DNA of 43,004 nucleotides from a virus. Made by a program: the position numbers and the translations under genes. Below the pieces are notes generated by a model that ran no database searches, was not told where the DNA came from, and saw nothing but the letters and a program-made list of their open reading frames with translations. The stretch lies in the IMG/VR virus record IMGVR_UViG_3300010158_000132, positions 1 to 43,004 of that record; one strand, 5' to 3'. Each line of letters starts with the position of its first letter. Positions within the stretch are counted from its first letter, which is position 1. Positions 1 to 43,004 of the stretch are shown piece after piece.

Positions 1-2
1 GT

Positions 3-1058
3 AGCGATGCTGGTCGAACCGATCAGGGCAACAACTCAATTATCATCAATGCCACTGGAAGTGCGTTGAATCAAACAGTAGCCAACACATTCACAGTTAA
101 ACCAGTAAGACAAGCCAATACAGCAAATGCCATGTATTATGATGCATCTACCGGTGAGATTACATATGACACTGCCGGCGGCGGTGGTGTTAATACAGGC
201 AACATTACATTTAATGCGGCCAATATCTCAACTAATTTAGCAAATACCAATATTCAAATAATTGGTAATGGTACTGGCAATATTAATATCAACTCCGACG
301 GTAATACCTGGACCTTTGACGCCACTGGCAACTTGACGTTCCCCACAAACAATTTAATTATTATGCCCAAGGTGGTTGCTTTTAGCAACGCGGCTGTTGT
401 ATCATCTGCAAACAACTTGATCACATTGTCAACTGGAGCCAACGGTGGTTTATCATCACTCTGGGTAGAAGATTACGCAAACATCGGTACCAGTAACATA
501 GCGGCTGTGTATGCTAACCCTACTATAGGATCAAAAATTGTTAGAATAGCAGTAGGACAAAATGGTGGAGCCGGTCCTAAGCTATGGGACTTTGATCGTA
601 ACGGTAATTTAAGTGCTCCTGGGGCTATGAGTGCTGTTGGTAATGTCACAGCCAATACATTTGTTGGCAGTGGCTCAGGATTAACTGGTGTAGCAAAACA
701 AACCACTGGCTTGTGGACGGTAACGCCAGGCACTAACACCTACAGCTTTACTGTCCCATCTGGAACCTATGCCATGTGGGTCTCAGGTAACATACCCAAC
801 GGTATTATTGTGTGGAATGCCACAGCTACTATCACCAATACCAACGTGCCTGTGGTAGGACAACAGTATGCTTGGGTTTACAATGGTGGTGGAACGCCTA
901 TTGATTTTGTCAGCATACCCAATCAGTTTGTTGGCACTGGTAACGCTATAGTTAGGAGTAATACTGCTCCTAGTAGTACTACCAATAGATTTGACTTTAG
1001 TATTAACAACACCAGCGGCGGTAATGCCAATGTGAGTTACGGTTACACAGCACTTTAA
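3..1058 (+). CDS. Tail fibre / adhesin-like structural protein, 5' end outside window
   Basis: The frame is open to the left edge. Codons 3-65 read in frame as SDAGRTDQGNNSIIINATGS, so the TTG at 66 is not the start and the gene begins upstream. The first residues resemble the short collagen/YadA-head type repeats (QGxNSIxIxATG) common in T4-like tail fibres. The rest is rich in Asn, Thr and Gly, with beta-strand style repeats such as GNVTANTFVGSGSGLTG near residue 210. There are no catalytic motifs. It is probably a distal fibre or neck-whisker component that contacts the host. The next three genes follow on the same strand and look like structural partners. The assignment is by composition and repeat style, not by a specific family. 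Confidence 0.72.
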   Translation, partial: SDAGRTDQGNNSIIINATGSALNQTVANTFTVKPVRQANTANAMYYDASTGEITYDTAGGGGVNTGNITFNAANISTNLANTNIQIIGNGTGNININSDGNTWTFDATGNLTFPTNNLIIMPKVVAFSNAAVVSSANNLITLSTGANGGLSSLWVEDYANIGTSNIAAVYANPTIGSKIVRIAVGQNGGAGPKLWDFDRNGNLSAPGAMSAVGNVTANTFVGSGSGLTGVAKQTTGLWTVTPGTNTYSFTVPSGTYAMWVSGNIPNGIIVWNATATITNTNVPVVGQQYAWVYNGGGTPIDFVSIPNQFVGTGNAIVRSNTAPSSTTNRFDFSINNTSGGNANVSYGYTAL

Positions 1059-1059
1059 T

Positions 1060-1079
1060 TTGCTAGCGTAAACTAGCAA
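1060..1079 (+). terminator. Hairpin after the tail fibre gene
   Basis: A perfect 7-bp stem TTGCTAG/CTAGCAA with loop CGTAAA starts two bases after the stop codon. No clear T-run follows, so it may be a weak terminator or an mRNA-stabilising hairpin. Confidence 0.45.
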
Positions 1080-1127
1080 TATAGCCAAAATACAATAAAT
1101 ACATTATATTTTAAAAGGAAACAAAGT

Positions 1128-1544
1128 ATGGCTATCGGACCATTAATAATCGACGCAGGAGTTAGCGTAGGAGCTGGAATCACTTTTTTTGGCGGCCCGT
1201 ATGGCGTTGTCAGCTACCCTGAAATGCCACCGCCTGTTATTGCGGGATATAATACAGAAGACCCTAATGCCATAATCAATGGGTCTATCGGAATCACGAT
1301 TGTTGATAGTGCTCAATCAGGCATAGCAATATACGGCCTAACGGGCGATAACTTAACATTTTGCCAAGCGTTAACTGTTGGCGAATACTATGTCGTTAGA
1401 TTTGGCACGGGCAGTACAAATTTCACGGTTGATTGCCAAGTTACGCAGCTCCCAGACCCAGGTAACGATTTGCCTTTAATATTCTATCTAGACCCTGGTG
1501 TAACTTACCCCGCTACATGTAATTACCCATTTTATATTCTCTAA
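1128..1544 (+). CDS. Hypothetical protein, probably virion-associated
   Basis: 138 residues starting at an ATG preceded by AAAAGGAAAC, a good ribosome binding site. The N-terminus (MAIGPLIIDAGVSVGAG) resembles that of the 247-aa protein downstream (MSIEIGGSIAIGGGISAG), so the two may share a short attachment segment. The middle is beta-rich with hydrophobic and Thr/Gly stretches. Three Cys occur (FCQ, DCQ, TCN). I do not recognise a family. Its position between a fibre gene and a LamG-like gene suggests a tail or receptor-binding accessory. Confidence 0.6.
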   Translation: MAIGPLIIDAGVSVGAGITFFGGPYGVVSYPEMPPPVIAGYNTEDPNAIINGSIGITIVDSAQSGIAIYGLTGDNLTFCQALTVGEYYVVRFGTGSTNFTVDCQVTQLPDPGNDLPLIFYLDPGVTYPATCNYPFYIL

Positions 1545-1555
1545 GGAAATCAATC

Positions 1556-1657
1556 ATGAACACATCAGAACCAACTCCTCCAATGCCAAACCCAGGCGAC
1601 CCAGGTTTCTGGGAGTGGCACAGAACTCATAAGCCACCAACTTGGCCTAAACCTTAA
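1556..1657 (+). CDS. 33-aa Pro/Trp-rich peptide
   Basis: A short frame, ATG at 1556 to TAA at 1655-1657, preceded by AAGGAAAT eight bases upstream. It fits exactly between its neighbours (11-nt and 9-nt gaps). The peptide is rich in Pro and Trp (PNPGDPGFWEWHRTHKPPTW) with no hydrophobic segment. The spacing and ribosome site argue for translation; the function is unknown. Confidence 0.5.
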   Translation: MNTSEPTPPMPNPGDPGFWEWHRTHKPPTWPKP

Positions 1658-1666
1658 AGATAAATC

Positions 1667-2410
1667 ATGTCGATAGAAATTGGCGGAAGTATTGCGATAG
1701 GCGGCGGCATTAGTGCTGGCCCAGGTGTTCGAGTTGCTTTGCCGCCCACATTAGTTCTCAATCTCGATGCCGCAAACTACATAGCCATGCCTGTGGATGG
1801 TACTGTTATAGCAGGCACAGGTGCCTACACCATAACAACACTCAACCCCGGTGGCAGTATGTCATGGTCAGCTGCCAATGGTGGTATATTCCAAAAAACT
1901 TCTCCAGTAGACACAGATTTTTTGACATTTGGTCCAGACTTCTCAGCTACAACACAGCCTTACACAGTGATGATGGTCTACAGGTCGCAACCCGCCTCAC
2001 CAGGTAGATTGTTAAACGCCAACAGCGCCAGCCCAGATTGGTTAGCAGGGTTATGGTTCAATGGGGCCGCCTATGTACAAGATGTTTTTTACAATAATGC
2101 CTTTGTTGGTACTCCTACCACAGCCGACGGTGATTGGCAGTTTATATGGGCAACATATAACGGCGAAGCTGGTGCTCCATTTTCACAAATCTATGTTGCT
2201 AACTCAGCTGTACCGACAACAACTTATGATACAAATGCCTCCAACGGCGGGTTTCAAGGATTAAGATTATTTGGTAGATATCTTAACTCTACTACTAGTT
2301 CAGAGGTTCCTACTGCTGATACTGGTTTGGTCAAAGTATGGGACGGTGTGTTAACCCTAGCACAGATACAAGCACAATGGACAGCTTACAAAACAAGATT
2401 TGGATATTAA
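1667..2410 (+). CDS. LamG / concanavalin-like tail protein
   Basis: 247 residues. After a Gly/Ile-rich N-terminus (MSIEIGGSIAIGGG) comes a jelly-roll type domain: LVLNLDAANY near residue 30, a DWQFIWATYNG strand near 160, and the closing KVWDGVLTLAQIQAQW helix near 225-240. This pattern (LDA..., WQ-F-A-Y, YDGVLT-AQI) is typical of LamG-like domains on phage tail fibres and host-range proteins, which bind glycans. It is last in the plus-strand structural run. The glycan-binding role is inferred from the fold. Confidence 0.65.
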   Translation: MSIEIGGSIAIGGGISAGPGVRVALPPTLVLNLDAANYIAMPVDGTVIAGTGAYTITTLNPGGSMSWSAANGGIFQKTSPVDTDFLTFGPDFSATTQPYTVMMVYRSQPASPGRLLNANSASPDWLAGLWFNGAAYVQDVFYNNAFVGTPTTADGDWQFIWATYNGEAGAPFSQIYVANSAVPTTTYDTNASNGGFQGLRLFGRYLNSTTSSEVPTADTGLVKVWDGVLTLAQIQAQWTAYKTRFGY

Positions 2411-2417
2411 ATTTTGA

Positions 2418-2434
2418 CTAGGAAACTTTCCTAG
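2418..2434. terminator. Palindrome between convergent genes
   Basis: CTAGGAAA-C-TTTCCTAG lies in the 51-nt gap between the last plus-strand tail gene and the first minus-strand gene. It could end transcription from both sides, though no long T-run follows on either strand. Confidence 0.4.
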
Positions 2435-2461
2435 AGATTACCAATCCCAGTGAATTAGAAA

Positions 2462-2827
2462 TTATACTGTTTGACTTAGTTTAATCTGTTTGATGTGTTT
2501 ACATTCACCCTTTTGCCATTTACTAGCAGGGCAAGTACAACTCCATGCTCCGCGATCATCAGTTACTGTATAGATAGCATTATTGCTTCCTAATACTTTA
2601 TGAGTCTCTCCAACTAAAATCAATTCTTCTTTAGGGAAGAAGCCCCAAATATTATTGATCTCTTTGAACTTGCGACGACTAGCACTAAAGGGCAATGGGT
2701 TAATAAATTCTTTAAGTTCGCCTGTGCTCTTTTTTACATAAGCAAACATCTTGTCCTTTGTATCGTTAACAAAGTAAACATGATTAGGAATGTCCCAATC
2801 TGGAGTAATTTCTTGTAGTGTTTTCAT
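2462..2827 (-). CDS. SWIM-type zinc finger protein
   Basis: 121 residues. The C-terminal third has the SWIM signature CxCx(n)CxH: CTC near residue 100, then CKH twelve residues later, inside YTVTDDRGAWSCTCPASK. SWIM fingers bind DNA or protein. The N-terminal part (about residues 1-60) has no recognisable motif. The gene has its own sigma-70-like promoter just upstream (2855-2883) and ends a run of early-type minus-strand genes. The finger is seen in the sequence; the ligand is unknown. Confidence 0.7.
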   Translation of the reverse strand: MKTLQEITPDWDIPNHVYFVNDTKDKMFAYVKKSTGELKEFINPLPFSASRRKFKEINNIWGFFPKEELILVGETHKVLGSNNAIYTVTDDRGAWSCTCPASKWQKGECKHIKQIKLSQTV

Positions 2828-2854
2828 TGTCGCCTTATCATTTACTTAACTACT

Positions 2855-2883
2855 ATTATAGCAAAATAGTAATTGTTCGTCAA
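2855..2883 (-). promoter_or_regulatory. Sigma-70-like promoter for the SWIM gene
   Basis: On the minus strand: TTGACG (2878-2883), 17 bp, TATAAT (2855-2860). It belongs to the promoter set described in the findings. Confidence 0.75.
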
Positions 2884-2885
2884 TC

Positions 2886-3227
2886 TTAGTTAGCATCCAC
2901 TAACTTACTGTAATCCCGCACCATTTTAACCAGTTTATCCCGATGGTTAATAATAGTATCTACCACACGAGTATATGATTGTGCGTCGTATCCGCCGATA
3001 TGCCATTCGTACTCACCTATTGGGGTACGGCCTGTCTTCCAATCGTAGATGCTAGCTCTAGTACCATCTTCAAACTCTAGCATCCATTCGCAAGTAGCCT
3101 TGTCCAAGTTATAATCATTAGGACCATGATTAGGCTTTCCAAATATCTCTACAAGCTCAGCGTAGGTAATTGGGAACTCGCCTTTTAGGCTAGACATATT
3201 CATATTTTTACATTTAGTAAACTTCAT
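2886..3227 (-). CDS. Conserved-looking phage hypothetical protein
   Basis: 113 residues from the ATG at 3227, which follows GAAGAGGAAGAAG, a strong ribosome site. A longer frame to 3332 would overlap most of the upstream gene's tail and is unlikely. Features: GKPNHGPNDYNLDK near residue 30, then a beta-rich DGTRASIYDWKTG and YEWHIGGYD. The compact WKTG/WHIGG pattern recalls small proteins often seen in T4-like marine phages, but I know no function. It overlaps the upstream gene by 14 nt, so translation is probably coupled. Confidence 0.65.
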   Translation of the reverse strand: MKFTKCKNMNMSSLKGEFPITYAELVEIFGKPNHGPNDYNLDKATCEWMLEFEDGTRASIYDWKTGRTPIGEYEWHIGGYDAQSYTRVVDTIINHRDKLVKMVRDYSKLVDAN

Positions 3228-3603
3228 CTTCTTCCTCTTCGAAGTCGGTATCGATACATACGCTACCAATTCTAATAATACCACCACTACTAAATGTTGA
3301 GAAGTCTTGTACAAACTCAACCACATGGCCATCTGTAAGATTCTCTAGTTCACTAGATGTAATGTCGTCAACAGCAATACAACCAATCAAACCAGCGTCA
3401 ACTCCGTAACTGCGGCCTTGTTCATCCTTGTAAGTGCCGTCGCCCCACTTGGTAGTAAATGTAGCAAACCTACGACCATCCTTAAGATTGAATTCACCAT
3501 CCAATACATTATGGCCATTAATAGTTAACGAACAAAACTCGTCCCACTCGGGATGCATAACATAGCACAAGTCACCAATATAGTATTTGCCAGCTTTCAT
3601 CAT
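3214..3603 (-). CDS. Conserved-looking phage hypothetical protein
   Basis: 129 residues starting MMKAGKYYIGDLCYVMHPEWDEFC, a start seen in small phage proteins of unknown role. The C-terminus is strongly acidic (DFEEEEDEVY). The start codon overlaps the stop of the upstream gene (TAATG). A second in-frame Met directly follows the first. No catalytic motif is evident. It sits in a tight six-gene operon. Confidence 0.65.
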   Translation of the reverse strand: MMKAGKYYIGDLCYVMHPEWDEFCSLTINGHNVLDGEFNLKDGRRFATFTTKWGDGTYKDEQGRSYGVDAGLIGCIAVDDITSSELENLTDGHVVEFVQDFSTFSSGGIIRIGSVCIDTDFEEEEDEVY

Positions 3604-3767
3604 TATTTGATCTCCAAGATATCATCTATCGCAAAATTATCACCATCGTAGGGCTCGCCGATATCAACTGTACCCGACATAACCATGTCGCGGGCTTGAT
3701 CTTCTGACTCAGCTTCCACAGTAAAACGATAACAAACTGTTTCGCTACAAAGAATTTCAAATTTCAT
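3603..3767 (-). CDS. 54-aa DpnD/PcfM-like small protein
   Basis: The ATG at 3767 overlaps the upstream stop as ATGA; the longer frame would need a GTG further back. The body MKFEILCSETVCYRFTVEAESEDQ looks like the small beta-alpha DpnD/PcfM type domain (FxVEAxSxxxA, then DxxxFxxxDDILEI). The similarity is by pattern only. Function unknown. Confidence 0.55.
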   Translation of the reverse strand: MKFEILCSETVCYRFTVEAESEDQARDMVMSGTVDIGEPYDGDNFAIDDILEIK

Positions 3768-3955
3768 ACTGTCACCATTTCCCACGCATAAATTCTGCGT
3801 TCAACTTCTGCGTCAATCACATCGCGAATAAGAGCTTCGGTGGCGGTTAAAGTTGATGCTTGACCAAATGCGTCAGCCAGGCCCATTAGCTCTGGCACAG
3901 GCATAGTCTTTACCATTGCTTGATATTGTTCTTTGGTAGGCATTTTATTTGACAT
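3764..3955 (-). CDS. 63-aa hypothetical protein
   Basis: Starts MSNKMPTKEQYQAMVKTMPV at the ATG at 3955, which follows AATAAGGAAAAC. The frame stays open upstream, but that part overlaps the previous gene and has no ribosome site. It is predicted mostly helical. Its stop overlaps the next start (ATGA). Confidence 0.6.
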   Translation of the reverse strand: MSNKMPTKEQYQAMVKTMPVPELMGLADAFGQASTLTATEALIRDVIDAEVERRIYAWEMVTV

Positions 3956-3968
3956 GTCGTTTTCCTTA

Positions 3969-4163
3969 TTAAGCTGCAACCGGACCAAGTGACACAGGCA
4001 ATGCGATTTTAAGTATGTCACAGACATCAGCGAAATTACACTGAGCTTCCATACCAACATACTCGATGTCGTCAGCTTCAAACTCTTTGTAAGAGTCGTA
4101 ACCCTGATCTTCGCAGATTGCGTCAGCTACTTGTTTAATGTGTTTTATTCTGTTATAAGCCAT
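3969..4163 (-). CDS. 64-aa acidic hypothetical protein
   Basis: MAYNRIKHIKQVADAICEDQ start, preceded by AGGAGAAACAAA. Short, helical and acidic in the middle (EFEADDIEY). It lies 13 nt upstream of the next gene. No family recognised. Confidence 0.6.
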   Translation of the reverse strand: MAYNRIKHIKQVADAICEDQGYDSYKEFEADDIEYVGMEAQCNFADVCDILKIALPVSLGPVAA

Positions 4164-4174
4164 TTTGTTTCTCC

Positions 4175-4456
4175 TTATTCAGATAAGTTAATAATACGAG
4201 CATCATATTCCATAAAACTTACTTGTAACGGAACAAATACTTCTTTAGTAACACGGCTACCATATCCGCTTTCAATAAATTCTTTGTTGTCAAACACATC
4301 TTTACTAACACGGATTTTGAAAGCCTTGTAGCCTTGACTATTGTCGATAGCTAAAACTTTACCTTCTACGAAACAGTCACTACGACCAGCCATTGGCTTA
4401 AAATCATAAGCACGGATTGTTTGGCCTACTTTAGCGATATTTTCAAATTTCAACAT
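4175..4456 (-). CDS. 93-aa hypothetical protein, first gene of operon
   Basis: Begins MLKFENIAKVGQTIRAYDF and is predicted to be a small beta-barrel-like protein (alternating strands, VEGKVLAIDNSQGYKAFKIRV). It follows a strong ribosome site (AAAAGGAGC) and a sigma-70-like promoter at 4487-4515. It heads the operon running down to 2886. Function unknown. Confidence 0.62.
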   Translation of the reverse strand: MLKFENIAKVGQTIRAYDFKPMAGRSDCFVEGKVLAIDNSQGYKAFKIRVSKDVFDNKEFIESGYGSRVTKEVFVPLQVSFMEYDARIINLSE

Positions 4457-4486
4457 TTAATGCTCCTTTTCATTTACTATACATGC

Positions 4487-4515
4487 AGTATAAGGGATTT
4501 GGAATATGTCGTCAA
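4487..4515 (-). promoter_or_regulatory. Sigma-70-like promoter with shared phage leader
   Basis: Minus strand TTGACG (4510-4515), 17 bp, TATACT (4487-4492). It is followed by TATAGTAAATGAAAAGGAGC, a leader nearly identical to those before the genes at 14378, 17436 and 35069. Confidence 0.8.
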
Positions 4516-4561
4516 CCAAAAGACTACCCGGAGCAGACCCATATAGATTGGGCCTGGTTTC

Positions 4562-4577
4562 GTTGTATTTCTACAAC
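4562..4577 (-). terminator. GTTGT...ACAAC hairpin over the glycosyltransferase stop
   Basis: Six-bp stem GTTGTA/TACAAC with a four-base loop (GAAA on the minus strand). The gene's stop codon lies in one arm. Very similar 16-nt hairpins lie at the end of clpP (17498-17513) and after the gene ending at 35924. No U-run follows. Confidence 0.45.
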
Positions 4578-5635
4578 AAACTGTGTTTTTTGAGGATTTC
4601 CAGGGATTTTATAGCAGAATTAGCCCAAGAGTACTTGGTGCGTATTAATTCGCTATTTTTCATGGCCTGTGCTGATAATGCTGGATAATTATCGTAGGCC
4701 TGTTTGATTGCTTGAGCTATATTATCCGTACTCGTTACTGCCCATTTACCATAATTATTATCTGGCGCAGGATAAAATGATTGATATTCTTTACAGTCGA
4801 TTGGTTCTAATTGATAATCAATTAATACACAACTTGATTTAATATCTTTAATAAACTCTGTTTGTCCTGAATAATATGTAGTAATTAATGGTAATCCACA
4901 AGCTGCAGCTTCTATTAATGGTAATCCCCAACCTTCTGCTTTGGTTGGGAATAAGAATATATCAGCACTTCTATATAATTCAGCTATTTGATTAATAGTT
5001 TGATAACCCCATATTAATCGAATATTATCGACTTGGGTACTGGCTATTTTATTATCTAATTCTATTTTCTTTAATTCAGGATCTTTAAAAAAATCTGATT
5101 TAATTATTAATTCAACATTGGGATTATTACCAAATACTCGAGCAAAAGCGTCAATACTTTCGTCCATTGATTTACGCTGTTCATATTTGCCAATTAATAA
5201 GAATCTAAATCGATCTTTTTGAGGTTTTAAATAAGGATGAAATTGATTATTATCTACTCCTTCTGGAATTACTTCAATTTGATTTAAATCTACACCATTT
5301 TCAACACATATTTTACGACCCCATTCTGTGGGAATCCATATATTATGTTGTTTAATTACTGATAATAGACTTTCGGGAATACGAGTAGATTCAAATACTG
5401 CCCAATTAATATTATATCCACGATAATAATCATTTAAATTAGCCGGGACTAATGATATATTAATATCATCCGCGGTGCTTTCATTAGCTGATTTAACGAT
5501 AGCCTCTTGATCCTGAAAATTAACTAATTCAATGTAAGGCTCTAGGCCATTAATTTGTTTTAATGCTTGAGTATAATTTTGGAAATGGGTGCCTATGCCA
5601 CTATCATTGGCTTGGCCTATAAGTCTAATCTTCAT
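4571..5635 (-). CDS. GT4-family glycosyltransferase
   Basis: 354 residues, the usual length for a GT-B glycosyltransferase. The N-terminus has MKIRLIGQANDSGIGTHFQN, a G-rich first loop. The C-terminal donor-binding half has the EX7E motif in FPTKAEGWGLPLIEAAACGLP (near residue 235-255) and GKYEQRKSMD near 150. It should transfer a sugar from a nucleotide donor. The acceptor could be modified phage DNA, a virion protein or host surface glycan. No signal peptide, so it acts in the cytoplasm. It lies 9 nt from the next upstream gene. Confidence 0.82.
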   Translation of the reverse strand: MKIRLIGQANDSGIGTHFQNYTQALKQINGLEPYIELVNFQDQEAIVKSANESTADDINISLVPANLNDYYRGYNINWAVFESTRIPESLLSVIKQHNIWIPTEWGRKICVENGVDLNQIEVIPEGVDNNQFHPYLKPQKDRFRFLLIGKYEQRKSMDESIDAFARVFGNNPNVELIIKSDFFKDPELKKIELDNKIASTQVDNIRLIWGYQTINQIAELYRSADIFLFPTKAEGWGLPLIEAAACGLPLITTYYSGQTEFIKDIKSSCVLIDYQLEPIDCKEYQSFYPAPDNNYGKWAVTSTDNIAQAIKQAYDNYPALSAQAMKNSELIRTKYSWANSAIKSLEILKKHSLL

Positions 5636-5644
5636 TAAACTTAA

Positions 5645-6772
5645 TTATGCTAATTCTTCCCAGCTTAAAAATTGTGCGTTCTTTAATGATTGTACACGAG
5701 CAGTTGGATTTGTTTCGAATATACCGTTAGCATAGCGTACATGAATTTCTACTTGAGCATTTTCCATGCTGTCTTTCATGCCTATCTCGGCGATGAATTT
5801 CATAGTAGCACCCTCTGGAGCTGCGAACTTAACATCTTTTAATGTTAAGTCACTAACATCATCTATACTAGGAACATAATATACATGACTTGGATTAACA
5901 TAAAAGAAAGGACGCTTGACAAACTTAACTAGCTTGGCAGCCGTACCGCCTTGCGATAAGTGTGCTTTCATAATAGCAGTAAACTTCTCTGCGATAGATT
6001 CAACTAATGGAGCCATTAAATGTTTTTGGGTAGCATAATTAACTACAAACCAATCACCAAATGCTCTTTGCCAGTGTGCGTTCTTTTCCATGTCAGCCAT
6101 GATATCCTGACTTGTTCCTACTTTAGTATTCTTGCCCACACAGGTAAATTTCTTTGTTTTATTATCGAATACTACATAATATCTTTCGCTATCTTTGCCG
6201 CCAATTTTTGTGCCTGGCTGTTTCTGTGCTAGTTGTAACACTTGTGTGAACACTCCTTGTTTCCAATCTAAGTATTCAGGACGAGCATATTTTAAGAAAG
6301 CATCGCCACCCACTTCTAAACCTAAGTCCTTGGGACTAGGATTGTTTAATGTAATTCCCGATTTTTCTTTAACTGATACACCAGAAATAGTACTACCTAC
6401 AAATTCAATATCAGCACTTGTTTCTGGATTAATATTGGCGCCGCCAGCCCAATCAAATTGTTCAACAACTTCGCCTAGTTCTTGTAATTTAGTAACAACT
6501 AATCCACGAACCGTGTTAATACCATAATCATACCAACGACTTAATAATTCAGGATTATAATTTGGTGCTAATAATGTTCGAATATCATTATATGTATCTT
6601 TAGGTTTTAATAGCATCGCTGGCGGAATTGTTTTTTCTGGTTTAGCTGGATCAAACTTCTCCGGACTACGATTACAAAAAGCTAATAATAAACCAATTTC
6701 AGAGTTATAACGAACAGCATCAGATTTGCCACCTTCATTTAATGGAGTGTTTTCAATTTCATATAATCGCAT
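5645..6772 (-). CDS. Phage protein with possible PD-(D/E)XK-like core
   Basis: 375 residues starting MRLYEIENTPLNEGGKSDAV. Around residues 118-140 it reads SADIEFVGST...GVSVKEKSG, a D...(S)xK arrangement with a Gly-rich tail like that of some restriction-type nucleases (Asp about 15 residues before xVKxKSG). The following ITLNNPSPKDLGL also recalls substrate-binding loops of such enzymes. This is a pattern match, not proof. It shares its leader (AAATATATAACC before ATG) with the 158-aa gene at 8076. Alternatives are a virion or accessory protein. It is divergent from the gene at 6824. Confidence 0.5.
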   Translation of the reverse strand: MRLYEIENTPLNEGGKSDAVRYNSEIGLLLAFCNRSPEKFDPAKPEKTIPPAMLLKPKDTYNDIRTLLAPNYNPELLSRWYDYGINTVRGLVVTKLQELGEVVEQFDWAGGANINPETSADIEFVGSTISGVSVKEKSGITLNNPSPKDLGLEVGGDAFLKYARPEYLDWKQGVFTQVLQLAQKQPGTKIGGKDSERYYVVFDNKTKKFTCVGKNTKVGTSQDIMADMEKNAHWQRAFGDWFVVNYATQKHLMAPLVESIAEKFTAIMKAHLSQGGTAAKLVKFVKRPFFYVNPSHVYYVPSIDDVSDLTLKDVKFAAPEGATMKFIAEIGMKDSMENAQVEIHVRYANGIFETNPTARVQSLKNAQFLSWEELA

Positions 6773-6823
6773 GGTTATATATTTATAGCAAAGTCTGTTA
6801 TAAATATAATATACTCAACTACT

Positions 6824-7558
6824 ATGAAAATCAACGAAATCACCGAAGCTGTACATCGCGCACAAACAACAGAACATTTAATAAATCGTATAAATGTAGC
6901 TGCCAAACTTTGCGACACAATGGGCGATTATTCCTTATTGTTTCGTGATTTTCAAACTAATGATCCTAGCTATACCGTATTGGCTAAAGTTACTAATACA
7001 ATCAAAGGTGGCGTCAAAAGCGGGCAAACAGGCTATGCTCAAACTGAGATACTAGACCACCTTGGAATCGAGTATCCAGTATTCACCAAAATGATTAAAC
7101 CTACTAGCAATCGCGGCCCGTTTGGCGCATCAAATATTTTCCTGCCACCTGCTGGGGCCAAAAGTTTCTGGAGTCCAAAGATCAAGGATATCGGTAGCCA
7201 ACAAGTGGCAGAAGATCGCGAAGATTGGGGCGGAGAACGAGCTAAACAATTAGCAAGCACGTACAAGCCAGGATTACCTAGTGGATATACGGATCATGAA
7301 ATTATATTTGATTGTGACCAATATTACTTAATTAATATACAAGCATTTTTAAAAGACTTTGCCGGACAAGCCAATAAAGAATTTATTGAAAAAAACAAAT
7401 ATACTAACGTGCCATTAAAAATTGATCCAGCTATATTTGATACGCATATATCTAATTACACCCAATTAGCTTGGTATTTAAGAAATACCGCTATTGATTT
7501 TTTAAATGATTATGAAGCCAAGAAAGCTGAATGGCAGAAGAAATATCCTAATTATTAA
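6824..7558 (+). CDS. Hypothetical phage protein
   Basis: 244 residues beginning MKINEITEAVHRAQTTEHLI. A TATAAT-like box ends 13 nt before the ATG, in the gap shared with the divergent gene. The protein is Pro/Gly-rich in the middle (FLPPAGAKSFWSPKIKDIG) and ends in a basic helix (EAKKAEWQKKYPNY). It has the same short MKxxEI opening as its divergent neighbour, a style common in T4-like accessory proteins. No catalytic motif. One of few plus-strand genes here. Confidence 0.62.
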   Translation: MKINEITEAVHRAQTTEHLINRINVAAKLCDTMGDYSLLFRDFQTNDPSYTVLAKVTNTIKGGVKSGQTGYAQTEILDHLGIEYPVFTKMIKPTSNRGPFGASNIFLPPAGAKSFWSPKIKDIGSQQVAEDREDWGGERAKQLASTYKPGLPSGYTDHEIIFDCDQYYLINIQAFLKDFAGQANKEFIEKNKYTNVPLKIDPAIFDTHISNYTQLAWYLRNTAIDFLNDYEAKKAEWQKKYPNY

Positions 7559-7599
7559 TTAGCAATTCCAAATATTTTCATAATTTATTCTCTCGATAC

Positions 7600-8076
7600 T
7601 TATGCCGGGTGGCTAACAGCATTAGATGTATCGCCTTGATATGTGCCGCCCCCGTACTTTGCGCCAAGTTTCTGTGCGACGTGTTGCCAAACTCCGTGTC
7701 CACGATCTTCTCTGGGGGAAATGACAAATGCCGTTGGTTTTCCAAATTTCTTTTCCATTGCCGCGAAGCATTGTTTTAGTATGTCAGTAACTACATTAGC
7801 ACCTTTGTAACTGCTGTATGCTCGTTCAATGTTAGCTGAGATCTCTCCACCATCTGCGGTAATACCAAAGGCCATATTCAATTTTGGAGATTCAACTATA
7901 TAATATCCCTCTGGACTTCTTTTAATCTTAAGCGGCGCTGTAGGATCTACAGTAGACATTATGTTCTGTATAATTCGTTTAACTGTAGCAATTGGTAATT
8001 CTTCCCCATAAATCTCAGGATCTAACTTTTTGTCTGCTTCGGCAACTAAATCAATATATTCTCTCAAAGTACGCAT
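7600..8076 (-). CDS. Hypothetical protein, possibly acetyltransferase-like
   Basis: 158 residues, MRTLREYIDLVAEADKKLDP. The C-terminal half (KKFGKPTAFVISPREDRGHG then WQHVAQKLGAK) loosely resembles the end of a GNAT fold, but the acetyl-CoA P-loop is not clear. Its leader resembles that of the gene at 6772. It converges with the plus-strand gene at 7558 and follows the 2OG oxygenase on the minus strand. Confidence 0.5.
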   Translation of the reverse strand: MRTLREYIDLVAEADKKLDPEIYGEELPIATVKRIIQNIMSTVDPTAPLKIKRSPEGYYIVESPKLNMAFGITADGGEISANIERAYSSYKGANVVTDILKQCFAAMEKKFGKPTAFVISPREDRGHGVWQHVAQKLGAKYGGGTYQGDTSNAVSHPA

Positions 8077-8098
8077 GGTTATATATTTAGCAATTTAG

Positions 8099-8545
8099 TC
8101 AAGCATACCAACCAGCAAGAACATATCTATCATTCCCGCCAACTGTATTAACTCTGTGTAAAAGTTTACTATTATCGAAATATAACATATTGCCTTTTTT
8201 TGGAACAATACTTTTCTTTTTATCAATAATCACAGTTTCGCCCCCTGAATAGTCGTCATTAAGATAGCATATAAAAACACATTTATCTCCATGATCCACA
8301 TGATCCAATGTACAAGAATTAATTGGCCATTTTACTATTTGACTATTGTCCAAATACATATCATCTTTAAAATCTTTTCTAACTTGCGTGTCAATTTTAT
8401 TTAAAAGAGGCTGGAATTGCGGAAATTCAAATAATCCCAAGGGAAAGGTTCCCTTATATTCAAGAATCTTATCCTGATTATCTTTGTAAAATTGTATTAA
8501 TAAAGCACATTCTTCTGCTGAGAGGAAATTTGTTTTTAATTTCAT
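8099..8545 (-). CDS. 2OG-Fe(II) oxygenase, prolyl-4-hydroxylase type
   Basis: 148 residues, a minimal double-stranded beta-helix oxygenase. The iron ligands are visible: H82 and D84 in LDHVDHGD, and H130 in KLLHRV; R140 in DRYVLAGWY is the likely 2-oxoglutarate salt bridge. YLNDDYSGGETV (94-105) and VPKKGNMLYFDN are typical of P4Hc domains. It should hydroxylate a side chain (protein Pro) or another substrate using O2 and 2OG. It lies 6 nt from the methyltransferase pair upstream, so it may act in the same modification pathway, but that is inference. Confidence 0.85.
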   Translation of the reverse strand: MKLKTNFLSAEECALLIQFYKDNQDKILEYKGTFPLGLFEFPQFQPLLNKIDTQVRKDFKDDMYLDNSQIVKWPINSCTLDHVDHGDKCVFICYLNDDYSGGETVIIDKKKSIVPKKGNMLYFDNSKLLHRVNTVGGNDRYVLAGWYA

Positions 8546-8551
8546 AGAATA

Positions 8552-9496
8552 TTAACAGTTCCAGATGTATATCTTGTCCTGCTTCTTTTTACCTTTGGCC
8601 TGTCCTAATTGTTGTAATAGATCTTCTTCTGTATCACAGGGAGTTAATCCATATTTAATAGCATCGTCATACATTTTAGGACTAATATTAAAACAAACAG
8701 TTCCGCCCTGTTTAATATGCTTAACACATTTAGCCCATAAAGGAATAAAGAAGTCCTCATAAAAGACCCGATCATTTTCCCAGGGCTTCATATTCTTATA
8801 TAATTCCATATTAATATAAGGCGGACTAGTTAATACAAAGTCATAATTGATTTTACTATAATCCACAGTTAAACAACTATCCCAAATCATTTCTAATTTA
8901 CTTGTATTTTCTACTGCGAATAGACCATTACCAAATGTTACTTTGTTTTCTAGAAAGTCCATCATGCCATCATAAGCAGGCTTCATATCTATATTAGTAT
9001 CTATGCCCACATAGTCTATACCTAAACTCCAAGCCCCAAGCATACGCCCGCCCCAACCAGCTGTGGGATCTAATACGGCTGTGGCATTATATTTCTTATA
9101 TAGATATTTGGCTGTAATACTTTTAAACATAACAATGCTACCAGTATTAATTCTATAGCATTCAAATATATTATTAGCAGGGACTTTACCTCCCCTATTT
9201 CTTTTACGAGTCTGATCAATTAAAAAGGCCTTTTTCGCAGGGTCAGCCCACATTTCATAAATTGTTTCCCTGGGCTTACCTGAACGCTCTCTAGTACAAT
9301 GTAATAAATTAGCAAATTGATAATGATAAAGAAATCTATTTCCCGCGAAATTGTTTTCATTTTCTCGACAATCGTATCGGTTTAAATTATTTAAATCTTT
9401 ATTTAATTCCTCGTCAGAAATTAATTTATGATTAACAATATCATCAATGGTAACTAGTTCTAAATTGTCATTTACTGTACGAATCTTTTTACTCAT
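8552..9496 (-). CDS. SAM-dependent DNA methyltransferase, SPPY type
   Basis: 314 residues. The SAM-binding motif I is DPTAGWGGR at 143-151 and the catalytic motif IV is TSPPY at 223-227. This N6-adenine/N4-cytosine class methylates an exocyclic amino group. The order (motif I then IV) fits a beta/gamma-like DNA methyltransferase. The N-terminal 120 residues are of unknown role and may recognise the target. It overlaps the upstream methyltransferase-like gene by 4 nt (ATGA), so the two are probably made in fixed ratio. No cognate restriction enzyme is proven. Confidence 0.82.
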   Translation of the reverse strand: MSKKIRTVNDNLELVTIDDIVNHKLISDEELNKDLNNLNRYDCRENENNFAGNRFLYHYQFANLLHCTRERSGKPRETIYEMWADPAKKAFLIDQTRKRNRGGKVPANNIFECYRINTGSIVMFKSITAKYLYKKYNATAVLDPTAGWGGRMLGAWSLGIDYVGIDTNIDMKPAYDGMMDFLENKVTFGNGLFAVENTSKLEMIWDSCLTVDYSKINYDFVLTSPPYINMELYKNMKPWENDRVFYEDFFIPLWAKCVKHIKQGGTVCFNISPKMYDDAIKYGLTPCDTEEDLLQQLGQAKGKKKQDKIYIWNC

Positions 9497-10749
9497 TTTT
9501 TCTCAAATAACCATAAATCTTCAAAATTACCGCCCCGCATTTTAGCCGCTTGACGACCTGTGCTTATAGCACTCCATTGTACCTTATATCTGCCAATATT
9601 AGTTAAATGATCGCTAACAATTTTCATCATATCTTCACTAATTGTAACATCTTTTTTATCTTTATTGCGATAATTCGAAATAATAAATCCCAAACGGCCA
9701 TTCTTTTTTAATACTTGCTCACATATTTCGATTGTTTCTTCCCAATAACCCCGTAACCAATCCGCATAATCGGGATAATTAGTTAAACTTTGATTGGGAC
9801 TGTCGTATATTTCTAAATCATAATAGGGCGGGCTGAATAATACAGCATCCACCTTGTCTCGATACTTGTCTACAAAATTAAATCTTTTCTGTAATTCCTC
9901 ACTAGGACAGCAATATAAATCAATTGTTTTATCCTGTAATTCAAATATACTTTGATCCCTATATGCTTGATATGATTCGTGTAATAAACGACCATTGTCA
10001 ACTACATCAGGAATTACATCTGTACTAATAAAATGTTTAAATTTAGTGCTGCTATAAAAGCCAAACTGATAAGCATTCCAACCCATTACTGGAGCAAATA
10101 TAGTATCTCCTTCAAATAATTCATCTAATATTCCACGATAAGTCGCTGGATTAAAGATACTAGCACGGTTAGCTCCAATCATAAAGTCAGTCCAGAATTG
10201 ATTATAATCGCCATCTAATTGACATATATGATCAAAGAACGCTGGCCCTGCTAGACTATTTCTTATTTTAAAATCCTCGAACATGGCACGTAATAATCCA
10301 AAGGTATATTCGCTGTCATTTGCGTATAATTTCCGTGTATTATAAAACTTATCGAAATTAATATTCTTACATACACGCCCATATTTAGAATTCTTTATGC
10401 CCTGGAATGTATCCGCTGTTCTAATTGATGTAGTGGGAATATCAAAATAATAATTTAATTCGTGGGGTAATTCCCCATATCTTTTAAACCACGTCTTTAA
10501 TGCCACTTCGGGCTCTAATACCAGCATACGATATAAATTCCTTTTATATAATTCTAATCTTTCTGCCCTATCGTCCCTACGGGCCACACGACTAATAAAC
10601 GTATTTATATCACTACGAACAACAAATTCACCTGAACGATCAGATATATTTAAAATACTTAATTTATTCGAAAAATCCTCGTAAGAAATTCCCCGATTAA
10701 ACGTAAATAATCGAATAAAATCCTCGAATTTAAATATAACTGTTGTCAT
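9493..10749 (-). CDS. Second SPPY methyltransferase-like protein, degenerate SAM site
   Basis: 418 residues. The C-terminal half has SPPYYDLEIY at 306-315 and a beta-strand VLKKNGRLGFIISN, as in amino-methyltransferases. Motif I is altered: FAPVMGWNAYQFGF at 218-231 replaces the expected DPxxGxGxx, though it aligns by position with DPTAGWGGR of the partner. It may bind SAM poorly and act as a specificity or allosteric subunit (compare METTL14, by analogy only). The N-terminal 200 residues are unfamiliar. Translation is coupled to the gene at 9496. Confidence 0.72.
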   Translation of the reverse strand: MTTVIFKFEDFIRLFTFNRGISYEDFSNKLSILNISDRSGEFVVRSDINTFISRVARRDDRAERLELYKRNLYRMLVLEPEVALKTWFKRYGELPHELNYYFDIPTTSIRTADTFQGIKNSKYGRVCKNINFDKFYNTRKLYANDSEYTFGLLRAMFEDFKIRNSLAGPAFFDHICQLDGDYNQFWTDFMIGANRASIFNPATYRGILDELFEGDTIFAPVMGWNAYQFGFYSSTKFKHFISTDVIPDVVDNGRLLHESYQAYRDQSIFELQDKTIDLYCCPSEELQKRFNFVDKYRDKVDAVLFSPPYYDLEIYDSPNQSLTNYPDYADWLRGYWEETIEICEQVLKKNGRLGFIISNYRNKDKKDVTISEDMMKIVSDHLTNIGRYKVQWSAISTGRQAAKMRGGNFEDLWLFEKK

Positions 10750-10938
10750 TTAATTCCAACGCAACATAAACATTAAATAATCCTGCTCACGGACAAATTC
10801 AAATACTCCATCCCCAATAAACCACCAGCCATCCTTTAAATGATTGTCGCACCATACGATACAAGGCGACCATCCTTGATACGGCTTCACCTCAGGAGCA
10901 CGTACACTAGCTACGAATCTTTTCTCTATTTCGTTCAT
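10750..10938 (-). CDS. 62-aa protein with C-terminal FxFxxxxDYxxFMLRW signature
   Basis: Trp-rich small protein ending VFEFVREQDYLMFMLRWN. The ending matches those of five other small proteins in the window. It abuts both neighbours without gaps. Function unknown. Confidence 0.6.
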   Translation of the reverse strand: MNEIEKRFVASVRAPEVKPYQGWSPCIVWCDNHLKDGWWFIGDGVFEFVREQDYLMFMLRWN

Positions 10939-11160
10939 TTAACTGTATTTTAACATAAACCAAGTGTAATCCTCATCCCTATCAAACACATAGTAAACTT
11001 GATTAGTCAACCAGTTACCCTGCTCAACCCTACACCGGAACTTTTCACGCCAACGACCACCATATTGACGGGGTAATTCTAACGGTTCTACTGGTAATTC
11101 CCGTTTAGCCGCCCAATAAGCACGATTAAAAGGGTCCGATAATACATTAACTCTAATCAT
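10939..11160 (-). CDS. 73-aa protein with the same C-terminal signature
   Basis: Basic in the middle (GGRWREKFRCRVE), ending YYVFDRDEDYTWFMLKYS. Clearly of the same family as the 62-aa neighbour. It overlaps the upstream gene by 4 nt (ATGA). Confidence 0.6.
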   Translation of the reverse strand: MIRVNVLSDPFNRAYWAAKRELPVEPLELPRQYGGRWREKFRCRVEQGNWLTNQVYYVFDRDEDYTWFMLKYS

Positions 11161-11384
11161 TGAAATTTTAACCTTACGAAGCTGGCCATACTCTCGTTAA
11201 CGAATGTAAAAGTAACTGAAGGAGGCTCAGTTTCTATTTCCTCATAGCTAAAGTAATCCTCCTGCCTGGGCCGAAAACTCCATGTAAAATCCTTATTAGC
11301 CGCTAATCCTAGCCCTTTTAACTCCATGACTATATCATATGCTTCTGTAGCAGTATTCACAGGGACGACAACGGTATTTGACAT
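11157..11384 (-). CDS. 75-aa protein with the same C-terminal signature
   Basis: The ATG at 11384 (MSNTVVVPVNTATEAYDIVM) is chosen; the longer frame needs a TTG at 11435 with no ribosome site. It ends VTFTFVNESMASFVRLKFQ, a divergent member of the small-protein family. A short helix (TEAYDIVMELKGLG) precedes two strands. Confidence 0.58.
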   Translation of the reverse strand: MSNTVVVPVNTATEAYDIVMELKGLGLAANKDFTWSFRPRQEDYFSYEEIETEPPSVTFTFVNESMASFVRLKFQ

Positions 11385-11445
11385 AACCCGGCGTGGCCTT
11401 ATAGAACCCGAGAACAGCGCGAAGCGCACGTGCAAAACCCGAACA

Positions 11446-11763
11446 CTATTTCGCCCATGCCATTTCTACTTCCTCTAACTCCGGAACGATCTCACCACCA
11501 TATTTCAACATATAAAATACAGCATCTGCCTCCTGATCAAACTCTATGTAATGCTCTTGTACATCTCGGGGTACACCTAACATAAAACGCCAGTGAGCTC
11601 CTTGAGCAAATACAGGATAGTCAGCCCCGTGAAGAATAGGCCCAGCTACATGGACAATTTCACCTAGTATACGTGCCAGTTCATCACGATATAACGCATC
11701 GTCACCATAGTTAACATGGCTAGCGTAGAGTCTACGAGCGACGCTGACTCGAGTCTTAGTCAT
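11446..11763 (-). CDS. 105-aa protein with related C-terminal signature
   Basis: MTKTRVSVARRLYASHVNYG start, the ATG overlapping the upstream stop (ATGA). Ends with YIEFDQEADAVFYMLKYGGE followed by an acidic tail, so the signature is internal here. The N-terminal half is helical and basic. Function unknown. Confidence 0.6.
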   Translation of the reverse strand: MTKTRVSVARRLYASHVNYGDDALYRDELARILGEIVHVAGPILHGADYPVFAQGAHWRFMLGVPRDVQEHYIEFDQEADAVFYMLKYGGEIVPELEEVEMAWAK

Positions 11764-11930
11764 AGCCAATCCTTTTTAGTATTAATATGCTCGCGCTTGT
11801 ACTCTTGATATTCCCCATAAAGATACACGCTACCAACGATAACAATGGCGCCGATGACAATGACGCCTATGAGCAAGTAAACAGCATTTAGTATATCGAA
11901 CTGTATGGCTATGGCTCTAGCTATGTCCAC
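11760..11930 (-). CDS. 56-aa single-pass membrane protein (GTG start)
   Basis: GTG at 11930 preceded by AAAAGGACTC. One hydrophobic segment (about residues 16-38: AVYLLIGVIVIGAIVIVGSV), then a charged tail EYKREHINTKKDWL. The stop overlaps the next ATG (ATGA). It is the first gene after the promoter at 11962-11990 and starts the run of small genes leading to the methyltransferases. Confidence 0.6.
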   Translation of the reverse strand: MDIARAIAIQFDILNAVYLLIGVIVIGAIVIVGSVYLYGEYQEYKREHINTKKDWL

Positions 11931-11961
11931 GATGAGTCCTTTTGAGTTAGTTGTACTAGTT

Positions 11962-11990
11962 ATTATAACATATTATTCAAAAAGATTCAA
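11962..11990 (-). promoter_or_regulatory. Sigma-70-like promoter
   Basis: Minus strand TTGAAT (11985-11990), 17 bp, TATAAT (11962-11967). Confidence 0.72.
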
Positions 11991-12058
11991 TCATTTTGGG
12001 GTCGGTAGTCTACTATTCTCGCCCGGAGATATAATAAAGTCGATTAAATCACGGATAT

Positions 12059-12088
12059 GTAAGGAAAAGTAAGAAAAGGTAGGAAAAT
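12059..12088 (+). repeat. 10-bp phased purine-rich repeat
   Basis: Three successive 10-mers GTAAGGAAAA, GTAAGAAAAG and GTAGGAAAAT, each one helical turn long, followed by a GT-starting partial unit. Such phasing suits DNA bending or cooperative protein binding. Confidence 0.6.
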
Positions 12089-12146
12089 GTTGGATATTAT
12101 TCGAAATAATAAAGAAAAGTATATGTATAGTGAGTTAGTTATTAGA

Positions 12147-12165
12147 GAAAAGATTGAATCTTTTC
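12147..12165. repeat. 19-nt palindrome
   Basis: GAAAAGATT-G-AATCTTTTC. Its core GATTGAATCTTTT recurs inverted at 11980-11992, where it overlaps the -35 box of the promoter. It could be an operator. Confidence 0.5.
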
Positions 12166-12303
12166 GGTTCGGAGTGCGGTGAGAAGAAAGTGTCAAAACC
12201 TTCAGTCCTCGGGGTGAGATGGTTGAAATATGGACTATACATCGCCCGTTATCACCTTGTATCACCGTCTCGTCTTCCGTATATAGTATCCTTATATACT
12301 GTC

Positions 12304-12339
12304 GTATACCCTTGTATACCCTTGTATACCCTTGTATAG
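12304..12339 (+). repeat. Tandem 10-bp repeat GTATACCCTT
   Basis: GTATAC starts at 12304, 12314 and 12324, with a variant GTATAG at 12334. Each GTATAC is itself a palindrome. The 10-bp period is again one helical turn. Confidence 0.7.
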
Positions 12340-12422
12340 CTGGGTATATCCACCCTAGACTACCCTTTCCGCCCGGTGATATCAGGGCGCCGACCTTGCA
12401 CTGCAGGGGTTCTACTTATAAG

Positions 12423-13376
12423 TTATTGTATAGAGCTATAAGGAGTTAGCTGTCTAACCAAGTCTTTGACCCGATTACGCATGTCATCTGTAACTTCATT
12501 ATCTCTGCATATAGCAAATCTATTATATATATTAAGTGCCTGTGAACACTCACCATGTCCATTTCTGGGTGGGTCTTTTAACATACCTTTGAATACAGCA
12601 TCAAACGCATGGGTAGCCGTGGGATAATGTTTCCATAATGTAGCTTGAGTGAATATATCCCGGTCGCATTCATGTATAGGTGTAGCTGTGTCCCGACCAG
12701 CAGTGAATACAGCCACTGGTCCATTGTAAGGTCCTAATGGTGGTTTATAACTAGTCCAGTAACCAGTAACACAATTTGGATATAGGGCTATACCAGCCCG
12801 AAACATAGTATTATATTGATTAAGAAAGGGTGTACTAGTCATAGTGCGTAGTACAGTCCATCCACCTTGGCTGTTGCCCTGTAGGTATATACTACCGGGA
12901 TCTACACCTTGACTGATGACGAATCGACCGGCTGCGATAGCATCTAGGGCTCGCATGTTGGCACCGTATTCATTCCATGTCTTCCAATTTTCCAGCTTGC
13001 CCCTACTCCAGTAGCTGTCTAATACTAATACATTGGCACCGAGTTCTTTGCGGGCCCACTGTGCACTAGCGATATCCATGGCACCTACTCCATGTCCGCC
13101 GTGTAGGAATATGAATGTGGGGCGGTTTTTCACCCCGTCTTTGTGCGGAGTCCATGAGGCTAGTAACCGGCCCCGACCGTCAAATGTAGTCACGATGGGC
13201 AGGTAATCCGCCAGGTTTCTATTGGTAGTGTACCATTCGATCTGTACATCGCCTAATAACTGAGCAGGCGGGGCGGTGGCGATAGTTGCGGGTTGAAAGT
13301 CCGGGACCTCGTCGAGGGTTAATGCAGCCGCTGACGTGGACCAGACTAGGGCTAGTATTACAAGGAACTTATTCAT
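12423..13376 (-). CDS. Secreted alpha/beta hydrolase (dienelactone hydrolase-like)
   Basis: 317 residues with a clear signal peptide (MNKFLVILALVWSTSAAA) and probable cleavage near residue 18. The alpha/beta-hydrolase core shows the oxyanion loop LHGGHG (91-96), nucleophile S169 in QGNSQGG, acid D229 in AGRDTATP, and H256 in ATHAFD. Such enzymes hydrolyse esters or related bonds. Export to the periplasm by a phage is unusual; it might act on lipids, polysaccharide esters or in lysis. It is the last gene of a seven-gene operon starting at 14378. The substrate is unknown. Confidence 0.82.
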   Translation of the reverse strand: MNKFLVILALVWSTSAAALTLDEVPDFQPATIATAPPAQLLGDVQIEWYTTNRNLADYLPIVTTFDGRGRLLASWTPHKDGVKNRPTFIFLHGGHGVGAMDIASAQWARKELGANVLVLDSYWSRGKLENWKTWNEYGANMRALDAIAAGRFVISQGVDPGSIYLQGNSQGGWTVLRTMTSTPFLNQYNTMFRAGIALYPNCVTGYWTSYKPPLGPYNGPVAVFTAGRDTATPIHECDRDIFTQATLWKHYPTATHAFDAVFKGMLKDPPRNGHGECSQALNIYNRFAICRDNEVTDDMRNRVKDLVRQLTPYSSIQ

Positions 13377-13491
13377 GGATGAACCAAGCTAGGGCTATTA
13401 ATATCATGGCCAGCATGCCAAATATACCAAACAGTATGATGGTGACTAGGCTGTCTTGTAGGTAGTAATAAGCGAGGTTTATTTCTGTCAT
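13369..13491 (-). CDS. 40-aa single-pass membrane peptide
   Basis: MTEINLAYYYLQDSLVTIIL then FGIFGMLAMILIALAWFIHE: one membrane segment filling the C-terminal half. The stop is read 8 nt inside the hydrolase gene. Ribosome site AGGGTG. It could be a small membrane partner of the exported hydrolase or a lysis-related peptide; neither is shown. Confidence 0.55.
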   Translation of the reverse strand: MTEINLAYYYLQDSLVTIILFGIFGMLAMILIALAWFIHE

Positions 13492-13492
13492 G

Positions 13493-13651
13493 TTAGCACC
13501 CTGTCTGGCATTTGAATTGACCTTTGCCTGTGATAGTAACAGCCCGGGTCATTGTGGGTTTATACTCAGTAGTTCCATGCTGGGTCATGTGATAAACTGC
13601 TGCGCCCGCTGTGATGCCCAGGACAGCGGCCATGGTTAACCAGCTGGTCAT
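13493..13651 (-). CDS. 52-aa peptide with N-terminal hydrophobic segment
   Basis: MTSWLTMAAVLGITAGAAVY then a Thr/Lys-rich tail with two Cys at the end (KCQTGC). Strong ribosome site AAAGGAGCAGGT. The ATG overlaps the upstream stop (ATGA). It may be a signal anchor or exported peptide. Confidence 0.55.
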   Translation of the reverse strand: MTSWLTMAAVLGITAGAAVYHMTQHGTTEYKPTMTRAVTITGKGQFKCQTGC

Positions 13652-13821
13652 ACCTGCTCCTTTAAAGGGAACTTGTCCTGGATCACACGATATGCTTGCA
13701 TGGTACGCTCACTGTATAACATGCGGCCATGTTTAGCGATATCTCTAACAATGTCCGGGGCGGTCCAGCCTATGAATGCCGCTTCTTTTTGGATCTGTTT
13801 AATGGCAGTAGCTAGTTTCAT
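13648..13821 (-). CDS. 57-aa hypothetical protein
   Basis: MKLATAIKQIQKEAAFIGWT start, mostly helical, soluble. Start and stop both overlap neighbours (TAATG and ATGA). Confidence 0.55.
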   Translation of the reverse strand: MKLATAIKQIQKEAAFIGWTAPDIVRDIAKHGRMLYSERTMQAYRVIQDKFPLKEQV

Positions 13822-14069
13822 TATTCACCCCTATTGTGGAATACTATATCACGGACAAACTCACGGTCGGCAGTATCGCCTAGGAACTGTGTGTCCTCTA
13901 AGTCTTTGTACATTTCAATGGCCTTGATGACTTCCTCACGGGTAAAGTCATACTTGTATATGCCGTTGACACCGTAGAACTCTAGGGTATAAGCGATGAA
14001 ACGCTCTTGTGGATCTTCAGGTAAACCCAAGGGAGTCATGCCTGGTAATGCGGTTACTTGTGGGGTCAT
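13821..14069 (-). CDS. 82-aa hypothetical protein
   Basis: The ATG at 14069 (MTPQVTALPGMTPLGLPEDP) is favoured because the upstream gene ends at 14071; the longer frame overlaps it. It is helical in the second half (TREEVIKAIEMYKDLED) and acidic. No family recognised. Confidence 0.58.
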   Translation of the reverse strand: MTPQVTALPGMTPLGLPEDPQERFIAYTLEFYGVNGIYKYDFTREEVIKAIEMYKDLEDTQFLGDTADREFVRDIVFHNRGE

Positions 14070-14070
14070 A

Positions 14071-14193
14071 TTATAGTGCCTCATATAAGTGTGCGAATGC
14101 TTCTGGACTGACATAGTCTTTGACATAGATGTAGATGTCTACAATGTCATACCCTTGGCGTTTCATGCGTACGATCTCTGCGTTGACATCCAT
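14071..14193 (-). CDS. 40-aa hypothetical peptide
   Basis: MDVNAEIVRMKRQGYDIVDI...YVKDYVSPEAF. Start overlaps the upstream stop (TAATG), and the next gene begins two bases after its stop. Soluble, mixed helix and strand. Function unknown. Confidence 0.5.
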   Translation of the reverse strand: MDVNAEIVRMKRQGYDIVDIYIYVKDYVSPEAFAHLYEAL

Positions 14194-14378
14194 TATTTTA
14201 CTCCCATGTTGTTAGTGGCTTCAACACAAGCAACCTGTAAGGCCAAGTCACCTTGTATGCGGCTAAGGCTTAGTATGTCACGGCCTGTTAAGAATGTACT
14301 AGAACCCTTGCTAATCTCTTGCCCTAGAGCCTGATGTAACATACGGGCTTCCTTAATGGATAAGTTAATAGAAATCAT
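14193..14378 (-). CDS. 61-aa hypothetical protein, operon leader
   Basis: MISINLSIKEARMLHQALGQ, mostly helical. Ribosome site AAGGAGCAC. It follows the shared leader TATAGTAAACAATAAGGAGC and the promoter at 14408-14436. Confidence 0.6.
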   Translation of the reverse strand: MISINLSIKEARMLHQALGQEISKGSSTFLTGRDILSLSRIQGDLALQVACVEATNNMGVK

Positions 14379-14407
14379 TTGTGCTCCTTATTGTTTACTA
14401 TATACAT

Positions 14408-14436
14408 AGTATAAGCTCAAAGGCATTATATGTCAA
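14408..14436 (-). promoter_or_regulatory. Sigma-70-like promoter with shared phage leader
   Basis: Minus strand TTGACA (14431-14436), 17 bp, TATACT (14408-14413). Confidence 0.82.
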
Positions 14437-14492
14437 CCAAAAGGATACATAATGGTATCTGCCTAGGCGGCCAATACGCCACGCCTACTCTT

Positions 14493-14521
14493 ATTATAAC
14501 ATCTTTCAGCCCTTATGTCAA
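14493..14521 (-). promoter_or_regulatory. Upstream tandem sigma-70-like promoter
   Basis: Minus strand TTGACA (14516-14521), 17 bp, TATAAT (14493-14498): both boxes match consensus. It lies 85 bp upstream of the first promoter of the same operon. Confidence 0.8.
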
Positions 14522-14570
14522 CCGGTCTAGGCTGGGTCTGTAGCGTACATACAACGGTGTGCAGGGGGTA

Positions 14571-14594
14571 AAAACAGCCCCTAAAACAGCCCCT
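14571..14594 (+). repeat. 12-bp tandem repeat
   Basis: AAAACAGCCCCT repeated twice, directly followed by AATTTAGGGCCC, so the second copy can pair as CCCTA/TAGGG. Confidence 0.6.
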
Positions 14595-14665
14595 AATTTA
14601 GGGCCCTATTCAAGCTCCTATATAGCTCCAGGTCCTGTCAGGCTATAGTATGGTAAGGGGTGGGG

Positions 14666-14808
14666 GGTCTAGAAACTTCGGGTACCCCCGGTAGGTCTAT
14701 TAAGCTACAATACAAATACTAAACTGGGAAAAGGCGTCAGATAAAACCGCGTCAAAATCGCCTATTATATTACCCACCATACCCCCCAGGTCTAGAACTT
14801 TCGGTGCC
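14666..14808 (+). repeat. Pair of diverged ~20-bp direct repeats
   Basis: Copies at 14666-14686 and 14789-14808 share GGTCTAGAA, then CTTCGG or TTTCGG, and end in ACC or GCC. A GGGGTGGGGGG run precedes the first copy; ACCCACCATACCCCCC precedes the second. Confidence 0.55.
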
Positions 14809-14892
14809 TTTAAAATCAGGGTTTCAAAAAATTTGCACAAAAATTTTTTTTATCTCTATGCATATAGACCGGAGGGACTACAGTGGCTTATA

Positions 14893-15135
14893 TTAGGCAC
14901 CGTAGCGTAGTCTTATTAGCAAGGCCTGTTGCTCGCAGTCTACATCTAAATACCATGTAGTCATCTGTCGTTTCCAAGTGTCCACAGGGTTGATGGGTCG
15001 TAGTTCACTGTATATACGCCAGCCTTCGCCCCCAACTTGATTGTGCAGCCAATACATACGCCTACTGATTGTACGACTACAGTATTCAGCTAGGTCTACT
15101 CTATTAGTAGTTTGTGGTATAGTCAGTCGAGTCAT
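14893..15135 (-). CDS. 80-aa protein with related C-terminal signature
   Basis: MTRLTIPQTTNRVDLAEYCS start, ending WYLDVDCEQQALLIRLRYGA, a divergent form of the small-protein family ending (xLRYG). The ATG overlaps the upstream stop (ATGA). Last gene before the 14.5-kb gap. Confidence 0.57.
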   Translation of the reverse strand: MTRLTIPQTTNRVDLAEYCSRTISRRMYWLHNQVGGEGWRIYSELRPINPVDTWKRQMTTWYLDVDCEQQALLIRLRYGA

Positions 15136-15425
15136 CCGAAGAACTTCGCCAACAGTATGGGTATCATCTGTATGTCTTCTTCAGTGCGTACATACATATC
15201 ATCTCTGTCAAGTGTGGTATAATCCCATACAGCTAGTCTAATAGCCAGTTCACGGTTAGTCTTTATGGGATATATCCTTATTTCTTTGTTGTCAATGGTA
15301 ATATCCATGTATTCATTCACTCCAGGGATTATACCCCAGTTCTGTCCCCCACGGAGTACATGCCATACCCAAGCATCACCAAACCACTGCTCCACTGCCA
15401 GTTTGACTAGTTTGCTAGAGACCAT
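15132..15425 (-). CDS. 97-aa hypothetical protein
   Basis: MVSSKLVKLAVEQWFGDAWV start, then beta-rich (YMDITIDNKEIRIYPI) and a C-terminal EEDIQMIPILLAKFFG that may be a distant form of the small-protein ending. It overlaps the upstream gene by 11 nt. Confidence 0.55.
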   Translation of the reverse strand: MVSSKLVKLAVEQWFGDAWVWHVLRGGQNWGIIPGVNEYMDITIDNKEIRIYPIKTNRELAIRLAVWDYTTLDRDDMYVRTEEDIQMIPILLAKFFG

Positions 15426-15693
15426 TTTTAAGCAGGAACATGGTCAGTGTAGGGCTTAATTGTTCACCCAACTGTACGGTACGCTGGGGATCTATTAAGG
15501 TGTCATAGCTAGCAGGGTGCTCTTCACCCAGCCGGTCGCGATATGTGTACTTGAAGTTGATTCGTACTCTTTGCTTAGTCAGCTGGCGAACTATGCCTAC
15601 TTTAACACCTTTGAGATAGCTGCTAGTAAATGCTATGGGTTGTCCAATGTCTATGGGTTGATTGAGACTGTCTAGGTGTTCGTATGTTTTCAT
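15415..15693 (-). CDS. 92-aa SH3/KOW-like hypothetical protein
   Basis: IGQPIAFTSSYLKGVKVGIV then RVRINFKYTYRD: alternating strands like a small SH3-type barrel. No catalytic motif. The fold is suggested by pattern only. Confidence 0.52.
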   Translation of the reverse strand: MKTYEHLDSLNQPIDIGQPIAFTSSYLKGVKVGIVRQLTKQRVRINFKYTYRDRLGEEHPASYDTLIDPQRTVQLGEQLSPTLTMFLLKNGL

Positions 15694-15695
15694 GA

Positions 15696-15896
15696 TTATT
15701 GGCCTGTTAGTATGTTATATACACCTTGAATCATCATCCATATCACTGCGCCCACTAGGTAAAATAGGAAGCCTGCTACTACAAACATCCATATGTTGGT
15801 CACAGTATCCCAGACGGCGCCTATGGGTTCTTCGGGAGTTTTCTTATTGCCATCACTGTCTGTTAATCCTGCTTGAAATTTCCAATCATCTTTCAT
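15696..15896 (-). CDS. 66-aa single-pass membrane protein
   Basis: Charged N-terminus (MKDDWKFQAGLTDSDGNKK), then a membrane segment around residues 36-58 (WMFVVAGFLFYLVGAVIWMM). The start overlaps the stop of the upstream small gene (TAATG). Confidence 0.58.
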   Translation of the reverse strand: MKDDWKFQAGLTDSDGNKKTPEEPIGAVWDTVTNIWMFVVAGFLFYLVGAVIWMMIQGVYNILTGQ

Positions 15897-16051
15897 TATA
15901 TCAATACTCTCACTATGTTGGTGATAACTGTGTCTAACAGCTTGTACACGATGTAGACTAATATAGCAGGTACAGTCATGATCATTACGGCCAAGACTAT
16001 TCTCCTAGTACGACCTTGTAATACTTCTGGTGAATCACTATCTTCTATCAT
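15896..16051 (-). CDS. 51-aa single-pass membrane protein
   Basis: MIEDSDSPEVLQGRTRRIVL then AVMIMTVPAILVYIVYKLL: one membrane segment. The next gene encodes a similar small membrane protein, and the two may form a pair. The ribosome site is weak (AGAAAG). Confidence 0.5.
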   Translation of the reverse strand: MIEDSDSPEVLQGRTRRIVLAVMIMTVPAILVYIVYKLLDTVITNIVRVLI

Positions 16052-16112
16052 TGTAGACTTTCTAACGTGCTGCGCTTCGCGCTGGTTTCTCTAGTAAAAT
16101 TGGGCCCCGGGG

Positions 16113-16619
16113 TCATTTACGACCTTTGTTTAATTCAGGGTATTGTCCGGTATAATCGTAGATATAATCTAGGTACTTCATTTCCAAATCTTTGTGAAAT
16201 GCAGTTTGTAATTTATGAGTACCATTACCTATTTGTATTTGTTTCATTACTATATCACATTTTCGTGCCCAGATACTCACTTGATTATTATCAACTGCTT
16301 CAGTGAGTGCCAATCTGATAGAGACATCAGTGTCCGGGAATCCTTGATGATTGGCCAGTCTTCCCATGCGACAACGAGTACCGCCAATGGGTTGATCACT
16401 GTGAGTTTTACAAATACCCAAGGGATTGCCTGTTTCGCCAATCTTGTATATCTTATCAGCTACTACAATAAAATATACCCAGGACCTATGTGTGCTGTAC
16501 ATTAGCTCTTCATTAATACTTGTAAACAGCCAACGACTATTTGCTCCCCGTCGGACATTGCACAATTTAACCAACCCATCATTACTATAGTGTCTAATAT
16601 CAAGAACTGAGTATTCCAT
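16113..16619 (-). CDS. GIY-YIG-like protein
   Basis: 168 residues from the ATG at 16619. An earlier ATG at 16664 lies within the promoter's -10 region, so it would not be in the transcript. Residues near 45-65 read SWVYFIVVADKIYKIGETGN, matching the VYxI...xxYKIGxTxN core of GIY-YIG/T5orf172 proteins. R residues (GTRCRMGR) and E in LALTEAVDN could be catalytic. Such nucleases cut DNA in homing or host degradation. It has its own promoter at 16646-16674. Activity is not proven. Confidence 0.62.
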   Translation of the reverse strand: MEYSVLDIRHYSNDGLVKLCNVRRGANSRWLFTSINEELMYSTHRSWVYFIVVADKIYKIGETGNPLGICKTHSDQPIGGTRCRMGRLANHQGFPDTDVSIRLALTEAVDNNQVSIWARKCDIVMKQIQIGNGTHKLQTAFHKDLEMKYLDYIYDYTGQYPELNKGRK

Positions 16620-16645
16620 ATAAACCTTTATAGTTGTAAAACTGT

Positions 16646-16674
16646 AGTATAGTATCAAACGCATTTATTGTCAA
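16646..16674 (-). promoter_or_regulatory. Sigma-70-like promoter
   Basis: Minus strand TTGACA (16669-16674), 17 bp, TATACT (16646-16651). Its position fixes the start of the GIY-YIG-like gene. Confidence 0.8.
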
Positions 16675-16680
16675 CTACAA

Positions 16681-16700
16681 CAAAGCCCCTTGCGGGGCCT
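16681..16700 (-). terminator. Intrinsic terminator with GNRA tetraloop
   Basis: Minus strand stem GCCCC-GCAA-GGGGC (16685-16698) followed by TTTGTTGT. It ends the transcript of 17436-16800 about 100 nt past the stop codon. Confidence 0.75.
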
Positions 16701-16799
16701 TGGTGTCCTAGTGCTTGGTTCCAAGTCTAGGGTCTTGGATAGTAACCCCATTTGACCACGATGGGCATCCAACCAAACTTGGATGTTTTAGGGAGCGGT
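16701..16799 (-). other. Structured 3' untranslated region
   Basis: Transcribed gap between the 82-aa gene and its terminator. It can form ATCCAA/TTGGAT and CTTGG/CCAAG hairpins. No tRNA or protein seen. Confidence 0.35.
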
Positions 16800-17048
16800 C
16801 TACTTCAAATATACAGTAAAAGCCCTAGCGTGCCGTTTAAGGGTATGACGATTGTCTGTACCAATCCTAGGGCCACGAAAGCGGATCCTTGTCCTATATC
16901 CTAGACTCTTTATCTGCAGTCTAGTCTCTTCCAGTTGACTGATTGGTACATGGGCTAGGTTACGGCCAACGATATCTTCGTACAGTTGTCCGTACCCAGC
17001 GATAAACGCCGCTACCTTTAATTCTTTAAACAAGTTATTCACCATCAT
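16800..17048 (-). CDS. 82-aa basic hypothetical protein
   Basis: MMVNNLFKELKVAAFIAGYG start and a highly basic C-terminus (YRTRIRFRGPRIG, then RHTLKRHARAF), suggesting nucleic-acid contact. It overlaps the upstream gene by 14 nt. No family recognised. Confidence 0.56.
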   Translation of the reverse strand: MMVNNLFKELKVAAFIAGYGQLYEDIVGRNLAHVPISQLEETRLQIKSLGYRTRIRFRGPRIGTDNRHTLKRHARAFTVYLK

Positions 17049-17436
17049 AGCTCAAATGAGCATGAGCCTTGTTCCAAGCATCGCGAACCTTACGAGCTTG
17101 TGCTGTAGTCATCACTTCCGTTACTTCAATCTGCTTGCCAGTAAGTTGTTGGATAGCCTTGGGTGGAACTTTAATTACTACTGTATTCTTTTTAACAGTA
17201 GCACCACGGGCCTTACCAACCAACAAATTAGTAATTTCTGTGCGTCCATTGTCAAAGTTGCGAACCAGCAATTCTTTAATAGCAGAATCTTTGTCCTGGG
17301 GTTTAGTCAGTTTAATCATTTCAACATCTGTATGACCAACCTTAACTAAGTGTAAGAAACGTGCATCTGATGTAGTAAAACGCAATTTCAGTTCACCATT
17401 CAAACGACTAACACCTGCGTATGTAAATAATTTCAT
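17035..17436 (-). CDS. 133-aa hypothetical protein
   Basis: MKLFTYAGVSRLNGELKLRF start. Basic central segment with GKARGATVKKNTVVIKV and a helical end (TTAQARKVRDAWNKA). It follows the shared leader TATAGTAAACAAAAAGGAGC and the promoter at 17466-17494. Unknown role, perhaps nucleic-acid binding. Confidence 0.6.
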   Translation of the reverse strand: MKLFTYAGVSRLNGELKLRFTTSDARFLHLVKVGHTDVEMIKLTKPQDKDSAIKELLVRNFDNGRTEITNLLVGKARGATVKKNTVVIKVPPKAIQQLTGKQIEVTEVMTTAQARKVRDAWNKAHAHLSYDGE

Positions 17437-17465
17437 TTTTGCTCCTTTTTGTTTACTATAGAACT

Positions 17466-17494
17466 ATTATACGATTAAATGAATTACCTGTCAA
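17466..17494 (-). promoter_or_regulatory. Sigma-70-like promoter with shared phage leader
   Basis: Minus strand TTGACA (17489-17494), 17 bp, TATAAT (17466-17471): both boxes match consensus. Confidence 0.85.
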
Positions 17495-17497
17495 CCT

Positions 17498-17513
17498 GTT
17501 GTTTTTATACAAC
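17498..17513 (-). terminator. GTTGT...ACAAC hairpin over the clpP stop codon
   Basis: GTTGT/ACAAC stem with a six-base loop holding part of the stop codon. It lies three bases from the next promoter's -35 box. Confidence 0.4.
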
Positions 17514-18110
17514 GGCTTCTGATCTGTTGGTGATTATGCGATCCGCTAGCCCATAGTCCACAGCTTCTTGGGCACTCATAAAGTTATCCCGTTCCATGTC
17601 GTTGGTCAGCTCTTCAAAGGTCTTGCCCCTGGTATTGTGCTTGACATAAATTTCAGTCAAATACTTTTTCATCTTTAATATCTCTTGAGCTTGGATTTGG
17701 ATATCCGTTGCTTGCCCACGAGCACCACCAGAGGGTTGATGTATCATATGACGGGCATTGGGCAGGATTAATCGCTTGCCCGCTGCTCCTGCTTGTGCTA
17801 GACAACTACCCATGGAGCAAGCCTGTCCCATGACGATGGTACTTACATCACACTTGATAAAGTTCATAGTATCATAGATAGCCATACCAGCAGTTACTAC
17901 ACCACCTGGACTATTAATATAGAAAAGGATATCTGTGTCTGGATCTTCAGCTTCTAGAAATAGCATCTGGGCTACTACCAAACTAGAAGAGTGTTCGTTG
18001 ACATCTGTGTCCAACATGACAATACGATCCTTTAACAGTCTACTATAAATGTCGTAACTGCGTTCGCCCTTGGCTGTTTGCTCCACAACCATTGGAATTA
18101 AACTTGGCAT
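17505..18110 (-). CDS. clpP: ClpP serine protease subunit
   Basis: 201 residues, the usual ClpP length. The catalytic triad is complete: S99 in GQACSMG, H124 in MIHQPSGG, D175 in [15 protein letters not shown] (67-70) and YGLAD near the end also match. ClpP forms a 14-mer chamber that degrades unfolded protein fed by ClpX or ClpA. It has its own promoter and lies next to a second ClpP-like gene. A phage ClpX is encoded 10 kb away. It may be used for prohead maturation, host takeover or proteolysis of specific proteins; that use is inference. Confidence 0.92.
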
Positions 18111-18135
18111 ATCTTTCCTTTTATGTTTATATGTT

Positions 18136-18164
18136 ATTATACTACAGAATTGTTTTTAAAGCAA
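18136..18164 (-). promoter_or_regulatory. Sigma-70-like promoter for clpP
   Basis: Minus strand TTGCTT (18159-18164), 17 bp, TATAAT (18136-18141). Confidence 0.7.
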
Positions 18165-18173
18165 GAGTTTTGA

Positions 18174-18752
18174 TTATTTTTTGAAGTCGGATACAATGTC
18201 GCAGATACCCAGTTTAAGAGCTTCTTCAGCAGATAGATAAACATCAGAAGTTGGTAATAACTTTTTCATTACAGTGGCTCTGGTCATGCCAGTGGTCTTG
18301 ATATAATGATTCAACATACGCTGTTGGATCAGTGTAAATTCTTTGGCTATACTAATCAGTTCATGATGCTTGCCGTCTGAACTACCTGAGTACTGATGAC
18401 TCATTATACTAGTATTAGGTGTTAACATTCTGCGACCTTTGTGCCCTGCTAAGAATATCATCAAGCCTGCAGAGGCGATAACACCTAGTCCCACTGTTTT
18501 AACTGGGATACTGCTAGCCGCTATTATATCTATAAGAGCAAACGCATCTTCTACAGAACCACCTTCGGAACATACTATTAATAACAGTTCCTTTTTCTTC
18601 TTCTGGGTTACATGGTTTTCTAGTAGTATCCACTCAACTATTGGTTTAATGCTTTCATCTGAAACATCGCTCATCAATACAAAGATACCCGAGTCTTGCA
18701 ATATCTGCGAAGTGTCGCGTTGATCGATTTCTGAGGTAGGGGCTAAGGGCAT
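18174..18752 (-). CDS. Second ClpP-like serine protease
   Basis: 192 residues. It is diverged from the neighbouring clpP but keeps a probable triad: S94 in IASAGLMIFLAG, H119 in MSHQYSG, D170 in TSDVYLSAEEA. The usual SPGG is changed to SEGGS (62-66) and the basic loop KKKK (51-54) is unusual. It could form a mixed ring with ClpP, or act as a separate protease such as a head-maturation enzyme. It has its own promoter. The triad is seen; the partner is unknown. Confidence 0.85.
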   Translation of the reverse strand: MPLAPTSEIDQRDTSQILQDSGIFVLMSDVSDESIKPIVEWILLENHVTQKKKKELLLIVCSEGGSVEDAFALIDIIAASSIPVKTVGLGVIASAGLMIFLAGHKGRRMLTPNTSIMSHQYSGSSDGKHHELISIAKEFTLIQQRMLNHYIKTTGMTRATVMKKLLPTSDVYLSAEEALKLGICDIVSDFKK

Positions 18753-18784
18753 GTTCTCTCTACTTTTAATTAACTATGTATATT

Positions 18785-18813
18785 ATTGTACTACAGATAT
18801 TGAATAACAACAA
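18785..18813 (-). promoter_or_regulatory. Sigma-70-like promoter for the second ClpP
   Basis: Minus strand TTGTTG (18808-18813), 17 bp, TACAAT (18785-18790). Confidence 0.6.
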
Positions 18814-18843
18814 GTATTTATGAGTAGATATGTTACTGTTTGA

Positions 18844-19917
18844 TTAAGCTGAACATTGGCTTTTTGGCACTAATTTCAGCTGAGTTTTACTGGCCTGCTC
18901 CAAAGTGTTTGGGGTAGTTTTAAGTTGGATAGCGGAGTCCATAAAATAACCAGCATTTACCCGAACATTGGCTGTGTTAGTTTTCGAAACATCCACAAAA
19001 TATGTAGATTGATTATAATCATCTATATGGTCCAAAGCCGCCCATCGAAAGCATTGTTTGTGCATAACTTGATCCTGTTGAGTAAAAACAGTAAGCTCAA
19101 CTTGAGGTTCGGACAATATCATAGTCTGGATCAATGCGTTGGTCTTGACCGTGTCCGAAAAACCCATCTTGTGTCCTTGGATATCTACCACAGAAGTATT
19201 ACGAATACAGTTTGTAAAGCATTGACTTGGGATAATATCTTGGGCTGTGACCTTGTAGGCTTCGATTAGCGAATTTAAGTAATCCCGATTCCAACTTAAA
19301 CGAAACGGAATGGTTAATACGCCGTTTCGATTATTATCAAATTGTACTTGGGCAGGCTTTAGTTCGATGTTCATACCCCTACGATAAAAGTCATCGAGTA
19401 CTACCCCTGCTAGCCTATCGCCCTGTTGCCGTTCATATTGGATAGATGCTAGATTAACACTGGCCTTGGCGCCATCTAAATTTCCGGCTACTCGACTTTC
19501 GTGTAATAATCTATTGGCGATAATACTACGCTTGATCCAAACTTTCATCTGGGTCTTATGGCCGATGACATTATCCTTGGCTTGCCAAAGTATTTCATAC
19601 TTAGATATATAGCCAGAAGCATAGGATATGATGTCGTCTCTCTTTATGCGTCTATCGACTACTTCGGTCTCAGATGCTATAATAGAACCTACTGCTTGCT
19701 CTACAGCCAATCTAAAACCATTTAGTCTAGACTCTTCGTAAGACTTACCTACTCCTAAGACTTCGATGTAGTAGACTTTTTCACCGCCAGAAAATAACCA
19801 ATATCCTGCTGTTAGTATTGAGCTAACAGGAATCTGTAACAGCATGGCTCCAGTTATAACCTGGGCTTGGCTTACTGTTGCCAGCAAGACCAAGACTATA
19901 GCTAGTAAGCGTCGCAT
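18844..19917 (-). CDS. Exported protein with FlgT-N/LPP20-like domain
   Basis: 357 residues with a signal peptide (MRRLLAIVLVLLATVSQA). After it comes YYIEVLGVGKSYEESRLNGF then RLAVEQAVGSIIASE, the (V/I)xVxGxGxSxxxAxxxAxxxA pattern of FlgT N-terminal and LPP20-type domains, which occur in periplasmic proteins. The C-terminal region has four Cys (QCFTNC, QCFR, QCSA), suggesting disulfides. It is coded with a lipoprotein gene just upstream and may form a complex at the outer membrane. Unusual cargo for a phage. Confidence 0.68.
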   Translation of the reverse strand: MRRLLAIVLVLLATVSQAQVITGAMLLQIPVSSILTAGYWLFSGGEKVYYIEVLGVGKSYEESRLNGFRLAVEQAVGSIIASETEVVDRRIKRDDIISYASGYISKYEILWQAKDNVIGHKTQMKVWIKRSIIANRLLHESRVAGNLDGAKASVNLASIQYERQQGDRLAGVVLDDFYRRGMNIELKPAQVQFDNNRNGVLTIPFRLSWNRDYLNSLIEAYKVTAQDIIPSQCFTNCIRNTSVVDIQGHKMGFSDTVKTNALIQTMILSEPQVELTVFTQQDQVMHKQCFRWAALDHIDDYNQSTYFVDVSKTNTANVRVNAGYFMDSAIQLKTTPNTLEQASKTQLKLVPKSQCSA

Positions 19918-20633
19918 TACATTGCCATCATACGGCCGATTTGTAGGCGGATATCATTATGTTTTGTATCCCAGCGCATAACAACCTTTACAGCCTTGCC
20001 TTCATCGATTACTGTTCCTTCTTTCATGTACAATCCAGATAAGATACCCTGGTTAGTATTAATAATAGTAGTCTTCATTTTGCTAGCAATCTTCATAGCG
20101 GCATTTCGCGTCGCTGTGTTTTCTTCGGTATTGCCAGATGCAGCTGCTTTAACACTAGGGTCGTCATCTGCAGCTACCAAGTCATCTGCTGTGCCTGTAT
20201 TTCCGGTCTTGCTAGATTTATTGGAAGAAAAATTATTGTTGTTATTATCCTGTGCGTGTTCCAAGTTTTCTGAAATCATAACAACAGATACTTTACTAGC
20301 AATAGTTTCTTTATTGATGAAATCGTTGAGCGATTTTTTGGCTTCTAATTCAGCTACACGGAATGCTTCGCGGGCTGAATTGTGTAAACCGCCCCATGTT
20401 GGCGCATACCCAGTAACTTCGATAGCTTCCATCTGTCCACTTAGACTGTAAATAATTTTAACTCCTTGTTTCTTATAATCATTTACTGCTAGGCGTTGAT
20501 CTGCTATGGGAGTAGTTGCAGTAGAGCTAGGTTCAATACCTGCCCCGCTGCTTAATTTGGACGGAGCCGAACTACAACCTACCAAACTCACTAGGATACC
20601 GCTCATTGCTAAGACTAAAATGCGTTGTTTCAT
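19917..20633 (-). CDS. Lipoprotein, LPP20-like
   Basis: 238 residues with a signal peptide and lipobox (LVSLVGCSS; Cys at about residue 20). The middle has IEVTGYAPTWGGLHNSAREA then FRVAELEAKKSLNDF, again the small alpha/beta LPP20/FlgT-N-like pattern. A Ser/Asn-rich linker (NNNNNFSSNKSS) follows. Its stop overlaps the next gene's start (TAATG). Probably an outer- or inner-membrane lipoprotein made during infection; the role could be superinfection exclusion or envelope repair, both untested. Confidence 0.7.
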   Translation of the reverse strand: MKQRILVLAMSGILVSLVGCSSAPSKLSSGAGIEPSSTATTPIADQRLAVNDYKKQGVKIIYSLSGQMEAIEVTGYAPTWGGLHNSAREAFRVAELEAKKSLNDFINKETIASKVSVVMISENLEHAQDNNNNNFSSNKSSKTGNTGTADDLVAADDDPSVKAAASGNTEENTATRNAAMKIASKMKTTIINTNQGILSGLYMKEGTVIDEGKAVKVVMRWDTKHNDIRLQIGRMMAM

Positions 20634-20666
20634 AATTAACCTCTTAGTTGTGTTGTACTATAAAAC

Positions 20667-20695
20667 AGTATAACTGATCTGGGAATTAAAGTCAA
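20667..20695 (-). promoter_or_regulatory. Sigma-70-like promoter for the lipoprotein operon
   Basis: Minus strand TTGACT (20690-20695), 17 bp, TATACT (20667-20672). Confidence 0.78.
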
Positions 20696-20719
20696 TCATA
20701 TTATAGCCAAAATTTAGCC

Positions 20720-20745
20720 AAAAGAAAGCCCCTATTACTAGGGGC
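20720..20745 (-). terminator. Intrinsic terminator after the phasin gene
   Basis: Minus strand stem GCCCCTA-GTAA-TAGGGGC (20728-20745) followed by TTTCTTTT. The stem is perfect and the loop is of the GNRA type. A second, longer imperfect hairpin (about 20750-20788, ATCCTAT/ATAGGAT ends) lies between it and the phasin stop. Confidence 0.85.
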
Positions 20746-20797
20746 CGAAGATCCTATGCGGTGCGCTTCTATGAAGGCGGATAGGATATGTTAGTAA

Positions 20798-21061
20798 TTA
20801 CTTACTAGTTTTTGAAGTTACTTTTTCGAAACTCTTTGTAAATTCTTCAGTTTGTGTTTTAGCAATCTCAACGATAGATTGAAATGTTGCCATTTGAGCA
20901 CGGGCAAAATCACTAACGTCACTTGTAAAAGCAACCAAAGTCTTGCTGAGTTCTTTTGGTTCTACATAGCACAAAATAGCCTGTGTATTTTTTTCAGCTT
21001 GATCAATAAATTTGACTGGGTTTAATGCTTCTTTGATTGTTTCAAAATCGAATTGTTTCAT
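20798..21061 (-). CDS. Phasin-like protein
   Basis: 87 residues, soluble and helical (KLFDFETIKEA-like start: MKQFDFETIKEALNPVKFID). FQSIVEIAKTQTEEFTKSFE is typical of phasin C-terminal helices. Phasins coat polyhydroxyalkanoate granules and are common in betaproteobacteria. It has a promoter, a long leader (about 70 nt) and a strong terminator, so it is a separate unit. A phage phasin might alter host carbon stores. The family call is by helix pattern and composition. Confidence 0.7.
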   Translation of the reverse strand: MKQFDFETIKEALNPVKFIDQAEKNTQAILCYVEPKELSKTLVAFTSDVSDFARAQMATFQSIVEIAKTQTEEFTKSFEKVTSKTSK

Positions 21062-21141
21062 GGTAAATCTCCTATAATTAAGCGAGTTACATCGCTAGCC
21101 CGACCAATTCGGCACTAACTGTTCTCTACTGTATTTATATA

Positions 21142-21170
21142 ATTATATTGCGACCGCACATTTTTTACAA
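21142..21170 (-). promoter_or_regulatory. Sigma-70-like promoter for phasin gene
   Basis: Minus strand TTGTAA (21165-21170), 17 bp, TATAAT (21142-21147). Confidence 0.68.
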
Positions 21171-21185
21171 CCTTTTTGGCAGATT

Positions 21186-21893
21186 TTATTGACGCAACTT
21201 TGCCAGACCCAGAGATTTTAAAATAGTTATATAGAACCATCCAATATCAAATTCCCACCACCGTTGGCTAAATTTAGGATTGGCACCATCTGCATGATGT
21301 CCGTTGTGTAACTCTTCGCCGCCGATCCATATGGCTACGGGCCATAGGTTGCGACTGGTGTCCTTGGTATCGACATTACGATAACCCCACCAATGCGATA
21401 ACCCATTGATAACTCCGGCCGCCCAAAATGGTATCCAAAGCATCTGTACACCCCAAACTATCCAGCCCCATAGGCCAAATAGGCATAGATCAATGATCAG
21501 CATGAGCATGATACCTAGTGTATTATACTTTTTGTACAAGTGGCGTTCAATCCAATCTTCTGGTGTGCCAGTGCTCAACTGTGCGATCATTATGCGATCC
21601 TTAGCGGCTTGTTTATAAAGTAACGCACCACCAAACAACACACGCCATATACCATAGATCTGGGGGCTATGTGGGTCGCCAGGTTGATCCGACTTTTGAT
21701 GATGCTTACGATGGACTGCTACCCATTCTTCGGTAATCATGCCAGTTGTTAGCCAAAGCCAAAAACGCATAAAGTGTGCTAACACAGGATGAAATGTAAC
21801 TCCTCTGTGGGCTTGACTGCGATGTAGATAAAGGGTAACACAAGCTATAGTGAGTTGAACCATCACCAGGGTTGATAAGATAATATACATCAT
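21186..21893 (-). CDS. Acyl-CoA/fatty acid delta-9-type desaturase
   Basis: 235 residues with the three histidine boxes of membrane desaturases: HRSQAH (24-29), HRKHH (61-65) and HNGHH (196-200). Hydrophobic segments around 1-20, 125-160 span the membrane. It would insert a double bond in fatty acyl chains using O2 and a di-iron centre. Host-type desaturases are longer at the C-terminus, so this is a compact version. It lies 4 nt from a GNAT gene and near a phasin, suggesting lipid remodelling during infection. Confidence 0.9.
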   Translation of the reverse strand: MMYIILSTLVMVQLTIACVTLYLHRSQAHRGVTFHPVLAHFMRFWLWLTTGMITEEWVAVHRKHHQKSDQPGDPHSPQIYGIWRVLFGGALLYKQAAKDRIMIAQLSTGTPEDWIERHLYKKYNTLGIMLMLIIDLCLFGLWGWIVWGVQMLWIPFWAAGVINGLSHWWGYRNVDTKDTSRNLWPVAIWIGGEELHNGHHADGANPKFSQRWWEFDIGWFYITILKSLGLAKLRQ

Positions 21894-21897
21894 TTAC

Positions 21898-22452
21898 TTA
21901 GCCCAAATCAGCATAAGGTGCCCAAAGATTCTGTAAATTTAAAAAGAATATGTTCTTATTAGCTGTGACAGCTTCTTGGGCGTATGTAAGCATACTTGGC
22001 GGCGGTATATGAGTTACTACTTCAGCATCGCCGTGATCTTCGTGTACTATTAACCCATGCTTATTGGCTAAATGTTTCATAACCGCATTACGGTTCAAAC
22101 AATGTAGATATAGTGTATTAAATCCGCGATTGCGAATCCAAGTGATAGCTTCTTCTATAAGCTGGTCGGCAATACCTTGATTGCGTTCGTCTTCTGCTAC
22201 CATAATACCAAACTCCATATCCTTTTCGGATATACGAGCCATATGGATAACTCCTACCCATTTGTTGCCTTTGGTAGCTATTAAAAAATAATGTTCTTCT
22301 GGATTGCTTAAAATACCATCTATTAAACTATTAATAAATGTAGAGCTTGTAGCGATACCAAAATAGGTAGCTAAAGTTTCTGGAGATTTCTCCCGTAGCC
22401 AGTCTCCATATAAATGGAAATCCTGCATAGGGAGAAAACGGGTAGCTAACAT
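21898..22452 (-). CDS. GNAT-family N-acetyltransferase
   Basis: 184 residues. The GNAT core has EFGIMVAEDERNQGIADQLI (near 80-100) with the acetyl-CoA loop RNQGIA, and LYLHCLNRNAVMKHLANKHG (about 115-135) as the final strand-helix. It transfers an acetyl group to an amine; substrate unknown. Coupled with the desaturase gene downstream. Confidence 0.82.
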   Translation of the reverse strand: MLATRFLPMQDFHLYGDWLREKSPETLATYFGIATSSTFINSLIDGILSNPEEHYFLIATKGNKWVGVIHMARISEKDMEFGIMVAEDERNQGIADQLIEEAITWIRNRGFNTLYLHCLNRNAVMKHLANKHGLIVHEDHGDAEVVTHIPPPSMLTYAQEAVTANKNIFFLNLQNLWAPYADLG

Positions 22453-22453
22453 C

Positions 22454-22570
22454 TTATTTGTAGCAGGCCTGTGCTTCTTTAATTTTGCCGTTACGGGCTA
22501 AATTAGCCGCATACTTGGCTTTACCGCAAGCACATAAAAAATCATAAATTGAGTTAATAATCTTTTTCAT
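22454..22570 (-). CDS. 38-aa peptide
   Basis: MKKIINSIYDFLCACGKAKY, then AANLARNGKIKEAQACYK. Three Cys (CAC, ACY). Good ribosome site AGAGGA. It lies between the GNAT gene and the 46-aa gene with 1-2-nt gaps. Function unknown. Confidence 0.52.
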   Translation of the reverse strand: MKKIINSIYDFLCACGKAKYAANLARNGKIKEAQACYK

Positions 22571-22571
22571 A

Positions 22572-22712
22572 TTAAAATCCTCTTAATTCAAAATACTTTG
22601 TCCAATACTCAACTTCGGCGTGGGACTTTGGTTCTTTAGAATTAATAAACTGTTCCAAAGCATTCGGTTGTGTTAGAAAGAACTGGGTAAGTTCCTTTAA
22701 TAATTTTGTCAT
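22572..22712 (-). CDS. 46-aa peptide
   Basis: MTKLLKELTQFFLTQPNALE then SHAEVEYWTKYFELRGF, ending in an aromatic-rich helix. Ribosome site AAAAGGAGTC. Possibly soluble. No family identified. Confidence 0.52.
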   Translation of the reverse strand: MTKLLKELTQFFLTQPNALEQFINSKEPKSHAEVEYWTKYFELRGF

Positions 22713-22843
22713 TTTGTGACTCCTTTTAGATATATAGAACCATATCATGGTTTCTACTGAGTATTTATGTTGTGGCGCACAATATAAAATTAAAGTTTTA
22801 TTACATAGGTTACAGAACTAAATAGTTTACAAGGAGATTTATT

Positions 22844-23038
22844 ATGTTATCATTACTCAGAAAATTACTTGGCTCTAAGTCAGCAGAAACAACGGAAGTG
22901 CCTTATAAAGTAGAAGCTCCAGTTGGCGAACCAGCTTTACCATTCCCAGCGGCAAAACCTACTAGGAAGCCAACTGCAAAAAAAACTACCACGGCAAAAT
23001 CAAAAGCGCCTCGTAAACCACGAGCTACTAAGGCTTAA
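22844..23038 (+). CDS. 64-aa basic Lys/Ala/Pro-rich protein
   Basis: After MLSLLRKLLGSKS it becomes PTRKPTAKKTTTAKSKAPRK, a tail typical of histone H1-like or AlgP-like DNA-binding proteins. Ribosome site AAGGAG. It is one of few plus-strand genes and overlaps the convergent gene by 4 nt. It might bind nucleic acid or host DNA. Confidence 0.6.
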   Translation: MLSLLRKLLGSKSAETTEVPYKVEAPVGEPALPFPAAKPTRKPTAKKTTTAKSKAPRKPRATKA

Positions 23039-23325
23039 TGCTGTAAAAAGTATCGGATTAATCCGATGCTATCAATTGTGACTAGGAACACGGAGTTAGC
23101 CATCAGGCCAAAACTCCGCCTTGTCCAACAAGCCCACCCACTGGCACAACACCCGGCAATAAAAATACTATAGAGTGGCACTACTGGAATGTCAGGTACC
23201 GTGGCCGCAAATATAATGGCGCTTATCACAGAGCAAGCCCACGCAAATACTTCGGCACAAAATCTTACCTTATTACTTTTCCAGTCCGATTTAATATATT
23301 GCCAACTTACTGTAATCCATTCCAT
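23035..23325 (-). CDS. Membrane protein, three predicted segments
   Basis: 96 residues. Segments near 22-42 (EVFAWACSVISAIIFAA), 46-66 (VVPLYSIFIAGCCASGW) and 75-94 (LMANSVFLVTIDSIGLIRYF). The charged N-terminus (KSDWKSNK) is probably cytoplasmic. The RSFGLMANS...D...G..RY pattern is found in small transport-like membrane proteins, but I cannot name a family. Confidence 0.58.
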   Translation of the reverse strand: MEWITVSWQYIKSDWKSNKVRFCAEVFAWACSVISAIIFAATVPDIPVVPLYSIFIAGCCASGWACWTRRSFGLMANSVFLVTIDSIGLIRYFLQH

Positions 23326-23326
23326 A

Positions 23327-23545
23327 CTATTTCCATTTCAATTTAAAATATGTTGCATCTCGTGGATTTTCAAATCTAAAAGCAAATCCTTCTGTACTCT
23401 TATATCCATGTAGATGATATCTACCGCCTGGTTGTTCATTTACCCAATTGATCATTGGATGGTAATATCCACCCTGTAATATCTCGTCCCAGGTTACTAC
23501 AACCTCAGTCCAATTAGGGGGAGGCCAAGTATCTACTTTTTCCAT
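23327..23545 (-). CDS. 72-aa protein with the FRFENxxDATYFKLKW signature
   Basis: MEKVDTWPPPNWTEVVVTWD, ending FAFRFENPRDATYFKLKWK. It is the sixth member of the small-protein family and lies 13 nt inside the uvsE 3' end. It is the only member outside the 10.7-15.1 kb cluster. Confidence 0.6.
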   Translation of the reverse strand: MEKVDTWPPPNWTEVVVTWDEILQGGYYHPMINWVNEQPGGRYHLHGYKSTEGFAFRFENPRDATYFKLKWK

Positions 23546-24561
23546 TGTTCATACAATGCTCGACTGGCTAAGTTCTTACCTTTGCTTTCACACATGATAT
23601 CAAAGTCGTCTAAAAAACTTAATGCCCACTCGTTAGCAGCATTATTCCAATAGAAGTCAGAGTGCGCTCTTAGTTTTTGTTTACTATGCCCGGATTCGAG
23701 AAGTGTTTTATGGTCGGGGGGACAGGCCGCATCATGTCCGACAAGGTAATCTTCGCGACTAAGAGCATAATGAAGAGTAGGCCTAATGCCGCGCCAACTG
23801 TCAACAACTCTTTTACAATCATCGCTTCGGGGGTGTATGTACTCGCCCTCGCGGACCCAGTGATGATGAATGTCCAAGACAGTAGGAATAATATCAGAAA
23901 GCATAAGAGTATGTTCGAGCCCATGTGTTATTTCCTCGTTTTCGATTGTAATACAGTTTCTTGCTTCGGGGGTAAGTCTTTTGTAGGCAGAGCGAATACC
24001 TTCGGGACCGGCTCTACCTGATATGTGGACATTGATTTTAAAATCTTGGAAGGTAACGCCATAACCCATCCATTTTGCCATATCAGCATGATATTCAAAC
24101 TCCTCGATTGATCTTTCTACTATTCCTGGATTACTGCTTGCCAGCACAGTAAACTGACCAGGATGAAAACTAAGTCTAACATCGTGTAAACGAGCAAGAG
24201 CACCAATTCTTGCAAATTCTTTTTCTGCGTATGAAACAACACTAAGGTCCATCCAATAGGCAGAATAATCGTCGTGAGTATAGCCAGGCAGGATGTCACT
24301 ACTAAGACGAACCATACGAAGATTTGGTGGTAGCTCACTGACTCGCTCCACCAATAATCTTGTTGCCTCGATATTGCCTACCATTAAATCCCATAATTTT
24401 TGTTCTGCCACTTCCCTCGACTGTCTATTTAACCAAGTTATGGTGGTAGTACCTGTATTATATTTTTTGGCATCGTCTTTAGGTTTAATGCCATTTACTT
24501 GCTCAGGAGTATCAATCCATTTACAAGCAAAGCCAATTCGGGGAATAGTCTTAGTCGTCAT
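23533..24561 (-). CDS. uvsE: UV damage endonuclease UvsE/UVDE
   Basis: 342 residues, usual length for UVDE. The TIM-barrel core shows RIGFACKW (N-terminus), VRLSFHPGQFTVLAS (about 125-140), NVHISG, CITIENEE and VLDIHHHW, the metal-binding strands of the family. It nicks DNA 5' of UV photoproducts, starting excision repair. The ATG at 24561 is only 6 nt after the -10 box of the upstream promoter, so the mRNA may be nearly leaderless. The upstream gene's stop codon overlaps this promoter's -35 box. Confidence 0.92.
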   Translation of the reverse strand: MTTKTIPRIGFACKWIDTPEQVNGIKPKDDAKKYNTGTTTITWLNRQSREVAEQKLWDLMVGNIEATRLLVERVSELPPNLRMVRLSSDILPGYTHDDYSAYWMDLSVVSYAEKEFARIGALARLHDVRLSFHPGQFTVLASSNPGIVERSIEEFEYHADMAKWMGYGVTFQDFKINVHISGRAGPEGIRSAYKRLTPEARNCITIENEEITHGLEHTLMLSDIIPTVLDIHHHWVREGEYIHPRSDDCKRVVDSWRGIRPTLHYALSREDYLVGHDAACPPDHKTLLESGHSKQKLRAHSDFYWNNAANEWALSFLDDFDIMCESKGKNLASRALYEQWKK

Positions 24562-24567
24562 GTTACT

Positions 24568-24596
24568 ATAATACTATAACATGAATTAATTGTCAA
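24568..24596 (-). promoter_or_regulatory. Sigma-70-like promoter for uvsE
   Basis: Minus strand TTGACA (24591-24596), 17 bp, TATTAT (24568-24573). The ATG of uvsE begins 6 nt after the -10 box. The -35 includes the TGA stop of the 186-aa gene. Confidence 0.8.
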
Positions 24597-25153
24597 TCAT
24601 TTAGGATTTTTAATACATTATCAAAAGTATCGTTGCCGATATTTGATAATTCGGCTAATTCTTCACGAAGTGCGCCTGGATGATCAACGAGTATCCATTG
24701 TACATGGGGAGTTGATTTGATTGCTTGAGTAACTAGTCCGCGATAATTCCTTGCTTTAACTTCTTCAAATTTGTCCGCTTTCTTTTCTTTTTCAGTCCAA
24801 TCAAACCCAAGCAACAATACCACATCACAAATGCTGGCCGCTAGATTCATTGCTACTAATTCATCTTGATTATCAACATCGTGTCCCATAAAATCACCTT
24901 CGTATAATCTTACACCCTGGGGACGATTTAATGCAGTGTATGCTGAATTTGGAATATAAAAGTTACAAGTAGCTTGAAAGGCTCGTTTGATTAACTCTTG
25001 GGCTTTGGTCATGTCATGACATATAACATTATCAGTATTGTATGCTCGCCATGTTTTCCAGGAGCCCCAAAAAGCTCCGCCGCGCTTCATACGCATAATG
25101 TCGGCCGTAGGATCTAACACAAGATCATTAGCTAAAACCCATTGAATATTCAT
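24593..25153 (-). CDS. 186-aa hypothetical protein, Rossmann-like
   Basis: MNIQWVLANDLVLDPTADIM start. Around 105-118 it reads ASICDVVLLLGFDWTEKEKK, a strand followed by Gly-Phe-Asp-Trp, seen in DUF115/MptE-like proteins and some phage proteins. The N-terminal half has a tyrosine-rich FYIPNSAYTALNRPQG. It probably has a Rossmann-type core; function unknown. The stop lies within the uvsE promoter. Confidence 0.52.
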   Translation of the reverse strand: MNIQWVLANDLVLDPTADIMRMKRGGAFWGSWKTWRAYNTDNVICHDMTKAQELIKRAFQATCNFYIPNSAYTALNRPQGVRLYEGDFMGHDVDNQDELVAMNLAASICDVVLLLGFDWTEKEKKADKFEEVKARNYRGLVTQAIKSTPHVQWILVDHPGALREELAELSNIGNDTFDNVLKILND

Positions 25154-25187
25154 ATAGTTACTTAGTTAATAATTGAACACCAATAGT

Positions 25188-25370
25188 TTATTTTGGTATT
25201 TTATTATTAGCACTTGCAAAATCTTCCATATTATGTCTTGAACAAGTTTTTAAATACATGGCATCTCCACCAAACATACCAGGTTTAGCATATTCTTGAC
25301 ATACTTGACCACATTTAGGTACTATACAAAGTGGGCGTACAGGACGATCGGAGTCTTTGGATGAGGCCAT
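25188..25370 (-). CDS. 60-aa Cys-rich putative zinc-binding protein
   Basis: Short protein with C15, C20, C24 and C43xxH46 (PLCIVPKCGQVCQE, then KTCSRHNMEDF). These could form a zinc site. No name is justified. Confidence 0.55.
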   Translation of the reverse strand: MASSKDSDRPVRPLCIVPKCGQVCQEYAKPGMFGGDAMYLKTCSRHNMEDFASANNKIPK

Positions 25371-25375
25371 TGTGT

Positions 25376-25462
25376 TTACGATATTTTAGCTAGAGTTTCT
25401 AACGCTGTAATAACTAGAGACCCTACAAGAACTAGGGTAAAAACTATCGGCGCTAATTTCAT
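25376..25462 (-). CDS. 28-aa membrane peptide
   Basis: MKLAPIVFTLVLVGSLVITA then LETLAKIS: a single membrane segment. Ribosome site AAGGAATC. It resembles the 36-aa peptide next door (MK[L/I]xPxVF then a hydrophobic run). Confidence 0.5.
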   Translation of the reverse strand: MKLAPIVFTLVLVGSLVITALETLAKIS

Positions 25463-25486
25463 ATATGATTCCTTTACTAAAAATTG

Positions 25487-25597
25487 TTATCGTACTGCAG
25501 TAACTCGATGAGGTGATCGCATAGTATCAGATTCTAGTACCATCATCGCTAATAGAGCAATTAATATGGCTATAAAAACTAAAGGTTGTATTTTCAT
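25487..25597 (-). CDS. 36-aa membrane peptide
   Basis: MKIQPLVFIAILIALLAMMV, then LESDTMRSPHRV. Its ATG overlaps the upstream stop (ATGA). It resembles the 28-aa peptide downstream, so the two probably arose by duplication. Confidence 0.55.
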   Translation of the reverse strand: MKIQPLVFIAILIALLAMMVLESDTMRSPHRVTAVR

Positions 25598-26031
25598 AGT
25601 TTGTACAATTTAAAAAAATATGTAACTAGAGCAGCCGCGGTACAACACCACCAAAAAACTTGAATTTGACGATCTCGGTCTTTATCTATTAGTTTGTCTT
25701 CTGCTTCTTTTTCTTTTTGTAGTTTTGCTTTTAGGGCTTCTACTTCTACCCAGGCATCTTTTCCATACTTGCGTATGGTATCTTGTTTGAGTTTTTCTAT
25801 CTCTCTATCGTGTGCCTTTTGTTGTTCATATTTTTCTACAGCACGAACTTCCAACATGGCAGCACGACGGTCTTGTGCTAGTTTGGTTTGAATACGGGCC
25901 TTATGTTGTTGCTGTACAGAAGCTTCCATGTCAGACTGTTGTGAGGCCACCACAGATCCTAATTCTTTACCTGCAGTTTGTGCTCCTTTTAGTGTGCTGG
26001 CCGCTGCCTTTGCTCCGGCTACTGGATCCAT
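25594..26031 (-). CDS. Coiled-coil protein with C-terminal membrane segment
   Basis: 145 residues. Residues about 35-125 are a charged helix rich in Ala, Glu, Lys and Gln (KYEQQKAHDREIEKLKQDTI), clearly coiled-coil. The C-terminus FWWCCTAAALVTYFFKLYKL is a tail anchor. It could be a spanin-like or membrane-tethering protein. It is coupled to two tiny membrane genes. Confidence 0.62.
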   Translation of the reverse strand: MDPVAGAKAAASTLKGAQTAGKELGSVVASQQSDMEASVQQQHKARIQTKLAQDRRAAMLEVRAVEKYEQQKAHDREIEKLKQDTIRKYGKDAWVEVEALKAKLQKEKEAEDKLIDKDRDRQIQVFWWCCTAAALVTYFFKLYKL

Positions 26032-26092
26032 GCTTCTTCCCTATTATTTTTATTATAATAGTATTTAATGAAAAGTTATTGGTAGTTAAGTA

Positions 26093-26452
26093 CTAGTTTT
26101 TTGGTACTACCGGAGTCCAAGATTCGTCGGGTTCATTTTCCTTATACCCATTGATACGAGCGTTTAATATCTCATAGAAAGAATCAACTTGTTTACCCCA
26201 GAAGCCTGTTAGATGTTCAAGAGCTTGTAGGCAAAAATCCCAATTACGCTCACGATAGTTCTCTATTAAATCTGCGTGTAATTCTTTAAATTTTTCAGCT
26301 TTTGGTAGTTCATCTAATGGCATATTTTCTACTAGACAATACACCGGAACAGGAGTGCTACCCCGAATCGTTACCGTATCTAGCTCAAGAACTATGTATT
26401 TGTCGCTTAACTGTTTTGCTTCGTTGGTACCAAAAATAATATTCAATTTCAA
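26093..26452 (-). CDS. 119-aa hypothetical phage protein
   Basis: Strands first (KYIVLELDTVTIRGSTPVPV), then a helical half FKELHADLIENYRERNWDFC with LEHLTGFWGKQVDSF. The helical half resembles the C-terminal part of adenylate-cyclase-type proteins (F...L...Y..R.W..C...L......D.F...R), but no catalytic domain is present. Divergent from the phosphoesterase gene. Confidence 0.55.
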   Translation of the reverse strand: MKLNIIFGTNEAKQLSDKYIVLELDTVTIRGSTPVPVYCLVENMPLDELPKAEKFKELHADLIENYRERNWDFCLQALEHLTGFWGKQVDSFYEILNARINGYKENEPDESWTPVVPKN

Positions 26453-26472
26453 TCTCCTGTTAAATAATTATC

Positions 26473-27261
26473 ATGATATTCAACTTTGATTTAATTTCCG
26501 ACATCCATAGAGAAACTTGGCCTTCGTTTGATTGGGAGGGTCAACCAACAGCACCTTATTGTATTGTAGCTGGTGATATAGCTAGAGACCGAGCACTAGT
26601 AATTGATACTTTAGAGCGCCTGAGTGAGGTCTATCAAGGGGTCTTTTACATAGATGGTAATGATGAGCATAAGGACTATGCTGAGGAGTTAGGACAAAGT
26701 TATGTTGAACTACATGAACTAATTAAACCTATGAGTAACGTTGTTTATCTACAGGACAATGTAGTTATTATCAATGGCGTTGCTATTTTAGGAACCAATG
26801 GTTGGTGGAGTTATGATTTAGATCCTAATATGGAATTAGATCAGTCGATTCAATGGGTAATGGATGCACAAAAGATAACAGAAGCAGCGGCTACAAATAT
26901 AATCGGCGTAGGATATAATGACGTTGGTTATATGGTCAATGGAGTTCAAAAATTACAAACCCACAATGATGTCAAAGCTATTGTTATGGTTACCCATACT
27001 GTACCGCATCCAGAAATTATACAACACGATCTAGAATTGATCCATACATGGCGCTATAACTCCATGGGCAACAGCCATATGAGAAGTGCGTTAAGAGAAG
27101 ACTTAGAATCTAAAATCAATACTTGGTGTTTTGGTCACTATCACAGACCTGTTGACACAGTGATTGATGGAGTTAGATATGTAAGCAATCCTCGCGGTAG
27201 AGGAGACACTCCTTACGCACAAGCTGCTTACTATCCAAAAAGAATTACTATAACTATTTAA
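26473..27261 (+). CDS. Calcineurin-like metallophosphoesterase
   Basis: 262 residues. Metal-binding motifs: D10/H12 (SDIH), D35 (AGDIA), GNDE at 62-65 (a variant of GNHE), THTVPH near 175, and GHYHRP near 227. This family hydrolyses phosphodiesters of nucleotides or nucleic acids. The change from GNHE to GNDE replaces the usual catalytic His and may reduce or alter activity. It is a plus-strand gene and overlaps the convergent clpS stop by 4 nt. Confidence 0.82.
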   Translation: MIFNFDLISDIHRETWPSFDWEGQPTAPYCIVAGDIARDRALVIDTLERLSEVYQGVFYIDGNDEHKDYAEELGQSYVELHELIKPMSNVVYLQDNVVIINGVAILGTNGWWSYDLDPNMELDQSIQWVMDAQKITEAAATNIIGVGYNDVGYMVNGVQKLQTHNDVKAIVMVTHTVPHPEIIQHDLELIHTWRYNSMGNSHMRSALREDLESKINTWCFGHYHRPVDTVIDGVRYVSNPRGRGDTPYAQAAYYPKRITITI

Positions 27262-27566
27262 ACTGTCTCGGGTTCTAGTTTAACTTGTAAAGGCATGTTC
27301 ACTGAACGGGCACATAATGTGACTTCGATTCCTTTTTGTTCAGCAATCTCATATGGCAATACTGCTACCACTGCTGATCCTGCTTCGTGGATGTCTTGTG
27401 TAATTTTTACCGCAGTATCGGTATTGTAATCAAAGAAATTCATTAGAGTCTCAATAACAAATTCCATAGTAGTTCCATTATCGTTTAGATAGATAACTTT
27501 AAACATCGGTGGCTCTGTGAGTTCGTTATTAACGTGTATTTGTGATACTACATCTGCTTGTGACAT
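27258..27566 (-). CDS. clpS: ClpS-like adaptor
   Basis: 102 residues. After an N-terminal tail, PPMFKVIYLNDNGTTMEFVI matches the ClpS core, with N28, D29, T32/T33 and M34 at N-degron pocket positions and H60 in QDIHEAGSAVV. The end AEQKGIEVTLCARSVNMPLQ is also typical. ClpS delivers N-end-rule substrates, normally to ClpA. Here the phage encodes ClpX and ClpP but no visible ClpA, so it may work with host ClpA or alter N-degron traffic. It has a predicted promoter at 27618-27646. Confidence 0.85.
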   Translation of the reverse strand: MSQADVVSQIHVNNELTEPPMFKVIYLNDNGTTMEFVIETLMNFFDYNTDTAVKITQDIHEAGSAVVAVLPYEIAEQKGIEVTLCARSVNMPLQVKLEPETV

Positions 27567-27586
27567 TCTCGATCCTTTTGTAAGCA

Positions 27587-27603
27587 GGGGGCAGTATGCC
27601 CCC
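27587..27603 (-). terminator. GC-rich hairpin between hsp20 and clpS
   Basis: Perfect 7-bp stem GGGGGCA/TGCCCCC with a 3-base loop. No strong U-run follows on the minus strand, but the stem is very stable. It may attenuate read-through from hsp20 or lie in the clpS leader. Confidence 0.5.
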
Positions 27604-27617
27604 GTACTGTATTTACT

Positions 27618-27646
27618 ATTGTATTACGATTCGTAAGTAATAGCAA
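27618..27646 (-). promoter_or_regulatory. Sigma-70-like promoter for clpS
   Basis: Minus strand TTGCTA (27641-27646), 17 bp, TACAAT (27618-27623); inside the 3' end of the hsp20 gene. Confidence 0.5.
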
Positions 27647-28070
27647 TAGTCTTTGGCTTCATTGTTTCCGGAACTTTGCGTTCTAGTTGAACACTTAAAA
27701 TACCGTTTTTAGACATCGCACTAATTACTTCAACATAATCGGCTAAACTAAAAGTACGCAAAAAATTACGGGCACTAATGCCTTTGTGGGTATATTCGTG
27801 ACCGTCTGGTAATTCTTTGTCTAACTTTTCGCCCGATACAATTAAATTATTATCGCGAACTTCAACATTAACTTCCCCTTCATTAAACCCTGCGATAGCT
27901 ATCTGTACTTCAAAAGCTTCTTCACCAGTTTTAATGATGTTATAGGGCGGGTAATGTGTTGCGTCGTTGCCATGATGATCGATTTGATTAACAATGCGAT
28001 TAAACAGATTATCAATGCCGATAGCATTGCGATAGAATGGATTAAGATCCATGGTTGTGATTTTTGTCAT
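27624..28070 (-). CDS. Small heat shock protein Hsp20, IbpA-like
   Basis: 148 residues from the ATG at 28070 (AAAGGAGAAA before it). The opening MTKITTMDLNPFYRNAIGID matches the IbpA N-terminus, and the alpha-crystallin core shows VQIAIAGFNEGEVNVEV and GISARNFLRTF. The C-terminal LERKVPETMKPKTIAIT is also typical. These ATP-independent chaperones hold unfolding proteins. The nearest -10 box is TATAAT at 28135-28140. A longer frame to 28091 has no ribosome site. Confidence 0.88.
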   Translation of the reverse strand: MTKITTMDLNPFYRNAIGIDNLFNRIVNQIDHHGNDATHYPPYNIIKTGEEAFEVQIAIAGFNEGEVNVEVRDNNLIVSGEKLDKELPDGHEYTHKGISARNFLRTFSLADYVEVISAMSKNGILSVQLERKVPETMKPKTIAITYES

Positions 28071-28177
28071 TTTTTCTCCTTTGTTTAGCAAGTGACATAT
28101 ACGAACCCAAACTGCGGCATTCGTACTAGTATTTATTATACTACAAAATCATTATATACAAATATAATTTGGAGAAA

Positions 28178-28399
28178 TTAATACATCTTTTTTGGAAGTT
28201 TCTGGTCGCGGAGTTTTTTACGCCAACGGGCTTTGGCTGCTCCCTTCATGCGCTTGCGTTTGGTAGTAGGCTTTTCGTAAGTTTCGCGGGCGCGAAGTTC
28301 ATCGAGCAAGCCAGATTCCTGTACTTTTTTCTTGAACTTTCTGAGGGCCTTTTCTACATTGCCATCTTTAACTAGTACGCTATTGCCGTAAAAACTCAT
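28178..28399 (-). CDS. rpsU: Ribosomal protein bS21
   Basis: 73 residues, the usual bS21 length: [20 protein letters not shown], then [18 protein letters not shown] and a Lys/Arg-rich tail. bS21 joins the 30S subunit and helps initiation near the anti-Shine-Dalgarno end. Phage bS21 may replace the host copy and favour phage mRNA. It overlaps the clpX stop by 4 nt (ATGA), so it is coupled with clpX. The first residues (SFYG) vary from the host-type PxIxV start. Confidence 0.9.
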
Positions 28400-29586
28400 T
28401 CATTCTCCTGTGCGAGTGTTGTAGGAGTATTTACTAGTTTTGAAGTGATTGCGACTGTTGAGATACTTTGCTTGCGATAGCGTGGCAAATCGTACATATG
28501 GGGTAATAATATACGTTCTAATTCAGAGTGTAGCCCACGAGCCCCAGTCTTAGTTTTAAGTGTGCGTTCGGCTATAAGATTTAACGATTCGTCTTCGAAT
28601 GACAGTTCTACTCCATCTTGGTTAAACAACCATTGATATTGTTCTACAAAGTTATGTTTAACTTCGGTTAAAATGCTAATAAGTTGTTTTTTAGTTAATC
28701 CATGTAGACTTACTGATGAACTAAAGCGTCCTATAAATTCAGGAATCATACCATACTTGACTAAATCATCGGGTGATACTATTTCATAATCTATTATTAC
28801 TTCTGTAGTAAGTTGGGCACCAAACCCCATAGCTGTTCCTTGTATTCGATTTTTAACAATCTTTTCAAGGCCGACAAATGCTCCGCCTGCTATGAATAAT
28901 ATATTTGTAGTGTCGATTTCTATACTAGCATCAGATTTTCTGCCACCTATAGGATTTATTTTAACTTTAGTACCTTCGACTAATTTAAGTAGAGCCTGTT
29001 GTACACCTTCACCCGAAACATCTCGGCTTACTGTAGCACTTTCGCTTTTGCGAGCAATCTTATCAATTTCATCTAGAAATATAATTCCTCTTTGTGTGCG
29101 TTCTACATCATTATCGGCATTTTGATATAATCGAGTTATAACAGAATCAACGTCGTCGCCAACATACCCTGCTTCCGTTAATGTAGTAGCGTCGGCCACA
29201 GCAAACGGAACATTTAAATATTCTGCCACGGTTTTAGCTAATAATGTTTTACCAGTACCTGTAGGCCCAATCATGAGTATGTTTGATTTGACTACTTCGT
29301 TTTCAGGACTGCTTATTCGTTTATAATGATTCGTAATAGCAACAGCCAAAACTATTTTGGCTTCTTCCTGCCCTACTACATATTCATCAAGATATTCTTT
29401 GATGTCTCGAGGATCGGGAATATCTACTGCGGGCGATTGTTTAGTGTTATTTTTTTTATTTTTTATTAATTTATCGCATAATTCTACACATTCGCTACAT
29501 ATTGCGACTTCGTGCCCGACTATTAATCTATTAACAGAACTTTTATGTTTAGCACAAAAAGAACAATGTTCAATTTTTTCTGCCAT
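28396..29586 (-). CDS. clpX: ClpX AAA+ unfoldase
   Basis: 396 residues, close to bacterial ClpX. The zinc domain has C8, C11, C30, C33. Walker A GPTGTGKT (107-114), Walker B IIFLDEID (168-175), pore loop GYVG (140-143) and sensor residues (FIGRF, GARGL) are intact. Two loops differ from the standard: RKS at 216-218 instead of RKH, and MGF at 253-255 instead of IGF. The first touches substrate tags; the second docks ClpP. So ClpP binding is probably retained and substrate choice may differ. It is followed by bS21 (overlapping). Confidence 0.93.
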
Positions 29587-29587
29587 G

Positions 29588-31267
29588 TTAGCCTAAGTCA
29601 ATAGAATTTTTAAGTTTCTCAGAAATACGTTCACGCTCGATATCGCTTAATAAGTCAGGATCATATTCACCTGATCCAATTTTTTCAATAAGATGGTCGA
29701 TATAAGCATCATCGTAAATGTAACTATCACTTAAATTTTTATTTACTTTTATCCACTGTACACCATTGTATTTGTATAGCTGACTTGGTAAGTTATCAAC
29801 TCTTAAAAACATATCTCCTTTTTTAGTTGACTTAGGAAATTCTATACCAAACCCCTGAACTTCGCCAGTATTTGGTTCGTTATCAGCTTGTAAATTCATT
29901 GCTTTTAAATGTGCTATTTCGCCGTCACTTAAAGTAAGTGTTTCTAAGTGGTCGGAATGTTTCCAAGGTAATTCGGTTATCATGCTATTTCTTAAATCAT
30001 CTAGATATTGTTTATATGTACTATCTGGATTTTGTGATTTCCAAACTCGCATAGCATGTTTTTCTAAATCGCTACCATACGGTTCAATGTCTGTTGGTTC
30101 TTCAACAATTATTTCTTCTTCAACCGGTTCTTCGACAAGTGTTACTTCCTCAACCGGTTTTTCGGTTGTAAGAGGTACTGGGCTAGGCTTAGTAAACATC
30201 CAACCCGGAGCACTAGGGTCCATAGGTAGGTAAGTGTCTTTAGTGTCACTCGGACCAGTATCAAATAATCCCATAGCACGATGATACTCTTCGGGAGATA
30301 TATCTGTATGCTGATCTACTACAGGCTCGACATCTTCTACCTCTCTTATCCAAAATTGACTTTCATCTATGACATCAGTAGGCTTAGATTTTTCTTGTTT
30401 GTCCCAAAAGCGGGCTCGATCTTTGGCACGATCGAACCAAGATTTTATAGATTCTTCTTCTTTCAATTCTTTGTTATCTTCTTTTTTAGTTTTAGGTTCA
30501 AAAATATTAATGCCTCGTTCCCATTCAAAAGTTTTAGTAGCGGCTAGTAATAGTGTAAGTGCTAATGGATCAAACACAATAACAATAAGAATAATAACCC
30601 ATCGCACTGATTTTTCTAAAATATTAGCATCAGGGTTGTCACCGTAGATCAGTGCGGCAATATATTTAATAGGACCAACTTCGGCTTCTACTTGTCGAGC
30701 TTGACTAGCAATAGGAGCTCGTTGCTCTTGTAGTTTTGTAATCTCTGTTTGTGCTTTGGTAATATCATTTTGTAATGCTGTGCGTTCGCGAGCTTGGCTA
30801 CGACGAATAGCCACTGCCTTGTCGGCGCCTTTTTCATCTTGACTACGGCCCATAGTTTGGTCCACAGCCGTATCCATCTGTGTTAGGGCCGCACGAGCTG
30901 TTTTAATATTGTCTTTTTGTGTTTGAATCTTGTCATCAAATATTTGAACTTGGGCTTGTATATCTCCACTCGGAACGGCTTGGTCTAAGTGGGCTTTAGA
31001 TAAGAATCCAAAGACACCCATACTGGTTAATACCATAAGGATAGCCACAGCCAAGGACAGATAAACTTTATATTGTAGTTCAGCTTTATCCCAATATTTG
31101 TGTAACCAAAGTGTGGAAATAATTTTTCCGATTTCTAAACTGCCGCCGAGTACTACAATAGGCCAAAAAGCCGCGGCAAAAATAGCTGTTAAGCCAAGTA
31201 TAGAGTAAACCGCTGATGATAATGAAATTATCAGGGCTGTAATGAGTGTTAAGTATCCAAAGATCAT
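29588..31267 (-). CDS. Large membrane protein with coiled coil
   Basis: 559 residues. Two hydrophobic segments at the start (about 1-45, AVYSILGLTAIFAAAFWPIV) and one at 68-92, then a coiled coil (about 105-195, with KAQTEITKLQEQR), another membrane segment (about 222-245) and a long acidic cytoplasmic-type tail. A Pro/Glu-rich stretch (VEEPVEEEIIVEEPTDIEP) lies near 375. Such proteins occur in T4-like phages of marine bacteria; role unknown. It abuts clpX (2 nt). Confidence 0.62.
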   Translation of the reverse strand: MIFGYLTLITALIISLSSAVYSILGLTAIFAAAFWPIVVLGGSLEIGKIISTLWLHKYWDKAELQYKVYLSLAVAILMVLTSMGVFGFLSKAHLDQAVPSGDIQAQVQIFDDKIQTQKDNIKTARAALTQMDTAVDQTMGRSQDEKGADKAVAIRRSQARERTALQNDITKAQTEITKLQEQRAPIASQARQVEAEVGPIKYIAALIYGDNPDANILEKSVRWVIILIVIVFDPLALTLLLAATKTFEWERGINIFEPKTKKEDNKELKEEESIKSWFDRAKDRARFWDKQEKSKPTDVIDESQFWIREVEDVEPVVDQHTDISPEEYHRAMGLFDTGPSDTKDTYLPMDPSAPGWMFTKPSPVPLTTEKPVEEVTLVEEPVEEEIIVEEPTDIEPYGSDLEKHAMRVWKSQNPDSTYKQYLDDLRNSMITELPWKHSDHLETLTLSDGEIAHLKAMNLQADNEPNTGEVQGFGIEFPKSTKKGDMFLRVDNLPSQLYKYNGVQWIKVNKNLSDSYIYDDAYIDHLIEKIGSGEYDPDLLSDIERERISEKLKNSIDLG

Positions 31268-31274
31268 ATAATAT

Positions 31275-31676
31275 TTAGTGCCAAGTTCTATGTTTTTCTG
31301 CTACCCATTCTTTACCATCGTATTCTTCAATATACCAGTCTACATCTGCGGGGATTTCTACAACCTTAAGTTTAGCATAATCACCGTTGGCTTTGCTACC
31401 TAAACGGCAAACTGTAGTGACTAATGCTGGATCATTTCTAGCAATACTGCGGTTAGAAAATTCCACACCATTAGCTATAATTTTATCACCTAACCGAATT
31501 TGGGTATCTCGGTCTTTTTGAGGTTCCAATGTATAAGCAATACCGGCAAGTTCTAAATAAAGCAATTCGCCCGTTCGACTAAGACTAAATCCGCCGTATG
31601 TTGAATTGATTACAATGCGTTGTACACCGCGAAGATGTTTGATAAGTTCTTCGTGAGTTGGGTTTACTTCTGCCAT
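31275..31676 (-). CDS. Conserved-looking phage hypothetical protein
   Basis: 133 residues. INSTYGGFSLSRTGELLYLE and RSIARNDPALVTTVCRLGSK are characteristic strings of a small protein often seen in T4-like phages. It ends with DWYIEEYDGKEWVAEKHRTW. No catalytic motif is evident. It overlaps the upstream gene by 13 nt. Confidence 0.65.
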   Translation of the reverse strand: MAEVNPTHEELIKHLRGVQRIVINSTYGGFSLSRTGELLYLELAGIAYTLEPQKDRDTQIRLGDKIIANGVEFSNRSIARNDPALVTTVCRLGSKANGDYAKLKVVEIPADVDWYIEEYDGKEWVAEKHRTWH

Positions 31677-31885
31677 TTACTAAGTGTAATATTATAGTCG
31701 CGTTCGGCATGAACTAATCGTGATTCTAAAGTATTAATCCTTTTTTGGAGATTAATAGTGCGGATCAAAAGAAAAATTAGTGCTACTACAATCAAAGTAA
31801 CAGTAAGACCCCACCCGGCAACCAACCCGTAAGTCCATAACCAAAGGCTGTCAACAGTTTGAGTTAATAATTTAATTGGATTCAA
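31664..31885 (-). CDS. 73-aa membrane protein with short coiled coil
   Basis: One membrane segment (about 18-42: YGLVAGWGLTVTLIVVALIF), followed by a helix LQKRINTLESRLVHAERDYN. It overlaps the gene upstream by 4 nt. Confidence 0.58.
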   Translation of the reverse strand: MNPIKLLTQTVDSLWLWTYGLVAGWGLTVTLIVVALIFLLIRTINLQKRINTLESRLVHAERDYNITLSKWQK

Positions 31886-32073
31886 AGTTCAGATCTTCCG
31901 CTAGTACAACTATCAGACCAAATAGCGGCTGCCTGTTTTTGATATTCAGCTAAGTCGTATTCATCTTTTTTAGCTTTATATGCTTCTTCGGTAAGGGCAT
32001 GCCAACCGCAACACTTACCAGTCGGGCTACGGCCGCATCCACATTGTCCTGCGACTTCAATTCTGGGCATCAT
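31882..32073 (-). CDS. CDGSH-like iron-sulfur protein
   Basis: 63 residues with QCGCGRSPTGKCCGWHALTE (10-29): CxCxxSxxxxCxGxH, near the CDGSH signature CxCxxSxxxPxCDGxH but with the Asp and Ser changed (CCGWH). A 3Cys-1His site could hold a [2Fe-2S] cluster. A SEC-C-type zinc motif is an alternative. The start may be the first or second Met. Confidence 0.6.
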   Translation of the reverse strand: MMPRIEVAGQCGCGRSPTGKCCGWHALTEEAYKAKKDEYDLAEYQKQAAAIWSDSCTSGRSEL

Positions 32074-32177
32074 TATTCGTCCTTGTTAAATCGAGAAGTA
32101 AACCACACTACTATGTAAATCAGCAAAAAGGCTGCTGCTGTAGTAAGCAACGCTTCCATTATCCATATCAGTTCCAT
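32073..32177 (-). CDS. 34-aa single-pass membrane peptide
   Basis: MELIWIMEALLTTAAAFLLI then YIVVWFTSRFNKDE. One membrane segment, good ribosome site AGGGAGAAT, and stop overlapping the next gene's start (TAATG). The first gene of its transcript, after the promoter at 32201-32229. Confidence 0.55.
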   Translation of the reverse strand: MELIWIMEALLTTAAAFLLIYIVVWFTSRFNKDE

Positions 32178-32200
32178 TAAATTCTCCCTAACGATTACAT

Positions 32201-32229
32201 ATTATACAATCGTCAAGGCATTAAATCAA
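32201..32229 (-). promoter_or_regulatory. Sigma-70-like promoter
   Basis: Minus strand TTGATT (32224-32229), 17 bp, TATAAT (32201-32206). The stop codon of the gene upstream (TGA, 32226-32228) lies inside the -35 box. Confidence 0.68.
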
Positions 32230-32474
32230 CTTTTTATTTTGCCGTTTGCACTTACTAATGCGCCGCGAAAATACCAATCTCCACCTAGTGTATCATTAGG
32301 TCGCCCAGATACTTTTCGAAAACTAGTACCTGGCCGATTTTTAGCATCTAGTGTGAATTCATAAAATTCATCAGGGGTTAGAATATATTCTTCTACTGGC
32401 CCAGAGGTTGTTGAATCAGCGTAAGCCAATTCCATTTGTTCAAAAATATTAAATTTTCTGCGTTTTATTTTCAT
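32226..32474 (-). CDS. 82-aa hypothetical protein
   Basis: Basic start (MKIKRRKFNIFEQMELAYAD), then beta-rich GGDWYFRGALVSANGKI. It overlaps its upstream gene by 1 nt (TGATG). No family recognised. Confidence 0.56.
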   Translation of the reverse strand: MKIKRRKFNIFEQMELAYADSTTSGPVEEYILTPDEFYEFTLDAKNRPGTSFRKVSGRPNDTLGGDWYFRGALVSANGKIKS

Positions 32475-32641
32475 CAGTAATTTTCCTTAACCATATAATA
32501 TTGTGGCTTTGGATATTTTTCTACTAGTTCCTCTGCCTTAATAAATTTATTCATTTCGGGAGCGGTGAAGAACATTTTGTCCAGTATTTTTTTGTTTGTT
32601 CCGGTTTCTACAATAGTTAAGTACCAAGATTTGACAGCCAT
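32474..32641 (-). CDS. 55-aa hypothetical protein
   Basis: MAVKSWYLTIVETGTNKKIL, then helical MNKFIKAEELVEKYPKPQYY. Ribosome site AAGGAAAATAAA. A small soluble protein between the DNA ligase and the preceding gene. Confidence 0.55.
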   Translation of the reverse strand: MAVKSWYLTIVETGTNKKILDKMFFTAPEMNKFIKAEELVEKYPKPQYYMVKENY

Positions 32642-32653
32642 TTTATTTTCCTT

Positions 32654-34039
32654 TTATAATTTTTCACCTGGTTCAAATCCACGGAATCGAACAAACCGTG
32701 GGAACCTTAAACTGTAGGTACCGTCTTGATTTTGTGTAACCGCATCAGCAGCCACTTCAACGACATCACCGATAAGCTGATCAGCATTGTCCCAATAACT
32801 AACCCTATCGTCATCACTAAGCCCACTACCAACATTGACCCTAATGTTTCTATCATCATCCACACCTTCACAAATAAATGCGCCAAGTCTGCCAGCATTA
32901 CGGCCTGTACCTTCCTCGTAGCCAACAATATTCAAGTCTACGGTAATTACCGGTTTCCATTTCATCCAGAAAGTACTGCGCTTACATTCGTACGGGGCAT
33001 CAACATCTTTAATCATGATGCCTTCGAACCCAGCCACAACTGCGTCATTGGCATAACGGCGTAAAATATCATGCCCTTCGCTGATACTAAGGTCAACTTC
33101 AATGCCATCCATAATACGAATACAGTCTGTATTATCTTCAAACACACTACGGTATTCTTCTAAGATATCTAGACGCTTGTGTTGTTGAGCGTTCCAAAAC
33201 CCGCGTTCAAAGTCATCTAATGGAATAATATCAAACACAGAATAAACCATGTCACTAGTTTCTACATTAGATTTACGCTGGGCTTGTTTCATTAATGCTT
33301 GAAAACTTGCGCCAATAACTTCTCCGTCTAATACAAAACCTGATTTATATTTAGAAAAAAGTTTAGCAAATTTATTCCTATTATCTTCCAACGATTTGAT
33401 AATGTGTGGAAAGTTTTCAAATGGTTTTCCGTTGCGACTGTATAAATTAACATTAAATTTAGTTACGATTGCTAGCACACGAACGCCATCTAATTTTTGT
33501 TCAAGACGTTTAACGCCTTTCATTTTGCCTAAATGTTTATTAGAATCAGTAGCAAGTTGGCATTCAAATACCGGAATAGCCCATTCAGTTTTGCCTAATA
33601 CTTTATTAAGTGTGCGCTCAGTAATGCCACATCGTAGGTCTTTGATTAATACAGGACGACATAAATTATTCCATTCTTCACTATCAAATTGTTCACTCAT
33701 AAACTCAATTGCTGTCTTAGCATTATGCCCAGTAAGACTGCGAGTGCGTAGACCTTCTAGCATGGCCCAGAACTTAGGCCACGGATTAGGCATATGAGCC
33801 AAGCCTTCTGTTTCGGGTACTTTCTTTACTCCAAACACATAGTAAGGATTGTATGCTTGATAACAATTAAACAAGAAACATTGGGCATTGGTTGAGCCAA
33901 GTTTGGCTGCCATTAATGCTTTTTCAATAACTGATTCTTTGTGTAAACGGCTATCGCTGCTTTTTAGGTCACGGATCCAGTCTGCCGCCAATTTAATTCC
34001 TTCAAATTGTTTAGACTCAAAGTCTGGGGTCATACTCAT
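32654..34039 (-). CDS. ATP-dependent DNA ligase
   Basis: 461 residues, near T4 gp30 in size. The nucleotidyltransferase core shows the adenylated Lys in QKLDGVR (K182), DGEVIG (about 243-248), the EGIMIK motif and MKWKP. It seals DNA nicks using ATP. The N-terminal domain (1-160) is typical of phage ligases. It lies with the WGR-like gene and small proteins, all on the minus strand. Confidence 0.92.
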   Translation of the reverse strand: MSMTPDFESKQFEGIKLAADWIRDLKSSDSRLHKESVIEKALMAAKLGSTNAQCFLFNCYQAYNPYYVFGVKKVPETEGLAHMPNPWPKFWAMLEGLRTRSLTGHNAKTAIEFMSEQFDSEEWNNLCRPVLIKDLRCGITERTLNKVLGKTEWAIPVFECQLATDSNKHLGKMKGVKRLEQKLDGVRVLAIVTKFNVNLYSRNGKPFENFPHIIKSLEDNRNKFAKLFSKYKSGFVLDGEVIGASFQALMKQAQRKSNVETSDMVYSVFDIIPLDDFERGFWNAQQHKRLDILEEYRSVFEDNTDCIRIMDGIEVDLSISEGHDILRRYANDAVVAGFEGIMIKDVDAPYECKRSTFWMKWKPVITVDLNIVGYEEGTGRNAGRLGAFICEGVDDDRNIRVNVGSGLSDDDRVSYWDNADQLIGDVVEVAADAVTQNQDGTYSLRFPRFVRFRGFEPGEKL

Positions 34040-34040
34040 A

Positions 34041-34211
34041 TTATTTACTTTGTCCTTCTTGATGTTTATATTCCCGCTTTAACCAAAATTTATATTTGTT
34101 AAAATATTCTGCGCTATTTGTTATATCTGATTTTTGCCCATAAGACAACATTTCATCTTGATGTTCGTACCATTTTTCAGTACACCAATGACGAAAGGAT
34201 CCTTGTTTCAT
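34041..34211 (-). CDS. 56-aa hypothetical protein
   Basis: The ATG at 34211 overlaps the upstream stop (ATGA) and has AAAAGGAAC before it; the longer frame to 34235 is less likely. The protein is Lys/Trp-rich (NKYKFWLKREYKHQEG). Unknown function. Confidence 0.57.
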   Translation of the reverse strand: MKQGSFRHWCTEKWYEHQDEMLSYGQKSDITNSAEYFNKYKFWLKREYKHQEGQSK

Positions 34212-34495
34212 ATTGTTCCTTTTAGCATTGACCACATGGCAGTTTGCTCTAAATCTTTTTCAAACTCAGGATATACTCGATCTAAATTATTTTTGTCAAC
34301 ACTAATATATCCTTTAGCTGTTTTTTGATTGATTAATTTTCTTAATTCATAAGAGCTTACAACCAGCGATTTAGTTTGTAATTTTTTTCCACGACGACCC
34401 CAAAATGTAACATATCTAGCGGTACTGAGTTCAATGGCTCCCCATACTTTATCGTGGTTTTCTTCCTTACACCAACCGATAAATGAAAAGTTCAT
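34208..34495 (-). CDS. WGR-like domain protein
   Basis: 95 residues. VWGAIELSTARYVTFWGRRG then KKLQTKS matches the WGR core (W-x-x-x-L...FWGRxG). WGR domains bind nucleic acid ends, and this one is near the ligase. Only the domain is visible. Confidence 0.62.
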   Translation of the reverse strand: MNFSFIGWCKEENHDKVWGAIELSTARYVTFWGRRGKKLQTKSLVVSSYELRKLINQKTAKGYISVDKNNLDRVYPEFEKDLEQTAMWSMLKGTI

Positions 34496-34692
34496 TTCTT
34501 CTCCATGATATGTTTTATTACCATATTAGCTTCAGGAAAACCCTGACGCTCTTTAGCCATTACTGTAGTCTCAATCATGTCCATCTGGATGTCGTGTAGT
34601 CCTGATACAAACGTCATAATATCTTTACGACTTAATGTCTGTCGTACGATATTAGTAAATTTATCGCGACTCATTTGTCTTTTCTTTTCCAT
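34492..34692 (-). CDS. 66-aa basic helical protein
   Basis: MEKKRQMSRDKFTNIVRQTL start; helical and Met-rich. The ATG overlaps the upstream stop (TAATG). Possible alternative start at residue 7. Confidence 0.56.
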   Translation of the reverse strand: MEKKRQMSRDKFTNIVRQTLSRKDIMTFVSGLHDIQMDMIETTVMAKERQGFPEANMVIKHIMEKK

Positions 34693-35069
34693 TATGCCAA
34701 TTCCTTAGCTTCACGGTTAAACACCATTTCAGTGCTAGTGCTCATTACTTGAGCTTCCATTTCATCCCAGCTCAAGTATGGCTCAGGATAAGCAATATGA
34801 CCGTCATACTCTAACTGTGATTTCTCAAAATCAGACAAATAGTCGTCTGACTCAAATGAGTAGCCTAAGATGTATTCGCGAGCGCCTTCACAGCTAAATT
34901 CAACATTGGCAAGATTAATATAGTCTTGTGGATCGGCAGTAACGTCTACGCCTGTGATTTTGTATTCGCTACCGCCTTTAAATTTCCAATACTGCGGGCA
35001 CTCGCCTTTACCGTCCCAATCATGGGCACCGTAATTTTCCATAAACTGTGTACGAATAACGAACATCAT
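34692..35069 (-). CDS. 125-aa hypothetical phage protein
   Basis: MMFVIRTQFMENYGAHDWDG, then YWKFKGGSEYKITGVDVTAD. The FRTQxMENYGxHxW start is often seen in T4-like phage proteins of unknown role. Shared leader TATAGTTAATAAAAGGAGC and the promoter at 35100-35128 come before it. Confidence 0.65.
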   Translation of the reverse strand: MMFVIRTQFMENYGAHDWDGKGECPQYWKFKGGSEYKITGVDVTADPQDYINLANVEFSCEGAREYILGYSFESDDYLSDFEKSQLEYDGHIAYPEPYLSWDEMEAQVMSTSTEMVFNREAKELA

Positions 35070-35099
35070 AATATTGCTCCTTTTATTAACTATACAAGT

Positions 35100-35128
35100 A
35101 TTATAGCGAAATTGGAATTAATTGTCAA
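35100..35128 (-). promoter_or_regulatory. Sigma-70-like promoter with shared phage leader
   Basis: Minus strand TTGACA (35123-35128), 17 bp, TATAAT (35100-35105): both boxes match consensus. The TGA stop of the upstream gene (35125-35127) is inside the -35 box. Confidence 0.85.
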
Positions 35129-35331
35129 CCGGGTACTGTAACCTGTTTAACTGTAATAGTTGTAGGGGCTCCTAGCTTGACTTCTTTGGCCGGTTTACAT
35201 TCAGCTTTCATACTGGTAAATTTTTCTTGGTAATATGCTTGTTTTGCCAAACAATTATCTTGTACCAAGTAAACCGAATGTACGGTAAAATTTGTGGGAT
35301 TAGTAGCCCAAAATATTAATGCCCATTTCAT
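35125..35331 (-). CDS. 68-aa small protein
   Basis: MKWALIFWATNPTNFTVHSV, then VQDNCLAKQAYYQEKFTSMK and a second Cys (ECKPAKE). The start overlaps the lysozyme stop (ATGA). The pattern (strand, Cys, Lys-rich helix, Cys) recalls small secreted or periplasmic-type phage proteins, but there is no clear signal peptide. Confidence 0.56.
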   Translation of the reverse strand: MKWALIFWATNPTNFTVHSVYLVQDNCLAKQAYYQEKFTSMKAECKPAKEVKLGAPTTITVKQVTVPG

Positions 35332-35855
35332 ATATAAACTCCTGAGTTTTTAGCACGGTTATAAAATAAATGTCGACCAATGGTTAGAACATATTCGGTA
35401 GTGTCAACCCAATAGGGTTGTTTGATATAATCTGCGTGATAATATAAACTGTTGGCTACGCCTCGAACTCTGGCACCTTTTAAAACTTCTATAGCAATAG
35501 CTTTAGATTCTTCCCATACATCTTTATTTGGTGTAGGCAATTTAGCTTTTAGAGTCCAACTAAATTGTTTTTTAGCGTAGACTACTTTACATACATCATT
35601 GCCCCAGTATCCAGATTTTACACGATTAAGGGTTACATGAGCTACGGCATATTTGCCAGTACGATTTTCTACTCCAGCTTCGTAGTAAATATTTTTTGTT
35701 AAACATTCAACATCTTTAGGTGTATGTTTAACTACGAACTTAGTTTGAATTACATCGTCTAATTTGTCTTCTATCTTATCCATGCGTATTTCAGCTCGAA
35801 GTAGGATTAACCCAAGAAGTATGCAAGCTATGATAGTTAGAGTTTTATTTGACAT
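35328..35855 (-). CDS. SleB-type cell wall hydrolase with N-terminal anchor
   Basis: 175 residues. Residues 6-20 are a hydrophobic anchor (LTIIACILLGLILL), so it can be exported by Sec (signal-arrest-release style). The catalytic SleB/Hydrolase_2 core is LTKNIYYEAGVEN (E59 is the probable acid), GKYAVAHVTLNRV and VVYAKKQFSWTLK. It cleaves peptidoglycan and is the likely endolysin. Its ATG is 6 nt after the -10 box of the promoter at 35862-35890, so the mRNA may be leaderless. Confidence 0.85.
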   Translation of the reverse strand: MSNKTLTIIACILLGLILLRAEIRMDKIEDKLDDVIQTKFVVKHTPKDVECLTKNIYYEAGVENRTGKYAVAHVTLNRVKSGYWGNDVCKVVYAKKQFSWTLKAKLPTPNKDVWEESKAIAIEVLKGARVRGVANSLYYHADYIKQPYWVDTTEYVLTIGRHLFYNRAKNSGVYI

Positions 35856-35861
35856 TCATAC

Positions 35862-35890
35862 ATTGTATGATCATTCAAATTTTTCGTCAA
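35862..35890 (-). promoter_or_regulatory. Sigma-70-like promoter for the lysozyme gene
   Basis: Minus strand TTGACG (35885-35890), 17 bp, TACAAT (35862-35867). The ATG is 6 nt downstream of the -10 box, as for uvsE. Confidence 0.7.
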
Positions 35891-35898
35891 CTATTGAT

Positions 35899-35914
35899 GT
35901 TGTATTTTCACAAC
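35899..35914 (-). terminator. GTTGT...ACAAC hairpin after structural gene
   Basis: Stem GTTGT/ACAAC with a six-base loop, 9 nt past the stop at 35924, and just before a promoter. Confidence 0.42.
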
Positions 35915-35923
35915 AAAGTTTTT

Positions 35924-36877
35924 CTATGTTGTAGTTGGTGGCGGATATGGGGGTTGTGCCGGTAACAAAGTTGCTTGGGCAGGGGGTGGATTTGGATTGG
36001 CTGGTACATTTATACTTGGCTTAATCGCCGATGAACTGATGTTAGACTGCCCTTGTCTTAGTGTGGCAATAATTGCTTCTCCACCAATAGTAGTTTTATC
36101 TGCTACTGCTTCAAGAAATTGAGAGGTACCACCAACAGTCGTATCTTGGCCGTATGTTGGTAGTGAGAATACAAAACTATAAATCGACGATGTACTATTT
36201 GGCATTAAATTTGCAAAAACAATATCGGCACTTGCTTGTATTGATTTTTCAAGATTTATTTGTGCGGCCATATTAGACCAATTAGAATTTAAATTAGCTG
36301 TTTGGCTTGGATAAGTGGATACAATAGTTGGGATAACATTTGATGTTGTTGCTGGAATAAGTCCAATACCGCCTATGTTACCTGAAATTTCTTGTCCATT
36401 AAATGCGGCATTGAGATTGTCATACGTGCCGTTAGCAGGGCCGGACGGAATAACAATAGGCCCCGAAGTAATATCTCCATAACTTCCATTGGCTGTGGCA
36501 GTCATATTGATATAGATATTAGCTAAATTACTTAAATTCATAGTGCTTGTAATTTCAATGGTGTTAGCTAGAGCATTGGCTGACACAACACCAGCTATTG
36601 TTCCCATGGCATCAGCAATAGTAATAGTACCATTGTTACTAGTGCCAACACCAAGTTTATTAATAATAGCATTAGCTGAATTAGGTGGTACTGCTGAAGT
36701 AGCATTGGTAATTAACGGTAATCCATATGTTGTTTGAACATTAGATACTGTATTAGCAAACGCTGGAAGTTTCATAGATGCTATGCCAGTAATCTGTAAC
36801 ATAGATACAGATAGTGCTTTATTAGCTAAGGCTATATCTGGGGGAATAATTTGGCTTAATCTATCTAAGGCTGTCAT
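35924..36877 (-). CDS. Probable virion structural protein (a)
   Basis: 317 residues, low complexity: Ala, Asn, Ser, Thr and Ile, with few charges (ALANTIEITSTMNLSNLANI). The C-terminus is Pro-rich (PANPNPPPAQATLLPAQPPY). It is coupled with the next gene (4-nt overlap) and lies near PAAR, so it is probably a tail-tip or tail-fibre related protein. The family is not recognised. Confidence 0.6.
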   Translation of the reverse strand: MTALDRLSQIIPPDIALANKALSVSMLQITGIASMKLPAFANTVSNVQTTYGLPLITNATSAVPPNSANAIINKLGVGTSNNGTITIADAMGTIAGVVSANALANTIEITSTMNLSNLANIYINMTATANGSYGDITSGPIVIPSGPANGTYDNLNAAFNGQEISGNIGGIGLIPATTSNVIPTIVSTYPSQTANLNSNWSNMAAQINLEKSIQASADIVFANLMPNSTSSIYSFVFSLPTYGQDTTVGGTSQFLEAVADKTTIGGEAIIATLRQGQSNISSSAIKPSINVPANPNPPPAQATLLPAQPPYPPPTTT

Positions 36878-37842
36878 GATAATGTGTTTAGTGCCACTTT
36901 AGGCAAAAATTGTTTTACAGTAGAATTAACTGTTCCAGCAGAATCAATATAGATATTTTGAGTTACTCCGTTCACGCCTGTCACTGTTAATGATTGAAAA
37001 CTATTAGGAAATATTTTATATGGATTTAATAAATCGGCCATGGTGTTAATATTAGGAGTTGTAACTCCTAATAATGTTAATACCTGAGTTAATACTGTTC
37101 CAGTAATTTGAGTCATAGCATTATACATTGCTTTTTGATCAACATCTGTTGCTGTTAGGTTAGCAGAAATAAATTTCACTACAGTATCTTGATTAACACC
37201 CGCATTAGCAAATGCTATTGATAAATCAGGTGTAATACCACCAATAGATGCTAGTTGTTTAATAAGTGCCAGTGGTGTTCCAAGTTCAGCCAAATTACTT
37301 AAATTAATTAGGCCACCTAATGCTTTTAAATCGCTACCCCACAGAGCAGTGCAGGTATTGACATCTGTAATACCACCCGACACTAAACTATTGTTGCCTG
37401 GAAAAATACCGCCCAAATATGTCTGACTGTTGACAGCTGAATTAATAAAATTATTTGTTACGCCATTATATCCAGAAAGCGCACTAAATCCTTGACAAAA
37501 TACTGTGACATCTTTTCCTGTGTTAGATGAAATGTACGAATTGGCTGTTTGCGATAATAAAGTTGTAAACAATGTATTAGCAGGCTGTGTTGTGCTAGTT
37601 GACGGAATGCTATCGCTAAGTGCTGGGCAAGTATTTGTGCCAAGCGTGTATAATTGACTTAATGTATTTGCTGATAAATTTGCTGTTGTAGAAGTTGTTA
37701 TAGCTTGTTTTAATGCCGATACATATGGAAGATTTTCGTAGGTTTCTATATTTGATACAAATACAGCATTAACACTCAATCCTTGATTGTACAATAAATT
37801 AGCAGTGGCCGTAATTTGAAAGGGAGTTAGGACGCTGGCCAT
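36874..37842 (-). CDS. Probable virion structural protein (b)
   Basis: 322 residues, Thr/Asn/Ala/Leu-rich (SNIETYENLPYVSALKQAIT), with three Cys (TNTCPAL, TVFCQGF, VNTCTALW). The C-terminus turns beta-rich (LTVTGVNGVTQNIYIDS). It lies 1 nt from the PAAR gene, so probably part of the tail tip. Confidence 0.6.
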   Translation of the reverse strand: MASVLTPFQITATANLLYNQGLSVNAVFVSNIETYENLPYVSALKQAITTSTTANLSANTLSQLYTLGTNTCPALSDSIPSTSTTQPANTLFTTLLSQTANSYISSNTGKDVTVFCQGFSALSGYNGVTNNFINSAVNSQTYLGGIFPGNNSLVSGGITDVNTCTALWGSDLKALGGLINLSNLAELGTPLALIKQLASIGGITPDLSIAFANAGVNQDTVVKFISANLTATDVDQKAMYNAMTQITGTVLTQVLTLLGVTTPNINTMADLLNPYKIFPNSFQSLTVTGVNGVTQNIYIDSAGTVNSTVKQFLPKVALNTLS

Positions 37843-37843
37843 A

Positions 37844-38125
37844 TTAACTTCCTCCTACATTAGGACTGCCTTGAATGCGGCTATGACCACATGTGTCAAC
37901 ATCTCCTACAAATATTATTCGTTTACCTTGGACTGTAATAGTTTGTTCGGAGGCCACACAATGAGCATGGTCGTGCTGGACAGCACCTTTAGGGTGCGGA
38001 TGCGGAGTTACTGGCGATCCTTCTACAGCAACGTCTAGCCCGTTCAGTCGTACAGTAGAGTCGCCGGATATTACTTTTCCGCCGCCACTATTTATATCGC
38101 CCACACGAACTATTTGTCTGCCCAT
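37844..38125 (-). CDS. PAAR-domain tail-tip protein
   Basis: 93 residues with paired PAAR-type repeats: RVGDINSGGGKVISGD then VRLNGLDVAVEGSPV, and HDHAHCVASEQTITVQGKRI then FVGDVDTCGHSRIQGS. The His and Cys residues bind a metal at the tip cone. PAAR proteins cap the spike (as T4 gp5.4 does) and help pierce the envelope. Confidence 0.88.
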   Translation of the reverse strand: MGRQIVRVGDINSGGGKVISGDSTVRLNGLDVAVEGSPVTPHPHPKGAVQHDHAHCVASEQTITVQGKRIIFVGDVDTCGHSRIQGSPNVGGS

Positions 38126-38126
38126 T

Positions 38127-38429
38127 TTATCCCATTATGATCGAAGGCTTGCGGACTGGCTTGAGACCTGTTGTAGCTTCGAGATAATGATCGCCAACTT
38201 CTTCACGAGTTGAACAAATCATTGCTACTGCTGTTTTATTTATAGTAGCATTTTCCTTAGGATCGCCTGTAAACACAGTATATATTAATTGGATACCTTT
38301 TTCTGTAGGCACAGCACTTAAAGGCTGTGAAACTACATAGGTATCGTCCGTGATATCTACTACTTTGGCAACGATTTCATCTGCGTTAGTTAATTTAAAT
38401 GTGTAAACCTTGTCTTTTTCTACTATCAT
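38127..38429 (-). CDS. 100-aa hypothetical protein
   Basis: Starts MIVEKDKVYTFKLTNADEIV at the ATG at 38429, with AAGGATAAT before it; the longer frame would overlap glutaredoxin. Strand-rich opening, Sm/SH3-like by pattern (weak). It lies between PAAR and glutaredoxin. Confidence 0.58.
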   Translation of the reverse strand: MIVEKDKVYTFKLTNADEIVAKVVDITDDTYVVSQPLSAVPTEKGIQLIYTVFTGDPKENATINKTAVAMICSTREEVGDHYLEATTGLKPVRKPSIIMG

Positions 38430-38430
38430 A

Positions 38431-38655
38431 TTATCCTTGGAAATGTTTGCGAAGTTCTGTAAACCCGCCAATATAGTTATCGTCCAAGAAGATCTGTGGT
38501 AAAGTTCTTGCGGCAGGAACCGCTTCTAACAACTGCTCTTTTGTCCAATCTTCTTGAACATTGCGTTCTTCGAATTCAATACCTTTTGATTCTAGTAATG
38601 CTTTTGCTTGAACGCAAAAAGGGCAGGCGTTTTTTGACCATACAATGGCTTTCAT
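38431..38655 (-). CDS. Glutaredoxin
   Basis: 74 residues. Active site CPFC at 11-14, the cis-Pro loop TLPQIF and GGFTELRKHF match the family. It supplies electrons to ribonucleotide reductase, which is coded next to it. The start at 38655 is chosen for its ribosome site (AAGGAGAATAAT); the longer frame is in the nrdB tail. Confidence 0.92.
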   Translation of the reverse strand: MKAIVWSKNACPFCVQAKALLESKGIEFEERNVQEDWTKEQLLEAVPAARTLPQIFLDDNYIGGFTELRKHFQG

Positions 38656-38671
38656 ATTATTCTCCTTATTA

Positions 38672-39772
38672 TTATAAATTTGGTAACTGGTCGTAATCCA
38701 GCACATCACTCATCACACCAATAACATAGTTAGTCGATTCTGATTCTTGGAGTGCTGTTTGTTTATTACTTACATTGACATGTTTATTAAACCATGGAAT
38801 AGGCGTTGTCTTAGGAGCAGGAGACTGATATTTAATACCAATTTCTTTAAGAGCACCAACGGCTGTGTAGTCAACAAAATCTTTAAGTATTGCCGCATTA
38901 AGACCAATCACTGGACCTTTTTGGAATAGATAATCAGCCCATTGTTTTTCTTCCCGTATGACATCTAAGTACATAGCATATACTTCTTGCTCACACTCTA
39001 CTTTAGCTTGTGCAAATCGAGGATCCTCTTTGACTACTTGATTGATTAGCCAAGCTGTCCAATCCTTATGTAGTATTTCATCCTGTAAAATTAAACTAAT
39101 AATATTGCCGTTACCAATAAAGATGCGATTCTCAACCATGGCTAAACTTGTAGCAAATGATACCATAAAGCGGAAAGCTTCTAATCCATAACTGGCATTG
39201 AGTGCTAGCCAAATAGCATTGATATGTTCTTGCTCATCAACCTTTCCTAATAATTCTTTTCGACAATTGGTCATATGTAATCTATCATAATATTTTCCAA
39301 TCGAAGAAGCCATACCAACAATTTCTTGTGTATCATGGATAGTATTAAAAATGTCTTTAGGTACATTATAGATGTTGCGTATAATATGGCTATAACTACG
39401 ACTGTGTATATTTGTTTCAAAGAATCCCCAGTTATACATTAGTGCTTCTAGTTCGGGTATAGACACTACAGGTGTAAATACCTGTGTTGGACCGCGACCT
39501 TGTAAACTATCAAGAGCAGTTTGTCTAAGCAAATTACTGGTAAAGATATGTCGTACCGTATCACTAGATTCTTTAAAATCGTTAGCATCTTTGGTTAGCG
39601 AAATTTCCTCGGGCACCCAAAAGAATCCGCGGGCTTCTTGTTCAAATTTTACAATTTTATTGTATTTGACTTCTTCAAATCGTTGGATAGTTACAGGCCC
39701 TGCTGGGTCCAAGAACATCTTACGATTAAGATAATCTGTTTTAGTTGTTAGGTTGTATTGTTGTTGGCTCAT
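38672..39772 (-). CDS. nrdB: Ribonucleotide reductase class Ia beta subunit
   Basis: 366 residues. The diiron and radical site: D88 in ALDSLQGR, E119 and H123 in FFETNIHSRSY with Y127 as the radical Tyr, a further E in ASYGLEAFRF, and the DEILH pair further on. It reduces NDPs to dNDPs with NrdA. In E. coli the ExxH spacing is ETIH; here it is ETNIH, one residue longer. It is separated from nrdA by four genes, which is unusual. It overlaps the 89-aa gene upstream by 32 nt. Confidence 0.93.
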   Translation of the reverse strand: MSQQQYNLTTKTDYLNRKMFLDPAGPVTIQRFEEVKYNKIVKFEQEARGFFWVPEEISLTKDANDFKESSDTVRHIFTSNLLRQTALDSLQGRGPTQVFTPVVSIPELEALMYNWGFFETNIHSRSYSHIIRNIYNVPKDIFNTIHDTQEIVGMASSIGKYYDRLHMTNCRKELLGKVDEQEHINAIWLALNASYGLEAFRFMVSFATSLAMVENRIFIGNGNIISLILQDEILHKDWTAWLINQVVKEDPRFAQAKVECEQEVYAMYLDVIREEKQWADYLFQKGPVIGLNAAILKDFVDYTAVGALKEIGIKYQSPAPKTTPIPWFNKHVNVSNKQTALQESESTNYVIGVMSDVLDYDQLPNL

Positions 39773-40010
39773 CGTCTTCTTTAAATTCTATTACTAATCC
39801 TTCTTCTTCGTCAATATACGCTGACTCAAAATTCTCATCTTGTAATGAGGCTAGTATTATTTCTTTTGCTTCGTCTTCAATATAAAAATCTGGATTAAGA
39901 TTTCTTATTATCAACCACTCTCTTAAATGTTGATCTAAACTTTTAAGAACTTGTCCTTCGTTAGTAACAAATTCTATATCAGTTATATCTTCCTTTGAGG
40001 ATATTTTCAT
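39741..40010 (-). CDS. 89-aa acidic hypothetical protein
   Basis: MKISSKEDITDIEFVTNEGQ with a strongly acidic tail (DEEEGLVIEFKEDDEP). The start overlaps the YHYH gene's stop (ATGA). Function unknown. Confidence 0.6.
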   Translation of the reverse strand: MKISSKEDITDIEFVTNEGQVLKSLDQHLREWLIIRNLNPDFYIEDEAKEIILASLQDENFESAYIDEEEGLVIEFKEDDEPTTIQPNN

Positions 40011-41086
40011 TGGAATGATCCAATCGGAATCGCAATAATACCTTTTGGCCCGTGATTCTCGTGTCCATTCTTGCTTGGTACTCCATGAGGTTTTTTGTGT
40101 GCGTTCATGTCGGCCGACCCCAGGGCTTGATCATAGTTGACTTCGCCTCTAAAACAACCAATGGCATATGGAAATTCACGGTTCAAGTGATAGTGATAGA
40201 TATTCTGCATCTTGCCATCCCACTGTACTGGATGGGTGTGTCCATGACATTCGTCCAGTTGAGCATTGGTAACCATTTTGCTGTCATCGCCTCTGGGACC
40301 ATAGACACCAAATCCGTCTAGAGCATAGCCAAACAAGGGTGAGTGGCCTTCGGTTCCTTGGTTGGGAAAACACTTCCAGCTATAACCATGTAAGTGATAT
40401 TGTTGAGCATAAGGATGTCCCCAGCATTGGTCAATTGGCAAGATTGAAGCAGGTGGATACCATGCTGTGGCACTGGCGTTGGCAATCTCAGCGTGCCATA
40501 CTGTGCCAGTAAGTGTAACGCCAATTGGCAATGCGGCTATGGGATTAGGCGTAGCACTTAGCTTGGGAATTTTAGGTAGTTGAATATTCAACTCATAAGG
40601 GCTGATACCAATTGCCGCGGCACTTGAATAATCATGACCAGGAATACCTGTTCTAAAATCATGTCCGCCTGGAGCTTCTTGATAAAACTTGTAGGCAGGA
40701 GTGCCAGGTTGTACAGGAAAGTCGCCCATTGCGGTGTTGGGTAATCCATTACCTACAAAATAACGATACCGACTATCTTCGGTAATAGCAAACACACTAC
40801 CTTCTTTTGCGTAATCTTTAGCATATTTGGTACCGCTTACAAATGGCATCTTTGCGATAACAACGGTGTTGTTTGAAGTATCCATCCACGGTTGGGTGCT
40901 TAGTTCAAATCGTGTATTGCCGGGAACTGCCGCAAGAAAATCTGCTGCCATGAATAGTCCGTTACGATGAGCTTGATAAGGGCTTATGGTCCCCGAGCTT
41001 AACAAAGTTGTTGGCGCATCTTCTGCTCGAGCACCACTTATTACTGTGATACCGAGTATCATTACTGCTAATATATTTTTAATCAT
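40007..41086 (-). CDS. Exported YHYH-domain protein
   Basis: 359 residues with signal peptide (MIKNILAVMILGITVISGARA, cleavage near 22). The YHYH domain is clear in the C-terminal half: YALDGFGVYGPRGDD, LDECHGHTHPVQWDG, IYHYHLNREFPYAIGCFRG. Earlier there is also QYHLHGYSWKCF. The many His and Cys suggest metal binding. YHYH proteins are secreted, of uncertain function, and usually bacterial, so this is likely acquired cargo. It lies between nrdB and nrdA and shares a leader (TTAAAGGAAAATAAA) with the next gene. Confidence 0.88.
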   Translation of the reverse strand: MIKNILAVMILGITVISGARAEDAPTTLLSSGTISPYQAHRNGLFMAADFLAAVPGNTRFELSTQPWMDTSNNTVVIAKMPFVSGTKYAKDYAKEGSVFAITEDSRYRYFVGNGLPNTAMGDFPVQPGTPAYKFYQEAPGGHDFRTGIPGHDYSSAAAIGISPYELNIQLPKIPKLSATPNPIAALPIGVTLTGTVWHAEIANASATAWYPPASILPIDQCWGHPYAQQYHLHGYSWKCFPNQGTEGHSPLFGYALDGFGVYGPRGDDSKMVTNAQLDECHGHTHPVQWDGKMQNIYHYHLNREFPYAIGCFRGEVNYDQALGSADMNAHKKPHGVPSKNGHENHGPKGIIAIPIGSFQ

Positions 41087-41103
41087 TTTATTTTCCTTTA
41101 ATT

Positions 41104-41469
41104 TTATTTTGCGGTCGGCATCTCTATGGTAAGATTGATTATTATTTTTGTTGGTGCGTTGCCGTTGTTTCCATTACCGCCAATGCTGACAGTATTACTG
41201 GTATTACCGTACGAGCCTTGTAGATTGGTGTTACCATACGAGCCCTTGATATCGGTATTACCGTATGATCCTTGTAGATCAGTATTACCATAGGATCCTT
41301 TGATATCAGTATTGCCATACGAACCTTGTAGATCAGTATTGCCATACGAGCCCCGGAGGCTAGTATTGCCATTATCTTTTACAGCGGCCTTACCGTTGTT
41401 TTGTGTAGACTGTGCAAATCCAAATGCTGGGATTAAAAAAGCCAGCACAATAAGTAATTTGAATTTCAT
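41104..41469 (-). CDS. Exported nonapeptide-repeat protein
   Basis: 121 residues with a signal peptide (MKFKLLIVLAFLIPAFGFA, cleavage near 19). Residues 40-90 are perfect-register repeats of nine: GSYGNTDLQ, GSYGNTDIK, alternating, about 5.7 copies. After these comes a Gly/Asn stretch and a hydrophobic tail (KIIINLTIEMPTAK). The alternating L/I and Q/K suggest a beta-solenoid or amyloid-like surface. It could be an adhesive or ice- or surface-binding protein. I know no family for this exact repeat. Confidence 0.78.
   Translation of the reverse strand: MKFKLLIVLAFLIPAFGFAQSTQNNGKAAVKDNGNTSLRGSYGNTDLQGSYGNTDIKGSYGNTDLQGSYGNTDIKGSYGNTNLQGSYGNTSNTVSIGGNGNNGNAPTKIIINLTIEMPTAK
41200..41352 (-). 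repeat. 27-nt coding tandem repeat
   Basis: Coding repeats of GSYGNT(D/N)(L/I)(Q/K), nine residues each, codons varied between copies, so the protein repeat is selected rather than a recent DNA slip. Confidence 0.8.
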
Positions 41470-41480
41470 TTTATTTTCCT

Positions 41481-42092
41481 TTAATTACCTGGTGGGTTTT
41501 GTATCGGTAAACTTACAGGGTACTGACTACAAGCATCTGGATTACCTTGCCCAGCTTCGGTTAAGAATGTAGTAGCGGCGGCCACTTGTCCTGTAGGGCA
41601 TGAACATATAGCTATACCATCGGCACCGATCTTACAATTCCAACTGAAACAGTTACTGGCTTTGTCACCTAGATTCAAACTTGCATCACATTTTTGAACT
41701 GTGGCTTTCATGTCTTTTGGCTTGTTACTAAAGTTACTAGCTTCCTGTGGATAGTATAACTTAGGAGCAAATAAACTCCATACATGTTGACTATCTGTTG
41801 GCGTACAACTACCTGCCATGTTACCAGCTTTGGTATCAGCAATAGCACGACCTTCGAGAATAGGGCAACGACATTCTACCTCGGGATAAGGAGTGCCATT
41901 ATTACCAGTAATCATCTTGCCTGTAACCTTACAAGTTGATGCGGCGCATAGGGCATACTTACCATCACATACTGTTAATCCAGATGTAGACTTTGATTGT
42001 GCTTTATCGGAAATACTAAATTTTGTATATAAGGCGTATGCTGCTAGCGCCAATACTACTACCCCAACTAATACTAATAATATTTTTTTCAT
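41481..42092 (-). CDS. Exported or membrane-anchored Cys-rich protein
   Basis: 203 residues. N-terminal anchor/signal (MKKILLVLVGVVVLALAAYA). The ectodomain has about 12 Cys, e.g. CDGKYALCAASTCKVTG, VECRCPILEG, NCFSWNCK and CSCPTGQ, spaced like a disulfide-rich secreted domain. The WSLFAPKLYYPQE and TEAGQGNPDACSQYPVS strings are distinctive. It lies next to the repeat and YHYH genes and could act with them at the cell surface. Family unknown to me. Confidence 0.65.
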   Translation of the reverse strand: MKKILLVLVGVVVLALAAYALYTKFSISDKAQSKSTSGLTVCDGKYALCAASTCKVTGKMITGNNGTPYPEVECRCPILEGRAIADTKAGNMAGSCTPTDSQHVWSLFAPKLYYPQEASNFSNKPKDMKATVQKCDASLNLGDKASNCFSWNCKIGADGIAICSCPTGQVAAATTFLTEAGQGNPDACSQYPVSLPIQNPPGN

Positions 42093-42101
42093 TTTTTCTT
42101 T

Positions 42102-43004
42102 CTATAATTTACAAGCTTCACAATCTTCTTGATCGTCAAAATCTATCACTTCTAATTTTTCTTCTACTTCGTCTTGACCTTTACTACCTTGTTTGTTGAT
42201 CAAACTATAGTAGAAAGTTTTTAATCCCCACCTATGTGCTGACATTAAATTTTTAGCAATTAATGTAGTTGGTACTTTTCTATCTGGAAAGTGAGCAGGA
42301 TTATAGAAAGTGTTAGTTGAGATACTCTGGTCTACATAAGCGGCTAATACACTGGCAGTCTTAAGATAACCATCGCAATCCTTCTGTTCCCACATCAATT
42401 GATATTTATTCTTTAATTTATTATACTCGGGCGCTACTTGAATTAAACTTCCTGCTTTACTTTCTTTAACAGTAATTAAACTCATTGGCAATTCAATTCC
42501 ATTTGTACTATTAATAACAACACTACTTGATTCTACTGGGGCTACAGCCATTAATGTCCCATTGCGTACTCCGTACTCTTTCATATTGACACGAAGGGTT
42601 TCCCAGTCGAGTTCAGGAGTAAAATCAGCTAACTCGTTGACTGCCTTGGCACGAAGTTCCCAAGGGAATGTACCTTGCCCATAGCGTGTTTTATCTGAAT
42701 GTAAGCAAGGACCGCGTTCTTTAGCAAGTTCCACTGTGGCTTCTGTTAAGTAGTAGGCTTGATGTTCCATCCAAGATTTAACTTCAGCAAGAGCATCTTT
42801 CTCGCCATACTTCAAACTACGTTTGGCATGCCAGTAGGCTAAGTTAGTGATGCCAATGCCTAAGGGCTGTATTTCATCATTGCTTAACTGTGACTGAATG
42901 GAAAGAAAATCTTGGTAGTCCAAAATATTACACAGGCTACGCTGGAGTATACGACAAGCACGCCGCATGTCTTCTGGATTACGGAAAGCTCCCCAATTGA
43001 TGGA
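42102..43004 (-). CDS. nrdA: Ribonucleotide reductase class Ia alpha subunit, 3' part
   Basis: The frame is open to the right edge (codons before 42968 read SINWGAFRNPED), so it is partial. The visible 301 residues match the NrdA C-terminal barrel: INSTNGIELPMSLITVKESK, DQSISTNTFYNP, KTFYYS (the radical-pathway tyrosines) and the C-terminal CEACKL, whose two Cys relay electrons from glutaredoxin. It forms the class Ia enzyme with NrdB. Confidence 0.93.
   Translation of the reverse strand, partial: SINWGAFRNPEDMRRACRILQRSLCNILDYQDFLSIQSQLSNDEIQPLGIGITNLAYWHAKRSLKYGEKDALAEVKSWMEHQAYYLTEATVELAKERGPCLHSDKTRYGQGTFPWELRAKAVNELADFTPELDWETLRVNMKEYGVRNGTLMAVAPVESSSVVINSTNGIELPMSLITVKESKAGSLIQVAPEYNKLKNKYQLMWEQKDCDGYLKTASVLAAYVDQSISTNTFYNPAHFPDRKVPTTLIAKNLMSAHRWGLKTFYYSLINKQGSKGQDEVEEKLEVIDFDDQEDCEACKL

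Follow-up and report, generated by a model that had tools for sequence, protein, structure and literature searches.

Genes for exported proteins in an exchangeable cargo slot between nrdA and nrdB of an uncultured aquatic phage lineage

Why would a phage carry genes for exported proteins between the two subunits of its ribonucleotide reductase (RNR)? The question is raised by IMGVR_UViG_3300010158_000132, a complete IMG/VR entry 43,004 bases long that is referred to here as the window. A first-pass annotation described three exported proteins, a YHYH protein, a nonapeptide-repeat protein and a Cys-rich protein, as inserted between nrdA and nrdB. All three are found there, each with an export sequence, and a fourth insert, an 89-aa ORF, had been overlooked.

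Tail, spike and lysis genes in the RNR operon

Matches to Pfam and PHROGs confirm both RNR subunits. On the minus strand, the genes run in the order nrdA, Cys-rich protein, nonapeptide-repeat protein, YHYH protein, 89-aa ORF, nrdB, glutaredoxin, a 100-114-aa ORF, PAAR protein, two ORFs and endolysin:

42102..43004, minus strand: nrdA, C-terminal 300 aa, cut by the window end (PF02867, phrog_84); left wall of the slot
41481..42092, minus strand: Cys-rich exported protein, 203 aa, with an N-terminal membrane anchor (ORF; alignment of relatives; dN/dS)
41104..41469, minus strand: exported nonapeptide-repeat protein, 121 aa (ORF; unit-wise length variation; dN/dS)
40007..41086, minus strand: YHYH protein, 359 aa, with a Sec leader (PF14240, E=2e-15; conserved His, Asp and Cys; dN/dS)
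39741..40010, minus strand: 89-aa ORF without a leader, the fourth insert, overlapping the YHYH stop and the nrdB start
38672..39772, minus strand: nrdB (PF00268, phrog_86), which divides the slot into two parts
38431..38676, minus strand: glutaredoxin (PF00462), right wall of the slot
37844..38125, minus strand: PAAR protein, a spike tip (PF05488), in the operon shared with nrdA-nrdB
35328..35855, minus strand: endolysin, 175 aa, with an N-terminal signal anchor (phrog_938, E=1e-23; PF07486, Cell Wall Hydrolase)

A 69-kb twin record (locus L088) carries the identical operon at 100% identity and gives nrdA its full length of 772 aa. In front of nrdA, in the same orientation, it contains genes that by sequence are IscU- and IscA-like, a 237-aa ORF and a tail-spike-like gene; the IscU- and IscA-like genes are preceded by a gene for an exported His/Tyr-rich protein of 94 aa (L088:558-1533). 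The slot thus has a late, lysis-type setting, with the tail-spike-like gene upstream and PAAR and the secreted endolysin downstream, the latter about 6 kb downstream of the Cys protein on the same strand. Since the RNR genes of the window share a mixed operon with genes for tail, spike and lysis functions, surface-type cargo at this place is less odd than the earlier annotation held. Elsewhere, the window encodes a glycosyltransferase (4571-5635) and a ClpP-like head maturation protease (17505-18110). The 89-aa ORF recurs in two other loci (L014 and L043), with dN/dS of 0.18-0.29.

Co-transcription of the inserts with nrdA and nrdB, as the first reading had it, is probable from the layout: consecutive genes are separated by gaps of 9, 11 and 17 nt, downstream genes overlap, and promoter- or terminator-like sites between the cargo genes show no excess, their counts equalling those in shuffled sequence. 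Two copies of a T4-type late promoter motif in the operon both fall within genes and are uninformative. The idea that the three genes share leaders holds for the repeat and YHYH genes, which have about 20 nt around the ribosome site in common (AATTAAAGGAAAATAAAATGA); it does not extend to the Cys gene or to the amino-acid leaders, which are mutually unrelated. A shared regulatory leader was ruled out, as the similarity consists of the ribosome site and the end of nrdA, with no conserved element.

An exchangeable slot bounded by nrdA, nrdB and glutaredoxin

To describe the site independently of its contents, loci were collected with nrdB as the sole bait, ignoring cargo; 80 were fetched, of which 55 were distinct with both walls present. 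Inserts of at least 300 nt occupy the nrdA-nrdB junction in 27 of these 55 (49%) and the nrdB-glutaredoxin junction in 26 of 69. For five other operon junctions, which are seen in fewer loci where the flanking genes are less conserved than nrdB, the corresponding counts are 0/25, 0/27, 0/54, 1/53 and 1/20 (0-5%), and the grx-p114 junction is intermediate (8/65). The slot is empty in 12 of the 55 loci, and the others contain between them 39 cargo families in 37 arrangements, although ORFs were called by a simple length rule and a few short families may be spurious. Among slot ORFs of at least 100 aa, 80 of 84 are oriented with the operon.

Cargo that could be named with Pfam comprises isocitrate lyase, class II aldolase, class V and class IV aminotransferases, FAD oxidoreductase, fatty acid desaturase, TctC receptor, radical SAM, NifU_N, Fe-S_biosyn, thioredoxin, HD domain, AMP-binding enzyme, Fic and PGDYG. 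The isocitrate lyase family gene is found in the slots of eight loci (L005, L009, L094, L096, L101, L105, L124 and L125; Pfam-confirmed for the L005 copy). As much of the cargo besides the three proteins consists of cytoplasmic metabolic enzymes, the slot as such is not export-specific. At the nrdB-glutaredoxin junction of L132 and L145 lies an opposite-strand ORF whose start looks GIY-YIG-like by eye, a possible homing endonuclease; these ORFs gave no Pfam match at E<=0.001.

Among cultured phages, Xanthomonas phage X1 comes nearest in nrdB (62%), and its site is free of cargo. On an nrdB tree of 77 loci, the distribution of the three genes requires a minimum of 14 presence changes for YHYH, 6 for Cys and 3 for the repeat protein, counts that are indicative because they come from single-gene trees with limited support. 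The stretch from nrdA through nrdB to glutaredoxin is an exchangeable cargo slot in this uncultured aquatic phage lineage, and its cargo is exchanged independently.

The exported proteins and what they may do

Are the three proteins really exported? A strongly hydrophobic N-terminal stretch, the feature from which leaders were judged in place of a dedicated signal-peptide predictor, is present in 32 of 32 YHYH, 40 of 40 Cys and 5 of 5 repeat proteins, and strongly indicates export, presumably by the Sec route. In the window, the leaders of the YHYH and repeat proteins resemble the cleavable Sec type, and the Cys protein has a membrane anchor with no obvious cleavage site; its relatives elsewhere have cleavable leaders. 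YHYH copies carry at least three Sec leader types and two lipoprotein types, which show no homology to one another, and every full-length copy has a Sec or a lipoprotein leader. The lipoprotein leader of the L015 copy is similar to that of a 299-aa lipoprotein from the RNR slot, and the leader of the L011 copy is similar to those of the Cys proteins of L010 and L013. That leaders have changed and export has been retained argues that export matters. All three proteins are under purifying selection, with dN/dS of 0.03-0.15 overall among relatives in other contigs (Cys 0.03-0.08, repeat 0.03-0.06, YHYH 0.08-0.15).

The Cys-protein family is common in uncultured phages, with 46 contigs (L042-L087), and absent from 50,697 cultured-phage records. 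Twelve cysteines are invariant in an alignment of 32 relatives, which suggests a disulfide-locked exported protein. An AlphaFold model (pLDDT 70) had no match in the PDB at E<=0.001 and, among viral models, matched two uncharacterised proteins, from an uncultured Caudovirales phage and, as a distant structural match, from Marseillevirus LCMAC101. In three other phage groups, Cys genes adjoin spanins or holins, namely an LysC-type o-spanin and GTA_holin_3TM in L053, GTA_holin_3TM in L057 and its relatives, and Rz/Rz1 spanins in L075. It is possible, if somewhat doubtful, that the Cys protein assists lysis together with the PF07486 endolysin of the same operon, and that YHYH perhaps does so too; YHYH directly follows a holin-like ORF in L037. 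However, lysis neighbours account for only about 3 of 7 non-RNR contexts of Cys genes, the others being structural, replication or uncharacterised; a bacterial chromosome encodes a distant exported relative; and chance neighbourhood is not negligible in small phage genomes. We regard the Cys protein more broadly as a putative disulfide-locked accessory of lysis or of the envelope.

The YHYH protein belongs to its family by a PF14240 match of 57.6 bits against a cut-off of 25 (E=2e-15), although the match is split and low-scoring compared with the 164-226 bits of full-length bacterial matches. The window protein reads YHYH at 297-300, and H198, H224, H231, H233, H281, D219, D257, D278 and Y297 H298 Y299 are kept in at least 97% of 47 homologues, as are four cysteines. 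Sequence searches of the PDB gave no match, an AlphaFold model from the phage alignment reached a pLDDT of 32, and no YHYH protein was found in cultured phages. Phage YHYH proteins form one group with L037 apart, and a single phage clade is not rejected (AU p=0.32); within the tree, the four genomic locations of the gene interleave, with at least six location changes. Bacterial relatives at 40-62% identity occur in cultured Polynucleobacter, other Pseudomonadota, mycobacteria, methylotrophs and cyanobacteria.

In the Pseudomonadota clade near the phage proteins, made up of Polynucleobacter and five further loci, all six loci have the order YHYH, RCC1, multicopper oxidase (L175, L181-L184 and L192, of which two are nearly identical), and a seventh genome (L194/L254) has it too. 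This bacterial operon encodes a YHYH lipoprotein, an RCC1-repeat protein and a Tat-type multicopper oxidase, in several cases with a TetR-like gene nearby; we found no mention of YHYH together with a multicopper oxidase in the literature searched. In mycobacteria, a beta-propeller (NHL/YncE-like) protein directly precedes YHYH in 7 of 7 loci (L173-L174 and L176-L180), and in L174 YHYH is followed by CtaG.

One reading of these associations is that YHYH handles copper or another metal in the host periplasm during infection, a role presumably shared by the bacterial relatives encoded beside the multicopper oxidase. The oxidase operons, the CtaG neighbour and the candidate metal site conserved across 47 sequences all point this way. 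Nevertheless, we consider this reading unlikely on the whole, since neither an oxidase nor a beta-propeller partner is present in any slot of the set among the cargo identified, and the published prediction for YHYH in jumbo phages is of a Zn-dependent, tail-associated hydrolase, not a copper protein (PMC7824862). The earlier suggestion that the inserted cargo may bind metals has gained, for YHYH, a plausible link from the conserved His/Asp set, that Zn prediction and the bacterial oxidase operon. We would describe YHYH as a putative metal-dependent exported protein, probably of bacterial origin.

Could the YHYH and repeat proteins instead be virion parts, of the tail or baseplate, that serve in host recognition? 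Besides the jumbo-phage prediction, YHYH domains have been reported in pelagimyophage structural operons (PMC7029224), and the operon of the window contains PAAR and a tail-spike-like gene. In L172, the nrdA-nrdB slot holds a holin-like gene followed by a large LamG/PA14 protein (L172:2232-5445), and in the slot of L037 a similar large ORF comes after the holin-like ORF and YHYH (L037:5681-9765). The repeat protein has weak, low-complexity matches to tail-fibre PHROGs. Virion proteins are assembled in the cytoplasm, normally without a Sec or lipoprotein leader; the universal leaders of full-length YHYH copies, together with the free-standing form of the 359-aa window protein, in which Pfam and PHROGs found YHYH alone and no fused tail, baseplate or lectin domain, make a virion role quite improbable. 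The repeat protein, with a period of 9 aa (GSYGNTDLQ/GSYGNTDIK), differs among relatives by whole 27- or 54-bp units, as expected of in-frame expansion and contraction, and had one weak, probably chance match in 250 Burkholderiaceae genomes; it may form a solenoid or linker at the surface or in the periplasm.

The first-pass annotation saw in the three genes a single exported module. This fails on their scattered presence: among 78 distinct RNR loci, 1 has all three genes, that of the virus represented by the window and its twin, and co-occurrence is at chance for YHYH and Cys (odds ratio 0.9, p=1), p=0.05 for Cys and repeat, and p=0.29 for YHYH and repeat. Each gene occurs alone (repeat in L169, Cys in L044 and L051, YHYH in L027-L029) or accompanied by different cargo, and for YHYH and Cys there are also copies well away from RNR. 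YHYH itself has a strong link to the slot: of its 40 viral loci, 30 are at RNR, 6 are beside a clamp-loader-like gene, 3 follow a long ORF and 1 is a fragment. That the three were gained and retained as a unit, as a functional module that remodels the surface or captures metal, is thus very improbable, even though all are exported, adjacent and under selection in the window virus, Cys and YHYH are also adjacent in L010 and L013, and YHYH directly follows the repeat gene in L003 and L041. Most likely, the three genes were acquired independently. No result pointed to the attachment to environmental particles that the first-pass annotation also suggested.

A cargo-slot model and its relation to known systems

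How, then, did three such genes come to lie within an RNR operon? We think it fairly probable that the site is a cargo slot in which the window virus has gathered three independently acquired exported accessories, which are expressed by read-through and function in the host envelope during infection. Promoterless genes, each with its own ribosome site, would be fitted between core genes and expressed from the nrdA transcript. By an inferred route, co-infecting phages would swap cargo through recombination within the nrdA and nrdB walls, which are well conserved, and the window virus would hold three exported-protein cassettes obtained in this way. Their products may act near lysis, alongside the lysis and tail products of the operon. 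A more specific version, in which the RNR pair is a standing expression site for exchangeable cargo and YHYH is a free exported metal-dependent enzyme of the envelope with a bacterial counterpart beside a multicopper oxidase, is one that we put forward as a long shot; if true, it would be the first handle on the role of YHYH proteins.

Insertion sites for phage accessory genes are usually described for tail-fibre regions. The empty, single and stacked states of the slot in close relatives allow cargo exchange to be studied directly, and searching for the nrdA, nrdB and glutaredoxin walls is a simple way to find new metabolic genes, and new genes for exported proteins, in phages. A testable lead on YHYH function comes from the bacterial YHYH-RCC1-multicopper oxidase operon.

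Part of this arrangement was already known. In T4-like phages, the nrdA-nrdB gap houses mobE and related genes for homing endonucleases (PMC2988022), and class Ia RNR genes of sequenced phages may be separated by uncharacterised genes (PMC3653736). The slot shares with the mobE system the site, a promoterless insert on the nrdA transcript (in our case a presumed one) and tight nrdA junctions; the window inserts lie in the nrdA/nrdB gap with spacings of 9-17 nt and no promoter excess. It differs in that its cargo runs to several genes and encodes exported proteins and metabolic enzymes, and the window inserts had no homing endonuclease match in Pfam or PHROGs. Relative to the earlier description of split RNR genes (PMC3653736), the inserts are here identified, counted and compared with neighbouring junctions, and their exchange is demonstrated; what is new is the slot cargo, the way it is stacked and exchanged, and the lead offered by the bacterial YHYH operon. 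The hypervariable regions of cyanophages and pelagimyophages also place accessory genes at fixed positions in T4-like genomes (PMC7029224), but in the structural region around the tail fibres, whereas the slot lies inside the RNR gene pair; likewise, pelagimyophage YHYH is found in structural operons, and slot YHYH is free-standing and exported. With the jumbo-phage prediction (PMC7824862), the window protein has in common PF14240, the YHYH motif and the conserved His and Asp; it departs from that case in its Sec leader and in a nearest bacterial operon that includes a multicopper oxidase.
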